64,000 nucleotides of DNA, taken from assembly GCF_000189775.2 (NCBI RefSeq), contig NC_015555.1, positions 1,809,001-1,873,000 on the forward strand, in the 5' to 3' direction. The notes under the pieces were generated by a model. That model ran no database searches and was not told the origin of the DNA. It was given only the letters and a program-made list of their open reading frames with translations. Both the position numbers and the translations under genes were made by a program. This document shows positions 1-64,000 of this stretch, in pieces. Numbering within the stretch: the stretch's first letter is position 1; each line of letters starts with the position of its first letter. Source of the DNA: Thermoanaerobacterium xylanolyticum LX-11 (GTDB taxonomy: Bacteria; Bacillota; Thermoanaerobacteria; Thermoanaerobacterales; Thermoanaerobacteraceae).

Positions 1-405
1 CATGCCTAAAGCGTTTACTAAAAGATAAGTCGGTATCAATCCACCGCTGAAAAACATAGTAAATACTACAAAGCCTAAAATGATTCCTCTTCCTTTTAAC
101 CGCTTCTTTGACAGTGGATACGCCAAAAGCGTAGACAGAAACAGTGAAACAAGGGTGCCTACAATCGTATAAATAATCGTATTCTTATAGCTGGTCCAGA
201 ATTCTTTCTCTGCTAAAAGAACTTGATATGTCTTAAATGTAAGGCCTTTTGGGTACAATGATACCAATCCTGCATATACATACTTCTCACCACTTAAAGA
301 CACGCTTAATAGATACCAGAAAGGATACAGTGTCACCAATATTACTATGATCATTATTATGGTATTAAAAACTTTAAATACTTTGTATTGTTTCGATTCT
401 TTCAT
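1..405 (-). CDS. Carbohydrate ABC transporter permease, LplC/YtcP type (3' end outside window)
   Basis: This is the N-terminal 135 residues of a binding-protein-dependent sugar permease; the gene runs off the left edge. The first hydrophobic segment lies at about residues 10-30 and a second begins near residue 75. The start is the ATG at 403-405, preceded by an AAGGGAAG-type ribosome site. It lies 15 bp downstream of the LplB-type permease on the same strand, so the two should form the membrane channel of one oligosaccharide importer. The substrate-binding protein and ATPase are not in the window. The uxuA neighbour suggests a substrate that contains glucuronic acid, such as aldouronates from xylan; that substrate is inferred, not shown. 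Confidence 0.85.
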   Translation of the reverse strand, partial: MKESKQYKVFKVFNTIIMIIVILVTLYPFWYLLSVSLSGEKYVYAGLVSLYPKGLTFKTYQVLLAEKEFWTSYKNTIIYTIVGTLVSLFLSTLLAYPLSKKRLKGRGIILGFVVFTMFFSGGLIPTYLLVNALGM

Positions 406-420
406 TTATCATCACTTCCC

Positions 421-1392
421 TTACCATAGACTGGATTCTGTGAATTTTCTTGACAAGTAGTTTGCTGTGTAAACCAATGTAAGACCTATCACTGCTTCAA
501 ACATTCCTATTGCAGCGGCATAGCTAAAGTTATTTGATACAAGTCCCATTCTGTATAGATACGTCGATATGACATCTGCTGTAGAATACGTCAGAGGATT
601 ATACAGAAGCAGTATCTTTTCAAATCCTACTGACAAAAGTCCACCAATGTTTAGTATCAAAAGTATCATTATCGTAGGCAATATACCTGGAATAGTGACG
701 TATATCGTTTGTTGCCATCTGCTGGCACCATCAATTATAGCAGCCTCGTACAATTCCGGGTTGATATTTGTCAGCGCTGCTAGGTACAGTATCGCGCCCC
801 AGCCCATGCCTTGCCATATACCTGAAACGATGTATATAGTCCTAAACCATTGCGGTTCTGCTAAAAAGTTGATAGTATGCCCAATGTAATGCTTCAAAAT
901 CATATTGATGACTCCTGATGATGGATCAAGTATCTGCATTATCATATCTGCCACAACAACCGTTGATATAAAGTATGGCAAATATGACACTGTCTGCGTA
1001 AACCTCTTAAACCACGTGCTTTTGATCTCATTCAAAAGCAAAGCAAAGATTATTGGAAATGGAAAGCTTATTACCAAATACTCGGCACTTAAAATTATTG
1101 TATTTCTAAATACTTGCCAAAACGATGGATCATGTATAAACATATCAAAGTATCTAAGTCCAACCCATTCTGTTCCATACACTGGTCCACCAGGGACAAA
1201 CCTTCTAAAAGCAATAATATTTCCATACATAGGTACATATCTAAATATGATGTAATACGCTATAGGAAGTATAAGTAGGCTGTACAATTGCCAATCTTTT
1301 TTAATAGCTTTTAATGTCTTCTTAAAATCCCTATTCTTGCCTTGTTTAGCCTCCTTTTTGCCCCCACCTTTATTAATCAATACAGAATCCAT
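421..1392 (-). CDS. Carbohydrate ABC transporter permease, LplB type
   Basis: The 323-residue protein is an integral membrane permease of the MalF/LplB family. After a charged cytoplasmic N-terminus (about 35 residues) it has about six hydrophobic segments. The cytoplasmic EAA loop, which docks onto the ATPase, is visible as EAAIIDGASRWQQ near residue 215. Length is normal for LplB proteins, and AAGGAG lies 9 bp before the ATG. It is followed after 15 bp by the partner permease and preceded by uxuA about 110 bp upstream, in the same direction. The neighbourhood points to import of a glucuronate-decorated oligosaccharide, but the family alone does not fix the substrate. Confidence 0.9.
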   Translation of the reverse strand: MDSVLINKGGGKKEAKQGKNRDFKKTLKAIKKDWQLYSLLILPIAYYIIFRYVPMYGNIIAFRRFVPGGPVYGTEWVGLRYFDMFIHDPSFWQVFRNTIILSAEYLVISFPFPIIFALLLNEIKSTWFKRFTQTVSYLPYFISTVVVADMIMQILDPSSGVINMILKHYIGHTINFLAEPQWFRTIYIVSGIWQGMGWGAILYLAALTNINPELYEAAIIDGASRWQQTIYVTIPGILPTIMILLILNIGGLLSVGFEKILLLYNPLTYSTADVISTYLYRMGLVSNNFSYAAAIGMFEAVIGLTLVYTANYLSRKFTESSLW

Positions 1393-1500
1393 ATGCTTTT
1401 TCTCCTTTCTCAGTAAAACAGATAATTACTTTGACTTTGATTTTTAATACTGTCAACTGTTTTCTTATAATAGTTTCTTTCAATTGAAGTAAAGCAATCT

Positions 1501-2577
1501 TTATTGATGAGACATCTTATCTATTGCTTCCCAAAGCCCATTCAAATATGTCACACCTAAGGCCCTGTCATAAAGTCCATATCCTGGTCTTGCTTTCTCA
1601 TCCCATATCATCCTTCCATGGTCCGGCCTTATATATCCTTCAAAACCTATATCATAATAGGCTTTCATGATTTCAAACATATCAAACGACCCTTCGCTTG
1701 ATAAATGCGCTGATTCGTAAAACTTTTTCTCGCCTATAAACTTTATATTTCTTACGTGACCAAAATGGATTCTTCCCATTTTGCCAAAATGCCTTATAAG
1801 CTCTGGTATATTGTTTTCGGGGTTTGAACCTAAAGAGCCACTGCAAAGCGTCAATCCATTGTAAGGACTGTCTACAAGGTTTACAATCCTTTCAAGATTC
1901 TCCTTGCATGTAACTATCCTCGGCAAACCAAATAGCGACCATGGTGGATCATCTGGGTGTATAGCCATCTTTACATCGTATTCTTCACATGTAGGTATAA
2001 TATTTTCTAAGAAGTATTTTAGATTATCAAATAATTTCTCCTCGTCTACATCTTTGTACATATCAAACAACATCTTTAATTCTTTTAAGCGATCAAGTTC
2101 CCAACCGGGAAGTATAAAACCATTTGAACCATTATCCATGTCTTCAATAAGCTTAAGCGGTTCTTTTCCTCTTAGCATGTCTTCATCATAAGACATCACA
2201 TATGATCCATCAGGCAATTTTTCATTTAAATTAGTCCGTATCCAGTCAAATACAGGCATGAAGTTGTAGCATACGACTTTTATCCCTAGCTTTCCAAGAT
2301 TTTTTATTGTCTCCTTGTAGTTTTCAATGTATCTATCTCTCGTCGGCAATCCTAGCTTAATGTCTTCGTGTACATTTACACTCTCTATCACCTCCAGTTT
2401 AAGCCCGTAGGACTCCACTTTTGTCTTTAATTCAAGAATTTTTTCAATAGGCCAAGCTTCTCCCACCGGCACATCGTATAAAGCACCCACAATTCCATAG
2501 ACACCTGGTATTTGGCGAATTTGCTGAAGTGTTACACTGTCATCTTTCTCGCCAAACCATCTAAAAGTCATTTTCAT
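1501..2577 (-). CDS. uxuA: Mannonate dehydratase
   Basis: UxuA dehydrates D-mannonate to 2-keto-3-deoxygluconate in cytoplasmic glucuronate breakdown. The 358-residue protein begins MKMTFRWFGEKDD, typical of the family, and keeps the TIM-barrel metal-site neighbourhoods, including MAIHPDDPPWSLFGLPR (about residue 205), HFGHVRN (about 275) and YIRPDHGRMIW (about 315). Length matches the usual 350-360 residues. GGGAGT lies 8 bp before the ATG. It sits between a GntR regulator and two sugar permeases, so import, regulation and catabolism are co-located. Regulation by the adjacent GntR protein is inferred. Confidence 0.95.
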   Translation of the reverse strand: MKMTFRWFGEKDDSVTLQQIRQIPGVYGIVGALYDVPVGEAWPIEKILELKTKVESYGLKLEVIESVNVHEDIKLGLPTRDRYIENYKETIKNLGKLGIKVVCYNFMPVFDWIRTNLNEKLPDGSYVMSYDEDMLRGKEPLKLIEDMDNGSNGFILPGWELDRLKELKMLFDMYKDVDEEKLFDNLKYFLENIIPTCEEYDVKMAIHPDDPPWSLFGLPRIVTCKENLERIVNLVDSPYNGLTLCSGSLGSNPENNIPELIRHFGKMGRIHFGHVRNIKFIGEKKFYESAHLSSEGSFDMFEIMKAYYDIGFEGYIRPDHGRMIWDEKARPGYGLYDRALGVTYLNGLWEAIDKMSHQ

Positions 2578-2618
2578 ATATCTTACTCCCTTATTGTAGA
2601 TTTTTAATGCAATGTAAT

Positions 2619-3305
2619 TTATTGTTTAAAATACTCTGGATATTTTTCTTTTAAAAGCACTACATCCCTATCTATCATTGTCAAGTGTTCACTTATTATT
2701 TTTAAGCCTTTCTCTTCGTCTTTTTCCTTTATGGCACTTACAATATTTTTGTGATCACCAATGATTGCATCCCAGTCAGTATCAGACGACAATCTCAGTG
2801 TCCTTATTCTGTCATAATCACCACTTACAAACCTTATGGCTGACCATACCCTACCCATTTTACAGCCCCTATATATAAGCTCATGCATCTCATTGTCCAG
2901 GTCGAATATGGTTATATAATTTTCTTTCATGACGCAGAACTCTTGCTGGTTTATATTCGCTTCTAACTGAAACAAAATATCATCAGGAAATTCTCTACAA
3001 GCCTGCCTTATGATTTCTCTCTCAAGATTTACCCTCATGAATTTTGCCTCTTGCGCACGCCTTATATCTATCAAAGAAACAAACGTGCCTTTTTGAGGGT
3101 AAATCTCAATCAATTCTTCATTTGCCAGCCTTGTAAATGCCTCTCTAATAGGAGTCCTGCTGGTTTCAAACGTATTAGCTATATCATTCTCTGACATAAC
3201 CTCGCCAGGCTTTAAATTGATGTCGATTATGTTCTTTCTGATCATCCTGTAGATGTAGTCTTTTTTAGACTCGTACGTATTGTTTTCCAAAAGTTCCAAT
3301 CCCAT
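2619..3305 (-). CDS. GntR-family (FadR/UxuR-like) transcriptional regulator
   Basis: The protein is about 228 residues. The N-terminal winged helix-turn-helix covers about residues 10-80; MSENDIANTFETSRTPIREA is the recognition region. A helical FCD effector domain follows, with likely metal/ligand residues in the DNEMHELIYRG and GDHKNIVSAI stretches. This layout is that of UxuR/ExuR regulators, which respond to hexuronates. The ATG at 3303-3305 is preferred over the GTG one codon earlier. The gene is first in the direction of uxuA, 41 bp away. Two nearly identical TTGTATACTAG elements upstream are likely operators, which suggests autoregulation and control of the uxu/permease genes. Confidence 0.88.
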   Translation of the reverse strand: MGLELLENNTYESKKDYIYRMIRKNIIDINLKPGEVMSENDIANTFETSRTPIREAFTRLANEELIEIYPQKGTFVSLIDIRRAQEAKFMRVNLEREIIRQACREFPDDILFQLEANINQQEFCVMKENYITIFDLDNEMHELIYRGCKMGRVWSAIRFVSGDYDRIRTLRLSSDTDWDAIIGDHKNIVSAIKEKDEEKGLKIISEHLTMIDRDVVLLKEKYPEYFKQ

Positions 3306-3337
3306 CACTTCACATCCCCTATTTTAATACTTGTATT

Positions 3338-3360
3338 CTTGTATACTAGCATATTAATAT
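3338..3360. promoter_or_regulatory. Candidate GntR operator, copy 1
   Basis: This 23-bp stretch containing CTTGTATACTAG followed by CATATTAATAT recurs with a single mismatch at 3492-3514. It begins 33 bp before the GntR gene start. FadR/UxuR-type regulators bind short palindromes with a GT-AC core, and TTGTATAC fits that pattern. The assignment is inferred from repetition and position. Confidence 0.5.
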
Positions 3361-3491
3361 TCATATTCTTATATATTCGACATAATTTTTAAAATTCCTT
3401 CTTTTTTTATTTGATTTTTCTTATGTTTAAAAATATTTTATAGGGGACATAAAGCGTAATGAGTCAAGTAAAAATCACTTTAGTTTTAGAA

Positions 3492-3514
3492 CTTGTATAC
3501 TAGTATATTAATAT
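3492..3514. promoter_or_regulatory. Candidate GntR operator, copy 2
   Basis: Second copy of the element at 3338-3360, matching in 22 of 23 bases and in the same orientation, 154 bp apart start to start. Two spaced copies upstream of a regulator gene suggest cooperative binding or looping. No gene is seen between the copies; the rest of 3309-3615 is AT-rich and otherwise featureless. Confidence 0.45.
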
Positions 3515-3604
3515 GTCGCTCTTTATATTATATAATATTCTACGCGAATTTCAAAAATCCTTCTTGTTTTAAAAAAATTTTTTTGGAAAAATAAAACAGA
3601 ATTA

Positions 3605-3645
3605 AAGTTAAAAATAAGGCACAAGAGGGTTTTTACTTGTGCCTT
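3605..3645 (-). terminator. Intrinsic terminator after the ferritin-like gene
   Basis: A perfect 10-bp stem, AAGGCACAAG with CTTGTGCCTT, encloses a 10-base loop. On the minus strand it is followed by ATTTTTAAC. It lies about 95 bp past the stop of the ferritin-like gene, in the right orientation to end that transcript. Confidence 0.75.
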
Positions 3646-3741
3646 GATGGTTAAGCTAAAATGTAAAAACAGATTTTAGATCAATGATGAGATCTTCAAA
3701 AATTGAAACTTTAATTTAGGTGAAATTTTACTATACCTATT

Positions 3742-4044
3742 CTATTTATTTTTTTCAATCATTTCTTCTACTTCTTTTGCTCCTTCTTCATACAGTTTTT
3801 CTTCGTCTGGAGATAATTCCTTCAAAAGCCTTAAAAATTCTCCGGCATGCACTCTTTCTTCGTTTGCTATATCTACTAAAACGTCCTTTGCTAATTTGTT
3901 GTCTGTTGACTCTGCTAGCTGCATGTACAACTGTATAGCCTCATACTCTGCCGCCACCATAAAACGTATAGCTCTTATAAGTTCCTCATGTGTGATCTTA
4001 TTTTTATTTGCAAGCCCAGCAAATGGAATACCAAAATCAGGCAT
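3742..4044 (-). CDS. Ferritin-like/rubrerythrin-type diiron protein, short stand-alone form
   Basis: The 100-residue protein has two helices carrying iron-ligand motifs: AAEYEAIQLY (about residue 33) and ANEERVHAGEF (about residue 65). This E...ExxH arrangement is that of a half-ferritin that must dimerise to complete a four-helix diiron site. From memory it resembles the ferritin-like N-terminal domain fused to encapsulin in Pyrococcus and Thermotoga, but here it stands alone with no shell protein beside it and no obvious C-terminal cargo tag. AGGGGG lies 7 bp before the ATG. It is monocistronic, with its own terminator. A role in iron oxidation/storage or oxidative-stress protection is likely; the exact function is not established. 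Confidence 0.75.
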   Translation of the reverse strand: MPDFGIPFAGLANKNKITHEELIRAIRFMVAAEYEAIQLYMQLAESTDNKLAKDVLVDIANEERVHAGEFLRLLKELSPDEEKLYEEGAKEVEEMIEKNK

Positions 4045-4127
4045 ACTATAGCCCCCTTTTTTATTATGAATATTTGATTGTAAATTGATTATATCACAAA
4101 ATTAGGAATTTACCGAATTACCATATT

Positions 4128-4610
4128 TTATTTATAGACCTTTTTCGACTTATCCAAAACCTTAAGCAAAATAAGGGCCATGATGCTTCCTGTCACTGTA
4201 TTTATTAAAAATGGAGTGACAAAGAAAAATGCTCCTACATCTTTACCAATGATATATTTGGCTATTGGAAATGCCACAAGACCTCCTATTATCCCTGTAC
4301 CAAAAACCTCCCCTAATGCAGCTAAAATCTTTTTTCCTGTCAATTTATATAAAATTCCTGTCAATAAAGCGCCAATCATGCTACCGGGAAAAGCCAATAG
4401 TGTTCCAGTGCCCATTATGTTTCTGATTATGGATATTGAAAATGCAATTAGTACTGCATATCCTGGACCAAGTGTCACTGCAGATATGACATTAATTATA
4501 TGCTGTATAGGGGTCGTTTTCGAAACACCTACAGGGAAAAATACAAAATTTGCAAAAACTACACCGATTGCAATCAGCATAGCTGAATAAGTAATCTTTT
4601 TTATATTCAT
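4128..4610 (-). CDS. thiW: Thiamin-precursor transporter S component ThiW
   Basis: The 160-residue protein is strongly hydrophobic, with about five membrane segments, as expected for a substrate-binding S component of an energy-coupling-factor (ECF) transporter. ThiW proteins are thought to import the thiazole precursor of thiamin. The N-terminus MNIKKITYSAMLIAIGVVFA and the segment PFLINTVTGSIMALILLKVL are typical. GGAGG lies 7 bp before the ATG. It follows thiC by 27 bp, so both should share the TPP-riboswitch-controlled transcript. Import of thiazole plus synthesis of pyrimidine by ThiC would together supply both halves of thiamin. Confidence 0.88.
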   Translation of the reverse strand: MNIKKITYSAMLIAIGVVFANFVFFPVGVSKTTPIQHIINVISAVTLGPGYAVLIAFSISIIRNIMGTGTLLAFPGSMIGALLTGILYKLTGKKILAALGEVFGTGIIGGLVAFPIAKYIIGKDVGAFFFVTPFLINTVTGSIMALILLKVLDKSKKVYK

Positions 4611-4637
4611 TTACAATCCTCCCAATTTTTAAAAATC

Positions 4638-5942
4638 CTATCTTAACAGGCTTATATCTTCTCCTGAAATAACTCTATTCATGTTTCTTACAGCACACAT
4701 ATTTCCACACATTGTACATGTTTCACTATCATGTGGCAGAGATTCCCTTCTGTACCTCTGTGCTTTTTCAGGATCTATTGCTAATCTAAATATTTCTTCC
4801 CAATCAAGCTTTTTCCTGGCATAAGACATATCATTATCCCATTTTTCTGCATTGCGTATACCTTTTGCCAGATCTGCTGCATGGGCAGCTATTTTAGACG
4901 CAATGATGCCTTCCTTCATATCTTCAATCGTTGGAAGCCTCAAATGTTCCGCTGGTGTTACATAACACAGGAAATCCGCCCCACTTGCTGCAGCAATTGC
5001 ACCGCCAATTGCACTTGTAATATGATCATATCCAGGTGCAATATCTGTAACGATTGGCCCCAATACATAAAAAGGTGCACCATGACATAGCTTTTTCTCT
5101 AACAAAACATTTGCTTCAATTTCATTTAGCCTCATATGACCTGGCCCTTCAATAATCACTTGAACATTCTTTTCATAAGCTCTTTTCGCTAATTCTCCAA
5201 GGGTTATAAGCTCTTTTATTTGGCATGCATCTGTGGAATCACTTATGCAGCCTGGCCTCAATGCATCGCCAAGGCTTATCGTTACATCGTACTCAGCACA
5301 TATGTCAAGAATATCATCAAAATACTCATAAAAAGGATTTTCCTTATCATTTAATTCCATCCACGTATATAACAAAGAGCCTCCGCGAGAAACGATATTT
5401 AAAACTCTTTCATTTCTTTTGAAAATTTCCGCTGTCTCTCTATTGATACCTGCATGGATAGTCATAAAATCAACACCGTCTTGTGCATGCCTTTCGACGA
5501 TCTTTATAAATTCTGAAGGAGTTATGTCTTTTAAATCTTTGTCATAATATCCCACAGCATCATATACTGGAACAGTACCTATCATGGCTGAAGAAAAACC
5601 TATCAATCTGTTTCTAAATTCAAAAGTTTTACCATACGAACTTAAATCCATGATAGACTCTGCCTTCATTTCTATCGCCTTTTTTGCCTTTTCTAATTCT
5701 GCATCCACATTGTTGCAATCCCTTGATACACCTAAGTTTACATTTATCTTTGTTCTAAGCCCTGCACCTACACCTTCTGGACTTAATGCTTCATGATTTT
5801 TATTTGCCGGTATAACTACTTCACCAGAAGCTACCTTATTCAGCAATAAATCCACTTCAATATCTTCTTTAGCTGCCACAACATTCATCTCTTCTGTAAC
5901 AATTCCTTTTTTTGCTGCGTCTAATTGTGTAGTGTAGTTCAT
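4638..5942 (-). CDS. thiC: Phosphomethylpyrimidine synthase ThiC
   Basis: ThiC is a radical-SAM enzyme that rearranges aminoimidazole ribotide into hydroxymethylpyrimidine phosphate for thiamin. The 434-residue protein carries the expected C-terminal cluster motif, [12 protein letters not shown], of the CxxCxxxxC type. It also carries [14 protein letters not shown] and [15 protein letters not shown] in the barrel. The reading frame is open further upstream, but the start is set at 5942 because AAAGGA lies 8 bp before this ATG and the upstream part overlaps the riboswitch terminator. Length matches other bacterial ThiC proteins. It leads the thiC-thiW operon. Confidence 0.95.
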
Positions 5943-6027
5943 TTTAGTCATCCTTTCATAAATTATTTTTTTAATACTTGTAAAATAAAGGGGAAAAAGA
6001 AGGTAGTATTTGATGTCATTGAATAAT

Positions 6028-6057
6028 AAAAAAAGCCTTACCGCATGGTAAAGCTTT
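6028..6057 (-). terminator. Riboswitch-controlled intrinsic terminator upstream of thiC
   Basis: On the minus strand AAAGCTTTACC pairs with GGTAAGGC around an ATGC loop, followed by a run of T. It sits directly after the TPP aptamer and before thiC, so TPP binding should favour termination. The 5' arm overlaps AAGCTTT at the aptamer's 3' edge, which would allow an alternative antiterminator pairing. Confidence 0.8.
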
Positions 6058-6067
6058 ATAATCAAAA

Positions 6068-6153
6068 GCTTGCTTCCCTACGGTAGTATTAACTACATCA
6101 GGTTCTAAGGGTCAGGTTTTACCTTCTCAACCAGAATGGTTCCCCCGCAAACT
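6068..6153 (-). promoter_or_regulatory. TPP (THI-box) riboswitch aptamer
   Basis: Read on the minus strand, the element has the conserved THI-box parts in order: GGGGGAACC, GGTTGAGAAGG, ACCTGACCC, GAACCTGAT, a GTAGTTAATACTAC arm and CGTAGGGAAGC. The closing P1 helix is visible as TTTGC with GCAAG. It lies about 125 bp upstream of thiC and is followed by an intrinsic terminator, so excess thiamin pyrophosphate should switch thiC-thiW off at transcription. Confidence 0.95.
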
Positions 6154-6268
6154 AATTTCACAAATATTAAATTTAATCTAATTATACGTTAAAACTCTAA
6201 AATTGTAAAGGCAAAAAATTATATCCACAGTATTTAAGTAAAAGCAATTGAATATCGTAAGCCTCAAA

Positions 6269-6772
6269 TCACTCCTCTATCATGATAGATTGCATGTCTT
6301 CTATAAACTGTGCTACATCCTTTCTTAAATTATCAACAGTATGGGGGAAAATATCTAGTAATCTTTCTATGCGTTCTGATACTAGGTTAAATCCATAAAC
6401 ATTACGAAATACATGACGAAATCCTCTAAATTCATTAAGCAAAAACTTTGAATTAGAACTAATAAAAGCCGGCCTTTCTCCTTCTATAGGAGTCGACATT
6501 TGTTCAAGTAATTCTAGATGCCATTCAGAACTTGAAGGGATCAAATTATCTATATTTCTACCCACAATTTTAAACATATTCTCAACGGAAGTATAAAAAT
6601 CGTGAAAAATAGAGCCAACAGCCCTTAGCATGAAATCATCAGCCAATTTCTCTCTTCTGTTTTTACTATCTAATAAGCCTCTCTCATTTAAAGTATCATA
6701 TAATTTTTGTATATTCTCAAGTTCTAACTGTAGTCTTGCTAATGTAACTTTAATTTTATTAATATCCGTCAC
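6269..6772 (-). CDS. HepT-like HEPN toxin (partner of MntA-like antitoxin)
   Basis: The 167-residue protein is mostly helical. Around residue 118 it contains FRGFRHVFRNVYGF, matching the RH-FR-YG signature of HepT-like HEPN proteins paired with nucleotidyltransferases. HEPN toxins are RNases silenced when the partner adds AMP to the tyrosine near the motif; here the candidate is the Y of NVYGF. It overlaps the nucleotidyltransferase stop by 4 bp, the standard type VII toxin-antitoxin order. It marks the left edge of the defence island. No catalytic test is possible from sequence. Confidence 0.75.
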   Translation of the reverse strand: MTDINKIKVTLARLQLELENIQKLYDTLNERGLLDSKNRREKLADDFMLRAVGSIFHDFYTSVENMFKIVGRNIDNLIPSSSEWHLELLEQMSTPIEGERPAFISSNSKFLLNEFRGFRHVFRNVYGFNLVSERIERLLDIFPHTVDNLRKDVAQFIEDMQSIMIEE

Positions 6773-7146
6773 TCTATAATCCTCCCTTCTCTTAATATTT
6801 CATTTAGCAGAGATTTATAAGCTTCTTTTTGCGTAACTATGCTTATTTTATAAGGCTTTGCAACATTTTCAACATCAATCAACATTGTCCAATAGTTAAA
6901 TTTACTATCATCCCATCCATCAATAAAAATATCAATATCAGATAGATTATCAAAACGGTCATCTCTTGCAAGTGAACCATACAATATAACCTTATCAACA
7001 AAATACTTTTCTTTTAATATCTTTGCAATTTTATATACTCTATCAAAAGCTTCTTTTTTTCTATACGTTTCTATTTCTCTATCTTTCTTGACTTTTATAC
7101 GCCATGTTTCACGTATATTTTTTCTCTCTTGATCCGAAAGCGGCAC
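6769..7146 (-). CDS. MntA-like nucleotidyltransferase antitoxin
   Basis: The 125-residue protein is a minimal nucleotidyltransferase (Pol-beta fold). The catalytic motif is YGSLARDDRFDNLSDIDIFI at about residues 56-75, with GS and the paired Asp of SDID. Proteins of this kind AMPylate and silence HepT toxins. The start is a GTG with AGGTGGTGA just upstream. The charged helical N-terminus (about 45 residues) is longer than in minimal MntA. Its 4-bp overlap with the HEPN gene indicates translational coupling. Confidence 0.78.
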   Translation of the reverse strand: MPLSDQERKNIRETWRIKVKKDREIETYRKKEAFDRVYKIAKILKEKYFVDKVILYGSLARDDRFDNLSDIDIFIDGWDDSKFNYWTMLIDVENVAKPYKISIVTQKEAYKSLLNEILREGRIIE

Positions 7147-7429
7147 AATATCACCACCTAAAATTTATACGGCTTAATTTTATCATTTTACATCAAAATA
7201 ATCAATTCACTTAAAATATATAATAAACCATAAATTTAACGCGTATGATAATAAAAATTTATAGAAACCATAACAGGAACTTATATGTACAATATCTTTT
7301 AGTTGTTTCAAAGCTTACATAAGCTGAATTTTCACCATACTTGCATTCACAATAGAATAGTAGTATCATTATGTTGTACCCCATCATAGAGGGGTGGGTA
7401 TGTTTTATTTCATTTTTAGGAGTGATAGT

Positions 7430-7810
7430 ATGGCTATAGGTGTTAAATTAGTTAACAAGGAAGAGGCAAGCCCAGAAGTAAAGCAAATATTTGAACAAAT
7501 AGAAAAGCAGATGGGATTTGTTCCTCCAACAATGCGGGCAATGGCAAATAAGCCAGAATATTTAAAACTATTTCTTCAGAAATCTCAAGTGGCAATGGGC
7601 CCAGGGAAAATCGACTCTAAAACAAAACTTTTTGTCGCTTTAACTGTGTCAATTTTAAACAATTGTGAAATGTGCATAACCGCATACACCAAAAAATTAA
7701 AAGAAGCAGGCGTAACCGATGAAGAAATAGTTGAGCTTCTATCAGTTATCGATCTGATGAGCGGTTTAAACCACTTCAACAATGGGCTTATGATAAAACC
7801 AACCGAATAA
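7430..7810 (+). CDS. Carboxymuconolactone decarboxylase/AhpD-like protein
   Basis: The 126-residue protein matches the CMD/AhpD helical fold. It carries the redox-type motif NNCEMCITAYT (about residue 80); the usual histidine that follows the CxxC in AhpD is replaced here by tyrosine. AhpD-like proteins act in peroxide detoxification or as small decarboxylases, and this divergence leaves the reaction open. The ATG at 7430 is chosen because AGGAGTGATAGT precedes it; an upstream GTG at 7394 has no such site. It is one of few plus-strand genes and converges on the YdcF-like gene across a shared terminator. Confidence 0.72.
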   Translation: MAIGVKLVNKEEASPEVKQIFEQIEKQMGFVPPTMRAMANKPEYLKLFLQKSQVAMGPGKIDSKTKLFVALTVSILNNCEMCITAYTKKLKEAGVTDEEIVELLSVIDLMSGLNHFNNGLMIKPTE

Positions 7811-7828
7811 ATAAAGTGCGCTTTCACC

Positions 7829-7869
7829 AAAAAGGCTTTCCTTCTCCTATGACAAAAGGAAAGCCTTTT
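7829..7869. terminator. Bidirectional intrinsic terminator between convergent genes
   Basis: AAAAAGGCTTTCCTT and AAGGAAAGCCTTTT form a long stem with A/T runs on both sides, so it can serve the plus-strand AhpD-like gene and the minus-strand YdcF-like gene. Confidence 0.85.
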
Positions 7870-8455
7870 AATCTATTAGCATTCTAAAATACATATACAA
7901 TAATGCAGGTGCTTCCCGTAAAAAGCCGTATACTTCTTCATAAAAATACCTTTTTACAAATACTCCTGAATAGCTTGCATTTATTCCTGCTTCTTTCGCA
8001 ATTATGCTTGCCCTTTTCAGGTGAAATTTGTTTGATACAATTATTGCTGTCTTTAGCGATTTTTCATCCATAATTTTCTTAGAATTTTCAAGGTTTTGCA
8101 ATGTTGAATACGACTTATCGTCTTTTAATATAGTATTATAAGGTATACCATTTTTCAAAAGATATTCCTTCCCTGCTTCTGCCTCAGATACATCCTCACC
8201 AGGTCCTTTACCGCCAGATACAATAATGTACTTACCAAGTCCCTTTTTATAAAGCCTTATAGCTTCATTTAACCTTTCCTTAAAAAAAGGACTCGGATTT
8301 TTTCCGTAAACTGCACAGCCGAGGATAATAATGGCATCAGATTTCACCGGTTTTGCATTATATGCAAATATGATCACCTGTAACTCTGCTATGATATTTA
8401 AAAGCACGACAAAAGTTATTAGCGATGCAGTAATTTTTATAAGAAGTTTCATCAT
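7868..8455 (-). CDS. YdcF/SanA-family (DUF218) membrane-anchored protein
   Basis: The protein is about 195 residues. One N-terminal transmembrane helix (about residues 5-28) is followed by a DUF218 domain, recognised by AIIILGCAVYGKNPSPFFKER, the GKGPGEDVSEAEAG loop and the later IIVSNKFHLKRA motif. SanA/YdcF-type proteins sit at the cell envelope and have been linked to vancomycin resistance and SAM binding, but the biochemical role is unclear. The start is uncertain among the adjacent ATG codons at 8455 and 8452, preceded by GGGGG. Confidence 0.78.
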   Translation of the reverse strand: MMKLLIKITASLITFVVLLNIIAELQVIIFAYNAKPVKSDAIIILGCAVYGKNPSPFFKERLNEAIRLYKKGLGKYIIVSGGKGPGEDVSEAEAGKEYLLKNGIPYNTILKDDKSYSTLQNLENSKKIMDEKSLKTAIIVSNKFHLKRASIIAKEAGINASYSGVFVKRYFYEEVYGFLREAPALLYMYFRMLID

Positions 8456-8636
8456 AACCCCCAAAATTTCTTTTAATTTAATAGAATTCTATATTGAATT
8501 TAAAAATCCCTAAAAAGTGGCTCTTGGAGCAATTATTAATTGCCTTAAACTAATTATCATAAAATGTACGTACTTATTCCTTTTTCTATTCCCTTCTTTC
8601 ATGTTTTTAACTTCTTCTATTCACATCAAACATCAT

Positions 8637-10718
8637 TTATCTTTTTATGTATTTTTTTATTGTGCTAATAAAAGAATTTCTTGGTTTAATTCCTATATAA
8701 TTATAGAATATATCACCATTTAATAACAATATCTGACTATCTTCTTTAACACACCCGATACCTAAATAATTTACAATGTTTTCTCTTTCACGCGGATTAT
8801 TAAAAATAATCGATGTATTTACATATATTGTACCATCATCTTTTTCTATAAAAGCATCCCTATTATTTTCATAGATGTTCTTCCATATCTCTTTGCCTCT
8901 TTCCTCATAATCATAAAATGGTTGATGTGGAAACCATTCAGGTACATTCATTCCACATTCTTTATAATATTCTTTAAAGATTTCTCTCGCCAAAAATAAA
9001 CAGTCATTTTCTTTATAAAGAATCTCCTCATTTTTGATTTTTTCTGCAATTCTATAAGAGAAATCTTTAAATAATGAATTGTCAATTTCAGACTCTATTT
9101 CATTTAGATATTTTTTAGATTCTGCATTAAATTCTTTAGTATTAAATTCGCTGTCAACCTGTATATAATATATTCTTCTCAAAACTTGACTTGTGGTATT
9201 AAATTCTCTTACATTTGTTGTCCCTATCATTACAGGGTGTTTCCCAGTTGTATTATTGCTAATTTCCTTAATAATATTTTCACCAGTTTTCCCAGTAAAA
9301 AATGAAGAGGGAATTTCATCTACAAGAATAGGTGCAAGATATTCAGAGTCAAAGTAGCTTTCTAATTTATTTTTATCGACTGTTCTTCCGCTTTGTATTA
9401 AACTATAAGGTATATAATATGGGCTGTTATTGCCAAGCAATAGACCTATAAATTCTAATGCTGTTGTTTTGCCAGAAGCAGCCCTTCCTGCAATAACTAA
9501 AAATACCGGAAAAGTAGATCTATTGCTTTCTGAACTTGTTTTTAGGACAATTTCTTCTCTCAACTTCCAGATATAAGGCGACATAAATGAGAATAAAATT
9601 ATCTCCATTATTTTGGACTGATATGTCTTGTTTGTTTTAAAAGTAAATAATTCATAGGCATTTACAAAGCGATTGATTAATTCAAGGTTTTTTCTTATAT
9701 TCTCTATATCAATTTTTTCTGAAAATGGTTTATAAAATTCATGATTGTTTTTATCAACAACAGAAAGAGTATTTGTTTTATCCATGAATCTATAAAATTG
9801 CCTAACATCATCTGTGATATTTTTAGAAGCTTTTAATATAATAGTTTCAATTTGCAAAGTTTGCTTTTTTAGCTCATCGGGAGGTTTTAAGATATAATTA
9901 TTTCCCTTCTTTTTCGTAATATGATTTATTATATTGGTTGACCTTTGAATCTCTTCTTTTTTTACTTCATAATGTTCTTCTAATTGTTGGGATCGGGATT
10001 TTAGTTCAGCCATTTGTTCATCTGTCAATACACAAAATTTATTGCGATTTATCTCTAAATCATTATTTAATATTTCTGTTGCTACCTCTTTGCTAAACAA
10101 TATTACAGAAGGATTCTTTAGATATTTTTTTCTTATTATGTCAGGAATATAATTAACTCCCGCTTCAAACAATGGTTTAAACCTCTGATTATAATATAAA
10201 TCGTACTTTTCTACGTCATTATCAAATATAATGATATCTTCATACTGCTTTTTATTAATAAAAGCTTTTTCTGTAAGATTTGCAGAACCAATCACCACTC
10301 TCTTAAAGCCTGTTTCGCTGTTATTTAGAAGATAAATTTTCGAGTGAATGGGAGCATCTAAGGTAAATCTGATAGAAATACTTTCATCACAAATTTTTTC
10401 TTTAACTTCTTTCTGTAAGTCGTTCCAAAAGTCTATTCTTCCTTTGATATCAACGAATTTTTCTATACCACTTGTAAATGACGATAAATATTCTGAATCA
10501 TCAATGCCAATTATAAATTTGACTTTTTTAAAGTCTTTAACGACTTTTGAAAAGAAAGCGGGTGAAGAAACATAAGTTACAGCATAGAATTCGTTGAAAG
10601 TATTTGTATCAAATATATCTTCAAATGTCATATCAACAATTTTGTCATCTTTAACAACACATAAATATTTTTTTGTTGGATTATCATCGATTTGTTCAAG
10701 CAAACTTATCTGCTCCAT
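8637..10718 (-). CDS. Phospholipase D-like nuclease fused to AAA-type ATPase; candidate defence protein
   Basis: The 693-residue protein has two recognisable parts. Residues 45-190 look like one phospholipase-D-family catalytic half, with H125-S-K127 and GSANLTE at 144-150 (HxK...GS pattern); one HKD motif implies a dimeric active site, as in Nuc-type nucleases. After a coiled linker (about 235-345), residues 400-600 form an ATPase with P-loop GRAASGKTT (411-419), Walker B ILVDEIP (464-470), a sensor stretch MIGTTNVREF and LRRIYYI as a possible arginine finger. I do not recognise a named family with this architecture. It follows a GNAT gene by 16 bp and sits next to McrBC. A DNA-targeting defence role is inferred. 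Confidence 0.65.
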   Translation of the reverse strand: MEQISLLEQIDDNPTKKYLCVVKDDKIVDMTFEDIFDTNTFNEFYAVTYVSSPAFFSKVVKDFKKVKFIIGIDDSEYLSSFTSGIEKFVDIKGRIDFWNDLQKEVKEKICDESISIRFTLDAPIHSKIYLLNNSETGFKRVVIGSANLTEKAFINKKQYEDIIIFDNDVEKYDLYYNQRFKPLFEAGVNYIPDIIRKKYLKNPSVILFSKEVATEILNNDLEINRNKFCVLTDEQMAELKSRSQQLEEHYEVKKEEIQRSTNIINHITKKKGNNYILKPPDELKKQTLQIETIILKASKNITDDVRQFYRFMDKTNTLSVVDKNNHEFYKPFSEKIDIENIRKNLELINRFVNAYELFTFKTNKTYQSKIMEIILFSFMSPYIWKLREEIVLKTSSESNRSTFPVFLVIAGRAASGKTTALEFIGLLLGNNSPYYIPYSLIQSGRTVDKNKLESYFDSEYLAPILVDEIPSSFFTGKTGENIIKEISNNTTGKHPVMIGTTNVREFNTTSQVLRRIYYIQVDSEFNTKEFNAESKKYLNEIESEIDNSLFKDFSYRIAEKIKNEEILYKENDCLFLAREIFKEYYKECGMNVPEWFPHQPFYDYEERGKEIWKNIYENNRDAFIEKDDGTIYVNTSIIFNNPRERENIVNYLGIGCVKEDSQILLLNGDIFYNYIGIKPRNSFISTIKKYIKR

Positions 10719-10734
10719 GGCGGCGCCTTCCTTT

Positions 10735-11211
10735 TCAAATCTTCAATTCCATTCTTCTATTTCTTGTCGTCATACCTAAACTTTCATAAAACTTTATCGC
10801 ATCGCTGTTAAATTCCCACACAGTTAATTCTAGCGCATCATAACCTGATTTTTTTGCATAATCAACAATATGTTTAAATAGCATTTTCCCCATGCCTTTT
10901 CTTCTATGAGTGGAACTAACACATAAATCATCTATATAGACAAATTTTCTCTCTTTAAGAATTGGAACATTTCTCGTAGTTATTATTTCTACAATGCTGT
11001 AAGCTATTATTTCATTATTGCAATCTTCAGCCACAAAAACTTTCGTTTTATCGTCATTTAATATCTCCTTAAATCTTTCTTCCGTAAATGGATTCTCCAC
11101 GTCTACATACACATCCGGCCTATTTTTAACATGTAAACTATGTACTTCTTTAACAAGAGTACTTATAGATTTATAATCATTAAATAATGCTTCTCTTATT
11201 TTTATGTTCAC
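10735..11211 (-). CDS. GNAT-family N-acetyltransferase
   Basis: The 158-residue protein has the GNAT fold: N-terminal IKIREALFNDYKSI, the acetyl-CoA loop RRKGMGKMLFKHIV (about residue 105) and the C-terminal ELTVWEFNSDAIKFYESLGM. The GTG at 11209-11211 is chosen as start because AGGTGA lies 7 bp before it. The target is unknown. It is immediately upstream (16 bp) of the PLD-ATPase on the same strand, so the two are probably co-transcribed. That could make it a modifier or immunity partner, or merely a passenger. Confidence 0.8.
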   Translation of the reverse strand: MNIKIREALFNDYKSISTLVKEVHSLHVKNRPDVYVDVENPFTEERFKEILNDDKTKVFVAEDCNNEIIAYSIVEIITTRNVPILKERKFVYIDDLCVSSTHRRKGMGKMLFKHIVDYAKKSGYDALELTVWEFNSDAIKFYESLGMTTRNRRMELKI

Positions 11212-11553
11212 TATACAATCACCTGGATTTATATTATAATTATAGGGCATTCCATTTTTATACCAACTAATATTAGTTTCTTTACAAGATTTGCCTAATA
11301 TAATAAACACTCCATATTTGTAACCTGATCTGTTAGCTCGGTATATTCTTAATACCGTATTATACTTTAACTTACATTTTTATCTTTTCTAGCATCATCA
11401 CATGTAGTATTAGTGAATAGCTTTAATATTAAAATAACATTTTGTAACAAAAAGTCAAGAAAATAGTTATTTATACCTGTACTGTGCTAACTAAAAGTAA
11501 TTCATTATTTTTGCAATCTTTTCTGCTTCGTTATGGTTCCAGATAGTAAATGT

Positions 11554-12828
11554 TCAACTCCAAACAACTTCATCGATATAATTCATCAATTCATACCTTC
11601 TACTTTCATCAGTAATTAACTCTGCAATTTTAATAAGATTTACTGGTTGTAAGATTATACTTGCTATTTTTGAACCTGAAACAGGATCATTAATGTCAAT
11701 CTTTTGTATAGTAGGAATATCACTTGTGGCTGGATAAAGTATTGTTGAAGCCTTATTTCCAATACCACTTACCGCATAAACCGATAACTGATATAACATC
11801 TCCCGTGGCAAGTCGTCATGCCATAAATCTCTATACTTGGCATCTATTAACTTTATTACCTTACCATGCTTGACAATTGCAAAGTCTGGCCTCGGTGTTG
11901 GAGACTTTTTTAGGCGTGGGTTAAACTCTGCAACATATGTAAACATATCATGCAAGCTATACTGACATTTCACAGAAAAACCTCCGCCAAAATCTTCTAA
12001 TAATCGTCCTATCAATGTTTCAAAAAATGCATTCATATCGAAAAAATATCCATTAAGGTCAATTGAACTTAAACCATCCTCTAACTGTATCCCTTGTGAT
12101 TCATACAAGATCTTTATTATTCTAAGTATAGAGGAATATCTTTCTGTCAGTCTATTAATACTATTCCAAGCACGGTTCAAGCTAGTTCGCGTAAGAATAA
12201 TATCGCATACATTTTCTTTAAGATAAGAAATCAATCTTTGAAGGCTAAATTTTAATCCATCATCCATTACCAGCTTCAACCCGAGTCTTAAACCAGAAAG
12301 TAAAATCTGATTAAGTATATTGTCTTCATCTCTAGCAAAGTATCTACACGGCAATGTATCCCTTATTAGTTCACCTTGAGCACAAAGCTTATTCATATCA
12401 ATTCTGCCTCTTGGCGATGACAAACATTCTTCTTCCTTTATATAGCTTTTTTGAAGTCCTCTTTGAATCAAATCTTCTGCCTCAACATAAAGTTCATAAA
12501 TAAGCAAATCAAAAAAAGAAAAATTACCTATGTTATGCTCTCCGGTATTAAATAACTTTAGATCTCTAAGTCCATATGCATATCTTAGAAGCTGATACAA
12601 TGGTAGCCCCTTTATCTTAGGATAAACATTAATCTGTAAATCCCCAAGTTTAACTCTTCCAACATATGAATTACTCTTGATTGATAGGCCACCTCTAATC
12701 TCTATAATTTCTAATATTCCCTTGCCCGTAAGAACTTTTGCTAAATTGCGAGCATTGCTATCCGATAATTCTATACCATCCAAAACTATGCTGTCCCACT
12801 CTTTTAAACTGATTGTCTTGGCCATCAT
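11554..12828 (-). CDS. mcrC: McrC-family nuclease subunit of McrBC-type restriction system
   Basis: McrC supplies the PD-(D/E)XK cleavage domain and activates the McrB GTPase. The 424-residue protein has the N-terminal McrC region (VGRVKLGDLQINVYPKIKG) and a C-terminal catalytic core, PRPDFAIVKHGKVIKLIDAKY, with the D...DAK residues in place. It overlaps mcrB by 4 bp, and the start may be either of two adjacent ATG codons. McrBC cuts DNA carrying modified cytosines, which restricts modified phage DNA or foreign methylation. Confidence 0.9.
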   Translation of the reverse strand: MMAKTISLKEWDSIVLDGIELSDSNARNLAKVLTGKGILEIIEIRGGLSIKSNSYVGRVKLGDLQINVYPKIKGLPLYQLLRYAYGLRDLKLFNTGEHNIGNFSFFDLLIYELYVEAEDLIQRGLQKSYIKEEECLSSPRGRIDMNKLCAQGELIRDTLPCRYFARDEDNILNQILLSGLRLGLKLVMDDGLKFSLQRLISYLKENVCDIILTRTSLNRAWNSINRLTERYSSILRIIKILYESQGIQLEDGLSSIDLNGYFFDMNAFFETLIGRLLEDFGGGFSVKCQYSLHDMFTYVAEFNPRLKKSPTPRPDFAIVKHGKVIKLIDAKYRDLWHDDLPREMLYQLSVYAVSGIGNKASTILYPATSDIPTIQKIDINDPVSGSKIASIILQPVNLIKIAELITDESRRYELMNYIDEVVWS

Positions 12829-15104
12829 GATTCCTCGCTATTATTTTGATTATCTTCACTGTCATTATCTTCATCTGCTATATCATCATTGGTTGTCTCC
12901 ACGCCTATGCGAATATCAGGACATGGTGATAGTAATGCTGTTACTAAATCAGAAATATCCGGTGTATCAAATAATTCATATCTAATCGTCTGATTTTTTA
13001 CATCTACAATACTTTCACCTAAAATTTTAGAAATCAATTCATAATCACCATAACAATATTCTTCAATAAGCGGAATAATATCTTCTTTTATAATTCTTTT
13101 AAACTTCTCATTATCTATAATGGGTTTTTCCTTCTCTAAAAAATATGAATGGCCGATTTGCAGATTGCAAGCATCTTTGCCAAGGTTCTCACATATTCTA
13201 CTATTTAATTCCTTTAGCCATTCTGCAAGTGGTAAACCTTCAAATGCCACACCATCAAACAGACTATAATCTGGCATTAATTCTATGAAGCCAAATCGTC
13301 TGCGAAGTGCAACATCTAAAAGAGCAATCGAACGATCCGCTGTATTCATCGTACCTACAATATACACATTGTCTGGCACTTTGAAAGATTCATTTGAAAG
13401 TGGAAGTATAACCTCTTTGCCGCGCTTTCCCACTTCAATAAGTGTAATGAGTTCTCCGAAAATACGTGATATATCTCCGCGATTTATCTCATCAATAATC
13501 AAATAAAAGTTTTTATCTGAATTTTCCATTGCATCTTTGCATATTCTCTTAAATATCCCATCTTTTAATTCAAATACCGTTTGATTATTTACAATCCTTG
13601 GTTTAATTCCTTCTATAAAATCTTCATATCCATATGATGGATGAAAACAGCACATGCGAACATAACCATTTGTCGTACTGTCACCCAATATCAAAGCTTT
13701 TTCATTCTGTGAAAGTGAATCATAAGGCTTGTGAAATAGACTTCTTGCAGCAAATTCACTGCAAGCTTTTTCAGCATAGTATGTTTTCCCTGTTCCAGGA
13801 GGTCCATATAAAATGACTTGTTTCTTGCGCGCTAGTACACCTTCTATTTCTGCAACTGTACCCGTAAGAGGTTTTAATATAGGCTTAATCATAATTTCAT
13901 CGCTTTCTTCATTCATCAATCTTCTAATTTCGAAAATGTTATTAATATCTCTATATTGGAAACAGGCAGTTAGTTTCCCAGTGCTAGTTTTTGGTAAATG
14001 AACAGGTTCTTTAAATATTTTTACCCATTCGACATTTCTACAATGTGAATAAGGTCTATCTTTTACATATTCATAATTCCCAACAACTTTACCTATTCCT
14101 AGTACTTTCTCACCAAGTACTGCTACTACAACATCTCCAATTTCAATATCTCTGTAAAATCTTATGATTTCTCCAACTTTTCTACTTGCTACATTATTAT
14201 CATATCCATAAAGTTTTTTAAGTTCCTGAGCAATATCCTCTTTAATGCTCTTACTTTCATCATATGAAGTCAAATTACCCAGTTTTGCCCAGCCTATGCC
14301 TACATATGAATTTGACTTCATATCCTCCCAATAGCTATTGCCATTATCACCTGTGCCAATCCTAAAATAGTTTACAGGCGGTCCAAACAATACACACATT
14401 GAATTCATTACATAACTTGTAGGTAATCCTGTCTTTTTTGTGATTTGCATTAATTGCCCAGACAACGTATAAAGTTTATCATCTTGCACTGGCTTTATAT
14501 TGCAGCAAATAAGGGCATGTACTTGCCATCTTGTAGAATGAAAGGCATCTATTTTATTTGGATACAGCATATGATAGTACTTATGCACCCATCCAAGTTT
14601 TTGCTTATTATAAACTAATGTGTTACTTAATTGTTCCTGTAGTTTTATATAGTCTTCTATACTTGCATCATCTGAAAGTTTATCAATCAAATTTGCTCCA
14701 GCAACTAAAGCATCTCTTATTTTTCTGCCAAGTTCAACCGCTTTATCAATGGATAAAATAGTAGGATTCTGAGGGTTACCTGTGACCCATTTGCCGTCAG
14801 AGCTTCTTTTAAACATGATAAACTTATATGAACTACCACCGGAAATGCTGCCATAACTATTAGAATTAGTTTTAAATTCATCATCGTTTTTGAATTCCAG
14901 CCAATAACTTAATCCATCTTTATTACCAATATTAAAGATAGTATCTATCAAAAGTTCACCATCTAAACTTTTTAATCTCTCAGGGCTGAATTTTTCTTTA
15001 AATATATTATACCCCTGATTTAATTGTTCAAGAGGCAATAGTTTTTTATCTGTCAGGAGTTTGTCACAAGTCTTCTTTATTTCCTCTAGTACATGATCAT
15101 CCAC
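12825..15104 (-). CDS. mcrB: McrB-family AAA+ GTPase with N-terminal DNA-reading region and EVE-like domain
   Basis: The 759-residue protein carries the McrB motor at the C-terminus: Walker A GPPGTGKT (434-441), LIIDEINRGDISRIFGELI (Walker B), GTMNTADRSIALLD (the McrB-specific MNxxD region) and ALRRRFGF. Upstream, residues 256-365 read like an EVE/PUA-type modified-base reader (VGIGWAKLG ... IEIGDVVVAVLG ... GIGKVVGNYEY). The first 250 residues are probably another targeting domain. The long N-terminus may set specificity for a modified base; this is inferred from fold-like motifs only. It is co-transcribed with mcrC, which starts within its last codons. Confidence 0.88.
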   Translation of the reverse strand: MDDHVLEEIKKTCDKLLTDKKLLPLEQLNQGYNIFKEKFSPERLKSLDGELLIDTIFNIGNKDGLSYWLEFKNDDEFKTNSNSYGSISGGSSYKFIMFKRSSDGKWVTGNPQNPTILSIDKAVELGRKIRDALVAGANLIDKLSDDASIEDYIKLQEQLSNTLVYNKQKLGWVHKYYHMLYPNKIDAFHSTRWQVHALICCNIKPVQDDKLYTLSGQLMQITKKTGLPTSYVMNSMCVLFGPPVNYFRIGTGDNGNSYWEDMKSNSYVGIGWAKLGNLTSYDESKSIKEDIAQELKKLYGYDNNVASRKVGEIIRFYRDIEIGDVVVAVLGEKVLGIGKVVGNYEYVKDRPYSHCRNVEWVKIFKEPVHLPKTSTGKLTACFQYRDINNIFEIRRLMNEESDEIMIKPILKPLTGTVAEIEGVLARKKQVILYGPPGTGKTYYAEKACSEFAARSLFHKPYDSLSQNEKALILGDSTTNGYVRMCCFHPSYGYEDFIEGIKPRIVNNQTVFELKDGIFKRICKDAMENSDKNFYLIIDEINRGDISRIFGELITLIEVGKRGKEVILPLSNESFKVPDNVYIVGTMNTADRSIALLDVALRRRFGFIELMPDYSLFDGVAFEGLPLAEWLKELNSRICENLGKDACNLQIGHSYFLEKEKPIIDNEKFKRIIKEDIIPLIEEYCYGDYELISKILGESIVDVKNQTIRYELFDTPDISDLVTALLSPCPDIRIGVETTNDDIADEDNDSEDNQNNSEES

Positions 15105-15159
15105 TAAAATACCTCCATCTCAATCATATATAATTTTTTGTTACTCTTGACTTTGTCAG

Positions 15160-15263
15160 TTATTCATCAAAACTCATCTCAAATCTTAATACTTTTTTGA
15201 AGAAGTTGGTCCATCGTTTTTGAATTGCATCATCATTAGCTAATTGTGATATTATAGCAGAAG
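15160..15263 (-). pseudogene. C-terminal tail of a lost gene (AbiEii-like ending)
   Basis: An open stretch ending at 15160 reads LANDDAIQKRWTNFFKKV and resembles the QW..F..K C-terminal end of AbiEii-type nucleotidyltransferase toxins. It has no start or body. It appears joined out of frame to the truncated HepT-like gene upstream, as if a deletion fused two modules. The family match is weak and from memory. Confidence 0.3.
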
Positions 15264-15382
15264 AGCATCTTTCCTTTTATATTTTCTTCATTAACATCTT
15301 GTGCCACTGATTTCAGCAATATTAAATTTTTTTGAAGCTCTTTTATTTTATTATTAATTGTTTCCAATATGCTTTTTGTCAT
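15236..15382 (-). pseudogene. Truncated HepT-like toxin (48 residues)
   Basis: This short reading frame starts with a good ribosome site (GGAGGGAGATT) inside the end of the MntA-like gene, overlapping it by 29 bp as HepT genes commonly do. It reads MTKSILETINNKIKELQKNL at the N-terminus, similar in layout to HepT. It ends after 48 residues, long before any RX4-6H motif, so the toxin is probably dead. Confidence 0.45.
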
Positions 15383-15815
15383 AATCTCCCTCCAAAACAT
15401 TCTCTATCCATTCTTTGACAAACTCCATCTGAGTCCTCCTGAAAGGTTCCATATCCATATATTCTCTTAAAGTTTTCACTTCAAATTCAACTTTTATATC
15501 TTCATTTTCTTCAAAAATAAGTTTGCCAAATTTAATTATCTGATGCCTCAATACCGGGTTTGCAGTATTTAATACTACCAGATCTATATCATCTCTTTTA
15601 AATATAGAAATTAAATCTCCAATCAAATTAAGCTTATCCATATAATCATAGCCATCGCCAAAAAGCACGGCAATATCTAGATCACTGTTCTTTGTGTTAT
15701 TGCCCTTTGCATATGATCCAAATACATATATCAGTTTTATATCATAATTTTTTTTAAGTTCATCCAACATACTTTTAAATATTTTTTCGACTTCATCAAT
15801 ATCCTTCTGTAACAC
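15354..15815 (-). CDS. MntA-like nucleotidyltransferase
   Basis: The 153-residue protein carries the catalytic motif VFGSYAKGNNTKNSDLDIAV (about residues 31-50) with GS and SDLD, followed by DDIDLVVLNTANPVLRHQI and the C-terminal EPFRRTQMEFVKEWI common in MntA antitoxins. It starts 1 bp after the SecB-like chaperone stop, so it looks co-transcribed with the HigB-HigA-SecB module. Its expected HepT partner downstream is truncated, leaving the antitoxin alone or recruited to the upstream module. Confidence 0.78.
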   Translation of the reverse strand: MLQKDIDEVEKIFKSMLDELKKNYDIKLIYVFGSYAKGNNTKNSDLDIAVLFGDGYDYMDKLNLIGDLISIFKRDDIDLVVLNTANPVLRHQIIKFGKLIFEENEDIKVEFEVKTLREYMDMEPFRRTQMEFVKEWIENVLEGDYDKKHIGNN

Positions 15816-15816
15816 T

Positions 15817-16278
15817 TCAATTCACCTTTTTTGCTCCATTATTCTTTTTCTGCTGTATTAATTTAAAAATATTTACCATAGGCAATTTTACTGGTGGATT
15901 TATTCCAGAAAGAGATGTAACAGTTAAAATATATGCCCGCGATAACTGAGAAAGTGTCGTTAAGCCATTTAGCTCCAGCATGTCAAGAAAATCCTCTTGT
16001 TTTAACTTTTGAGTATTTCCAACAAATACGCCTTCCATAGTTAAATTAATTTTAAACAATATTGAATTCTTAACTTTTGCCTTTATCACAGTTATAAATT
16101 CAATATATCCTATATATTTATCTTCCAATTCTTTAACTTCTTTTATATTATAATCAAAATCGTAAGTAACATGTACTTTAAACTCATTTGTTCTTATATC
16201 TCTCGTCTCAATTTTAAAATCAGATACCCTATTCCCAACAAACTGAAAGTCTGCTAACACCTTATTTACATTAATCAT
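15817..16278 (-). CDS. SecB-like chaperone of a toxin-antitoxin-chaperone module
   Basis: The 153-residue protein ends in SRAYILTVTSLSGINPPVKLPMVNIF, which corresponds to the SecB signature (aromatic-RE..SSLT..GG.PP..L). The N-terminus ADFQFVGNRVSDFKIE fits the SecB strand that begins with the FxxxxI pattern. It overlaps the HTH antitoxin stop by 4 bp and lies downstream of a HigB-like toxin. This is the toxin-antitoxin-chaperone order known from mycobacterial HigB1-HigA1-Rv1957, where the chaperone protects the antitoxin from degradation. Monoderm Firmicutes normally lack export SecB, which favours the TAC role. Confidence 0.72.
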   Translation of the reverse strand: MINVNKVLADFQFVGNRVSDFKIETRDIRTNEFKVHVTYDFDYNIKEVKELEDKYIGYIEFITVIKAKVKNSILFKINLTMEGVFVGNTQKLKQEDFLDMLELNGLTTLSQLSRAYILTVTSLSGINPPVKLPMVNIFKLIQQKKNNGAKKVN

Positions 16279-16673
16279 GACCCCACCGCCAATTTAGTCT
16301 CTAATTTCTTATCTGTTTCATCATTTAGGTTTTCTTCAAAGTCAACTGTATCCCAGATTTTAGCTTTGCTATTCTCTTCCCCAAATATTATCTTAAAATT
16401 CCATCCTAGCTTTTTTGAAATTTTCCACAGTTGTTCAATGGTTGGATTATATTGACCACTTTCAAGTTTTGATACCATTGATTGCTTAATTTCCAATTTC
16501 TCAGCAAGCTGTTTTTGCGTCAAATCATTTTTAATCCTAAATTCATATATCTTCATAGAAATCTCATATAATATATCATCTAATTCAAACTTTTCTTTTG
16601 TCGATTCATCAGCTAACTCATCAATTAACTTCCATGCATCTCCTAATTTTAATTTATTGTCTATAAATTCCAT
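16275..16673 (-). CDS. HigA-like XRE-family antitoxin
   Basis: The 132-residue protein has a central helix-turn-helix (about residues 46-100: KNDLTQKQLAEKLEIKQSMVSKLESGQ). A C-terminal extension of about 30 residues (EENSKAKIWDTVDFEENLNDETDK) could be the chaperone-addiction segment recognised by SecB-like partners. It is 38 bp downstream of the toxin gene and overlaps the chaperone gene by 4 bp. Paired palindromes upstream of the toxin are probably its operators. Confidence 0.8.
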   Translation of the reverse strand: MEFIDNKLKLGDAWKLIDELADESTKEKFELDDILYEISMKIYEFRIKNDLTQKQLAEKLEIKQSMVSKLESGQYNPTIEQLWKISKKLGWNFKIIFGEENSKAKIWDTVDFEENLNDETDKKLETKLAVGS

Positions 16674-16711
16674 AATTAATTCCCTCCTAATTTTAATAAC
16701 ATAACAGCAAG

Positions 16712-17131
16712 CTAATCCAGCAGCTCTCTTATTTCATCTAATCTTTCTTCTGCAATATTAATAGCCTCTTTATAACTACTTTTGCTATTATTTTTTGAAT
16801 TTTTTTCTTCAAATGTACATAACAATAATGCAATATTTTGTTTGTTGTATCCAGTAAACTTAAAAATTATCCTTATATTTTTCGATCCCTTAAACTTCAT
16901 TGAATACAATCCATCGGTTTTCTTTAAAATTTCAAACCAATCTCTTTTCTTATAACATTGATTTTGATACTCTTCTAAAAATTTAAGTCTTTGCCTATAC
17001 ATTCTTATAAATTTTTCCTTATATCCGCTATATTCCAAAATATTCTTTAATTCTTCTTCAAATTTAGGATGTGTATAAATTTTAGTACTATAAAATTGCT
17101 CCGGATATATTATATTATACAACACCTTCAT
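16712..17131 (-). CDS. HigB-like (RelE-superfamily) toxin
   Basis: The 139-residue protein has the HigB/phage Gp49-like pattern: QRLKFLEEYQNQCYKKRDWFEILKK, then GLYSMKFKGSKNIRIIFKF and LLLCTFEEKNSKN. These ribosome-dependent mRNA endonucleases are neutralised by an adjacent HTH antitoxin. Toxin-first order and the downstream SecB-like gene match the TAC arrangement. A palindrome pair lies just upstream. Cleavage activity is inferred from family. Confidence 0.75.
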   Translation of the reverse strand: MKVLYNIIYPEQFYSTKIYTHPKFEEELKNILEYSGYKEKFIRMYRQRLKFLEEYQNQCYKKRDWFEILKKTDGLYSMKFKGSKNIRIIFKFTGYNKQNIALLLCTFEEKNSKNNSKSSYKEAINIAEERLDEIRELLD

Positions 17132-17155
17132 TATGTGTCTCCTTACTTATATTAT

Positions 17156-17212
17156 ATTACTTATAAGTAATAAACACAACTATATTTAATAAAAATATTA
17201 CTTATAAGTTAT
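17156..17212. promoter_or_regulatory. Paired palindromic operators upstream of the HigB-HigA-SecB module
   Basis: ATTACTTATAAGTAAT at 17156-17171 is a perfect 16-bp palindrome. A close copy, ATTACTTATAAGTTAT, lies at 17197-17212, 41 bp away (about four helical turns). They begin 25 bp before the toxin start. XRE-type antitoxins repress their own operons through such sites, so these are likely HigA operators. Confidence 0.65.
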
Positions 17213-17485
17213 TTTACCCGCTTTTCTAAATCTTAAACTATTCACAATATCTTTTTAATAAGACTGCTATTAAATTGCTTATTTGGTCTTAGAATTATAT
17301 TGCCTACAGATAAGGTATTTAAGAATAGAATCTTCACGGTTCTACTATAAAATCGTAAATTGGATCCCTTATCTTCAATCTCTTTTCCCCAAATTCACCA
17401 TTTCCTTTATTATTTTATATGTTCTCTCTTTCATGGCTTGAGATGTAACCTTTAGATTGTTTATACAAGCAAATTCCACTTTGTT
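17213..17485. other. Intergenic stretch, possible HD-protein remnant
   Basis: No intact gene is seen. On the minus strand around 17345-17395 a short frame reads KIRDPIYDFIVEP and then stops. It resembles the N-terminus of HD-domain hydrolases such as the YwfO-like gene in this window (FRDPLYNFI). It is too short to be firm. Confidence 0.25.
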
Positions 17486-19621
17486 CTATAGCCTGATTTC
17501 TCGAATACAATAGCAATTTAGAAAGTCGAGTACACCTTTAATATCAACATAATGTGCTTCATGCATTTTAATCTGTAATTCTTTAGGAAGAAGCGGGCTA
17601 TATTTTGACGCAAAAAACTCGTTGTCCATTATATAAGGTATCAAATCACTCATAAACCAATCTTTGTGTCGAATCTCCTTTAATATTTCTATTAAATCAA
17701 TATTGTCCAAAATAGAGATACGCCCAATACCATCAGTCTTGTCTACATTAACACCATAATAACGAAGCATCCAAATTAGCGTTTGAAAAATGTTGGTCCC
17801 GGTAAATGTTTCAAATAATAGTTCACCATCCATCCTCCATATTATTCTCTCATCTGGTCTTACTTTATAATGACAATAAGGCGCACGCAACTCTTCTAAA
17901 GTATAGCGACCATCATTATTGATAAAATCAAATATATAATCTGAACATAATATCTTATGCATATGTTCAGGAATTCTTCGGTGCAATCGCACACCCCCAC
18001 CTGAATAATTAGGTGGATGCCCGTCCACTGCTTTCTGCACATATACCTTGCTGCGTTTAGCATCTACTTCTTTGATCGTCCACAATCGCCCAGCAAGGAT
18101 AATGTTATCTCCTTCATTTACGAATGGCGTTTTTTGAATTTCCCCAATTTTTTTAATTCCATCTAATACTTCATACGAATCTTCAGTCATAAAAACAGAA
18201 TAAAAATCTTTTCCTCTAAGCAGTCGTTCCCCTTCTAATCCGACAATCAACTGGCCTGTATCACTAAGTTGTTCCAAATAATCTTGCTTAACCATATGTT
18301 CAATTAACAAACAAATATCTGTTTCCGGTAAATCATAAAATGCACCATTGCGTTTCAACAATGTAATTAAATCTTCTGGTGCAACGCCGTTCATTTGGTG
18401 GCATATTGAAATAATTTGATGAAACAGAATATCATAAGGGCGCGAATAACCTTTACTCGGCTCTATCCACTTTTGTAATAATAAATCCATCACTGCAATA
18501 GATTGTAATAACCCGTACTTATCTGCTGTATATAATTGCAAATACTGATCTTTACCATGTTTTCTGCCTGACCTTCCTAACCTTTGTTTTAAGGATGAAA
18601 CAGTAAAGGTACTATCCACTTGAATAACAAAATCTATTTCTCCAATATCAATTCCTAGCTCCAATGAGCTGGTTGCTACGATACTTTTAGGTAGAGTAGA
18701 TTTAGCCATCATCTTCTCAACAAATTCACGTTCCGCTTTAGCAATCGAAGAATGGTGTGCGTAGTACACCTGCCCTATTCCATCTCGTTCAGCCAAACGA
18801 TTTAAAATAACTGTTGCCTCTTCAACAGCACCTCGGCTATTAAAAAAAATTAAGGCAGAATGATTACGGGTCAATTCCCGGATATCTTCATAAAGTTCGA
18901 TAGGATAACTCTTCATTTTCTCACTGTCAAAATGCATCAAATTATAATAAAGATCTTTGTCATTTTCTCTTACTTCGATAATTTCAACGTTATCTGGGTC
19001 TCGGTAATTAACCCAGTTCTTAACTAACTCAAAATTATCAATTGTTGCCGATAACCCAATAATACGTGGTCGATCTTTGGTAAAACATTCAATGCGAGAC
19101 AATAATGAACGTAACTGAACTCCACGTTCTGTATCAATAAAAACATGAATTTCATCAATCACAATAAATTGAAGATACTGAAATAACAAAGGCAGTGCAT
19201 AAGTACGATTTATAAACAAGCTTTCAATAGACTCAGGTGTGATTTGCAATATACCAGCAGGATTATCAATAAACTTCTTTTTACTATATTGACTAACATC
19301 ACCGTGCCAACGATGAACTGGAATATACATTTGATCACATAATTTTTGAATGCGTTCAAATTGATCATTAATCAACGCCTTCAATGGTGATATATAAAGA
19401 ACTTTAAGTGTATAAGGCGCTGTTTCTTCAATTTGGCTAAGAATAGGCAGAAATGCTGCTTCTGTTTTCCCAGAAGCTGTAGCTGACGAAAGAATCACGT
19501 CCTTTTGCGTATTCATAATAACCGGAATTGCTTTCTCTTGAATAGATGTAAATCTTGTCCAACCCATATCCCATATTTTCTTTTGCACAGTATTAGATAA
19601 CATATAAAATATCTGGCTCAT
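17486..19621 (-). CDS. sngC: Lhr-like DEAD/DEAH helicase, Shango SngC
   Basis: The 711-residue superfamily 2 helicase has Walker A ATASGKTEAAFLP (about residue 48), motif II VIDEIHVF (about 153), SATID (motif III) and motif VI QRLGRSGRKHG (about 363), followed by an Lhr-type C-terminal region. It is the last gene of a TerB protein - BrxD-like ATPase - helicase set, which is the composition of the Shango anti-phage system (SngA, SngB, SngC). It lies 73 bp downstream of the ATPase with GAGGGGG before its ATG. The same helicase type occurs in BREX type 2 as BrxHI, but no other BREX genes are present. Confidence 0.82.
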   Translation of the reverse strand: MSQIFYMLSNTVQKKIWDMGWTRFTSIQEKAIPVIMNTQKDVILSSATASGKTEAAFLPILSQIEETAPYTLKVLYISPLKALINDQFERIQKLCDQMYIPVHRWHGDVSQYSKKKFIDNPAGILQITPESIESLFINRTYALPLLFQYLQFIVIDEIHVFIDTERGVQLRSLLSRIECFTKDRPRIIGLSATIDNFELVKNWVNYRDPDNVEIIEVRENDKDLYYNLMHFDSEKMKSYPIELYEDIRELTRNHSALIFFNSRGAVEEATVILNRLAERDGIGQVYYAHHSSIAKAEREFVEKMMAKSTLPKSIVATSSLELGIDIGEIDFVIQVDSTFTVSSLKQRLGRSGRKHGKDQYLQLYTADKYGLLQSIAVMDLLLQKWIEPSKGYSRPYDILFHQIISICHQMNGVAPEDLITLLKRNGAFYDLPETDICLLIEHMVKQDYLEQLSDTGQLIVGLEGERLLRGKDFYSVFMTEDSYEVLDGIKKIGEIQKTPFVNEGDNIILAGRLWTIKEVDAKRSKVYVQKAVDGHPPNYSGGGVRLHRRIPEHMHKILCSDYIFDFINNDGRYTLEELRAPYCHYKVRPDERIIWRMDGELLFETFTGTNIFQTLIWMLRYYGVNVDKTDGIGRISILDNIDLIEILKEIRHKDWFMSDLIPYIMDNEFFASKYSPLLPKELQIKMHEAHYVDIKGVLDFLNCYCIREIRL

Positions 19622-19694
19622 TTTATCCCCCTCGGTATCACATCATAAACGGCGTATTCACCGTATCATTCACATGTAAAAACACTTTACATCA

Positions 19695-21026
19695 CTAAAA
19701 ATTACCACGTTGAAAGCGATCATGTATATTAACCACTTTTCGATCCAGCTTATCATCTTGTGGTGTTTCATTAGAAACACCAAATAATTCCTTCCGATCT
19801 GTCATCGGATTTTCAATAAGAATATTTAAACTACTGATAAACTGTCGAATAACGTCCCCCAAGATGATGTGCTTTTCAGCACCCGATCGTTCATAAAAAT
19901 TAATCAAAAAATCACGAATCTCTTCGTCCGTTACCGTTGGTTCATAGCCGTAATGAGCTGCGTGTATATCGCGGATATTCATTAATAAAACCAGAGTTTC
20001 ATTAGGAGTAATTGGCATTAATCTAATTACCGGTTGCTTTAAATCACGGTATTCATCGCTTTGAACACCTGGTTTTAACCTACGTTCCAATGCTTTATAG
20101 CTGTAAAGTCCCCTGCGTTCATCTTCCAAAAACTCAGGTGTACCGCTGAAGGTAATATATAAACCTTCAACCGCTCCTTGTAAAATATCATTATATATCA
20201 TTAAAATATACTCATAATTTTTCTCTCTTGCTTCTCGGTGCGTAATTTTATATAAATTAACTGCCTCATCTAAATTAATGATTAATCCTGAATATCCTAT
20301 TTGGCGTACAAATTTCGATAGCACCTTCAAATATCCATAATAATTGTTGTCATTGATAATTTCGCGAATTCCTAAATCACGAATAGCATCGGTTTTTGCC
20401 AGGTACTCCCCTCGTATCCATCTCAAAGCACGGCGTTGCTTTTCCCTGTCTTGCTCTACAAAACCCCGATAATAAATGCCTAATACATTTGCAAAATCAT
20501 ATCCCCCCGTTAACTCATCCAAGTGTGAAACAACATCAATAATTTCTTTTTCAACTGCTTGAATAAAGGTAGGATCATTCAAAATAGGCCGGTCATAGCC
20601 CAATTTTTGTACCACCTGATTTTGAATATTTGTTATCCACTGGTCCAAAATCGCCGGTAAAGCATTACCCTGTGGAACTGATTTAGTAGATAAGTTCCTC
20701 ATTAGCTCGCTGTACAAAGCAACAGCTTGGTTATCATTTCCGTATAATCTCCTATGTGGAGTAAAATCAGCTTTTGCAACGACAAACCCTTCATCAAGAC
20801 CTATCTGACGAACAAAATTTTGCATAAAGCTTTTGCCAGTTCCGTATGCTCCAATAAAAAATTTAATTAACGAACTTCCATTTTCCTTAATATCATTTAG
20901 ATCCTCTTTTATTTGTCTCATTTCAGCTTCACGACCAACTATTATATATTGAAGGCCTCGACTGGGAACTACCCCACCAGCTAATGCATTTAAAATATCT
21001 GCTGAATCACGCCTTTTAATTTTCAT
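19695..21026 (-). CDS. sngB: BrxD-like P-loop ATPase, Shango SngB
   Basis: The 443-residue protein begins with a short basic stretch, then has Walker A GAYGTGKSFMQN (about residue 63) and Walker B GLIINLDEAVNLYK (about 245), with FSGTPEFLEDERRGLYSYKALERRL as a likely sensor region. This is the DUF2791/BrxD family of ATP-binding proteins found in BREX and Shango. It overlaps the upstream TerB-domain gene by 4 bp (ATGA), so the two are translationally coupled. Assignment rests on family pattern plus gene order. Confidence 0.82.
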   Translation of the reverse strand: MKIKRRDSADILNALAGGVVPSRGLQYIIVGREAEMRQIKEDLNDIKENGSSLIKFFIGAYGTGKSFMQNFVRQIGLDEGFVVAKADFTPHRRLYGNDNQAVALYSELMRNLSTKSVPQGNALPAILDQWITNIQNQVVQKLGYDRPILNDPTFIQAVEKEIIDVVSHLDELTGGYDFANVLGIYYRGFVEQDREKQRRALRWIRGEYLAKTDAIRDLGIREIINDNNYYGYLKVLSKFVRQIGYSGLIINLDEAVNLYKITHREAREKNYEYILMIYNDILQGAVEGLYITFSGTPEFLEDERRGLYSYKALERRLKPGVQSDEYRDLKQPVIRLMPITPNETLVLLMNIRDIHAAHYGYEPTVTDEEIRDFLINFYERSGAEKHIILGDVIRQFISSLNILIENPMTDRKELFGVSNETPQDDKLDRKVVNIHDRFQRGNF

Positions 21027-22960
21027 ATTGTTTTACTCCTCTCTATTTCCTCCAATACACATACTAATTCTTCGTTTATCACATAATCATCGCCTATCTG
21101 TTCAATAAACACATCATCTAAGTATTCCTCTGCTTTTGTATTGATTTCGTTAATAAAAACCGCAGCGGGAATTCCTTTATCTCTTATCTCATCATTCACC
21201 ACGTCGATTCTTCTCCTTTTGCTAGAAAATGTGCTAATAAATTTAATTTCTTCTTCCGTTAATGAGGAAAGAAATCCTTCGACATCCACATCATCGTCAC
21301 TCAGTGTAATTGTCGGCCGCTCGGGAATGTCAAGTTTTGTTTTCTCCACATTAGACATTGGTTTAATTTCTCTCTCTGTACTTTTATCCTCATCCTGTTC
21401 ATCGCTGGAAAACTCTGAAAGAAAAGCCTGATGCCTTCGTTTCAATACTTCAACTTGTTTACCGTCCAATTCTGTTATCCAGGATTTGTTAGAATCATTA
21501 TTAGCTGTTTTTGTTTCTAATGTTTCATTGGGCTTTGGAGGAATTCGGCTCCCCTTCTCCTCAATTTTATCTGTTACAACATGCGAAAAACGACTTTTGA
21601 TTCCTACATCTTCATCAATTTCATATACTTTTTTGTTTTTCATCTCTTCTAATAAACGTTTTTTGAAACCAGGAGGAAGTAACTCTTCATTTGCTTGGAT
21701 TTGTCTCTTAACACCGTTACACAACCGAGTAACATTTTCAGAAATACGAAATAAAGCAGTGATCTCGTTATAAAAATATTCTGTCGGTACGTATTCCGTA
21801 TATTCAATAACTCGGCTTCCAACATTTCGACCAATCACTGCACTTTTAAACAAATAGTACGTTGCCGTTTTTTTCTTTTGTTCTAACCAAGCCTTTTCTA
21901 AATCGAACCCTTCTTCAATGTTTATTTTTTGGAATAATTTTAATGCCTCCTTAAATGTAGCATAAACCTTTTGTTTGTTCATTTCGAAAAAGTTGGTTTC
22001 TGAATATCCTCTAATAACTTTTTGCCACTCTTTAATAGGTATTGGGCCAATATCTTTTTCGTGGTCTTTAAATATTTGATAAAAATTCGTCTGATAATAA
22101 GGTTCAGCTCCTAATCCCCATTTACGAGCCAGCTCAACTTCATTTAACTCAATTAACATATCTCTAATCCACTCTGAAAGATATCTGTCCAAGTTGGGAA
22201 TTCTTTCTTTATATGCCTGTTGTAAACGAACCATCATACTGACATTAAATGCTGCATTTTGATTAAAAGTATAATTGATCAATTCATAAACAAATAAAAT
22301 CACATAGCTTAAATCTGTATCCAAATAATTCCCTTTTAACGTCTGGTGTCTCCAATAAAAATACCATTTCTTTTGTTTTTCATCGAGATCTCGAAATGTC
22401 GTCCAATGAACTTGCAAAGGAACAAATTCAGTTTTAACACCCATTTGATTAGCATATTTAATCGAATCTTCCATGAAATAAGTCTCATGAGTATGAAAAG
22501 ATATTTCGATGACCGGTCTGTTCAGATCTTTATGCTTAAATGATTTTTTAATTTGCTGAATTTCTTCTTTGATGTAAGAAGGTGTCTTGAGATGTGCATA
22601 TTCTGGCAAAATAATTTCTTCTTCCCTATAAAACATCATTTCGTTTTCTCTATCTGATAAAACTGATTTTTCAGATTCGACTTCCTCGGGTCTGGTTTTC
22701 TCCACTCGTGAAGTAATTGATTGAAGTGGCTTTTCCTGCAAAGATTCCGGAGAGTTCTTATGGCTTTCGAGATATTGCTGATGCCATTTATGAATAAAAA
22801 ACATGTCTATCCATCCCAATAATATAGGAATACCTGTCCAACTAAATGCCAAATAAAGAATACCCCTTAAATACTTACCATAATAAAAAAGGTGAGCACC
22901 TAAACCACCAAAAAAGAGCGCTAAAATATAACCAACTGTTTTTGATTTGCCCCGCTTCAC
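21023..22960 (-). CDS. sngA: TM2 + TerB-N/TerB-C protein, Shango SngA
   Basis: The protein is about 645 residues from the GTG at 22958-22960, which follows AAAGGAGG by 9 bp; upstream in-frame starts lack a site. Residues about 5-55 form a TM2 domain (TVGYILALFFGGLGAHLFYYG ... GIPILLGWIDMFF), placing the protein at the membrane. A TerB-N region follows (about 130-330; KWYFYWRHQTLKGNYLDTD). The C-terminus (LTEEEIKFISTFSSKRRRID ... INEELVCVLEEIE) looks like TerB-C. Between them is a charged, probably disordered linker (about 440-560). A TerB protein heading a BrxD-like ATPase and a helicase is the Shango layout. The TM2 anchor is notable. Confidence 0.8.
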   Translation of the reverse strand: MKRGKSKTVGYILALFFGGLGAHLFYYGKYLRGILYLAFSWTGIPILLGWIDMFFIHKWHQQYLESHKNSPESLQEKPLQSITSRVEKTRPEEVESEKSVLSDRENEMMFYREEEIILPEYAHLKTPSYIKEEIQQIKKSFKHKDLNRPVIEISFHTHETYFMEDSIKYANQMGVKTEFVPLQVHWTTFRDLDEKQKKWYFYWRHQTLKGNYLDTDLSYVILFVYELINYTFNQNAAFNVSMMVRLQQAYKERIPNLDRYLSEWIRDMLIELNEVELARKWGLGAEPYYQTNFYQIFKDHEKDIGPIPIKEWQKVIRGYSETNFFEMNKQKVYATFKEALKLFQKINIEEGFDLEKAWLEQKKKTATYYLFKSAVIGRNVGSRVIEYTEYVPTEYFYNEITALFRISENVTRLCNGVKRQIQANEELLPPGFKKRLLEEMKNKKVYEIDEDVGIKSRFSHVVTDKIEEKGSRIPPKPNETLETKTANNDSNKSWITELDGKQVEVLKRRHQAFLSEFSSDEQDEDKSTEREIKPMSNVEKTKLDIPERPTITLSDDDVDVEGFLSSLTEEEIKFISTFSSKRRRIDVVNDEIRDKGIPAAVFINEINTKAEEYLDDVFIEQIGDDYVINEELVCVLEEIERSKTI

Positions 22961-23033
22961 AAAATTGTTCCTCCTTTTCCTAAAAAACAATACATATAGC
23001 AAAAATATTTCGATATATTTCGCTAAAAATATA

Positions 23034-23240
23034 TCATAAATACTCTGCTTTCCTCTTTTTTAACTTCTGCAGCACTTCTTTCATATTCTGCGCTTTATCT
23101 TTTGAGCATATTAATCTGTATCTACGATTATGATATCTTCTATACCGAGCATCGCGATAGCTATCATTTCCTGTTATGATGCATTTCTTTGTATCTACGC
23201 TCACAACATTGCCGCATTTATCTTTTTCGCATAGGATTAT
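23034..23240 (-). pseudogene. manC 3'-end fragment (copy D)
   Basis: The minus strand encodes the C-terminal end of mannose-1-phosphate guanylyltransferase. It reads LICSKDKAQNMKEVLQKLKK and ends AEYL before a TGA at 23034, with the preceding VVSVDTKKCIITG portion in a shifted frame. It matches the larger fragments at 42057, 46408 and 49193. Frameshifts and loss of about 80% of the gene make it non-functional. It sits exactly between the Shango operon and the AbiA-like gene. Confidence 0.75.
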
Positions 23241-23295
23241 GAGTCATGCTAAAGATGACTAACGCGCAAAAGAACCGTCTCCTTGTGTTTATGGG

Positions 23296-24267
23296 TTAAA
23301 TTAATCCCTTTTCTTTACAAATACTAATTATTAATCCTTTCATATCTTTAATAAATTGCTTTAATTCACCTGTTGAATTATTATTTTCTACTAATTCTGC
23401 ACTTGAATGGGAAAGTGGATTTGAATTTCTTAAAACATGCGCGTTATGAATGATTTCTGCTCCTCCATTAATGGAATTATAAAATTTTTTATGCTCACTC
23501 TCTTTATAAAATAATTTATAATTTGGTTTTCTACTATCATCATAATGGGACGCAAATGCTATATGAGCAGTTACTCTATCAAAATAATTTTTAAAAAAAG
23601 CAAAAGCTGATATCATATTACCTTTTTGTTCTTCGAATAAATACATAATATACAGATAATAAGTCTTATGATCAGGTTTTATGGCATTACAAAATTTATT
23701 TGTGTCAACATCATTCAGTGATGAAATAAAAGAATTTTTACAAAAATAAACATAGTAATTATATAAATCCGTACAATATAATTTTATAACATCTAATAGA
23801 TCTCTATGTTTAAATCCTCTTTGAATTAAATAATTTATGGCAATTGTAGTATCATATGAATTCCATTTTTTCGCTCTATGACGATTAAAAAGTTGATTTA
23901 AAAAAGCTTTAATTGCCATATCGCTTTTTGTATTTAAAATCATAATAGTTAATCTTTTAGGATCTAAACTTATAAAAGAAATGTTTTTACATATTATTCT
24001 ATTTATTGTTTCTATTACTTCTTTATTCTGAAACACATTAGATTTTTCAAAAATAAAATAATTAAAAATCTCTTGTGGTGTAAATTCAACATCCTCAATC
24101 AAAAATGATTTCTTAATTATTTCGTTATAATCGTCAACAGTAATATCGCCATATAATAGCGCAGATTCAATATTATTTAAAAAGGTAATTACATTATCAT
24201 TTGCTAGTTCTTCAATTTCAAACTTTATTCCATTAAAATATTCATCATATAGAGATTTTTTCAACTC
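23296..24267 (-). pseudogene. abiA: C-terminal half of an interrupted AbiA-like RT/HEPN gene
   Basis: This 322-residue frame opens with no proper start (LKKSLYDEYFNGIKF) directly after insertion-sequence DNA. Its helical sequence ends in a HEPN-type motif, RNSNPLSH (R279-N-X5-H286). Joined to the reverse-transcriptase frame that ends at 28008, it restores a continuous reading frame (...SELNG-ELKKSLYDEY...) and a protein of about 620 residues, near the length of lactococcal AbiA. AbiA combines an N-terminal RT with a C-terminal HEPN region. The interruption should abolish function unless the halves assemble from separate transcripts. Confidence 0.72.
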
Positions 24268-24271
24268 TCCC

Positions 24272-24400
24272 TCTATAATCTTTGATTTTCTTTTAATATC
24301 TCACTCATTCTCAGATTCTCACAATCTTCAAAGAAGCCCTCATGTATATCAATGCTATTTATTCATGAATTTTACATGTGGTAGGTAACCTAAATAAGCT
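24272..24400. repeat. Direct repeat, copy 1 (about 130 bp)
   Basis: The segment starting at CTCTATAATCTTTGATTTTC recurs at 24738-24868 with a few mismatches. The minus strand of this copy ends a short frame, KTIEAYLGYLPHVKFMNK, that looks like a transposase C-terminus. The DNA between copies contains GACCTCACTATC...GGATGAG, similar to the ISLre2 hairpin at 26322-26384, suggesting relics of an older element. Confidence 0.65.
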
Positions 24401-24737
24401 TCTATTGTTTTTCCATATTTTGGCCTATGGTTTCCACTTAAGCTCATGTGGCATACCCTCCCATGTCTCACAGGATCTTTGTCCTTAATTCCTTCGTTCT
24501 GCCTTACATGAGGTGAATGTCAGTTATGCTCCATTGCTGGGTCTTATGCCCTTATGGTGAAATTACCAACCTGACAATTCCGGCTCTCTTTGTCGATCGT
24601 GTCAAGTATTTTTAGGTTTTTTTTAAAAAAAGACCTCACTATCACTCTAAGGATGAGTATTGATAGCTGGATTTTAAGAAAAGTTTTTTAGTGTTGAAGT
24701 CTCTTAACTTCTTGATAGCATAAAATCGCCACTCACT

Positions 24738-24868
24738 CTATAATCTTTGATTTTCTTTTAATATCTCACTCATTCTCAGATTCTCACGCTCTTCAAAGAA
24801 GCCATCATGTATATCAATGCTATTTATTCATGAATTTTACATGTGATAGGTAACTCAAATAAGCTCCC
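24738..24868. repeat. Direct repeat, copy 2 (about 130 bp)
   Basis: Second copy of the 24272-24400 repeat in the same orientation, about 466 bp apart. It lies immediately before the ISLre2 transposase gene. It could be the end of a duplicated or partly deleted insertion sequence. Confidence 0.65.
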
Positions 24869-24913
24869 CATAATAATAACTAAAACTACAATCTTCAATA
24901 TATATGCATACTT

Positions 24914-26323
24914 TTAAATGGCATTTCTCAATAGTAATGATTTTATAGCCTGACTTGTTAATGTTTTTTTATTTTGCAATATTGGCAAGCTTATCATGTT
25001 TTCATAAGTTGATTTTATTTTCTTTAGTTGTTGTTTTGCTTTATATATTGTTTGCTTTGGTATTTCTATTGGCTTTAAGCTTTCATATTGCTGTTTTAAT
25101 ACGACATCTTTCAGTGATATACCGCTTGCTTTTATTGCTCTTAATTTTGCCATTTTGTGAGCCCCAACCTTGCTCCATGAAATTGGTCTGCTTGATAGCC
25201 TCTCTGAAAGTACATGACTTACATGACTTTCTGCACTGCATCCTGTTATTTCTTTTTTGTAAAGGCTGTATGAATTTATTCCATCCCAATTGTTATTTAT
25301 ATATGTTTGGCACTTCGTTACGGGATTTTCTGTTCCGTTTAATTCTAGTTCTTTGTATTTTTGTGTTAAAAGCTCATTGACTTTTTGTTTGTCTGCTTTA
25401 AATATGGCTTTCCATAATTCTCTCTTTGTTTTTTTATCTTCTTTTATTGCAGCTGTTATGTATTTTTGTAGATGAAATAGGTCTAATACGTATACGGCGT
25501 TAGGCAGATATTTTACTCCGAATTTTATCCATTCTGCTCCATCTCCAGATACGTATATGCGTTTTATTTTGTCTTCGTTATATGTGTTTACAATGTACTC
25601 CCATACTTCTTTCCATAACTCTTCTACTTTTTCTCCTTCGTATACACCTGAAAAGTATACGGCATTTTTTAGTTCATTTCTACCTTTTGTTATTGTTTGT
25701 TTTCCTTCGTGTACATATATTAATTTTACAATGTCTGGTTTGCCGTTTTGAAGATGTATATGATCTTCATCAGCTTCTATGTATAAAGTTTCTATTTCTT
25801 TTTTAGTCTTTAGCTTTTCATATGTTTGAAGGTTGTCTATTTTTCTTAATGTGTTCATAACTGTTTGCCGGCTTACATTGCAGTTAGCTCCATTCCTTTT
25901 AAGTTCCTGAGTGGTTTTTTGATATGAGAGTATTGTAGAAAGATCCGTTATATCAGCTTTAAGCTCAGCATCTATTCTTTCATATTTTTGGATGCCAGCA
26001 GCTTTATCTACAAGATATGCCTTCTCTCCTGTTTCTTTGTTTTTATAGTACCGTCTTTTGTATGTGATATCTCCAAATACAGTTGTTATTGTCCTTTCAC
26101 AATCTTTTTGGACTACCACCCAGTTTTTTCTTTTAGTTTTTTCTTTATATATGCTTTGATCAAGTTCATGAAGTACATCTGCACAAATCTCTTTTCCTAA
26201 TTCATTTAGAATTTTTTTAAGTTCTTCTTCAAATTCCAAATAGGTATATTTTCCATCAAGTAATCCAATAATTTTTTCTACAACAAGCAGGAATTTTTGA
26301 AGTGTATGTTGAATTATTTTCAT
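24914..26323 (-). CDS. ISLre2-family (UPF0236) transposase
   Basis: The 469-residue protein matches the UPF0236/ISLre2 transposase type: TVFGDITYKRRYYKNKETGEKAYLVD, SRQTVMNTLRKI, LYIEADEDHIHLQ (likely first acidic catalytic residue), YVSGDGAEWIKFGVKYLPNAVYVLDLFH (second) and CSAESHVSHVLSERLSSRPISWS. It appears full length. Its start codon and ribosome site are buried in a perfect inverted repeat. It lies inside the interrupted AbiA-like gene. Confidence 0.88.
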   Translation of the reverse strand: MKIIQHTLQKFLLVVEKIIGLLDGKYTYLEFEEELKKILNELGKEICADVLHELDQSIYKEKTKRKNWVVVQKDCERTITTVFGDITYKRRYYKNKETGEKAYLVDKAAGIQKYERIDAELKADITDLSTILSYQKTTQELKRNGANCNVSRQTVMNTLRKIDNLQTYEKLKTKKEIETLYIEADEDHIHLQNGKPDIVKLIYVHEGKQTITKGRNELKNAVYFSGVYEGEKVEELWKEVWEYIVNTYNEDKIKRIYVSGDGAEWIKFGVKYLPNAVYVLDLFHLQKYITAAIKEDKKTKRELWKAIFKADKQKVNELLTQKYKELELNGTENPVTKCQTYINNNWDGINSYSLYKKEITGCSAESHVSHVLSERLSSRPISWSKVGAHKMAKLRAIKASGISLKDVVLKQQYESLKPIEIPKQTIYKAKQQLKKIKSTYENMISLPILQNKKTLTSQAIKSLLLRNAI

Positions 26324-26384
26324 AAGACCTCACCTTCCTATTTATTTTCTAACTCATCCTTTTGGGAGGATGGTGAGGTCTTAT
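26322..26384 (-). promoter_or_regulatory. RBS- and start-sequestering hairpin upstream of the ISLre2 transposase
   Basis: ATAAGACCTCACC at 26322-26334 and GGTGAGGTCTTAT at 26372-26384 are perfect 13-bp inverted repeats. On the transposase mRNA the 3' arm contains the ribosome site GGTGAGG and the first bases of the ATG. Read-through transcripts from outside should therefore fold and block translation, as known for IS10/IS50-type control. An inner CATCCT...AGGATG stem may extend it. Confidence 0.6.
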
Positions 26385-26480
26385 TTCTACATTTCATCGC
26401 TATTTTCCTGCTTTTTCACCTAAAAAAATTTTACACTAAGTTTTTAAATTGAGTTTTTAACTTTATTTGTCTTATTTTTG

Positions 26481-26619
26481 GCACCGCTTAATTATTCAAA
26501 CCATCGCAGGAGCGAGGCTGTCAAGGGTTAGCTTTGTGAAGTGAAACGCAGCAAAGCTGAGACGTGGTCCTTGCCCTTGACTGACGAGTGGCTGCGGTGT
26601 ATCATCACCACGGCGGTGC
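26481..26619 (-). ncRNA. Candidate IS110/IS1111 bridge RNA region
   Basis: This 140-base stretch just after the IS110 transposase stop is far more GC-rich and structured than its surroundings. Outer arms GCACCGC (26481-26487) and GCGGTGC (26613-26619) enclose nested stems GTCAAGGG/CCCTTGAC (26520-26527 with 26574-26581) and AGCTTTG/CAAAGCT (26530-26536 with 26552-26558), leaving large internal loops. IS1111-group elements encode their bridge RNA at this right-end position. The identity is inferred from structure and place. Confidence 0.45.
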
Positions 26620-26622
26620 AAT

Positions 26623-27906
26623 TTATGCAGCATTCCTAATCTCTGGTCTTTTTATGTCTCTTAACATCTTATTTCCATCGTATTTTACTCCTTTTTTCAG
26701 TATGGCAAAAAATACTCTGATTAACTTGCAGCATAAAACTATTATGGACTGTTTCTTTTTTAGCGGGTTTTCTTTTCTTGTGGTGTAGTATTTGTGTAAT
26801 TCCTGAAATTCTTTGTTGTTTGCAAGTATGGGCATCATCATTTTGTATAAAGCACTTCTTAGTCTCCTTCTTCCTCTTTTGCTTATGGTGGTTTGCCCTT
26901 TATGCTGCCCTGAACTATTCTCAACCAGATTGTAACCCGCAAACTTCTGGATTTGCTTTGGATGCTCATATCTTGTTATATCGCCAACTTCAGCAATAAA
27001 TGTTGCTGCTGTTATTACTCCTACACCTCTTATACCTAGCATTTCACTAGCATCAGGTACTTGCATAAAAAGCTCTTCTATTTTGCTTTCTATTTCTTTA
27101 ATCTGCTTTACTATCATTTCGTACTGTTCAAGTATAATTTTTATCTCTATCTCTGCCATTTCAATGCCATCTCTTTTACCAACACTTTGACTCGCAGCTT
27201 CTATAAGCTTTAAAGCCCTCTTTATACCTACAGCACGATTAACTTCTTTCTTCCAAGCTGCAAGTATTTCCTCAGCTCTAATACCTATTATCTTTGTAGG
27301 CGTTGGAAATTCTTTTAATGTTATCAGTGCCGCTTTCCCTTCCCAATCTGCAAAAACTTTATTAAACTCAGGGAAATATATATCAAGCCATCTTGCAACC
27401 CGGTTTTTTATCTTGTTTAAGTCCTTTGTAAGCATTTCTCTTATGTCTACTGCAATTCTAAGCTCGCTGTATATACCATCAGGTATATTAGGTTCAACAT
27501 ATCTTCCATCTTTAACTAGCATTGCAATTGTCTTAGGGTCTTTCCTGTCATTTTTAGTTGGCGAGTTGTCATCAAATTCTTTACTTCTTTTTACGTGGAA
27601 TGGATTTACCAATACCACCTTATGGTTCTTATCTCTAAGAAACTGTGCAAAGCAAAGCCAATAATGTCCCGTTGGTTCCATACCAACCATCAAATGCTCT
27701 TTGTTGCTTTTATTCATAATTTCTACAGCCCATTTAAAGAATTTTTCCATTCCATCAATGTCATTGCTAAATTCAATACGCTTACCGTATTCTATTCCTC
27801 TAAAATCAAAAGCTCTAGCGTGGTGTATCTCTTTAGCAATGTCTACACCTACAATTAATGTCTTTTCTGTTATTTGCAATATCTTTAAATTTTGGTTATA
27901 CTTCAT
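26623..27906 (-). CDS. IS110-family transposase (DEDD recombinase)
   Basis: The 427-residue protein has the N-terminal RuvC-like domain (LIVGVDIAKEIHHARAFDF ... VGMEPTGHYW ... DRKDPKTIAMLVKDGRY, giving the D-E-D-D residues). It also has the C-terminal Transposase_20 domain (GIRGVGVITAATFIAEVGDI ... KFAGYNLVENSSG, and KRGRRRLRSALY carrying the serine region). AAGGAGG lies 8 bp before the ATG at 27904-27906, so the longer upstream frame is not used. Intact and probably active. A structured region downstream may be its guide RNA. Confidence 0.9.
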   Translation of the reverse strand: MKYNQNLKILQITEKTLIVGVDIAKEIHHARAFDFRGIEYGKRIEFSNDIDGMEKFFKWAVEIMNKSNKEHLMVGMEPTGHYWLCFAQFLRDKNHKVVLVNPFHVKRSKEFDDNSPTKNDRKDPKTIAMLVKDGRYVEPNIPDGIYSELRIAVDIREMLTKDLNKIKNRVARWLDIYFPEFNKVFADWEGKAALITLKEFPTPTKIIGIRAEEILAAWKKEVNRAVGIKRALKLIEAASQSVGKRDGIEMAEIEIKIILEQYEMIVKQIKEIESKIEELFMQVPDASEMLGIRGVGVITAATFIAEVGDITRYEHPKQIQKFAGYNLVENSSGQHKGQTTISKRGRRRLRSALYKMMMPILANNKEFQELHKYYTTRKENPLKKKQSIIVLCCKLIRVFFAILKKGVKYDGNKMLRDIKRPEIRNAA

Positions 27907-28007
27907 ATTAGGTACCTCCTTGTTATTTTGAGAGTCGTGTTCATGAACAATCGACATCTTGTATTTTATCAGGAGGTACTTTTTATTTCAAATCTTATAT
28001 TTTTTTA

Positions 28008-28916
28008 TTACAGGAATGCTCCATTTAATTCAGAAACTTTTTTCAATGTAACCTTTGATGAATTAACAGCTAAATCATATTCATATAAAATTGACGAATA
28101 TTCATTAATTATATCATTGAAAACATTATTTAAATTGCCACAATTTTGATCTGTTTGAATCAATATATATAAATCATCAACATACCTAACCATTTTAAAA
28201 CTTTTTATTTCAGGTATTTTGTTGATAATAAATTCATTCAATCTTACATCTATATCATCTAAATATATTATTGTTGCTAAATATGAAGTAGCTACACTGT
28301 TTTCTATCAATGGAAAATTACCATTTCCACAATAATAAATGAATTCTTTATATAAATGTAATTGATACTGTGTAATACTTACACAATTTTCATTAGATAC
28401 CTGATCTATTCTCGAAAATAGTTTATTTAAATTGATATTTTTAAAAAAGTCTCTAATATCAGTCTTTATAAAATAATCATAATTCTCCAATTCTGCATTA
28501 ATCTCTTTACAAAATGCATCATAATCATATTTATAAAAACATCTCATTTCGTCAAAGTTACCAGCATAAAAAACAGAAATATCGCTGGGACGTTTAGGAT
28601 GATATACACTAGATATTGTTTTACCTATCGATTCAAATAAAAGATAACTTAGAGGAGAGAGTAAACTCGAATTTCTAAAACTTCCATCACTTTTTTGCAT
28701 ATAATTGTTTGTTCTAAATAGAAATTTAGGAAATAAAACTGCTGCTCCACTTTGAATATATTGTTGAAAAAATTCTTTGCTTTTTATTTTTTCTTTATCA
28801 TGTATATTTAATTTAGAAAATGGAAACCATTGGATATATGATTTTAGCCTTCCTATTTTCTGCTTAAAATACATATCACAAACCGCTTTCCATGTATCAT
28901 ATGTAATAAAAAACAT
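28008..28916 (-). pseudogene. abiA: N-terminal reverse-transcriptase half of an interrupted AbiA-like gene
   Basis: The 302-residue frame holds a reverse-transcriptase domain: motif A FIKTDIRDFF (about 149-158), motif B region GNFPLIENSVATSYLATI (about 199-216) and motif C MVRYVDDLYI (Y245-V-D-D248). It ends three residues after the insertion point, at DNA belonging to the IS block. Its continuation is the frame at 23296-24267. AbiA-type reverse transcriptases synthesise untemplated DNA and cause abortive infection. The catalytic residues are intact, so only the split disables it. Confidence 0.78.
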
Positions 28917-29038
28917 ATCTAAACCTCACATAAAAAATTTCTTTTTTATCTTACATGGCATAGGTATTTTTCCAATTCTAAAATTCGGGATTTTTGATGG
29001 AAGCTAAACCGTCACTTAACGTTATTTTCTATAAAAAA

Positions 29039-29554
29039 TTAAATAGTATCAAATCCATATTCATCATGTATTACTTTCAAAAAATTGAACGCTGAATCTA
29101 TCTCCTCATCAGTATAATTTTTGTCAGATTTTACGATTTTTATCTTATTAACAATTTTATCTCTTGGATATCCTTCATGCTCAAAATAAATAATTGTTGA
29201 AACCAATTCCAAAAATCTGGATTTTTGATTGTTTAGCTCTTCAATTAAATCCTTATATTTGTCAAGATTATGTTGTATATCTATTTCTTTTTTTAATTTA
29301 TATTTATACTTTGGAAATAACCCGTTATCATTTTTCTCTTCCTCAATTATATTCATCATCTTAAGCTCTTCCAACTCAATTGTCAAAGTATCTGAATATG
29401 GACCATAATAATGGAAATAAAAATTCTCCACAAAATTTACTCCTAAGTTTTTTAGTATATAAACTATTTTTTGAATTTTTTTACGACCATCAATTTCTCC
29501 GGCGATATTTAATAACTCAATAATATTAGCATATTCCTTCAATGTATCACTCAT
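29039..29554 (-). CDS. YwgA-like protein
   Basis: The 171-residue protein contains GRKKIQKIVYILKNLGVNF and YFHYYGPYSDTL. This matches Bacillus YwgA-type proteins and is reminiscent of the Panacea/SocA antitoxin fold (KLQKLLY...YGP). It overlaps the HD-domain gene by 8 bp, the same pairing as ywfO-ywgA in Bacillus. Function is unknown; a regulatory or antitoxin-like role for the HD enzyme is a guess. Confidence 0.7.
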   Translation of the reverse strand: MSDTLKEYANIIELLNIAGEIDGRKKIQKIVYILKNLGVNFVENFYFHYYGPYSDTLTIELEELKMMNIIEEEKNDNGLFPKYKYKLKKEIDIQHNLDKYKDLIEELNNQKSRFLELVSTIIYFEHEGYPRDKIVNKIKIVKSDKNYTDEEIDSAFNFLKVIHDEYGFDTI

Positions 29555-30809
29555 TTTTTAACTCCTCCAAATATTTAATTATATCATCACTTATATTTAC
29601 GCCATCATAATTATATCTCGGAAAATATAGATAATATTTAATCTTTTGGCTGCCTGATATAGCTTTTATTGATTCAGAAAATCTAGTAATAGATTTATTT
29701 TTGCCCATACTATTAATTAATATAGGTGGCTTTTCTCCCTCCTCCCCTTCAACATAATAATCATATATCACATTACTAGGTCTATCAAGTGCAAGATAAT
29801 ATTCAGCATCCATATTTTGATTTTTTAGTATTTCTTTTATTGCATCTAGACTGAAAGGAAAAGATTGTTCAATTTCATAAGCCTTATATAAATCTCTATA
29901 CAAATATTTACAGCATAAATCTCTTAATATCTTGTCTCGTGAATTTTTCCATGATAATATCGCATATAAAATAACACTATCGTTCAATTGTATATATTCT
30001 TCTACATTTATTTTCTCATTTTTAAAAACGGGAATCAATAAATCTATTTTAATATCCAGTAAATTTTGCTCATATAAGTATTTTGCTCTTTTTAAAATAT
30101 TTTGCAGCAACAATTCATATCCTCTTGTAGTTTTATGGTAGTATACCTGCCAATACATATAATGTCTAGCAAGTACATATTGCTCTACTGCATACAATCC
30201 CTTATAATCTATAACTATATTGTCATCACACACTAACATAGATTTTATAATCATATCTACATCAAATAGCCCATACTTTACACCTACATAATAACTATCC
30301 CGCAATAAATAATCCATTCTATCTACATCCAATTGGCTTGATAACAAATAACTAACAAATTTATGCTCATACTCTTTTTTAATTACTTCAGCGACCTTTT
30401 GAGGAAAATCACTATTAACAGTTTTTAATATCCTATTTACCTCAGTATCACCAAGTACAATGTCAATCGTCCATTGTTCATGATTCGTACTCATTACTTT
30501 CTCAAATACATGAGAAAATGGTCCATGACCAATATCATGTAATAAAGCCGCAGCTAATCCTATTTTCCTCGTCTCTTCATCTATATTGATTACATTTTTT
30601 AATTGTCCTAGCGCTTTATCCATTAGATACATAGTACCTATAGAATGTGAAAATCTAGTATGATTGGCACCGTAATATGTAACCTCTGATGTTCCAAGTT
30701 GCTTTACCTGTTTTAATCTTTGAAACTCTTTACTATTTATCAAATCTAAGATCCAAGTTTCATTAATTATAATAAAATTATATAATGGATCTCTAAAATA
30801 TTTTTTCAT
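29547..30809 (-). CDS. HD-domain phosphohydrolase, YwfO-like
   Basis: The 420-residue protein starts MKKYFRDPLYNFI, then has the HD metal site: GANHTRFSHSIGTMYLMDKAL (first His), ALLHDIGHGPFSHVFE (HD pair) and QLDVDRMDYLLRDSYYVG (distal Asp). Enzymes of this type are dNTP triphosphohydrolases or related nucleotidases; depletion of dNTPs is a known anti-phage strategy. The ATG at 30807-30809 is chosen because GGGAG lies 7 bp upstream. It is paired with the YwgA-like gene and embedded in the defence island. Confidence 0.78.
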   Translation of the reverse strand: MKKYFRDPLYNFIIINETWILDLINSKEFQRLKQVKQLGTSEVTYYGANHTRFSHSIGTMYLMDKALGQLKNVINIDEETRKIGLAAALLHDIGHGPFSHVFEKVMSTNHEQWTIDIVLGDTEVNRILKTVNSDFPQKVAEVIKKEYEHKFVSYLLSSQLDVDRMDYLLRDSYYVGVKYGLFDVDMIIKSMLVCDDNIVIDYKGLYAVEQYVLARHYMYWQVYYHKTTRGYELLLQNILKRAKYLYEQNLLDIKIDLLIPVFKNEKINVEEYIQLNDSVILYAILSWKNSRDKILRDLCCKYLYRDLYKAYEIEQSFPFSLDAIKEILKNQNMDAEYYLALDRPSNVIYDYYVEGEEGEKPPILINSMGKNKSITRFSESIKAISGSQKIKYYLYFPRYNYDGVNISDDIIKYLEELKNE

Positions 30810-30939
30810 AATGGTACTCCCCACTATTATATCGTTTTATTTCACTAAATCATTATGATATATCAAGCCTTTCATAATTAACATCCGAACTTTCGCCCAG
30901 TATACAAAATCGCCATTTGTGTTCTTGTTCTCCTCTTAG

Positions 30940-31105
30940 TTATTGAATATTCTCGGCAACTTCTGTTGCCTGATATATCTGAATTTCAGGAGACATCTTT
31001 TTAAATTTATCCCCCAAAATTTCATTCTGAAATCCTTTTTCGATTTCCAATTCATTTACATCTTTATTTACATTGTAAGATTTTTTCTTTATATTTTCCT
31101 TTTTT
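30940..31105 (-). pseudogene. Possible 3' remnant of a gene cut by the neighbouring IS
   Basis: The minus strand is open for about 55 codons and ends KKMSPEIQIYQATEVAENIQ before a TAA at 30940. It has no plausible start and runs into the left side of the DDE transposon. I do not recognise the protein. The remainder of 30825-31204 shows no gene. Confidence 0.25.
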
Positions 31106-31204
31106 TAACATATATGGTTGCATTCTATCTTGACTTTTTTAAATCGCCCCAATAATCGAAATGGATGGTGTTTTTACCATACTACTTGTTATTGAGGTGA
31201 TTTT

Positions 31205-32740
31205 ATGTTGGGCGCATGGCGTTCGCATTCTGATTATCAGTCTTTCCTTGTCGAAAATATTCAACCCATTTATGCTTCAGATAAAAATCGTGTCATTCAA
31301 TTTTCTGAAGCTTTATCTAAACTCTATAATGAAGCTTTATCTAAACTCTATAATTTAGATCTTGATGTTCTTAAATCTGTACTGGAACCTTATTACTCTA
31401 ATACTGGTTCTCCAGCCAAAAATCAGCCTGAAGTTTTTCGGTCTTTTGTACTTATGTCTCTTCTTAAATGTCACAGTATTACTAAATGGGTTTACATGCT
31501 TCATCATGATGACCTTTTGTGTTACATGATTGGCGTGTCTCCTGATAATATTCCTGGTGTTGGTACTCATTATGACTTGATTAACAGGTTATGGCTTGAG
31601 GATCCTGATATTGAAAAAGACCGACAGGATTCTCTCCATCCTTTTAAACGCAAACCACGTAAAAAACTTGCTAAAAATCAGAAGCTTCCACCACGCCACC
31701 CTGGTATTATACAGAAATTTGTTGATTTGGCTTTACAGGGTAAAATTTTTGAGTCAAGACCTGAGAAGCTTCTTCAACAAATTTTTGCCGATGTTGCTGT
31801 TAGGCCTTCCGCCAATGCTGGCATCCTCGGTGATATTGAAAAACTTACTATTTCCGGTGACGGTACTTGCATTAAAACCGGCGGAAGTCCTTTCGGTATT
31901 AGAACTTGTGATTGTGCTAATAAGGGTATATTTAATTGTGACTGCCATCGCAAGTTCTCTGACCCCGATGCTCGCTATGGTTGGGATAGTTATCATGAGA
32001 CATGGTTTTATGGTTATTCTGGTTATTTTTTAGTGACATACAACGAAGAGCTTAAATCTGATATTCCGATTTATCTTCGCTTGGTTGAGGCTCCTCGTTA
32101 TGATGGTGTTACTGCTATTATTGCTTTGTCTGAAGCAAGGGCTTTGTATCCTGATTTCGTTTTTGATAAATTTATTGGTGATTGTGCTCATGATAATTAC
32201 CCTACTTATCATCTTCTTAATAAGTGGAATATTAAACCTGTAATTCCGCTTAATAAGAAGAATAAAAACAACAGCAAGTACCAAGGTACTATTAAAATCA
32301 ATGAAAATGGTATTCCTGTCTGTATGGCAGGATTACCTATGGTTTACAATGGTTTTATGAAAGACCGTAACAGAATTAAATGGCGCTGTCCTTTTGCGAC
32401 TGGTAAAGTTGATTCATGTAATTGTAAAGATAAGTGCTCCTCTTCTGATTATGGTAGAACCGTTTATACGAAGCCTTCATCTGATCCTCGCTTGTTTACC
32501 GTCATTCCACGTGGTTCTGATGAATGGAAATGCGAGATGAAAAAGCGAACTTCTTCTGAGCGTGTTAACAAAAGGCTTCTTAATGACTATGAGTTGGAGC
32601 TATCTAAAACCAGAGGCAAAAAGCGTTGGTCTTTCTGGATTATGATACATTCTATTAATATCCATCTTGATGCTAGATTGAAAAAATCTAAGTTTGATTT
32701 TATTTCTATGCTTGATGGATTATTAGGTAGAGCAGCATAA
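31205..32740 (+). CDS. DDE transposase (IS4/IS1182-like) with zinc-binding cysteine clusters
   Basis: The 511-residue protein has a DDE core starting at LTISGDGTCIKTGG (first Asp) and DKFIGDCAHDNYPTYHLL (second Asp), with YELELSKTRGKKRWSF near the third acidic residue. It also has cysteine-rich inserts CDCANKGIFNCDC and CPFATGKVDSCNCKDKC. AGGTGATTTT precedes the ATG. An 8-residue tandem duplication (EALSKLYN) occurs near residue 35. It is one of the few plus-strand genes. Family name is uncertain; the termini were not located. Confidence 0.78.
   Translation: MLGAWRSHSDYQSFLVENIQPIYASDKNRVIQFSEALSKLYNEALSKLYNLDLDVLKSVLEPYYSNTGSPAKNQPEVFRSFVLMSLLKCHSITKWVYMLHHDDLLCYMIGVSPDNIPGVGTHYDLINRLWLEDPDIEKDRQDSLHPFKRKPRKKLAKNQKLPPRHPGIIQKFVDLALQGKIFESRPEKLLQQIFADVAVRPSANAGILGDIEKLTISGDGTCIKTGGSPFGIRTCDCANKGIFNCDCHRKFSDPDARYGWDSYHETWFYGYSGYFLVTYNEELKSDIPIYLRLVEAPRYDGVTAIIALSEARALYPDFVFDKFIGDCAHDNYPTYHLLNKWNIKPVIPLNKKNKNNSKYQGTIKINENGIPVCMAGLPMVYNGFMKDRNRIKWRCPFATGKVDSCNCKDKCSSSDYGRTVYTKPSSDPRLFTVIPRGSDEWKCEMKKRTSSERVNKRLLNDYELELSKTRGKKRWSFWIMIHSINIHLDARLKKSKFDFISMLDGLLGRAA
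31307..31354 (+). repeat. 24-bp in-frame tandem duplication inside the transposase
   Basis: GAAGCTTTATCTAAACTCTA plus TAAT is repeated twice back to back, adding eight residues (EALSKLYN twice). The copies are identical, so the duplication looks recent, probably replication slippage. Confidence 0.9.
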
Positions 32741-32924
32741 ATATTGAGATTCCATATACTGTTAATTTTTAAACCTATTTTATTAGGCTTTATTTCTTAT
32801 ACTCTTTTTTTAAATTGATTTTCATTATTTTACATTTTCTTTCCTCTTTTCAGTATTTTATCGCAAAGGCTTTGTTATTTTCTGTATCTAATTTTTAATT
32901 TATGCCATAGTATGACGTTGGAAA

Positions 32925-33686
32925 TTAGTTTCCGAAATCACACTTATTTAATTTTTCAACAATTTCTATATTTCTTAAAACTTTTTTACCAGAATCAGTT
33001 AACTCAAAATTTCCTATTCCAATGAAATCACCTGTATCAAAATCATAATTATTATCATTAGTTACATAACGGACTAAATCAAGTTCAGTCAATACTTTAA
33101 ATTGAGAATCTGTAAAACCATTTTCATATAATTCTTCATAAAATGAATTAATGTCACTATCTAATACCCAAGTATTTTCGAGAAATTTTAGTAAATTGTA
33201 TAAAACTAATCTATTTTCAAAGTTACCAAATTTAAGTATTCCATCTATACCGCCAATATCTTCATAACTAAGTGATGAAGCATCAATCAAATCTAATAAT
33301 TCACTTGCAATTATCATAATTCTTAAGCATATTTCTCTTGTTATTTTTCTTCCATCGTGTGCACAATAATTTCTGTAATATGCAAATACACCACTAAACA
33401 TACGTTTAGCATTTTCTTGCTGTTCATCTCCCAGCGGAACTCTTAATTTTATATGTATAGTATTTTTCTGCTTTTCATTATCATTATTAGAAAATAATTC
33501 TTTTATCAATGATATTCCATATAATTTTCTACTGTCATCTCCAGCAATTCTTGCTTTTTCCTTTAATGCTAATTCAACCAAAACCATCGCCTTATGTGAT
33601 GCACAGTCATAATGGCCTTCTAAATACAAAGATAAACAGTGTTTTTTAATCTTGGGACTTAATATTTCATCAATATCTATATTCAC
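32925..33686 (-). CDS. TIGR02391-like HEPN-domain protein
   Basis: The 253-residue protein starts at a GTG with GGGAGTGA upstream. Its N-terminal 150 residues carry HYDCASHKAMVLVELALKEKA and FAYYRNYCAHDG, the TIGR02391 (Ymh) pattern with a HEPN RNase motif, R-N-X3-H. The C-terminal 100 residues include a probable winged-helix end (GNFELTDSGKKVLRNIEIVEKL). TIGR02391 proteins are common single-gene passengers in defence islands and are suspected RNase effectors. It stands alone, about 140 bp after the Zorya operon. Confidence 0.7.
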   Translation of the reverse strand: MNIDIDEILSPKIKKHCLSLYLEGHYDCASHKAMVLVELALKEKARIAGDDSRKLYGISLIKELFSNNDNEKQKNTIHIKLRVPLGDEQQENAKRMFSGVFAYYRNYCAHDGRKITREICLRIMIIASELLDLIDASSLSYEDIGGIDGILKFGNFENRLVLYNLLKFLENTWVLDSDINSFYEELYENGFTDSQFKVLTELDLVRYVTNDNNYDFDTGDFIGIGNFELTDSGKKVLRNIEIVEKLNKCDFGN

Positions 33687-33825
33687 TATATCACTCCCTT
33701 ACTCTTTAAATCTATCTCATCTGCTTTTGCTTTAATTATTTTTATATTTTTACATTGGAATCATATATTTGACCTTAAATATGTATTTGTAAAATCTTCA
33801 CCTCGAAGTTTTTTGTCAAAACAAG

Positions 33826-36618
33826 TTACATAGACCAAGCGGAAAAATCTTGCAACAGATAATCGTAATTTTCTTCTTCTATATTCACGTATCTCGATGG
33901 TATAATCACTTCATTAAGAAGTTGAATCTTTTTTTGCAACACCTCATTTAAACGTTCTTCTACTGTTTTTCCTCTGCTGCTTGTACATATAGGGTAATAT
34001 ATGTTTACCTCACGAGTCTGGCCTATTCGATAAACTCTATCTGTGGCCTGTTTTTCAACAGCTGGATTCCAATCCCTCGTATAATGAATAACATTATTGG
34101 CTTCTGTTATAGTAATGCCTACGCCAGCAGCTCTTGTAGAAAGTATAATAATATTAAATCCCGGAGATTTTCTGAACTTATCAATAACGCTCATCCTATC
34201 GCCTTTGATGTTACCATTTATTACAAGGCAATTTATTCCGAAAACATCCATGATAACTTTTCTCAATATCGTCTGCATTTTTATATAATGGGTAAATATT
34301 ACCGCTTTTTCGCCTTTTAGTTTTATTTCATTCATAATCTCTATTAGGCGTTGAAGTTTTCCAGACTCATTTATAAACTTATAGGTATCCCCATCTCCGT
34401 CATCTTGTATAAGGCGTGGATGCGCACACAACTCCATTAACTTTTGCAAGACACCAAGGGGCGATTCCTTTTTCTCGTTATTTTTGTAATTTTCTATCAA
34501 CTGACAATATAGTTTCTCCTGAAAAGTCGTAAGTTCTACTTCAGGAAAAATCTCATTCTTAGCAGGAAGTGATAAAATGCCATCTTTTGTTCTTCTAAGG
34601 TACACAGGTCTTATCGTATTTAATAGCTTGTTTTTTATTGCTAAATATTCTTCATTTTTATTGCCTATAGCATCCTCTATAGGTTTCTGATATGTTCTTC
34701 TGAAATCATGGTAACTTGATAAAAGGCCCGGTTGAACATAATCCATTATACACCATAGTTCACCAAGGTTATTTTCTACTGGAGTGCCAGTCATGGCTAT
34801 TTTGATTTTGGCCTTTAAGGCTTTGACAGCTGAAGTAGTCAAAGTTGTGCTGTTTTTTATTCTTTGGGCTTCATCGCAAACAATAGCCTTCCAATCTATT
34901 TGCCCCAGCAACAGCTGATCTCTGACAAGCGTCTCATAAGTCGTCAATATAATTTCATAATTCTTAAGTATCTCAGGTGTTTTATATCTTTGATAGCCAG
35001 AATGCCTATATATAGAAGTAATTTCAGAAAACTTTCGTATCTCGTTTTCCCAAACATTTAACAAAGTATATGGAGCTATGATTAATGTAGGTTTTAGTTC
35101 ATTACATTCTTTTAGATAACATAAAAAACTAATTACTTGTAAAGTTTTGCCTAAGCCCATATCATCAGCAAGCAACCCACCGAGGTGATTTTCGTATAAG
35201 CCCTTAAACCATAAAAATCCTTCTTTTTGATGTTCATACAGATGACAATTCTTCAAATACATAGGATATGTAAAATCTCTTGTGCTAAAATCACCTATAA
35301 ATTGTTTTTTCAAGTTTAATGCAGTCTCATTGTATTCCAGATCATCTAAATTTTCGTATATTTTTAAGACATAAGGCAATCTGGTAATATCTATTTTTTG
35401 CACCTTTGAAAATGATTCATTATTAGCTATATTTAAAAACCTATTTGCCTGCTCTATATCAATCTTTATCCACTTGCCCTTATAATTTACATAATCTTCT
35501 CCACTTTCAATTGCCTTTTGGACCAACTGACTGTATTCAAGAACATCTATTTTATCATCACCTGTTAATCCATACTCCTGTACATTATCAACATCTTCAT
35601 CAAAAGAGCCTACATCTTCATGTATGATTCCTCCCACTTCAAAATCAAACCATCCGGAATCTTTATCCTTTTTTATATTTATGTACGGATTAGCCCTGTA
35701 TACCTTAAGACCTAATTCCTTCACTCGCTTACTGAAATTAGACAAATCTATATCTTCAGGCAAAATTGAATATGGATCAATCAGAAACTTAGGAATCTCA
35801 GATCCTCTAAGATGTCCTCGATTAACGATTTTATTATAATTCTTAAGAACCTCATCTTCGAAAAAAATTCTTTTCCTTTTTATACCCTCACCGTATAGAG
35901 TATTGTACTGTTTTAACACCTTATCTTTACTGTCCTTTAATAGGCTATCAATTTCATCCCCTAAAACAGGTACAATCTGAAGGTGATCATCATCATACTT
36001 AATTATATCTACATCTAATTTTTCAGAATAATAAACTTCTTCGCTTTCTAAAAATCTATCAAAAGTCACATTAGCTGTCTTAGCTTTATATTTAACCTTT
36101 GCAACTATCTTTGCTTGTGAAATAGGATCATCAGTCGGCTTATACGCGTCTATTTCTTGTAAAAGGCTATAGAGATTTAATGGTATTAAATACATACAGC
36201 CTTTGTGTAATATTATATTATTAATTCTTCTATCCAAAGGCCCCATCTTCTCATCTTTTACGTATACCTCTGGTATCAACTTAAAATCATTACTCCCAAA
36301 AATACCTCTCGCCTTTATATGAACTTTAATAGCATTATCTTCAATAGGAAGACTAAGTATACGCCTCTTTTCTTCATCAATATTGTATAAAAATTCATAA
36401 GGTATAATGTATGAGTTATCTTTATCCTGTAAAATACCTTGCTGCCATAAGTCTTCAAGTACATTTAATTTTTCCAATTCTTTAGTTGAAATGTTTTTAA
36501 AGTATTCTACTGGATTTAAAAAAAGCGGTATTTTTATTTCAAATATATTTTTTCTCTGTTGAACATTACTTACTATTTTGATGCCTTCATCAGTTAACGA
36601 ATTAGATATATTTATCAA
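33826..36618 (-). CDS. zorD: SNF2-family helicase, Zorya ZorD
   Basis: The 930-residue protein carries an N-terminal SNF2-associated region (about 1-430) and the helicase motor: GLLADDMGLGKTLQVISFL (motif I), TYETLVRD, VCDEAQRIKN (DEAQ box) and MTGTPVENNLGELW. Motifs V and VI, LSTRAAGVGIT and EKQATDRVYRIGQT, follow. In Zorya, ZorD degrades or unwinds invading DNA once the membrane motor is triggered. It overlaps zorC by 4 bp and is last in the operon. Both motor lobes are complete. Confidence 0.92.
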   Translation of the reverse strand: MINISNSLTDEGIKIVSNVQQRKNIFEIKIPLFLNPVEYFKNISTKELEKLNVLEDLWQQGILQDKDNSYIIPYEFLYNIDEEKRRILSLPIEDNAIKVHIKARGIFGSNDFKLIPEVYVKDEKMGPLDRRINNIILHKGCMYLIPLNLYSLLQEIDAYKPTDDPISQAKIVAKVKYKAKTANVTFDRFLESEEVYYSEKLDVDIIKYDDDHLQIVPVLGDEIDSLLKDSKDKVLKQYNTLYGEGIKRKRIFFEDEVLKNYNKIVNRGHLRGSEIPKFLIDPYSILPEDIDLSNFSKRVKELGLKVYRANPYINIKKDKDSGWFDFEVGGIIHEDVGSFDEDVDNVQEYGLTGDDKIDVLEYSQLVQKAIESGEDYVNYKGKWIKIDIEQANRFLNIANNESFSKVQKIDITRLPYVLKIYENLDDLEYNETALNLKKQFIGDFSTRDFTYPMYLKNCHLYEHQKEGFLWFKGLYENHLGGLLADDMGLGKTLQVISFLCYLKECNELKPTLIIAPYTLLNVWENEIRKFSEITSIYRHSGYQRYKTPEILKNYEIILTTYETLVRDQLLLGQIDWKAIVCDEAQRIKNSTTLTTSAVKALKAKIKIAMTGTPVENNLGELWCIMDYVQPGLLSSYHDFRRTYQKPIEDAIGNKNEEYLAIKNKLLNTIRPVYLRRTKDGILSLPAKNEIFPEVELTTFQEKLYCQLIENYKNNEKKESPLGVLQKLMELCAHPRLIQDDGDGDTYKFINESGKLQRLIEIMNEIKLKGEKAVIFTHYIKMQTILRKVIMDVFGINCLVINGNIKGDRMSVIDKFRKSPGFNIIILSTRAAGVGITITEANNVIHYTRDWNPAVEKQATDRVYRIGQTREVNIYYPICTSSRGKTVEERLNEVLQKKIQLLNEVIIPSRYVNIEEENYDYLLQDFSAWSM

Positions 36619-37793
36619 TCTAAACCACCCTTTAACAGCAACAATACAGTGTTATAAGCTCTTAATTCCCATTTTCCTTTGTGTATTATCCTAGCTATTG
36701 CAATGCTTTCATCTTTAAAAAAATTATCACTTTTTGAACTACTTTCATTGGCAAATGGTCCAAACCTTTGCTTAAAAATATCTAATTTATATATATATGC
36801 AGCACCAATAGGATCAAATTCAACTACTACAAATTTATTAAAATATATAAAATAGATTGCTTGATTACGTTTATTCCTTCTAACCACATTAAAATCCTTA
36901 ATATAATCAATATATTCTGACCAAAAATTATATCTGGGGCCATCAAGGTGTTCTTTCATCAAATTATCTAAATACCATTTTCTACATCTATTCCATACTG
37001 GTTCAGAAACATCTCTCCAGAAAAAATCTATTTCTCTATTTTCAGGCATTTTATTATATTCCAAAATATATTTCATTATTTTTGAGTCAAGTTCAGAAAA
37101 GAAGACATTTATCACGTAGTTTTCAACAAACATCAATAATTCTTTTTGATTATAAGATTTTATTATATCCAGAATAACCTCTGGATTACTCCTTATATAA
37201 GATTCTTTATCGCAATATAAATAAAAATATTTTTTTATATCCAATCCAAGTCTTAACTTTTCACTAATTTTAAATGTATTAAAAAATTTATCTAAATCAA
37301 GTCTTGTTTTACTTATATTAACACAAACAAATTTAATTACATCGTCTCTAACTACTATTTCATTAATAAATTGTAATATCTTTTCATCTCGAAAAAGTTC
37401 TATAAAAGCTTCTTTAAATTCATTGCAAAACTTTGTAAAATAATGTACATATGTTTTTTTAAAATAATTATTCTGATACAGTTCCCAGAGCATATTTGCA
37501 AATTTCTTTTTAAACCTCAACCTTATAATTTCATAAACTTTATCAGGATCGATGGTAAAATCATCGCCAGCAAGATAATTAATCAAAATATACAATTCAC
37601 GATTATTAAGAGAAAAAGCCATATCTCGTATATCATTATATGGTGTCTTATCTATTTTTTGTAACAACAAAAGCCTTTCTTCTGCATCATTATATTTCTT
37701 AAAAGATACTACTTTGTTAACATTACTGGATACTATAGAATTTTTGATTTCTATCAATTTATAAGGTATATAAAGAAAATCATATTTACTCAC
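36615..37793 (-). CDS. zorC: Zorya ZorC (EH_Signature-like)
   Basis: The 392-residue protein has no standard enzymatic motif; near residue 290 it has DGPRYNFWSEYIDYI, resembling the EH_Signature of ZorC, and a C-terminal region WELRAYNTVLLLLKG. It overlaps zorB and zorD by 4 bp each. Position between the OmpA-like and SNF2 genes defines it as ZorC of a type I system. ZorC is thought to bind DNA with ZorD. Confidence 0.85.
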   Translation of the reverse strand: MSKYDFLYIPYKLIEIKNSIVSSNVNKVVSFKKYNDAEERLLLLQKIDKTPYNDIRDMAFSLNNRELYILINYLAGDDFTIDPDKVYEIIRLRFKKKFANMLWELYQNNYFKKTYVHYFTKFCNEFKEAFIELFRDEKILQFINEIVVRDDVIKFVCVNISKTRLDLDKFFNTFKISEKLRLGLDIKKYFYLYCDKESYIRSNPEVILDIIKSYNQKELLMFVENYVINVFFSELDSKIMKYILEYNKMPENREIDFFWRDVSEPVWNRCRKWYLDNLMKEHLDGPRYNFWSEYIDYIKDFNVVRRNKRNQAIYFIYFNKFVVVEFDPIGAAYIYKLDIFKQRFGPFANESSSKSDNFFKDESIAIARIIHKGKWELRAYNTVLLLLKGGLD

Positions 37794-38482
37794 TTTGTAG
37801 AACCCTTCCCTAGGACTTTTTGCATCTCCAGTATCATTTCTTCTTCTTTTAAGCGAAACTTAAATTCTACCCTTCTGGATTTTTCTCTATTTACTTTCCC
37901 ATTTTCAATAATCAATTGGCTGTATGAACGACCATTAGCTGTTATATACGGCATCAAATCCGATTTTACCTTAGAATCGATACCTTTTATATCAGATTGC
38001 AATATATACCTAACAACTTCAAAAGCCCTCTTCTGAGAAAGCTCCAGGTTGTACACATAGTCACCGGTATCATCAGTATGCCCTTCGACAATTATCTGGG
38101 AAATGTATTTTTTAAATTTCGGATCCATAAGTATCGATATGTACCTGGGGAAAAATTCATTTAAATATCTTTTACCTTCATCTTTTAGCTCAAACTTATC
38201 CTTATCAAAAAATATACCTTCGCTAAAACTTATTGCACCTGTTTGAGGATCTATGCTAAGAGAAAGATCTGAATTTTTAAATTCATTTAAAAGCTGATTT
38301 ATGATGCGAGCCCTAACACCAATTATTTCATCAACTTTTGCCTTTTGTGCATTTAGCTCGACAGCAATACTAGCATATTTATAAATCATAATAACAATTA
38401 AAAGTGCAAACATTAAAAGTAGCGCTGCCATCAAGTCCGAATAAGACTGCCAATAATCATGTACATTATCTTCATCCTTCAA
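37790..38482 (-). CDS. zorB: OmpA/MotB-like stator protein, Zorya ZorB
   Basis: The 230-residue protein has one transmembrane helix (about 17-36) starting with SYSDLMAALLLMF; the Asp corresponds to the proton-coupling residue of MotB-type stators. The C-terminal OmpA-like peptidoglycan-binding domain shows VEGHTDDTGDYVYNLELSQKRA and NREKSRRVEFKF. ZorA5-ZorB2 forms a proton-driven membrane motor. It overlaps zorA by 11 bp and zorC by 4 bp. Confidence 0.92.
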   Translation of the reverse strand: MKDEDNVHDYWQSYSDLMAALLLMFALLIVIMIYKYASIAVELNAQKAKVDEIIGVRARIINQLLNEFKNSDLSLSIDPQTGAISFSEGIFFDKDKFELKDEGKRYLNEFFPRYISILMDPKFKKYISQIIVEGHTDDTGDYVYNLELSQKRAFEVVRYILQSDIKGIDSKVKSDLMPYITANGRSYSQLIIENGKVNREKSRRVEFKFRLKEEEMILEMQKVLGKGSTK

Positions 38483-40103
38483 TTGTATTCATCTCCTTGT
38501 CTTCACTTCTCAAAGTCCTCTTAAATTCCATAATAACCTTCGGCAATTCATCCACAGATTCTTTAATTTCACTCAATGTTGAATTTAGATAACTTATTAT
38601 ATTGGCAAGCTCTTCATCGAATAGAGATAGACTTCGTTTAAGCCCTTCATGCGTCTTATTAGCAAACTCGTCCATTGATTGTTTAAGGCTGTTGTTTAAA
38701 ATATCGATATTCTTACTTATATTGGCATAACTCGTCTGCAGTAACTCAAACTTTTCATTAATTTCCGATATATAATTAGATACAATTTGAACATGTTCTG
38801 TTTTGTCTTTTAATAATAAATCCTTTTGCTGGTTAATTTCATTCATCATTTTTAACATATCTTCAACAAGCATATTTACATTCAAAGAGACCGATTCCAA
38901 CTTCGATATGTTTTCAACAAGATGTTCATTAGCTGCATTTACTTTATCGAAATAATCAGAGAAATTTGTAATTGCGTTTTCAATAGCCTTATTAACATCT
39001 TGTAAATTCAGTATGTTATTTGACAATTTTTCCATGAGTTCATTCATGCCTTCTTTAACCATTTGCTGCCACTTTATCATCTCGTCAATTGACTCACCAA
39101 GATCCGTAAATTTTCCTTTTAGTGACGTATCCATACCTTCAATAAACTTATCGATAATCTTATTAACCCCTTCCAGCTGGTTTTCGTACGCTAGATTAGC
39201 AAATTTTTCAATCATTTGTTTAGATATTTCGCTGGATTGTTTAATCTCACCAATTGAATTATCAAAGGATTCCACAATTTTAGATGTGACATATTGATTT
39301 ACGATATTAGCAAACTCAGGAAATATTCTCTGCTCCAGTATATTTGAAAATACATTGCTGATCTCAAGAGATAAATCTGATACAAATTTTTGCATGTATG
39401 TTTTTTGTTCCTCTTGAATGTCCCTTATTTCCTTAAGATAATAATCTATCCCCTTCTCATCAAAAATATTTTTATACAAAGAATGAAGTGTGTCTATTTT
39501 TTTTCTATAATAATTGAGTAGCTTCCTATCAACCCAAGACCAAACCAATGAAGAAATAAGACCAGCAATTGATGTAAGAAAAGCAAGATACATTCCCGAG
39601 ATTAAATTATTTATTCCTTGCTCCAGTACTTGAGTATTACCTGAAAAATTTAGATCACTTAAACCTAAAACAAGTCCAACAAAAGTACCTAAAATACCAA
39701 GGCCTGTAAATACACCCGGCATCATGTTAAATATCTTTCGCTTGCCTGGAATCTCAACCAGGGCAGTATAATCAAACACATCTATAGCATTTTTTATATT
39801 GCCACTATAGCACATACTTTTAAACTTTTTAAGCAACTCAGTTATATCTTTGTCATTTTTTTCTTTTTCTATTATCTCATCTGTCAATTCAATAAGTTCT
39901 TCTAGCAACATATTTTTATCTGATGTATTTTGAATTTTTTCTATGTATGAATCAATAAGTTTAACATATCGTTTAGGTTTCCTATGAGTCCAAAAGTAAG
40001 TAATAAAAGCAATAACTACAATACCAAAACAAAAAACATCAGTAAAATCTGGGATTGATTTTATTATAAAAAGTACAAATTTTGTAAAAATCAAAAATTC
40101 CAC
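38472..40103 (-). CDS. zorA: MotA/TolQ/ExbB-like channel with long tail, Zorya ZorA
   Basis: The 543-residue protein has membrane segments at about 23-38, 125-150 (PGVFTGLGILGTFVGLVLGL) and 165-190, followed by about 350 residues of coiled-coil tail projecting into the cytoplasm, as in ZorA. The tail is predicted to transmit the invasion signal. Start is either a GTG at 40101-40103 or a TTG three codons later with GAGGTG six bases before it. Directly upstream lies a short fossil of a gene related to the one at 41332. Confidence 0.9.
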   Translation of the reverse strand: MEFLIFTKFVLFIIKSIPDFTDVFCFGIVVIAFITYFWTHRKPKRYVKLIDSYIEKIQNTSDKNMLLEELIELTDEIIEKEKNDKDITELLKKFKSMCYSGNIKNAIDVFDYTALVEIPGKRKIFNMMPGVFTGLGILGTFVGLVLGLSDLNFSGNTQVLEQGINNLISGMYLAFLTSIAGLISSLVWSWVDRKLLNYYRKKIDTLHSLYKNIFDEKGIDYYLKEIRDIQEEQKTYMQKFVSDLSLEISNVFSNILEQRIFPEFANIVNQYVTSKIVESFDNSIGEIKQSSEISKQMIEKFANLAYENQLEGVNKIIDKFIEGMDTSLKGKFTDLGESIDEMIKWQQMVKEGMNELMEKLSNNILNLQDVNKAIENAITNFSDYFDKVNAANEHLVENISKLESVSLNVNMLVEDMLKMMNEINQQKDLLLKDKTEHVQIVSNYISEINEKFELLQTSYANISKNIDILNNSLKQSMDEFANKTHEGLKRSLSLFDEELANIISYLNSTLSEIKESVDELPKVIMEFKRTLRSEDKEMNTIEG

Positions 40104-40122
40104 CTCACTCCAATTATTCTCT

Positions 40123-40191
40123 TTATCTTTTCTTATCAGTTATATAAACATCCGTATAGTTTTCAAATTGCTTTCTGTAGAAATTTTTGAT
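40123..40191 (-). pseudogene. Fossil C-terminal tail of a second RAMP-like gene
   Basis: A 22-codon stretch bounded by stops reads NFYRKQFENYTDVYITDKK. It aligns with LYKKQFENYIDTYITESKQ near the end of the protein at 41332-41940. The DNA is similar as well. No more of the second copy is present, so a recombination or deletion left only its tail next to zorA. Confidence 0.65.
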
Positions 40192-40202
40192 TCAGACCTT
40201 TG

Positions 40203-40901
40203 TTAAAGCGAAATTTTATCATATAATTCCCTACCGCCAATTATATTTATAAATCCATAATTATTTCCTTCCAAAATATTTTTAAAAATAGTAATCTCTC
40301 TTCTAAATGTGATAATATAAAAAAAGCTATAAGAATTTTGTTTAAAACAATTATATACTGCTTTTATAAAATCTAACTTTTTCCGACTTCTTTCTGAAAT
40401 TTCTTCACTTATAAATGTTTTAATATCTGTCTTGCATTCAATAAACTCTCCATCACTTTTATCAATACAGATATATTCTTTGGTTATATGTTCAACAAAA
40501 TCTTTATTAAAAAATACTAAATCAAAATCAGCATCACCTATTTTTTCCTCATTATAGATAATTATAGTTCTACACGTATAATCACAATTTTTTCCCTCTA
40601 ATTTAAAAGGCCCTAATTTTTGAACTATATATTCTAATAAATTACCTCTTATATCATAGCATAGAAAGTCATTACACAATTTCAAAAAAATTTCACTTTC
40701 ATATTCACTAATAATCATTGCATCCACATATCTTTGAATTAATTTTTTTATGTGTTTTTCGGTTAAATTACGTTTTTCATCAATTATAATTTTTGTAAAT
40801 ATATTTAGGAATTTTTTATCTGATAATAAAAAATCACCAAGCTTTTTAATTATATGATCTGCCTGGTAATCTATCTTTCTATTTATAATTTTATACCCCA
40901 T
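40203..40901 (-). CDS. PD-(D/E)XK-like nuclease, undescribed family
   Basis: The 232-residue protein has a helical N-terminal half and a likely endonuclease core: GDADFDLVFF followed about 27 residues later by GEFIECKTDIKTF, fitting the D...ExK metal-binding pattern. A lone Glu (E87 in LLEYIVQKLG) could be the upstream acidic residue. It begins with AGGTGAAATT before its ATG and lies 8 bp after the SecB-like gene, as last gene of the three-gene cassette. A restriction or toxin function is inferred from the motif and neighbours. Confidence 0.55.
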   Translation of the reverse strand: MGYKIINRKIDYQADHIIKKLGDFLLSDKKFLNIFTKIIIDEKRNLTEKHIKKLIQRYVDAMIISEYESEIFLKLCNDFLCYDIRGNLLEYIVQKLGPFKLEGKNCDYTCRTIIIYNEEKIGDADFDLVFFNKDFVEHITKEYICIDKSDGEFIECKTDIKTFISEEISERSRKKLDFIKAVYNCFKQNSYSFFYIITFRREITIFKNILEGNNYGFINIIGGRELYDKISL

Positions 40902-40909
40902 AATTTCAC

Positions 40910-41320
40910 CTAAACTATTTTATATGTACTTAAAATTAATGGTGGTAACCCCATTCTAACAGTCATAGAGGAAATCAATTCACGACCATATGGCCAAACA
41001 TTTAAAGGTAAATTTATTTTCACAAATTTATCTATCAATTCTTTATCAATATTTGAAGCATTCTCTAAATGATAAGTAGCTATGAACTCGGCATTTATCT
41101 CTAATATTTCTATATCCTCTTTAACTCCCTTTACATTAAAACTTGCTTTACAATCGAAATTATCTCCTCGTAATTCACCTAATTCAAAATTATGATTAAA
41201 ATTAACATTTATTCCCTGTAGTAATTTCTTATGATCACTCGTTCTTATACAATTTAATTTAGATAAGTAAATATTAACCAATTCTATATTTTTTATCATT
41301 TCTTTATAATTATCTTCCAT
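40910..41320 (-). CDS. Second SecB-like chaperone
   Basis: The 136-residue protein ends in LNVWPYGRELISSMTVRMGLPPLIL, which matches the SecB signature (YxRExISxxTxRxGxPPxxL) more closely than the copy at 15817. The start is the ATG at 41318-41320, preceded by AAGGGTGA. It lies 11 bp after the RAMP-like gene and 8 bp before the nuclease gene. SecB-like solo chaperones in Gram-positive bacteria usually guard an unstable antitoxin, so one of the neighbours may be its client. No HTH antitoxin is present here. Confidence 0.72.
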   Translation of the reverse strand: MEDNYKEMIKNIELVNIYLSKLNCIRTSDHKKLLQGINVNFNHNFELGELRGDNFDCKASFNVKGVKEDIEILEINAEFIATYHLENASNIDKELIDKFVKINLPLNVWPYGRELISSMTVRMGLPPLILSTYKIV

Positions 41321-41331
41321 TTTGTTCACCC

Positions 41332-41940
41332 TTATGCAGCATAGCTGCCTTCACTATCATCACAATTTAACATCTTCATTTGTTTGCTCTCAGTTATATA
41401 TGTATCAATATAATTTTCAAATTGTTTTTTATACAAATTCTCAATAAACATAATTACATCATCAGGTATGTCTTTGTACCATCCCAATAAATCATTATAG
41501 AATACAATATCTTTTTTATAATTTTTAAATATTTCATATTCCTCTTTATAATTCAAAAATATCTTTTTCAATCTTTGTATTGAATCATAATCTAAAAAAT
41601 TTAGATAGAAATAGTTACTAACTTTATCTTTCTTATCTTTCAGCGACTTCTTGGTTTTGCAATATTCTTCATACAACCATACATAATTATTTTCTTTTAT
41701 CGCTTTTATATCGTTATTTAAATTATCCAATAGCCAATTAAAAAAGTCTTTAATATCATCATTAATACTGCGTTGTTCATAATTAAGTAAATAACTACGC
41801 AACATTCCTTTCAAAGTTGATCCAGGAATAAACTTATTTCCATTATAATCAGTATATCCATAATCTGTAATATAAAATTCCAAATTAATCATATTTTCAC
41901 CTTCTTCTATAACAAAACATAATTGTTCCTTAATCACCAT
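41332..41940 (-). CDS. RAMP-motif protein (Cas7/Csm3-like signature), first gene of a novel cassette
   Basis: The 202-residue protein has near its N-terminus (about 35-50) the stretch KFIPGSTLKGMLRSYL, essentially the IPGSSLKGxLR signature of CRISPR RAMP proteins of the Cas7/Csm3 type, preceded by a beta-rich LEFYITDYGYTDYNG. The rest is helical and does not look like a full Cas7. No CRISPR array or other cas gene is in the window. AAGGGAAG lies before the ATG at 41938-41940; another possible start is the ATG at 41890-41892. It is tightly followed by a SecB-like chaperone and a nuclease. Function unknown. Confidence 0.5.
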   Translation of the reverse strand: MVIKEQLCFVIEEGENMINLEFYITDYGYTDYNGNKFIPGSTLKGMLRSYLLNYEQRSINDDIKDFFNWLLDNLNNDIKAIKENNYVWLYEEYCKTKKSLKDKKDKVSNYFYLNFLDYDSIQRLKKIFLNYKEEYEIFKNYKKDIVFYNDLLGWYKDIPDDVIMFIENLYKKQFENYIDTYITESKQMKMLNCDDSEGSYAA

Positions 41941-42056
41941 ATTATCATACTTCCCTTTCTAAGTCTATAGTGCCTTATAATAATTATTTCCCATATAATG
42001 TATTCATATACCTATGAACTTATGAAAGGGAAAAATTAATCGAATAATTTTTGCCT

Positions 42057-42794
42057 TTATAAATACTCGCTATTTTTTTCCTTCAACTCCTTAAATACTT
42101 CTTTCGCATTCTGCGATTTATCCTTCGAGCATATTAAAAGTGCCTCTTCTGTGTCTACGATTATCACATCTTCTATGCCTAAAGTCGCAATGAGTTTATC
42201 GCTTCCTGTTATGATGCATTTCTTTGTGTCTACGCTTACGACATTACCTTTTATGACGTTGCCGTTCTCGTCTTTTTCGTACAATCTCTCTATTGATGTC
42301 CAGCTTCCTACATCATCCCAACCGAAGTCTCCCGGCACTACATATACATTCTTGGCTTTCTCCATTATGCCGTAATCTATCGATATGCTTTCAAGTTTTG
42401 AATATTCCTCATATAAGATTTTTTCTATCTCATCTGAATCAAAGTTTTCCTTTATAACATTTAATGCACTGTATAATTGTGGCATATATTCCTTTATCGC
42501 ATTTAGTATTGCTGATGTCTTCCATATGAACATGCCGCTATTCCATAGGTAGTCCCCGCTTTCAACGTATTTCACTGCTGTATCATAATCCGGCTTTTCT
42601 ACGAATCTTTCTACTTTATGTACAGAATTGTTGTTTATTATTTCATTTGTAATCTTTTTAAAGTTTATATATCCATATCCAGTCTCTGGATGCTGCGGCT
42701 TTATACCTATTGTGACAAGATTGTTGCCTGCTTTTGCTTTTTCTATTGCTGTTTTCAATACTCCTAAATAGGTTTCTTCATCTTCCCAATGCAA
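42057..42794 (-). pseudogene. manC 5'-truncated copy A (mannose-1-phosphate guanylyltransferase)
   Basis: The 245-residue frame covers the C-terminal two thirds of the nucleotidyltransferase (GYGYINFKK, FVEKPDYDTA, YLWNSGMFIWK, GDFGWDDVGSW). It lacks the N-terminal GGxGTRLWPLSR catalytic loop and about 100 residues, so it cannot be active. Its 5' end abuts the 3' end of the TPR gene within about 12 bp, which marks a recombination junction. The remaining frame is open. Confidence 0.8.
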
Positions 42795-42806
42795 TATACA
42801 TTACCA

Positions 42807-44570
42807 TTATAAATTTAATTTTAGAATATTGTAATATCCTTGTAACCAAAATGCATAATTTGCAATGGCAACACCAGATACTTCAAATTTATCAAAATAA
42901 TATTTCGCTTTAATTTTGTCTCCCAATCCTAAAAAGTAGTAAGCTAATCTAAGATTAAATTCATTTGCTTTAGGATGATTTTTTATTTTAGGCACATTAT
43001 CCTCAGCTAATTTTAAATGTTCTATTATCTTATTAAGCGGTTCATTATGTTCTTCGACATATCTACAGGCATAAAAACATTCATCCACAATATTCAGATC
43101 CATTTCTATCATATCTATGAACATCCCATTGTTCCCGTATATATCCTTTATATCTATCATATTTTTGTATATCTTATTAAAATCATATGTTTTATTATAA
43201 TATTTTATCAAGAACGTTTTTTCTGTTTCGAGTTTACATCTTTCATTAACTTCATAATCTTTTAAACTATCAATATAGTTCTCTATATCTGACAAAGCCA
43301 AATCCCTCATATAAATAAAAATCTTTTGGTATAATGGATAAAATTTTTGATAATAACTGTAATTTATTACTCCTTTTAAGACTTGTATAATTTCTTTAAA
43401 ACAAAAATATTTATCCGGCATTTTTATTGAAAAATAACATTCAATATTCTTATTTATTTCTTCCAATACATTATCAAGATCTATGTTAGCATTAAACATA
43501 AACCTCAGGGCATTTACATCAAAACAAAGTCTTTTTATACCATCTATTTTATCCCTTAATTTAAAATAACCATCTACTACATTTTTTCTTAAACTATTAA
43601 AATCTAATTTCTGACTATCCAATTCTATAATAAAATTATATAACTCAATTAAGTCATTTAATATATTAATATCAATAAATTCTTGATATTCTTCAAAATA
43701 CTCATTTACCTTATCATATTCACCTTGTAATAAATATGAATGAATTAGATTTTGATAAGATACATGTAAAAGTTGCTTATTCTTTTGTTTCTTTGCTAAC
43801 TCTACACTTTTTCCATAATAATAAATTGTATCTATATCATTTCCTTCTATACGCCTTATACGTCCAAAGTTATTATAAACTAAAAATTTAATGTTAATTT
43901 CACTATCATCACCTGGAATATTGTTTAGTGCTTTTTGCAAATATTTAGATGCAGTATCAATATTACCTGCATTTTCAAATATTATAGATTTTAACATTAG
44001 GTATATGGGGTCTTTTTCTTCTTTTACTGTTTCTAATAGCTCATCTGCTTTGCTTATATTCCCTAAATAGATTAGAGTGAATGCTTTATTTTGATACAAT
44101 TTTTTCATTTCATTTTTAAATAGTTTTCTTTCATCTATACTATTATATATTTCATAGGCTTTCTTAAAATCATTACGTTCAATAAAATATCTAGCTTGTA
44201 GTGTTTTATATTTATATATTTCAGTGAAATCAATAAAATAAATAGGCATCTTGGAAAATAAATCATCTCTATTCCAACTCAAACCTTGTTCAATAACACT
44301 TTCTATTTCATTTAATTTCATTCTTGATAGCCCTATTGGACCATTGACCGCTTTATAAGCAATAAAAGCATACAAAAATATAAGGCTAAAAAGTATTATC
44401 ATTACAGTTCTGTCTTGACTTGTTATCCATCCAAATACATAAAAATAAATAAGCAAAAAAATAAATATAATGCCAACTATCAATCTATTAAATATTCTTG
44501 GATGTCTAAATCTCTCTTTCGAAAACAATTCGATAATTAAGCTGATTATATTTAAGTAATCACTCATCAT
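42807..44570 (-). CDS. Membrane-anchored TPR-repeat protein
   Basis: The 587-residue protein has two adjacent transmembrane helices (about 27-47 and 54-73) and then a long helical TPR-like solenoid (for example DFKKAYEIYNSID, NIDTASKYLQKALNN, DIDTIYYYGKSVELAKKQ). No enzymatic motif is visible. It lies 107 bp downstream of the GYF_2-domain gene on the same strand, and the pair is bounded by manC fragments on both sides, so the two may be one cargo unit. Role unknown; a scaffold or sensor is plausible. Confidence 0.65.
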   Translation of the reverse strand: MMSDYLNIISLIIELFSKERFRHPRIFNRLIVGIIFIFLLIYFYVFGWITSQDRTVMIILFSLIFLYAFIAYKAVNGPIGLSRMKLNEIESVIEQGLSWNRDDLFSKMPIYFIDFTEIYKYKTLQARYFIERNDFKKAYEIYNSIDERKLFKNEMKKLYQNKAFTLIYLGNISKADELLETVKEEKDPIYLMLKSIIFENAGNIDTASKYLQKALNNIPGDDSEINIKFLVYNNFGRIRRIEGNDIDTIYYYGKSVELAKKQKNKQLLHVSYQNLIHSYLLQGEYDKVNEYFEEYQEFIDINILNDLIELYNFIIELDSQKLDFNSLRKNVVDGYFKLRDKIDGIKRLCFDVNALRFMFNANIDLDNVLEEINKNIECYFSIKMPDKYFCFKEIIQVLKGVINYSYYQKFYPLYQKIFIYMRDLALSDIENYIDSLKDYEVNERCKLETEKTFLIKYYNKTYDFNKIYKNMIDIKDIYGNNGMFIDMIEMDLNIVDECFYACRYVEEHNEPLNKIIEHLKLAEDNVPKIKNHPKANEFNLRLAYYFLGLGDKIKAKYYFDKFEVSGVAIANYAFWLQGYYNILKLNL

Positions 44571-44677
44571 ATTGCCCCTTTAAATCCACTAAAATAAATC
44601 AACAAGTAATACCAATCAACCTATCTCAACAGATATCAGTGTATTAAGCCTAAAATTTCTTGTTTTATTGAATCTCA

Positions 44678-46171
44678 TTAATGTGGCATGCTCAAATCAC
44701 CAGGTTTAAAAGAATCTTCTATATATTCAACAATGTCATTATAGTAAGCAGCTTGTTCTTTCGGATATGTAAAAATAAAAGTGTTAATACTTCCATTGCC
44801 AATAAAGCTTTTTTTGTAGTGGATGAAACTACTATCTTCCCAAGATATTACATACCAGTCATCACCTAATGCTTTATATTTTATTTCTCCATCTATATTC
44901 TTTAAGTCATTGATGTAATATGTTTCTAAATCTTTTTGGTATATATTATTTTCTCCATATACTTCTAAAGTCGTATTATCGCCTGTTACAAACTCTAGTC
45001 CACTACCATCAACCGATAAATCTTTTTGACTAAAATAATCTGGATACTCTATATAAAATCCATATTTGGAATTAGTATACGGTTTAAAATATATTTCATC
45101 ACTGCCATAAGGTTGTTGTTCTTCACTTGCCACATTATCTTCACTATTCTCTTCATTAGTAGTCGTATTATCAATATTGTTATTTGCAACATTAGTATTC
45201 GCTGCATTATCATTTGTGTTGTTTTGAGCAGCCGAAATATCACTATTTGCACTAAACATTTCTTTTATAAGATTCAAATATAATAATGCACTTTGCGGTT
45301 CACCATCGATTTCCATAGCATTAAAACTATAAGTATTATTATGGGTATTTACTTTATATTGCAACAAAATTTTTGCAGGCTTTCCATTATAGTTAATTAT
45401 TCCTTCTACATTTACGTATTTACTATTATCACTGTCTACAAAAGATGTCCACTTTGCATCTTTTATATATCCGTCAATTGCTTCACCTAAAGTTTTCAAT
45501 GGATATCCATCTATATGACTATTTTTAACAGAATTAATCAGAATCGAATCGCCATATCCCAAATTTAGTATGCTATTACTTAATATCGTAGATGGAGAAA
45601 AAGTTATTAATGCAAATGTAACACACCATACTATGGCATACGATTTTGATTGATTTAAAAGTTTCGCTCTTTTAAATAAATAAATCGGTACAAACCAAAA
45701 GGAACCTAATTTATTAGTGTTATACCCTGCTTCTTGTAATCTTTTTTTATCAGCCGAAACAAAAATACAATTTAATATATACGTAATATGCCATAATCTA
45801 TCTATACTTTTATTTAAAATAAAAGATAATGCATTTTCAATTACAATTCCAACTATAGGTATAAAAGCTAGCCACCAAACGTAGGAATTATTGACTTCAC
45901 TTCCTAAGACCGGTGGTACATTATTAGTGATTGTTGCAAATGCCGTAAGAGATAATTTTGTCCAATTTTTAAAACCTTTGCGCCATACTAACGAGTTTGA
46001 ATCCAATCTGCCATTTTTAACAAGCTGGTAAATTTCTTTTGCAGAAACAGGGCCAATTCTTTTACTATTATGAACATAATACCAATTTGCATTTCTGTCT
46101 TCAATCGGTAAATTTTCTAATTCTGATTTTTGAAATTCATTACGATAATACATACTATTTTGAGAGTTCAT
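44678..46171 (-). CDS. GYF_2-domain membrane protein with lipoprotein-like outer region
   Basis: The 497-residue protein begins with a GYF_2/DUF4339 domain (NWYYVHNSKRIGPVSAKEIYQLVKNG...VWRKGFKNWTKL; about 30-80), then three or four hydrophobic segments (about 95-205), an extracytoplasmic domain, and an Asn-rich low-complexity linker (about 310-350). A C-terminal domain of about 130 residues (YFKPYTNSKYGFYIEYPDYF...) follows, of a type seen in secreted Firmicute proteins. The GYF_2 domain faces the cytoplasm and usually binds proteins. Function unknown. Confidence 0.65.
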   Translation of the reverse strand: MNSQNSMYYRNEFQKSELENLPIEDRNANWYYVHNSKRIGPVSAKEIYQLVKNGRLDSNSLVWRKGFKNWTKLSLTAFATITNNVPPVLGSEVNNSYVWWLAFIPIVGIVIENALSFILNKSIDRLWHITYILNCIFVSADKKRLQEAGYNTNKLGSFWFVPIYLFKRAKLLNQSKSYAIVWCVTFALITFSPSTILSNSILNLGYGDSILINSVKNSHIDGYPLKTLGEAIDGYIKDAKWTSFVDSDNSKYVNVEGIINYNGKPAKILLQYKVNTHNNTYSFNAMEIDGEPQSALLYLNLIKEMFSANSDISAAQNNTNDNAANTNVANNNIDNTTTNEENSEDNVASEEQQPYGSDEIYFKPYTNSKYGFYIEYPDYFSQKDLSVDGSGLEFVTGDNTTLEVYGENNIYQKDLETYYINDLKNIDGEIKYKALGDDWYVISWEDSSFIHYKKSFIGNGSINTFIFTYPKEQAAYYNDIVEYIEDSFKPGDLSMPH

Positions 46172-46214
46172 TTAGTCATACCCCCAATGCAAGCTAAGTC
46201 ATTCAATAATAAAT

Positions 46215-46285
46215 TATTATTAAAGCCCCCTTCATGGTTAATGTTTTAACAATCTTTACCATGAAAGGGACTTTTAATAATTTTT
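46215..46285. terminator. Strong bidirectional hairpin terminator
   Basis: AAAGCCCCCTTCATGGT (46222-46238) pairs with ACCATGAAAGGGACTTT (46258-46274), with A/T-rich runs on both sides. It separates the manC copy B remnant from the GYF_2 gene and can stop transcription in either direction. Confidence 0.75.
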
Positions 46286-46407
46286 ATAAATGTTGTAGAT
46301 TACTTAAAATTTTGAACTACTAAACTGCCTCACTTTTACTTAATCCTATTATCTGATTAAGTATTTCTTTTTCAACTTCTCTATTTTTGTCTCCTACTGA
46401 ACTTTTT

Positions 46408-47262
46408 TTACAAATACTCGCTTTTTTTCTCTTTTAGCTCCTTCAATACTGGTTTCACATTCTGTGCTTTATCCTTAGAGCATATTAAAAGTGCATCTTC
46501 TGTGTCTACGATTATGACATCTTCTATACCTAGTGTTGCGATGAGTTTATCGCTTCCTGTTATAATGCATTTCCTTGTATCAACACTTACGACATTGCCT
46601 TTTATGACGTTGCCGTTCTCGTCTTTTTCGTACAATCTCTCTATTGATGTCCAGCTTCCTACATCATCCCATCCGAAATCTCCCAGTACTACATACACAT
46701 TCTTGGCTTTTTCCATTATGCCGTAATCTATCGATATGCTTTCAAGTTTTGAATATTCCTCGTATAAGATTTTTTCTATCTCATCTGAATCAAAGTTTTC
46801 CTTTATACATTTAATGCACTGTATAATTGTGGCATATATTCTTTTATCGCATTTAGTATTGTTGATGTCTTCCATATGAACATGCCGCTGTTCCATAGAT
46901 AGTCTCCGCTTTCAACATATTTTATCGCCGTTTCATAATTCGGCTTTTCTACAAATTTCTCAACTTTATGTACAGGACTGTTGTTTAATATCTTATGTGT
47001 TATCTTTTTGAAATTTATGTATTCATATCCAGTTTCTGATTGAGAAAATCTTACTCCTATTGTGACTAGACTATCATTTATAATTGCTTTTTCTATCACG
47101 TTTTTTAATATTTGGGTCTTTATCTGTTATCGTATCATCAGATAGAACAACAACCATGGGAGAATTTTCATCGAGTCTCTTTGCATTTAGCCCGATACAT
47201 GCTGTAATATTTTGCCCACAGGCTTTATCAACATATTTTCTGGTTATAAAACTAAACCTCAA
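46408..47262 (-). pseudogene. manC copy B, truncated and frameshifted
   Basis: Three overlapping frames on the minus strand together encode about 280 residues of mannose-1-phosphate guanylyltransferase. The parts are KYVDKACGQNITACIGLNAK at the 5' side, then VEKFVEKPNYETAIKYVESG, then GDFGWDDVGSW to the C-terminus. One frameshift is a single-base deletion near 46806 (TTTATACATT where copy A has TTTATAACATT). Another lies in an A-run near 47100. The first ~90 residues are missing. DNA is highly similar to copy A. Confidence 0.82.
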
Positions 47263-47296
47263 TTAATATAATATAAATTCAATCATGTAATATTTT

Positions 47297-48007
47297 TTAC
47301 TCATCTTTCACTTTACCAATTAAATTCTCATTTAAATATTCTTTGTAAAATTTACATGTTGTATTAAAATCTATTAAATTATTATTTGTTCCAATTAACA
47401 TTTTGGGATTAGATGTATAAATATTAATACCTCTGACATTAGCATATTGCATATCATTAGTTAGAATTGAATTGATTTTATATGCCAAAGCATTTGCAAT
47501 AATCGTAGCATCATTTGAATCAATAGAAGCGTTCAATAATAATTGATTCTCTAAATTTATGATTTCTATAGATGTTAATTGTTCCAAATATAAAAAATAT
47601 GGTGATTGTTCTATAGTAGATATTATTATATTACTTAAATTATTGCTTTCTTCCTTTAAATAGTCATATTTAGAATATATATCTTTCCATTTAAAATTCG
47701 ATAAATTCTCTTCTTTAGCCTTTCTTTTTGAAACCAGTTTTTGACTTAATGTACGGATCTCACAAATATTTGTATGTGTATATGTAATAATAGTATCATT
47801 ACTGGCTGCCTTATCAAAAAAACTATAATATTGATTTTGTAATAAATTGTTAATATTACTATTTTCTATTATACCATCTTTTATACATGTGGGATAACCA
47901 AATGCATACATTATAGCATTTGTATCTGTTGCTATTACATTATCTAATATTATATCATTATTAATATTTAAAACATTAGCTTTATTTAAAGGGCTTATAC
48001 CTACCAT
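47297..48007 (-). CDS. PIN-domain RNase-like protein
   Basis: The 236-residue protein has the PIN acidic pattern: ATDTNAIMYAF (first Asp), THTNICEIRTL (Glu), SIDSNDATIIANALAYK (Asp) and SILTNDMQYANVRG (final Asp), ending with INIYTSNP. PIN domains are usually metal-dependent RNases, often toxins. GGGGGAG lies 7 bp before its ATG, and it overlaps the upstream small gene by 26 bp, so the two are coupled. It is larger than a minimal VapC (about 130 residues), with a helical insert around 100-140. Confidence 0.68.
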   Translation of the reverse strand: MVGISPLNKANVLNINNDIILDNVIATDTNAIMYAFGYPTCIKDGIIENSNINNLLQNQYYSFFDKAASNDTIITYTHTNICEIRTLSQKLVSKRKAKEENLSNFKWKDIYSKYDYLKEESNNLSNIIISTIEQSPYFLYLEQLTSIEIINLENQLLLNASIDSNDATIIANALAYKINSILTNDMQYANVRGINIYTSNPKMLIGTNNNLIDFNTTCKFYKEYLNENLIGKVKDE

Positions 48008-48194
48008 TAGTATACTCCCCCTCTTCTTCTTTTAAAATATTGTTCAACAATACTTTCTCATCTGTAGACAATGCATTCTTCATTTTATCCATAAAAATTT
48101 TATGTTTTTGTTGTCTTTCTTTATACGTCATATCATAAAATCCCTTTTTCTTCAATAAACAATAAATTGTATTAGGAAGCTGCTTTTGAGCCAT
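47982..48194 (-). CDS. Small charged protein, candidate antitoxin or adaptor for the PIN gene
   Basis: The 70-residue protein starts at the ATG at 48192-48194, preceded by AGGTGA. It is helical and lysine-rich (KKKGFYDMTYKERQQKHKIFMDKM) with an acidic tail (LKEEEGEY). No DNA-binding motif is evident. It lies 10 bp after the 212-residue gene and overlaps the PIN gene, so all three are co-translated. Function unknown. Confidence 0.55.
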   Translation of the reverse strand: MAQKQLPNTIYCLLKKKGFYDMTYKERQQKHKIFMDKMKNALSTDEKVLLNNILKEEEGEYTNGRYKPFK

Positions 48195-48204
48195 ATGACT
48201 CACC

Positions 48205-48843
48205 TCATTTAAAAAATTTGAATCCTTTTTTATATTGATCAATAATTTTTATAAAATCGTTATATACAAAATCAAAAGTTATATCAATAGGATTCTGATA
48301 ATTAGTATTTGCATCAATAACAGAATATATAAAATCTTTGTCGTTAAAATACGGTTCTATATAATGATTTATTACAAAATTACCTAATTGATAAGATAAT
48401 CTTAATCCAATGCCATTTAAATTAATATCATTATTTCTAATATTGCTTAAAAATTCGTCTTTTATACAATAACTATATATTTTATTATCTGATTCATTAA
48501 CTTTACTAACTCCTATTAATTTTATACCATAATTCTTTATCATCACATTTATTCTATTCATTATCTCAAATAAACGTGATAACTGAATTTTAATAGTATT
48601 CTTATCTAAAACTATATTTGGCTTATTTAATTGTATTAACTCACTATTATAAACAAATGTATCATTTAAATTTTCTGAATTATAAAGAAGAATACCTGTA
48701 CCATCTGGCACTAATGAATATCCTGTATATCCATCATTTGAGAAATAATCTCTTATATAATTAATTTCGTCCGTTTTTAATATTTTATTATCCTTAACTA
48801 TTGAAAAACCTATGGTTTCTTGAAATAAATTTAATTTATCCAT
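48205..48843 (-). CDS. Uncharacterised protein, first gene of the PIN cassette
   Basis: The protein is 212 residues from the ATG at 48841-48843, chosen because AGAGAGGT lies about 7 bp upstream. It looks alpha/beta (ETIGFSIVKDNKILK, GYSLVPDGTGILLYN, LNGIGLRLSYQLGNFVI). The GxRLxY stretch and size are faintly like TIGR04255 proteins, but I cannot support that. It is followed by the small gene and the PIN gene. Confidence 0.5.
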   Translation of the reverse strand: MDKLNLFQETIGFSIVKDNKILKTDEINYIRDYFSNDGYTGYSLVPDGTGILLYNSENLNDTFVYNSELIQLNKPNIVLDKNTIKIQLSRLFEIMNRINVMIKNYGIKLIGVSKVNESDNKIYSYCIKDEFLSNIRNNDINLNGIGLRLSYQLGNFVINHYIEPYFNDKDFIYSVIDANTNYQNPIDITFDFVYNDFIKIIDQYKKGFKFFK

Positions 48844-49192
48844 TTTCATTACCTCTCTCATTAATTTATACTTAATATATTCGATAGTAGATTTAAAAAT
48901 CCTTTTATTATACATAAGAAATTTTTCAATAATACTATATTCCCATTTGTTATAGCAACCAGCAAATCCACGTAAATTTTATACAATGAAACATATATAA
49001 AGTATCTTCGGAAGTTAGATTTAAATCATTCTATAAAGCATGCAATATCCCTACGGCACCACTAATATCTATATTGAAAAAATAAGTTATCAGCAGCTCA
49101 TTATTATAAAAATTGTTATTTGATATATCTTACATTACAAAATATTTCGATATGTTTGTTAAAAATATAAACCAGAAATTCATCCAGAATTT
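48844..49192. other. Intergenic stretch without a recognisable gene
   Basis: AT-rich sequence upstream of the PIN cassette. Around 49138-49175 it shares AAAATATTTCGATATGTTT...TAAAAATATA with the DNA just 3' of manC fragment D (about 23000-23033). Otherwise nothing is seen. Confidence 0.5.
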
Positions 49193-49371
49193 ATGTTTAT
49201 AAATACTCCACTTTTCCCCCTTTCTAATTCCTTCAATATATCTTTCACATTCTGCGCCTTGTCTTTAGAGCAAATTAAAAATGCACTTTCTCTGTATAGA
49301 ATTATAACATTTTCTATGCAAAATGGTTGCAATGAGTCTTTCACTTCTCGCCTATCAATGCAAAACATCAT
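49193..49371 (-). pseudogene. manC 3'-end fragment (copy C)
   Basis: A short minus-strand frame ends in AFLICSKDKAQNVKDILKELE, the C-terminus of mannose-1-phosphate guanylyltransferase, matching copies A, B and D. The preceding part is scrambled (ENVIILYRESAF in place of EDVIIVDTEDAL). It closes the series of manC relics next to the polysaccharide locus. Confidence 0.7.
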
Positions 49372-49372
49372 C

Positions 49373-49450
49373 TTACATATATTTTACTTTATAATACTTA
49401 ATCATCTCTGTTAAGTCTTCATCTAAACTAAACCTCAGCTTCCCGATAAG
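49373..49450 (-). pseudogene. C-terminal scrap of a sugar-nucleotide epimerase/dehydratase
   Basis: A 25-codon frame reads GKLRFSLDEDLTEMIKYYK and resembles the C-terminal helix of NAD-dependent sugar-nucleotide epimerases (…FSLEEGLxxTIxYY). It is too short to be functional. Confidence 0.35.
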
Positions 49451-49477
49451 CACATTCTACATTCGAAAAAAATTTTT

Positions 49478-51349
49478 TTACTTGCTATTTATTGTTGTAG
49501 CGACAACTTCATCTAATGTCACATGTTCAGGTGTATTATACTCAGGTACAATCGACTTTATAAATTCTTTTATCTCATATGTATCCATATCATCTATTTT
49601 TGACTTGTATTTTTCTAATGTCAAAACTAAGCCATCATAGTCATTAAATCCTGGCTTCTCAATGAAGATTTTATCATGTTTTGTTGACGTATATTTGTCA
49701 TCTGTCATAAGCAATTCTTCAAATAATTTCTCACCAGGTCTTAGCCCTGTAATCTTAATAGGAATATCCACATCTGGTTCAAAACCAGATAAGCGTATCA
49801 AATCCCTCGCAAGATCTATAATCTTTACAGGCTCTCCCATATCAAGTACAAATATCTCTCCACCTTTTGCCATAGCACCAGCTTGTATTACCAATTGAAC
49901 CGCTTCTGGTATTGTCATAAAATATCTTCTTACATCTTCATGTGTAACTGTTACAGGTCCGCCTTCTGCTATTTGTTTTTTAAACAATGGTATTACACTG
50001 CCATTACTGCCTAAAACATTGCCGAATCTAACTGCAACAAATTCAGTTTTGCTCATTCTGTCAAAAGACTGAATTATCATTTCGCAAATCCTTTTTGTTG
50101 CACCCATTACACTTGTAGGATTAACAGCTTTATCAGTTGAAATCATGACAAAGCGCTTAACACCATATGTATTAGCACATCTGACAAGATTTAATGTTCC
50201 ATATACATTATTTTTAACAGCTTCATGTGGACTATCTTCCATCAATGGAACGTGTTTATGTGCAGCAGCGTGAAAAACTATTTCAGGCTTATATTCTTTA
50301 AATATGATATTTAACTTTTTTTCATCTCTTATGCTAGCCACAAGACACGTCATTCTTAGGTCTGGATATTTTCTCAATAATTCCTGCTGTATATCGTACA
50401 TATTGTTTTCATAGATATCAAGAATTATAAGGTGTGATGGATTGAACTTCGCTATTTGCCTGCATAATTCTGAACCTATCGATCCACCTCCACCAGTTAC
50501 CATTACCCTCTTACCTTTTATGTAACTGCTTATTTCGTCTAAATCTATTTTTATTGGATCTCTTCCTAATAAGTCATTTATGTCTACATCTCGTAACTGA
50601 CTAACAGATACTTTGCCATTCACTAGTTCATATATTCCAGGAAGAGTTTTTACTTTCATATGTAATTCACTTAGACTATCAATTACTTTTCTCAATACCG
50701 TCCTTGACGCAGAAGGAATTGCATATATCACTTCATCAATTTCATTTTCCTTGACTGCTTTAATTATATCATCCAATGTACCTACAATAGGTACACCTTC
50801 CATACTCCTATATATCTTTGATTTATCATCGTCAAGAATAGCTACAGGCTTTAATCCAATTTCAGGGTGTGCTCTTAATTCTCTTATTAACATTTGCCCG
50901 GCACTTCCAGCACCTATTATAAGAGTATTTTTAAAAACTATATTTTTTATTTTTACTTTAGAATTGCTCATTATATATCTATAAAACATCCTGCTTGAAA
51001 TAATCAATATAATATTTAAAAGCCAGCTTAATGGATAAATAGACCTTGGCAAATGTATCTGTAATAAAAATAATATAAGTGATGATACGGCACTTCCCAT
51101 TGTTATAACGACCATCAAGTCTATCAAATCTTTTAAATTGACATACCGCCATATCTTATGGTATTGCTTGAAAAATATAAATGTAGATATGTTTGCTAAT
51201 GTAAAAATTATAAATGATTGCCTATACAATGTAAAATACGGCTCTACTACATGATAATCAAATCTTAAGAAAAAGGCCATAAAAAAAGCAATATTGATTA
51301 ACAATACGTCTATAAGAATAAGTATATACTTTCTTATGCTTTTCCCCAT
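49478..51349 (-). CDS. Membrane sugar-nucleotide 4,6-dehydratase (FlaA1/CapD/PglF type)
   Basis: The 623-residue protein has four N-terminal membrane helices (about 10-110), an intermediate nucleotide-binding region (TLIIGAGSAGQMLIRELRAHP) and a C-terminal SDR domain. That domain has the cofactor motif VTGGGGSIGSELCRQI (about 290). It also has FHAAAHKHVPLMEDSP and MGATKRICEM; as in this subfamily, the usual catalytic YxxxK Tyr is replaced by Met. Such enzymes make 4-keto-6-deoxy UDP-GlcNAc for surface glycans. AGAAGGGAC precedes the ATG. It opens the polysaccharide region on this side of the island. Confidence 0.9.
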   Translation of the reverse strand: MGKSIRKYILILIDVLLINIAFFMAFFLRFDYHVVEPYFTLYRQSFIIFTLANISTFIFFKQYHKIWRYVNLKDLIDLMVVITMGSAVSSLILFLLQIHLPRSIYPLSWLLNIILIISSRMFYRYIMSNSKVKIKNIVFKNTLIIGAGSAGQMLIRELRAHPEIGLKPVAILDDDKSKIYRSMEGVPIVGTLDDIIKAVKENEIDEVIYAIPSASRTVLRKVIDSLSELHMKVKTLPGIYELVNGKVSVSQLRDVDINDLLGRDPIKIDLDEISSYIKGKRVMVTGGGGSIGSELCRQIAKFNPSHLIILDIYENNMYDIQQELLRKYPDLRMTCLVASIRDEKKLNIIFKEYKPEIVFHAAAHKHVPLMEDSPHEAVKNNVYGTLNLVRCANTYGVKRFVMISTDKAVNPTSVMGATKRICEMIIQSFDRMSKTEFVAVRFGNVLGSNGSVIPLFKKQIAEGGPVTVTHEDVRRYFMTIPEAVQLVIQAGAMAKGGEIFVLDMGEPVKIIDLARDLIRLSGFEPDVDIPIKITGLRPGEKLFEELLMTDDKYTSTKHDKIFIEKPGFNDYDGLVLTLEKYKSKIDDMDTYEIKEFIKSIVPEYNTPEHVTLDEVVATTINSK

Positions 51350-51475
51350 AATAATGTCCCTTCTTCTTTTAATATTTTAAAAGCTAATTTTGATAATAAA
51401 TAACTTTAATAAATTCTATGACATATATTCTATATAAAATATTAAATTCCCTTTCATAAATAAAAACACTTTCAT

Positions 51476-52402
51476 CTAGATTATTTCATTACTTTTTATA
51501 AAACTAGATCTCTTTACTTTTCTAATCTCTCTTTCCAGCTTGTCTCGCATCTTATTAAATCTATATTCCCATTTTCTTTTCTCTTCTTTTGACATGGTAT
51601 CTCGGCTCAAGCCCTCTTGGTATGCTGGAATCATTTCAACCTTGCCCTTTTCATTCTCATAGCCAATCAACGGCAGTCCAAGAAGGGCATCAGCAAACTC
51701 ATTTTCAATAAAAGTAGCCTTAATTTTTTCCCCGATCAATTCAGGGTTATTGTATAGATTAATATAAAATTTCATACCATTATTTACTATAAATTCTTCA
51801 GCTACAGCACGCACGCCACCATCTGATGGTATAAAATACTTAAACTTGTTATTATTATCAGTAAGCAGGTTATTTGTTGCAAAAAACTCAAATAAAGCCA
51901 CCATAAGCTTTAAACTAATCGTAGGCCACTTTCTTGCAAATCTTTCGTAATTGAAATCTATATGAGTTAGATAAAATTCAGCCACATTGGCATCTTCCAT
52001 ATCAAACAAAATATTCTTCCTAGACTTTGAATTATAAATTTTCCTAGAAAAATCTGATGAAATTGCTATTCTCATAAATGGAATAGGAAACTCATTATGT
52101 AATGTCGGATCTACTAAACGATGCAGAGGAAGTGGTTTATACTCAGGATGATTTTTCTTTTCCTTTAGATGGATAATAGTAGGCCTTAATGCAGTGCTTC
52201 TATGATATGAAATTTCCCAACTTGTCATATCTTCTATCTCAACCTTTTCAGGTACGAACGAAAGAAATCGATACATATTTACTTCATAATCATTTGCTGC
52301 GAAACTTATTTTAAAGTCATACTTACTTTCATCTTTATTAAAGGGAATGATCCTTCCGATGTCTATGCCTTTTTTTATGATTGCTACTTTTTGTAATTTC
52401 AT
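51476..52402 (-). CDS. Uncharacterised 308-residue protein
   Basis: I do not recognise this protein. It is soluble, alpha/beta and rich in aromatic residues, with no signal peptide or membrane segment. Noticeable stretches are SWEISYHRSTALRPTIIHLKE, FDMEDANVAEFYLTHIDFN and a basic C-terminal helix (EEKRKWEYRFNKMRDKLEREIRKVKR) that could bind nucleic acid. AGGTGA lies 8 bp before the ATG. It stands alone between the CapD-type gene and the TIR/DUF4062-like gene, probably accessory. Confidence 0.6.
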   Translation of the reverse strand: MKLQKVAIIKKGIDIGRIIPFNKDESKYDFKISFAANDYEVNMYRFLSFVPEKVEIEDMTSWEISYHRSTALRPTIIHLKEKKNHPEYKPLPLHRLVDPTLHNEFPIPFMRIAISSDFSRKIYNSKSRKNILFDMEDANVAEFYLTHIDFNYERFARKWPTISLKLMVALFEFFATNNLLTDNNNKFKYFIPSDGGVRAVAEEFIVNNGMKFYINLYNNPELIGEKIKATFIENEFADALLGLPLIGYENEKGKVEMIPAYQEGLSRDTMSKEEKRKWEYRFNKMRDKLEREIRKVKRSSFIKSNEII

Positions 52403-52842
52403 TTTTGATTCACCTTTTTTGATTTGTTAATAATTTACTTATATAACTCATTTCATTGATGTCAGCTATTATCATTTTTGCAAATTAACTTCCAATAAAA
52501 TTCAATCCAAATTATTATTTTGAAATCAAACCTGTTATGTATACTTGTTTCACTAAATTTTAATACCTTTAATTGCTATAAATCATTCGCCATTCATATA
52601 TGCTTTGCTGAATTATTTTATTCATTCAATAAACCTTGGGAAAGTTCTTTCTAAAATATATGACACTTTATATTTAGAGCAATAAATTTACATATCAATT
52701 GTGAAAAGACTGTTATTAGCTTTTGCTTCTCCATAACTCTAAATATCCCTTGAATCTGACCAATATTTTCTTTATCTATGCAGTTGTTACTAAAAACATA
52801 GATAGTTGATGATCCCAGTAATAAAATATATGATCATTGAGA
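52403..52842. other. 440-bp AT-rich intergenic stretch
   Basis: No open frame with a ribosome site, no repeat and no strong hairpin was seen. It presumably contains the promoter of the 308-residue gene. Confidence 0.5.
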
Positions 52843-55596
52843 TTATAATCTATTTTTTGCAATTAATTCACATCCGCGCTTTCTAATTACATAGTGGTTA
52901 TCAACACTTGCTTTTTGTATAATAAAGTTTAAAATATCGGGGTAAATATTTATCAAATTTTCTGCTTGATTAATAATCAAATTTTTTATGTATGCACTAT
53001 CATAATCCATCATTTTTGATAATCGAGTAAAAATTGGATCTTTAGTTGCTGGCGATATCATAAGTAAAAGTGTTTTTACTGCATAATATCTTACGTCATG
53101 ATTTGAATCATGAGATAATCCTAAAACAAATTGTAGAAACATGAATAAGATATTATCATTAATCTTACTGCAATAATTGTTTTCAAATACTGATATCAAA
53201 GCTTTTAAAGCTTCAATTTTCTCAGATTCTTCAAGCTCATTATACATTCCTAAATATTCAAGTAATTCTCCATTATCAAGATTATCAAATACCATTTTCA
53301 TCAGCATATAACAAAATTGTATAGTTATATTAGTTTGTTTGTAAAAGTGATCACAAAAACCATCAACTACAACGTCTTTTTTACTTTCTATCTGGCAAAA
53401 GAATTTTTCAAAATCATACATTTCAGATGTTGAGTTCAGCTTCATATATATTATTAGCTTGATAGCTTCGACTTTCTCCAATAATAATTGCTTAGGACAA
53501 AGTAAAGTCTCCAATGATACTTCAAGAATTGTACTTAATAATTTATCATTATTATCTATTTTGTTCATGTCTATAATATTTTTTATAATCGTAAAAAGAC
53601 TATAGGCATATAAAGAATATTTACCATCTTTTCCTTGAGTTTGATTTCGTTCTTTGATTTTATAAACATATTTGAAAATATATTCTTCACTATTTTCCAG
53701 AGAATCTATCATCGTCTCTAACTTATACGTTTCTTCATAAAAGTTTGGCATAAATTTTGAAACACTTTCATGTAATTTATCTGTATAATCTCTTTTTGAT
53801 CGTCGAATAGAAATAATAGCACTTTCCAAATTATTACATTTGCTTCTAATGGTTTCATCAGTTACGATTTTATTAATCTCATTTATAGTTTTTTTTGCAA
53901 GATCATTATCTATATTTTCTAGTCCCACATTTGCAATCAAATCCAGTGCCTTATCATAGAACCGATACAATTTTTTATCAAATATATCAAGGCAAATTCT
54001 TATAATGATATTTCTATCAATTCTGTAGCAATTCTCCTTCAAAGCTTCAAATATATAATCCCCTACAGCAATATTGCGTTTTTCTGATGTAATCCAATCT
54101 TCAATTAAACTGATAATTTCTTTAGATATATTTTCATAATCTTTATCAGAAAAATAATAACCTAAATATTTAAAAGCCTCCAATTTAGCAATATCTCGCT
54201 GATATTTAATAGGAACAGAATTACAAAAATTATATATCTCTATGGAATCAGATGAATTCATCTTACCAATTACATCATTAAAAAATTCAATAAATTCCTT
54301 TGTTTCTTTTTTATTCCCCTGTCTTATAGACAATTTTAATAGCAAAACCCTGAATTGCCAATCACTATATTCTTTACATAAATTAAAAGCAATATCCTTT
54401 AGTCGATCAATAATTATCAAAATGTGAGTTAATGAACCATTAAACACGGATGTAACATAAACATTGGATAAGTAATCAATGTATTTATCTATGTTATTAC
54501 CCCATGAAACGGTATACGGGGATCTTGTTAAGGATTTTATATTCTGTTTCGTTATCTCTTCGTAAAGAGACTTATCATATCTATCAATAAGAGGATAAAA
54601 AAGTACAGTAGACTCGTTATCTAATTCTTTCTGAGCTTCACTATTAAAGACGATTTGATTGTTTTGTTGCCCTTGTAACATATATAAGTTCCTCAAATCT
54701 ATCAAGATGTCTTGAACAATCCAATTTGATAAAGAATTTTTTTTAGCAATCTCTAATGCTGCTTCTTCATATGTTATACACCTATCGATATCATCATTCC
54801 AAAAATACTGGATTGCTTTCCACCGATTGACGACCACCTCATGTAGTTTCTTACTCTGTAAATTTTCAAGCGTTGATAATAGAAGAAAAATATTGCACTC
54901 TCTTATGTTTTTTTCTCCAAAAAGAACATGTAAAAAATCCTCACAATATAAATCTAATTCACTTGTTTCACTGACCTCTTTTTGTACCTCGTTTAATATC
55001 TGTCTACTTAGATAGAGCTTTGTTTTCTTTATACCTTCAAATAACCTCTTTTCCAACGCTTCAGACGCAATAGCGCCAATTTCCATATTTGTTCCTTGAT
55101 TTAGTGTAAATTCAGGGTCTATATATCTATTTTTGCAATAATTACTATATACATTACTTATGTCATTAATCAGACTTTCATATCCTTTGTTTATAAATTC
55201 TTCAAAAGTATTAACTATATAGTATTTTGCACCATGAGCACCAATTAATTCTTTTTGAATTTGTGTTGGCTCTTCTTGCTTTTCTTTGCAAAATAAATAA
55301 AGTGATTTTTTGGGGTGAGATTTTGCCCTTTTTATCTCACGCAATACCGCTGGTGTAACTCCATCAGCATTATCAATTAAAAAGATACATACGTCACTAT
55401 CATCTAAAGCATAAAGATAATCTTGTTCGGCAGTTTGAGTCGAAGCTAATCTCTCTTCAAATAAATATACCTTTGCAAACCCAGTTCCTTCAATAAGTCT
55501 TTTTAGTTCTTTGCGAACATGATCATATTTTTCAATACCGCATTGAGAGCTTATGAAAACTTTTATTTTTTCGTCTACTTCCATCCTTCTTATCAT
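52843..55596 (-). CDS. Large TIR/DUF4062-like N-terminal domain protein with helical repeats
   Basis: The 917-residue protein begins with an alpha/beta domain (about 8-150) reading KVFISSQCGIEKYDHVRKEL ... DYLYALDDSDVCIFLIDN ... VLREIKRAKSHPKKSLYLFCK. This is the layout of DUF4062/TIR-like domains, with the usual SS start and a DVCIFL core strand. The remaining 750 residues are helical and probably TPR- and HEAT-like (the end, HDVRYYAVKTLLLM ... YVIRKRGCELIAKN, looks like HEAT repeats). An N-terminal effector with a long solenoid sensor is the architecture of many single-protein immune receptors. No P-loop is visible. GGTGA lies just before the ATG. Function unproven. Confidence 0.6.
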   Translation of the reverse strand: MIRRMEVDEKIKVFISSQCGIEKYDHVRKELKRLIEGTGFAKVYLFEERLASTQTAEQDYLYALDDSDVCIFLIDNADGVTPAVLREIKRAKSHPKKSLYLFCKEKQEEPTQIQKELIGAHGAKYYIVNTFEEFINKGYESLINDISNVYSNYCKNRYIDPEFTLNQGTNMEIGAIASEALEKRLFEGIKKTKLYLSRQILNEVQKEVSETSELDLYCEDFLHVLFGEKNIRECNIFLLLSTLENLQSKKLHEVVVNRWKAIQYFWNDDIDRCITYEEAALEIAKKNSLSNWIVQDILIDLRNLYMLQGQQNNQIVFNSEAQKELDNESTVLFYPLIDRYDKSLYEEITKQNIKSLTRSPYTVSWGNNIDKYIDYLSNVYVTSVFNGSLTHILIIIDRLKDIAFNLCKEYSDWQFRVLLLKLSIRQGNKKETKEFIEFFNDVIGKMNSSDSIEIYNFCNSVPIKYQRDIAKLEAFKYLGYYFSDKDYENISKEIISLIEDWITSEKRNIAVGDYIFEALKENCYRIDRNIIIRICLDIFDKKLYRFYDKALDLIANVGLENIDNDLAKKTINEINKIVTDETIRSKCNNLESAIISIRRSKRDYTDKLHESVSKFMPNFYEETYKLETMIDSLENSEEYIFKYVYKIKERNQTQGKDGKYSLYAYSLFTIIKNIIDMNKIDNNDKLLSTILEVSLETLLCPKQLLLEKVEAIKLIIYMKLNSTSEMYDFEKFFCQIESKKDVVVDGFCDHFYKQTNITIQFCYMLMKMVFDNLDNGELLEYLGMYNELEESEKIEALKALISVFENNYCSKINDNILFMFLQFVLGLSHDSNHDVRYYAVKTLLLMISPATKDPIFTRLSKMMDYDSAYIKNLIINQAENLINIYPDILNFIIQKASVDNHYVIRKRGCELIAKNRL

Positions 55597-55916
55597 AGTA
55601 TCACCACACTCACTCTGTATGTCATTAGCTTTTAAAGTTTCCCTTTTACTACTTGTGCTATATAAGACATAGATTATGAGGAATTACATTTATGATCCTC
55701 CAATTAATCCGCTTTCATATGTTTCACCGAATTGAAATACCTCAGTGATGAAGCAGCAAAATTAAGATTTACATTTGCATTATCAGTTAAAATTCCGTCA
55801 CTTATAGCTTTTGTCTGACCTTATGGATGTATTTTAGGAAAAAGCTTCAACGTATATATACAAATAGAACTATATTTTCTCCATTTACTGTTGCAGATGA
55901 ACTGAATATAAATTTT
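55597..55916. other. Intergenic stretch with possible gene scrap
   Basis: No intact gene. A minus-strand frame at about 55712-55820 reads ISDGILTDNANVNLNFAASS and then stops; its origin is not recognised and it may be the lost C-terminal part of the adjacent broken protease. Confidence 0.3.
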
Positions 55917-56447
55917 TTATGCTCGTTTTGGTTTCTTGCCGAAGACAATTCTGAATATGTCTTTTTCCACTTCCTCAATAACACCATAGGTAGGAAGCCC
56001 ACTATATTGAGGATCAATAGGTCCTAAACTCGAATGTTTCCCCATAATAATTATCTGTGAAGCACAAACAATCTTTGTATCTGCTGACATTGCTATTTCT
56101 GGGACAATAACCCGTTTATTATTGCCAAACATATCCCTCAAGGAATAAACAAGTGATTCAGTAGCTGCTAATTCACCGCCGGGAGTGTACAATATTAAAT
56201 TCAACCCTTTAGATCTATCTAATGTATGTATACAAGACATAAAACCAGTTTTATCCTCATCATTATTTTTATAGTCATACCCAATTGTATTTGTTGCAAT
56301 TTCCCATTTTTGAAGCCATCCGGAATAATAAATGATTGTATTTCTTCACGTGTAATCAAATAATTCTTTTAGGTATTTACACCTTATTAAATCATATGTA
56401 CTACCAGATAAAGCAACCTCATATAAAATCTGATTCCAGCTTGGCAT
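55917..56447 (-). pseudogene. SDH_sah/SppA-like Clp-fold serine protease, broken
   Basis: From a good start at 56447 (AGGTTAATT before ATG) the frame reads MPSWNQILYEVALSGSTYDL, then hits an in-frame TGA at 56346-56348 (codon 34). It continues in the same frame through NTIIYYSGWLQKWE, LILYTPGGELAATESLV and VPEIAMSADTKIVCASQIIIMG to a stop at 55917. These motifs match the SDH_sah (ClpP-like, membrane-associated) protease family, whose nucleophile Ser lies in AMSAGT; here the next Gly is Asp. It is also shorter than the usual ~280 residues. One nonsense codon plus C-terminal loss make it non-functional. Confidence 0.72.
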
Positions 56448-56507
56448 AATTAACCTCCTTTGAACAATTCGAATATTTATAAAAATATATAATTTTATAT
56501 TCTTTAA

Positions 56508-56594
56508 TTAACCCATTATTACTAAACTTGCTTCTTTTTTTTCAGTATCTATATTAAGATTTATAAATAGTTTTTTAATTTCTAAATCAGTCAT
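56508..56594 (-). CDS. Possible 28-residue small protein
   Basis: A short frame with GGGGGC upstream reads MTDLEIKKLFINLNIDTEKK and ends VIMG. It lies between the UDP-glucose dehydrogenase and the broken protease. It may be a leader or decayed gene; no function can be given. Confidence 0.25.
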   Translation of the reverse strand: MTDLEIKKLFINLNIDTEKKEASLVIMG

Positions 56595-56672
56595 AAAATA
56601 AGCCCCCTGTAATAAAATCTTTATTTATTATTAATTCATTCAGAAAAAACCAAAAAATTCTTTTGAAAATAT

Positions 56673-57986
56673 TTATTTTTCTAGCAAATTATTAACTGTA
56701 TTTCTTCCTACTGATTCATAAATGATTTTAGCTTTCTTAACTTTTTCTAAATCGTAGCAATTCCTTCCATCAAGAATCAAAGGATATTTCATTAATTTTG
56801 AAAATAACGATATATCAAATTTATTAATTTCAGGCCATTCAGTAAAAATAAAGCATATATCAGCACCTTTAATCGTTTCTTCTATCGTATTGCAATACTT
56901 TATCTCTTTAGGATATATCTTTTTATAATTTTCAATTCCGACAGGATCCCATGCTTTAATATTAGCTCCATCTTCTAGAAGAATAGGTATATTCTGCAGT
57001 GACGGTGCTTCCCTTAAGTCATCTGTACCTGGTTTGAATGTAAGCCCGAGGACTGCGACATTTAAACCACTAAAATTATCATAATATTTTCTTGCCTTTT
57101 TAATAAGTTTTATCTTTTGATTTTCATTCACTTCGATTGCAGCTTTAATAGTTTTTAACTCATAATCATTAAAATTCGCTAGCCAATTTAGCGCCTTCGT
57201 ATCTTTTGGAAAGCACGAACCACCATAACCTATGCCAGCTTTTAGAAACTTATCTCCTATACGAGGATCCATCCCCATGCCTTTTGCAACATCTTCTATA
57301 TTAGCACCAACTATTTCACATAAGTTTGCTATTTCATTTATATACGAAATTTTTAAAGCAAGAAAATCGTTTGATGCATATTTTATCATTTCAGCACTTC
57401 TTCTATCTGTTATCACATATGGAAGTCCAAAACCGTCATATACTTTTCTCAATACTTCTTCTGCATATTTTGTTTCGACTCCTATGACAATCCTATTCGC
57501 ATTTAATGTATCTTTTACAGCAGTACCCTGTGATAAAAATTCGGGATTTGAAGCCACCTCAACATGTACATCTTTCTTTAAATTTTCTCTTAACACCCGT
57601 TCAACTTTATCATTAGTTCCGACTGGAACTGTTGACTTTACTACGATGATACAATCTTGCTGAATTGATTCTGCTATTTGTTTAGTAACTCCAAATACGT
57701 ACTGCAAATTCGCCGAACCATCTTTTTTCTCTGGAGTCCCAACAGCTATAAATATAACATCAGTATCTTTATAAGCATTTTTATAATCAGTTGTAAATGT
57801 TAGCCTTTCTTTGTTTTTAACCATCAATTCTTCAAGTCCGGGTTCATAGATAGGAGATCTTCCTTCATTTAAAATTCCTATCTTTTTCTCATCAATGTCT
57901 ACACAGGTTACATTGTGTCCTATTTCTGCAAGACATACTGCTGTGACTAGTCCAACGTAACCCGTTCCTGCTATTGATATTTTCAT
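56673..57986 (-). CDS. ugd: UDP-glucose 6-dehydrogenase
   Basis: The enzyme oxidises UDP-glucose to UDP-glucuronate with NAD+, feeding surface polysaccharides. The 437-residue protein starts at MKISIAGTGYVGLVTAVCLA (Rossmann NAD motif) and keeps the substrate and catalytic stretches SNPEFLSQGTAV, EMIKYASNDFLALKISYINE and GIGYGGSCFPKDTKALN with the catalytic Cys. The C-terminal NDP-binding part has GLTFKPGTDDLREAPS. Start at 57986 (MKIS) follows GAGGGG; an upstream in-frame ATG has no site. Confidence 0.93.
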   Translation of the reverse strand: MKISIAGTGYVGLVTAVCLAEIGHNVTCVDIDEKKIGILNEGRSPIYEPGLEELMVKNKERLTFTTDYKNAYKDTDVIFIAVGTPEKKDGSANLQYVFGVTKQIAESIQQDCIIVVKSTVPVGTNDKVERVLRENLKKDVHVEVASNPEFLSQGTAVKDTLNANRIVIGVETKYAEEVLRKVYDGFGLPYVITDRRSAEMIKYASNDFLALKISYINEIANLCEIVGANIEDVAKGMGMDPRIGDKFLKAGIGYGGSCFPKDTKALNWLANFNDYELKTIKAAIEVNENQKIKLIKKARKYYDNFSGLNVAVLGLTFKPGTDDLREAPSLQNIPILLEDGANIKAWDPVGIENYKKIYPKEIKYCNTIEETIKGADICFIFTEWPEINKFDISLFSKLMKYPLILDGRNCYDLEKVKKAKIIYESVGRNTVNNLLEK

Positions 57987-58013
57987 GCTACCCCTCATTT
58001 CTGCAATTCTATT

Positions 58014-58333
58014 TTAAAGCAAAATTTCCTTCAATCTTGGCCACATTTTATCTTTCTCAGATAATATAATTTCCTCAATTCCATCTATAGACCATTCGAT
58101 CCCAATATCAGGATCATTCCATATTATACCGCCTTCATCATCTGGATGGTAGAAATCAGTACATTTGTAGCAAAACTCTGCTTCATCTGATAGTAGCAAA
58201 AGCCATGTGCAAAACCTTCTGGTATATAAAACTGTTTCTTGTTTTCTTCGCTTAAAGTTACACCAGTCCACTTGCCAAATTTTTTATAGCCATTGAGGCT
58301 TCTATATACAATTAGGAAAATATAACAGTACAA
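58014..58333 (-). pseudogene. rfbC fragment (dTDP-4-dehydrorhamnose 3,5-epimerase), frameshifted
   Basis: Two overlapping minus-strand frames give the C-terminal 60% of RfbC: FGKWTGVTLSEENKKQFYIPEGFAHGF in one frame, then AEFCYKCTDFYHPDDEGGI and WNDPDIGIEW in another. The N-terminus, including the catalytic His region, is missing. A frameshift sits near 58195. The upstream end borders an IS110 relic. Confidence 0.82.
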
Positions 58334-58341
58334 ATAATAAA

Positions 58342-58565
58342 ATGAGTAAGCGAGATTCCACTTATCTTTGGAAAGCTCTTTTTTAATGCTACATTAGTTG
58401 CTACTAATTGTGATCCTGCTTTTAAGGCTTTTTAGCAAAAGAAACGTTCGGAAGACAAACACCGCCTTACAGCTGTGGGAGTTGTTCACGCAAGCTTTGC
58501 TATACTATTTATGCTGTCTTAAAAAATAACTATGCTTATGAAGTAAAACTTTCTAAAAATGATTG
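58342..58565 (+). pseudogene. IS110-family transposase C-terminal relic
   Basis: On the plus strand the frame reads MSKRDSTYLWKAL, then, after shifts and a stop, SEDKHRLTAVGVVH and KLCYTIYAVLKNNYAYEV. This corresponds to the Transposase_20 end of IS110-type recombinases (MSKRGSxxLRRAL...GKHHLTAVG). Only about 75 codons remain, with at least two frameshifts. It adjoins the truncated rfbC, so the element probably caused that truncation. Confidence 0.7.
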
Positions 58566-58919
58566 TTAGTAAATTATATTAATTACATATATTTACTTTT
58601 GATTTGGTATTAATCGGTTTATTTGTCATACATTTTTACTCACCTTTTTGAAAAATTTTTTTATTTTTTTCTATTGACTTTTTATAGTTGGTATTTCCTT
58701 TTTATACGACTTTTTGACTTTTTCTACTTCATCAATTTTTTTACTGATAAACTATGCTTTTCAGTAACTTAATTAATTTGGGTGTACTTCATATTCAGCA
58801 ACAATTTTATTCAACACTTTTCTTCATTATTCATAAATTACGTTCTTACTGATTTTTGCTGTTTTGTCTGTCTAGTTTTTCAGTATAATTATAAAACTTT
58901 TCATATCCATGCATATATA
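58566..58919. other. AT-rich intergenic stretch
   Basis: No gene, repeat or clear hairpin is seen between the IS110 relic and the glycosyltransferase stop at 58920. Confidence 0.5.
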
Positions 58920-60020
58920 CTAACATCTTATATTCCCTTCTATCATTTCTTTCAAAGCAATTGTTAATTTATCTATTCTTTCATTATAATTTAATTTTTT
59001 GATATAATTGTTTACATATTCACAATACATCGTATAATTTTCTTTTAATTCTTTCAGACCCTCAGCAAAATTATTAGTACTCACTCCAACATGATATTTT
59101 ATGCAAAGTTCTTTTAATGGTGGATTTTCTGTGACAAGAATTGGGGTTCCTTCAAAAAGACTCTCATATACTTTTCCTGAAGCACAAAATTTATTATTTA
59201 TTGTATCTTGTGAAAATGCGGAAATACTTATATTTGCTCTGTTTAGCAAATATCTAAATTCAGCACGTGAAATAAAACCAAGATAAGAAACATTTTTATA
59301 TCCTTTTTCTTCGATATACTTTTCAAAATATACCTTTTCATCTTCTCTAGCATTACCAATTATTATAAGGCTAAAATCGTCTCCCAATTTTCCAAATGCA
59401 TCTGCCAATTCATATGTCATTCGATCTCGGCTAATCCCTCCTGCATATACGGCTGTAAATTTATTTTTTTTAAACAAAATTCCAAATTTATTATCACATT
59501 CTTCTTTATTATAGGCATCATCAATGCGGTGAATATTATCGAAAACTAATGGCATCTTTTCTAGCTGAAAATATTCTTTCATTATGCTAGCTCTTTCATT
59601 ATTTGCAGCAATTATCACATCAGCATATCTTAAATATTTATTTTCATAATACTGCATTATTTTTGCAATATATTCTTTAATTCTTCTTGGCTTAGTATCT
59701 ATATACAATTCACTAGAATCATATATTATAAATGGTCTTTTTTTATGCAATAACAGCCATCTTAATATTATAGCCGTATAATTATCATGTAAAATAACTA
59801 CATCTGGTTTTATTTGCCTTATATATTTAATAGCATCAAATATAAACATTCTATAATTTCTAATGCCATTGCCTGTTAATAATGAAATAACTCCTTCTTG
59901 ATTATCAGGTTTTGAAAATGATACAAAGAATGTTTTTCCTATTTTTTTTGCACATTGTAAAATTTCTTGAGTACGTGCTTCAGTATGAATATCATGATAA
60001 ACAATAAACATTATTTTCAT
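58920..60020 (-). CDS. Glycosyltransferase, GT4-like
   Basis: The 366-residue protein has two Rossmann-like halves: an N-terminal acceptor side (IKPDVVILHDNYTAIILRW) and a C-terminal nucleotide-sugar side (FTAVYAGGISRDRMTYELADAF ... FSLIIIGNAREDE ... YLGFISRAEFRYLLNRANISI ... KVYESLFEGTPILVT). This is the GT4/GT-B pattern, with the family's terminal Glu region in KVYESLFEG. It is cytoplasmic and probably membrane-associated. AAGGAGA precedes the ATG by 8 bp. It is last in the Wzy-GT-GT-WecB block; donor and acceptor cannot be read from sequence. Confidence 0.8.
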   Translation of the reverse strand: MKIMFIVYHDIHTEARTQEILQCAKKIGKTFFVSFSKPDNQEGVISLLTGNGIRNYRMFIFDAIKYIRQIKPDVVILHDNYTAIILRWLLLHKKRPFIIYDSSELYIDTKPRRIKEYIAKIMQYYENKYLRYADVIIAANNERASIMKEYFQLEKMPLVFDNIHRIDDAYNKEECDNKFGILFKKNKFTAVYAGGISRDRMTYELADAFGKLGDDFSLIIIGNAREDEKVYFEKYIEEKGYKNVSYLGFISRAEFRYLLNRANISISAFSQDTINNKFCASGKVYESLFEGTPILVTENPPLKELCIKYHVGVSTNNFAEGLKELKENYTMYCEYVNNYIKKLNYNERIDKLTIALKEMIEGNIRC

Positions 60021-60032
60021 GCTATTATCTCC

Positions 60033-61316
60033 TTATTGTTTTAATTTGCTATTTGATTTTTTATAACTATAATCACGTATACTTACAGCTCTAAATAGCG
60101 AGAAATAAATCCATAATAGTGTAGAATAACTTATTTCATTGAGTAATTGTGAACCTCCAAAAGCACCTAAAATGTAAACAATAACTGTCATATAAGCAGT
60201 TTTTCTTAATATTGTATCTTCAATATACTTAAACTTACTTATTATGCTGATAAATATCATAGTCAATATAATAAATCCAATAATACCCATTTCACTCAAA
60301 ACCATAACATATGTGTTATGTGGGTCTACCAATCCTTGAATACCATCAACTAAAATATTTCGATTTGAATATACACGGGTAAAGTATCTACCTAATCCTG
60401 TTCCCAATATAGGATATTGGATAAATAGATAAATCCCTAAATTTATAGCTTTTAACCTTTCTAATGTAGATTCATCATTAAATCCAATAAACAAACGCGA
60501 TAAATTAAAAATTTTTGAACTATAAATTCCAACTCCTATCGCTAAAATTATAATTTCAATTCTTTTAAGTCTAGTTAAATTATTACTTCTACTAAATAAT
60601 AAATAATATACCATTACAAAAATTGATATAAAAAAAGATAATCTTGATAATAAAACTAAAGTTGCAATAAAATTTAGAATTATCGTAATAAAGCTTAATA
60701 TTTTCCATTTATTTTCAGTAGTTGTATAGTAAAAATAAAAGCAAAGCGGAAGCATCATATTTAAATAATAACTAACTGTTATGCTAGAGCCTAACATTAA
60801 TGAAGCACGATATTGTGATAAATATTGATATTTTATTCTATCTCCTAATATTTCTAAAAATAGGCCATAATTACGTGATGTAACAATTGCTAATAAAGAA
60901 TATACTAAGCAAAACATAATTGATAATTTTATAAATAAATCAATATAAAGAAGATCATTCTTTGTAATTGAAAATATAAAAAACATAGGAACCATAAGTT
61001 GTAATATAGCATAAATATATTGAGCTGGACTATCCATATTAAATCCACCTATTAAGATATCTATAATCAATCCGCAATATAAAATAATTAAATTTTTATC
61101 AAATAATCTTTCTTTTTTAATTATTAAATATTTAAAGATTAATATAATAGGAAACAACCAAACTTCATTATTTAATGGTATATCATCAATTTTAGAAGCA
61201 AAAGAAAATTTAATCCTTTTAAAAGCAAAGAGAATATAAACTATTATTGTTAGTATCATTAATATAGAAATTGATATTCTTTTTCGTTGTTTATTTATCG
61301 TTAATAATGTATTCAT
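60033..61316 (-). CDS. O-antigen/polysaccharide polymerase-like membrane protein (Wzy/O-antigen ligase type)
   Basis: The 427-residue protein is almost entirely hydrophobic, with about 10-12 membrane helices. It has the large periplasmic-type loop GTGLGRYFTRVYSNRNILVDG ... DPHNTYVMVLSEMGIIGF, the HN..x..EMG signature of O-antigen ligase/Wzy proteins. ATG at 61314-61316 follows GAGGGA; the longer upstream frame starts at TTG without a site. It should polymerise or ligate the repeat units made by the neighbouring glycosyltransferases. Confidence 0.8.
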   Translation of the reverse strand: MNTLLTINKQRKRISISILMILTIIVYILFAFKRIKFSFASKIDDIPLNNEVWLFPIILIFKYLIIKKERLFDKNLIILYCGLIIDILIGGFNMDSPAQYIYAILQLMVPMFFIFSITKNDLLYIDLFIKLSIMFCLVYSLLAIVTSRNYGLFLEILGDRIKYQYLSQYRASLMLGSSITVSYYLNMMLPLCFYFYYTTTENKWKILSFITIILNFIATLVLLSRLSFFISIFVMVYYLLFSRSNNLTRLKRIEIIILAIGVGIYSSKIFNLSRLFIGFNDESTLERLKAINLGIYLFIQYPILGTGLGRYFTRVYSNRNILVDGIQGLVDPHNTYVMVLSEMGIIGFIILTMIFISIISKFKYIEDTILRKTAYMTVIVYILGAFGGSQLLNEISYSTLLWIYFSLFRAVSIRDYSYKKSNSKLKQ

Positions 61317-61423
61317 GAAATAACCAGTCCCTCTTATAAAAATAAATAAAATTATAAGCAAATACCATTATATTAAAAATTTCAAAAGCTATTATATTTA
61401 ATATATATATGATGTTGATATTT

Positions 61424-62593
61424 TTAATTGACGTTTATACTTTGATTAGCAATACTTGAGTATGAAAATTTTTTAATCCCATTCTTTTCAGCCACATCTT
61501 TCATCTTTTTATATACTTCTGGATTATCAATTAAATATAAAATCTTCTCTCTTATTTCTTCTTCTGAATCTTTATAAAGAAATATACAATTTCCACCGAC
61601 ATCAACATGAGTTGTTCCTTCCCAGTACTTTACAATCATAGGTATACCTAAGCCTACAACTTGCTCCCAAAAAACAGAATGCCTTCCTGGAAATACAGCT
61701 AAATCTGCTGCTGCAAAATAATTATATGTTTTATCAGCTGGAATCCATCCAATATATTGCACTTTTTCTCCATCTGCCAAAATATTCACTTCATCTTTTA
61801 GATCTTCTATTACTGAGCCAAAAACTATCAGTTTTACTTTATCGCTTTTAATTTTCTTAACAGCTTCCATAAGAAGTAAAGTTTGTTTTTTAGCATTATC
61901 AATCTTTCCACCCGTAATGATTAAAAAATCATCTGGCTTAATATTGTACTTTTCTCTTATTTCTTTTTTAACATTTTCATTCCTTGCTTCCTTTACTTTT
62001 TCATCATCTGCCCCCATAACAAGTAATTCTACTTTTTCTTCTGGAAGTTTATATACAGTTTTTAAAAAATCGACTCTTGCAGGTAGAACACCATAAAACC
62101 TAGTAGTATATGGCTCTATCAGTTGAGCACAATACCGCCATATCACTTTATGTAAAATATTCCTAGATAAAAAATTCCTAGCACTATTAGAAAAGTCAGC
62201 ATGATTATCCACTACTACTTTAACTCTTCTATTTTTACGAAGATACTTAACAACTTGGTATATGTCAAGAAATTGAAGTCCATGTATGAAAATAAAATCT
62301 GGTTTTTCTAGTTCTAATTTTTCATATGTACCTTGGTATAATCGTAATTTCTCAACTACATTATTTAATATGAATTTTATAAATGGAATTCTTATAATTT
62401 TAACTCCATTTTCCAGAAAATACTCTCCAGGACTTACTTTCTCATACCCTACATTATTTTTACTATTGATAAAAATCGATGTAATTACAGTCACATCATG
62501 TCCTGCAATTTTGTGATATTTAGGTATAATATTATCTTGATAGTTCCAATTGTCATTATATGATCCAGCTAAGCATATATGTACTATTTTCAT
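61424..62593 (-). CDS. Glycosyltransferase, GT4 family
   Basis: The 389-residue GT-B protein reads IVHICLAGSYNDNWNYQDNIIPKYH at the N-terminus; its donor domain shows FLIITGGKIDNAKKQTLLLMEA ... VKLIVFGSVIEDL ... YIGWIPADKTYNYFAAADLAVFPGRHSVFWEQVVGLGIPMIV. ATG at 62591-62593 follows AGGTGA. It starts 5 bp after the GT2 gene, hence co-transcribed. The EQVVGLGIP stretch replaces the usual EAMA..PVV. Donor sugar unknown. Confidence 0.85.
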   Translation of the reverse strand: MKIVHICLAGSYNDNWNYQDNIIPKYHKIAGHDVTVITSIFINSKNNVGYEKVSPGEYFLENGVKIIRIPFIKFILNNVVEKLRLYQGTYEKLELEKPDFIFIHGLQFLDIYQVVKYLRKNRRVKVVVDNHADFSNSARNFLSRNILHKVIWRYCAQLIEPYTTRFYGVLPARVDFLKTVYKLPEEKVELLVMGADDEKVKEARNENVKKEIREKYNIKPDDFLIITGGKIDNAKKQTLLLMEAVKKIKSDKVKLIVFGSVIEDLKDEVNILADGEKVQYIGWIPADKTYNYFAAADLAVFPGRHSVFWEQVVGLGIPMIVKYWEGTTHVDVGGNCIFLYKDSEEEIREKILYLIDNPEVYKKMKDVAEKNGIKKFSYSSIANQSINVN

Positions 62594-62598
62594 AATTT

Positions 62599-63486
62599 TC
62601 ACCTATTCCTATTATTAAGAAGATATTTTTTTTCAATTTTAAATATTATCCAAGGAAATACATATAAAAATTTTGAAATAATCTCGATAAAATTCTCATC
62701 TAATTTATTTTCTAAATTATTTAATAATTTATATAAAACTGAACAATAGCAAAATGCTATTTTAATAAAAATACTTAACTTTATTTTGCAATTAAATATT
62801 TTATCAGTCTTGATTTTATCCCATATATCTGCTCTAGCTTTAATTTGTGAATAAGCCATTAATGCTGAATTAGAACCTCTAATTCTCACTTTCACAAGAG
62901 GTTGATGTATTGCTAAAAGTTTATATTTAATAGAAACTTGTAACCAAAGCATTGAGTCCTCGCCATATTTCATAGTCTCATCAAATCGAATATTAGGATT
63001 ATCAATAAATATACACTTTCTCATAACTACACTGGGCGTTGCAATTGGACTTGATATAATACATAAAGGAAATATATCTCCATTAAAATTTGATACATCA
63101 ATTATTTTTTCTTTTTTACCAAGCCCAAAAGTTACATAATTAGTATGAGACCACCATGAATTTTTTTCAATCATCATAGATATTTGCAGCTCAAGTTTAT
63201 TTGGCATCCAAACATCATCAGCATCTAAAAATGCAATATATTCACCTTTACTTAACTTAATTCCTACATTCCTTGCAGCTGCAGCACCTTTATTTTCCTG
63301 ATAGACATATGTTATCTTTGAACTATATCTCTCTAGAAATTCAGAAATTTTTTCTGGAGAACCATCATTTACAATAATAATTTCTATATTTTTATATGTC
63401 TGAGCCAAGACACTTTCTGTCGCTTCAATTAGCCAGTCTACTCTACTATAAAATGGTATTACGACACTCACTAATGGTTCATACAT
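62599..63486 (-). CDS. Glycosyltransferase family 2
   Basis: The 295-residue protein starts PLVSVVIPFYSRVDWLIEATESVLAQTYKNIEIIIVNDGS, the classic GT2 opening. It also has AAARNVGIKLSKGEYIAFLDADDVW (DxD metal site), then GEDSMLWLQVSIKYK and a helical C-terminus. It transfers a sugar to a lipid-linked intermediate on the cytoplasmic membrane face. The gene starts immediately after the wecB stop, with GGGGG inside the wecB end as ribosome site. Confidence 0.92.
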   Translation of the reverse strand: MYEPLVSVVIPFYSRVDWLIEATESVLAQTYKNIEIIIVNDGSPEKISEFLERYSSKITYVYQENKGAAAARNVGIKLSKGEYIAFLDADDVWMPNKLELQISMMIEKNSWWSHTNYVTFGLGKKEKIIDVSNFNGDIFPLCIISSPIATPSVVMRKCIFIDNPNIRFDETMKYGEDSMLWLQVSIKYKLLAIHQPLVKVRIRGSNSALMAYSQIKARADIWDKIKTDKIFNCKIKLSIFIKIAFCYCSVLYKLLNNLENKLDENFIEIISKFLYVFPWIIFKIEKKYLLNNRNR

Positions 63487-64000
63487 TCAGTTTTTCCCCC
63501 ACACCACTCTATTCACATAATCTGTATAAGACAATATTATTCTAAGAACTTTTTCAGATACATTAGGCATACTATAATCAGCTACTCTTCTTAAAGTGTC
63601 TTTTTGCTGTGTCTCTAATATCTCTAGTCCCTGCAAAATTCTTTCTTTTTCAAGTCCAACCATCATAACTGCTGCTTCTTCCATTGCTTCTGGTCTTTCA
63701 TGAGCTTCTCTAATGTTGAGTGCCTTAAAACCAAGTATTGAAGATTCTTCACTTATTGTTCCACTATCGCTTAGAACTGCCTTTGAATTAATTTGAAGTT
63801 TAACATAGTCATTGAATCCAAGAGGCTTCATAAGTGATATCAGCGGATTAAATTCTATTTCTTTTGATTCAATCATTTTTCTTGTCCTTGGATGCGTACT
63901 AAATATAATTGGCAATTTATAAATATCTGCAATTGTATTTAAACTATCTACTAAATTTAAAAAGTTCTTCTCTGAATTTATATTTTCTTCCCTATGTGCT
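63487..64000 (-). CDS. wecB: UDP-N-acetylglucosamine 2-epimerase, C-terminal part (5' end outside window)
   Basis: The visible 171 residues read AHREENINSEKNFLNLVDSL, LPIIFSTHPRTRKMI, PLGFNDYVKLQINSKAVLSDSGTISEESSILGFKALNIREAHERPEA. This is the WecB/MnaA active-site half, with the SDSGTISEES and RxxHERPE motifs that bind the UDP-GlcNAc. The enzyme makes UDP-ManNAc for surface glycans. The gene enters from beyond 64000. Confidence 0.92.
   Translation of the reverse strand, partial: AHREENINSEKNFLNLVDSLNTIADIYKLPIIFSTHPRTRKMIESKEIEFNPLISLMKPLGFNDYVKLQINSKAVLSDSGTISEESSILGFKALNIREAHERPEAMEEAAVMMVGLEKERILQGLEILETQQKDTLRRVADYSMPNVSEKVLRIILSYTDYVNRVVWGKN

Follow-up and report, generated by a model that had tools for sequence, protein, structure and literature searches.

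The gene considered here lies on the - strand of a 64,000-nt stretch of the genome of Thermoanaerobacterium xylanolyticum LX-11, referred to below as the window, and its 693-aa product belongs, judged by its sequence, to a bacterial branch of the AgaP family that stands alone, without Argonaute. AgaP is the PLD partner of a haloarchaeal long-A Argonaute in the APAP system of Natrinema pellirubrum (PMC11442185). Like AgaP, the window protein joins a single-HKD PLD half to an AAA+ ATPase and ends in an amphipathic basic tail, and we infer nuclease activity, ring formation, membrane binding and a role in defence for it. The reading that we prefer, and to which we give about as much credence as doubt, is of a one-gene AgaP-family defence in which a membrane-moored PLD DNase, gated by its AAA+ part, acts against incoming DNA. 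The features on which the argument turns are as follows.

8637..10718, - strand: PLD-AAA+ protein, 693 aa (ORF; 20-member alignment; AlphaFold model).
10158..10664, - strand: N-terminal single-HKD PLD nuclease domain, approximately residues 19-187 (Pfam RE_NgoFVII/PLDc_2; fold matches).
10278..10346, - strand: HxK-x16-GSxN catalytic motif, H125, K127, G144, S145 and N147 (invariant or nearly so in alignments; spacing measured).
8844..9815, - strand: AAA+ ATPase region of the Cch/SaPI Rep/MCM group, approximately residues 302-625 (domain model and fold matches).
9465..9488, - strand: Walker A, GRAASGKT, residues 411-418 (alignments).
9315..9329, - strand: Walker B, ILVDE, residues 464-468 (alignments).
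9174..9176, - strand: R515, a conserved arginine at the arginine finger position (invariant in both alignments; retained in divergent subfamilies).
8640..8675, - strand: putative membrane-targeting tail, an amphipathic basic helix, residues 682-693, ending FISTIKKYIKR (helix in models; family tail statistics).
8622..10733, no strand: presence/absence cassette holding the PLD-AAA+ gene alone (breakpoints relative to G015, G017 and G019; identity to G021).
10735..11211, - strand: GNAT acetyltransferase, a resident neighbour outside the system (Pfam Acetyltransf_1, 2.4e-17; orthologues without the PLD-ATPase).

The original prediction placed a single-HKD PLD half, a P-loop ATPase and an arginine finger in one chain, and this architecture is correct, because the motif residues are invariant or nearly so and persist in divergent subfamilies. 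Pfam recognizes a single PLD half (RE_NgoFVII, 2e-7, residues 113-177; PLDc_2, 1.8e-6), and the HKD fold and the catalytic motif are both present, as expected of a member of the PLD (HKD) superfamily. The same scan of the 693-aa protein returned no ATPase family, DUF927 included, and no DEAD, ResIII or Helicase_C domain. H125 is invariant in a nine-member alignment, and the residues of the HxK and GSxN elements are invariant or nearly so both there and in a 20-member alignment; no variation is seen in either alignment at G416-K417, D467 of Walker B, N502 at sensor 1 or R515. The PLD and ATPase motifs are retained together in divergent subfamilies, barring a few degenerate copies.

Structure prediction, which had been suggested as a check on this architecture, gave a PLD fold at the N terminus and an AAA+ fold for residues 302-693. 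With 20 homologues in the alignment, the AlphaFold2 model of the whole chain has a mean pLDDT of 84, and residues 302-693 modeled alone reach a pLDDT of 90 and a pTM of 0.89. The PLD domain is matched by NucT (Z 11.4), the NgoAVII R-protein (Z 11.3), Zucchini (Z 10.1) and BfiI (Z 8.8), and SauUSI and the phosphatidylserine synthase of E. coli are also among the fold matches of the protein. For the ATPase part, SCCmec Cch (Z 13.8, rmsd 7.0 over 310 residues) and SaPIBov1 Rep (Z 13.0, rmsd 8.5 over 293 residues) are clearly better matches than MCM (Z ~10) and BrxL (Z 8.7), and a fold search against viral models returned primase-helicases of the D5/VirE/DUF927 kind, in agreement with the AAA+ assignment. 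MCM and SF3 helicases bear a DNA-contacting β-hairpin just before the sensor-1 strand. In the predicted models of the window protein, no strands are found between the preceding helix (residues 477-489) and the sensor-1 strand (residues 497-501); DNA translocation of the MCM/SF3 type is therefore doubtful, and we withhold the label of helicase. As modeled, the ATPase resembles the AAA+ core of the Cch/SaPI Rep/MCM-like group, apparently without the hairpin that pulls DNA.

The relationship to AgaP extends over the full length of both proteins. A family profile built without haloarchaeal sequences matched residues 25-714 of N. pellirubrum AgaP with 103 bits and an E value of 6e-34 in a one-sequence search, and the catalytic residues H105, K107, G157, S158 and N160 of AgaP align with H125, K127, G144, S145 and N147 of the window protein. 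The residue numbering used in PMC11442185 fits positions 7001-9154 of the N. pellirubrum locus (L080) exactly; in the database record (NC_019963.1; L080 6911-9154), agaP is annotated as a short "hypothetical protein" with two spurious-looking antisense genes, the full ORF being 7001-9154. AgaP also has an AAA+ domain, with GESNGGKG as Walker A and VVVDD as Walker B, and ends in the amphipathic C-terminal tail RGSFLSRARSILKR. The main text of PMC11442185 mentions no ATPase, P-loop or Walker motifs and describes AgaP by its PLD half alone, and further literature on Argonautes and archaeal immunity yielded nothing more on the protein. As far as the literature found shows, the ATPase motor and the putative membrane tail are undescribed parts of the AgaP family.

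Expressed alone, AgaP is toxic through its PLD residues, a toxicity that Argonaute relieves (PMC11442185). Together the two restrict a plasmid, for which the catalytic histidine and lysine of AgaP are required, and a single-stranded DNA virus, for which Argonaute is mainly needed and AgaP helps; the plasmid is removed and viral DNA lowered without abortive infection (PMC11442185). The DNase activity of AgaP is itself deduced, because the authors could not purify the protein (PMC11442185).

The split of some 49 residues within the PLD motif of AgaP has been called "unique" (PMC11442185). The spacing between HxK and GSxN is 16 residues in the window protein and 15 in three Argonaute-linked relatives (L010, L071 and L073), and values of 44-49 occur only in an N. 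pellirubrum-like clade, so that the long split is a trait of one sub-clade and not of all Argonaute-linked members. A Piwi gene immediately precedes the PLD-ATPase gene in Natrinema zhouii, Salinigranum, Natrarchaeobaculum, Halomontanus and N. pellirubrum, and five of the eight haloarchaeal records carry a Piwi gene. Two haloarchaeal plasmids (L072 and L074) encode AgaP relatives without an adjacent Piwi gene, none being found on the whole Haloarcula record; their neighbors include a UvrD helicase, a cassette of a PD-(D/E)XK nuclease and a large helicase, and a ThiF gene, surroundings that are a candidate for a larger defence island. No Piwi domain was detected in 15 bacterial carrier genomes, namely that of the window and 14 others, with a control genome positive. 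The claim that no named defence system has this architecture needs amending: AgaP of APAP belongs to the same full-length family, although the bacterial branch is without Argonaute.

The third part of the protein is its C terminus. In nearly every member, the last residues form a short segment that is both basic and hydrophobic, often preceded by a linker, as in KKGFWARLFG, KKKGFISRLFNR, KKGFFGKIFGGK, SGGFLSRLFGD and, in the window, FISTIKKYIKR. Against a background of 478 neighboring proteins, the tails have a median hydrophobic moment of 0.53 versus 0.22 (nominal p 4e-14, kinship ignored) and a charge of +3 versus 0 (nominal p ~1e-14, kinship likewise ignored), and a simple tail motif occurs in 27 of 41 family members and 27 of the 478 neighbors. 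Hydrophobic periodicity peaks at 100 degrees and exceeds that of shuffled tails (combined p 5e-11, again ignoring kinship). MinD binds the membrane through a C-terminal amphipathic helix of like kind (PMC8155659), and the amphipathic basic tail suggests membrane mooring of the MinD type. The same helix could instead be a docking or ring-assembly element of a cytosolic AAA+-nuclease, a possibility that we regard as doubtful. Amphipathic helices also make protein contacts, the tail is helical in models with a pLDDT of only ~55, and two members (L067 and L068) have atypical C-terminal ends, all of which would suit a docking helix. Mean pairwise tail identity is only 11%, yet charge and amphipathicity are kept and the linkers vary in length, as in MinD-like targeting sequences (PMC8155659), and this speaks for mooring.

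The family is widespread. The PLD-ATPase motifs are conserved in ~50 homologues from bacteria and archaea, often plasmid-borne; among plasmids, tblastn detected family members from Athalassotoga, Arcobacter, lactobacilli, Aquifex, acetic acid bacteria and haloarchaea. An alignment scan of one genome per species located 24 loci in Bacillota, Nitrospirota, Campylobacterota and other groups; a single-sequence scan of genome contigs gave no match. Among 398 genomes of the same phylum, a profile search identified ~11 clear carriers, the window's own genome included. Phage origin was considered and rejected, there being no match in 50,697 phage records or in IMG/VR scans. In the tree, a haloarchaeal clade, a divergent Bacillota clade and a clade holding the window protein can be distinguished.

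Several individual copies deserve mention. Those of Aquifex ece1 (L011), Chryseomicrobium (L064) and L. salivarius (L012) are broken or truncated, which suggests frequent decay, as of costly defence genes. One copy (L019, in G267) has lost the PLD histidine, YPEK replacing HxK, and retains the ATPase motifs. Another (L059, 785-2866) comes from a 3 kb contig assigned by binning to Aenigmatarchaeota and clusters with Nitrospirota sequences, and the contig may be mis-binned. In the divergent Bacillota subfamily (L081, L082, L085 and L086), a gene of ~200 aa follows the PLD-ATPase at -8 to +11 bp, and the two form a conserved two-gene operon; the ~200-aa product is weakly similar to resolvase-N and carries, at its C terminus, a conserved HTH-like motif, FPxxWxExYxxW...GLKRATFYN.

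The abundance of plasmid-borne members, some of them near rep, par, partition or toxin-antitoxin genes, invites the view that the protein is a plasmid-competition or stability factor, a nuclease by which plasmids and islands exclude or destabilize other plasmids, and not an antiviral one. The reported activity of AgaP against plasmids would fit. We consider this unlikely, given that many copies, that of the window among them, lie on chromosomes or large contigs, that no plasmid partner gene is consistent and that AgaP also boosted immunity to a virus (PMC11442185).

As to how a standalone one-gene defence might work, the N-terminal PLD halves of two copies would probably pair, giving a metal-independent DNase of the BfiI/NgoFVII type. 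The AAA+ part would probably form a ring, with ATP binding or hydrolysis gating the nuclease or loading it onto DNA. The C-terminal helix, on its variable linker, would hold the assembly against the cytoplasmic side of the cell membrane, where foreign DNA could be met on entry or replication. In haloarchaea, the machine may be restrained and aimed by Argonaute; in bacteria without Argonaute, sensing of DNA would fall to its own AAA+ and C-terminal parts.

The same three parts could be arranged around a different substrate. If the PLD half attacked a membrane lipid such as cardiolipin, the protein would be a suicide effector whose ATPase senses infection and whose tail brings the enzyme to its substrate. 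Searched against PDB sequences, the family profile indeed matches a mitochondrial cardiolipin hydrolase best (4.6e-5), the fold matches include E. coli phosphatidylserine synthase, and both the amphipathic tail and the toxicity of AgaP alone (PMC11442185) would be accounted for. However, the MitoPLD/Zucchini group is also a nuclease family, the remaining best fold matches (NucT, NgoAVII, BfiI and SauUSI) are nucleases, and AgaP with Argonaute clears plasmid and brings down the amount of viral DNA with no abortive infection (PMC11442185), so that lipid attack seems to us improbable.

At the window locus, a presence/absence cassette that holds only the PLD-ATPase lies next to a GNAT gene. Within the genus, the PLD-ATPase occurs only in the window's genome and in G021; the cassettes of the two are 98.5% identical, whereas their flanks are ~90% identical. 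In a third genome (G017), the DNA flanking the window cassette lies 56 bp apart with no PLD-ATPase between, and in two more (G019 and G015) the site holds ~300 unrelated bases and again no PLD-ATPase. The GNAT gene spans 10735-11310 by its longest ORF, or 10735-11211 with a GTG start near the onset of orthologue homology; its position 16 bp upstream of the PLD-ATPase and in the same direction was confirmed from the ORFs. On these grounds, the two had been proposed to form a system in which acetylation marks a target or protects the host. The proposal is very improbable and the partnership can be discarded: seven genomes of the genus (G014, G015, G016, G017, G019, G020 and G021) have a GNAT orthologue at 85-90% identity and six of them lack the PLD-ATPase, an IS605-type element separates the two genes in G021, and, elsewhere in the family, an annotated GNAT lies within two genes at one of 42 other loci, ~950 bp off on a plasmid and seemingly unlinked. 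The orthologue distribution, the breakpoints at sites lacking the cassette and the GNAT-free homologue loci make the juxtaposition an insertion accident.

The wider surroundings are rich in defence genes. McrC/McrB, predicted beside the PLD-ATPase, were found at 11554-15104, upstream of the GNAT, and PADLOC detected Shango genes at 17486-23002 on the - strand (SngC, 1.6e-213; SngB, 3.2e-156; SngA, 1e-42). The window SngA has TerB domains and an extra N-terminal TM2 domain. At 6269-7146 on the - strand, a HepT-like protein (PF20797) adjoins a nucleotidyltransferase-like ORF, a pair that looks like a toxin-antitoxin of the MntA/HepT type. Another PLD-ATPase copy (L083, 3012-6586) also adjoins McrBC, its McrB being 53% identical to that of the window over 750 aa while the two PLD-ATPases are distant, and other copies adjoin GmrSD and type I RM genes, or a type III methyltransferase and a PD-Lambda-4-like gene. 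Several lone copies stand among housekeeping genes, namely those for the glycyl-tRNA synthetase β subunit, for UbiD and a TPP enzyme, and for a histone deacetylase-like protein, and these count against the reading as a one-gene defence. Because the neighbors are thus mixed, a defence role is supported mainly through AgaP and by context only to a moderate degree. Assignment to a known system in the PADLOC 2023 catalogue was rejected, the PLD-ATPase having no strong match there but only weak ones to mad3 (3e-4) and ZacB (9e-4); the former (18.5 bits) covers the ATPase segment only, and other mad genes were absent among the neighbors scanned.

A broader and more tentative picture, which we think less probable than not, is that the AgaP family, with or without Argonaute, constitutes a widespread membrane-moored AAA+-PLD machine. 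Its ring ATPase would share the ancestry of mobile-element helicases and carry nuclease heads and MinD-type tails, and in bacteria one gene would suffice as a complete defence; in haloarchaea Argonaute would have harnessed the machine, a prokaryotic parallel to membrane-bound Zucchini and Piwi. The published "PLD protein" AgaP would then become a machine of three parts, nuclease, AAA+ motor and membrane tail, which opens a direct test of how it discriminates extrachromosomal from chromosomal DNA; the same machine would occur in bacteria without Argonaute, as a one-gene mobile cassette with no strong match in PADLOC 2023.

With AgaP, the window protein shares the full length, comprising PLD, AAA+ and amphipathic tail, but its ATPase part is only ~21% identical by blastp, and it is bacterial, with no Piwi in its genome. 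With the PLD restriction endonucleases NgoFVII, BfiI and NgoAVII, it shares the N-terminal single-HKD nuclease domain; their DNA-recognition part is replaced by the AAA+ ATPase and tail. SauUSI, PbeA and other HKD enzymes with an SF2 helicase likewise combine a PLD half and an NTPase in one chain, but the motor of the window protein is an AAA+ of the Cch/Rep/MCM group. The replicative helicases SCCmec Cch and SaPI Rep provide the nearest folds to residues 302-693, from which the window protein differs in the seeming absence of the pre-sensor-1 hairpin and of a DUF927 match; neither is known to us to have a PLD domain or a membrane tail. An AAA+ motor is also combined with an HKD nuclease in BrxL proteins with a C-terminal HKD DNase (PMC12839542), although there the HKD domain is C-terminal and not N-terminal, and the fold match is weaker (Z 8.7-8.9). 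No full BREX operon was found around the window PLD-ATPase, and the literature on HKD and AAA+ systems returned only BREX, phosphorothioate and unrelated work. The short basic amphipathic C-terminal helix that defines the membrane-targeting sequence of MinD is present in the window family. Finally, Zucchini/MitoPLD is a single-HKD PLD that resembles the window protein in fold (Z 10.1) and is matched in sequence by the family profile (4.6e-5), a likeness to be read as analogy only. It is membrane-anchored and acts with Piwi proteins in animals, but it has no ATPase, and its anchor is an N-terminal transmembrane segment, not a C-terminal amphipathic tail.
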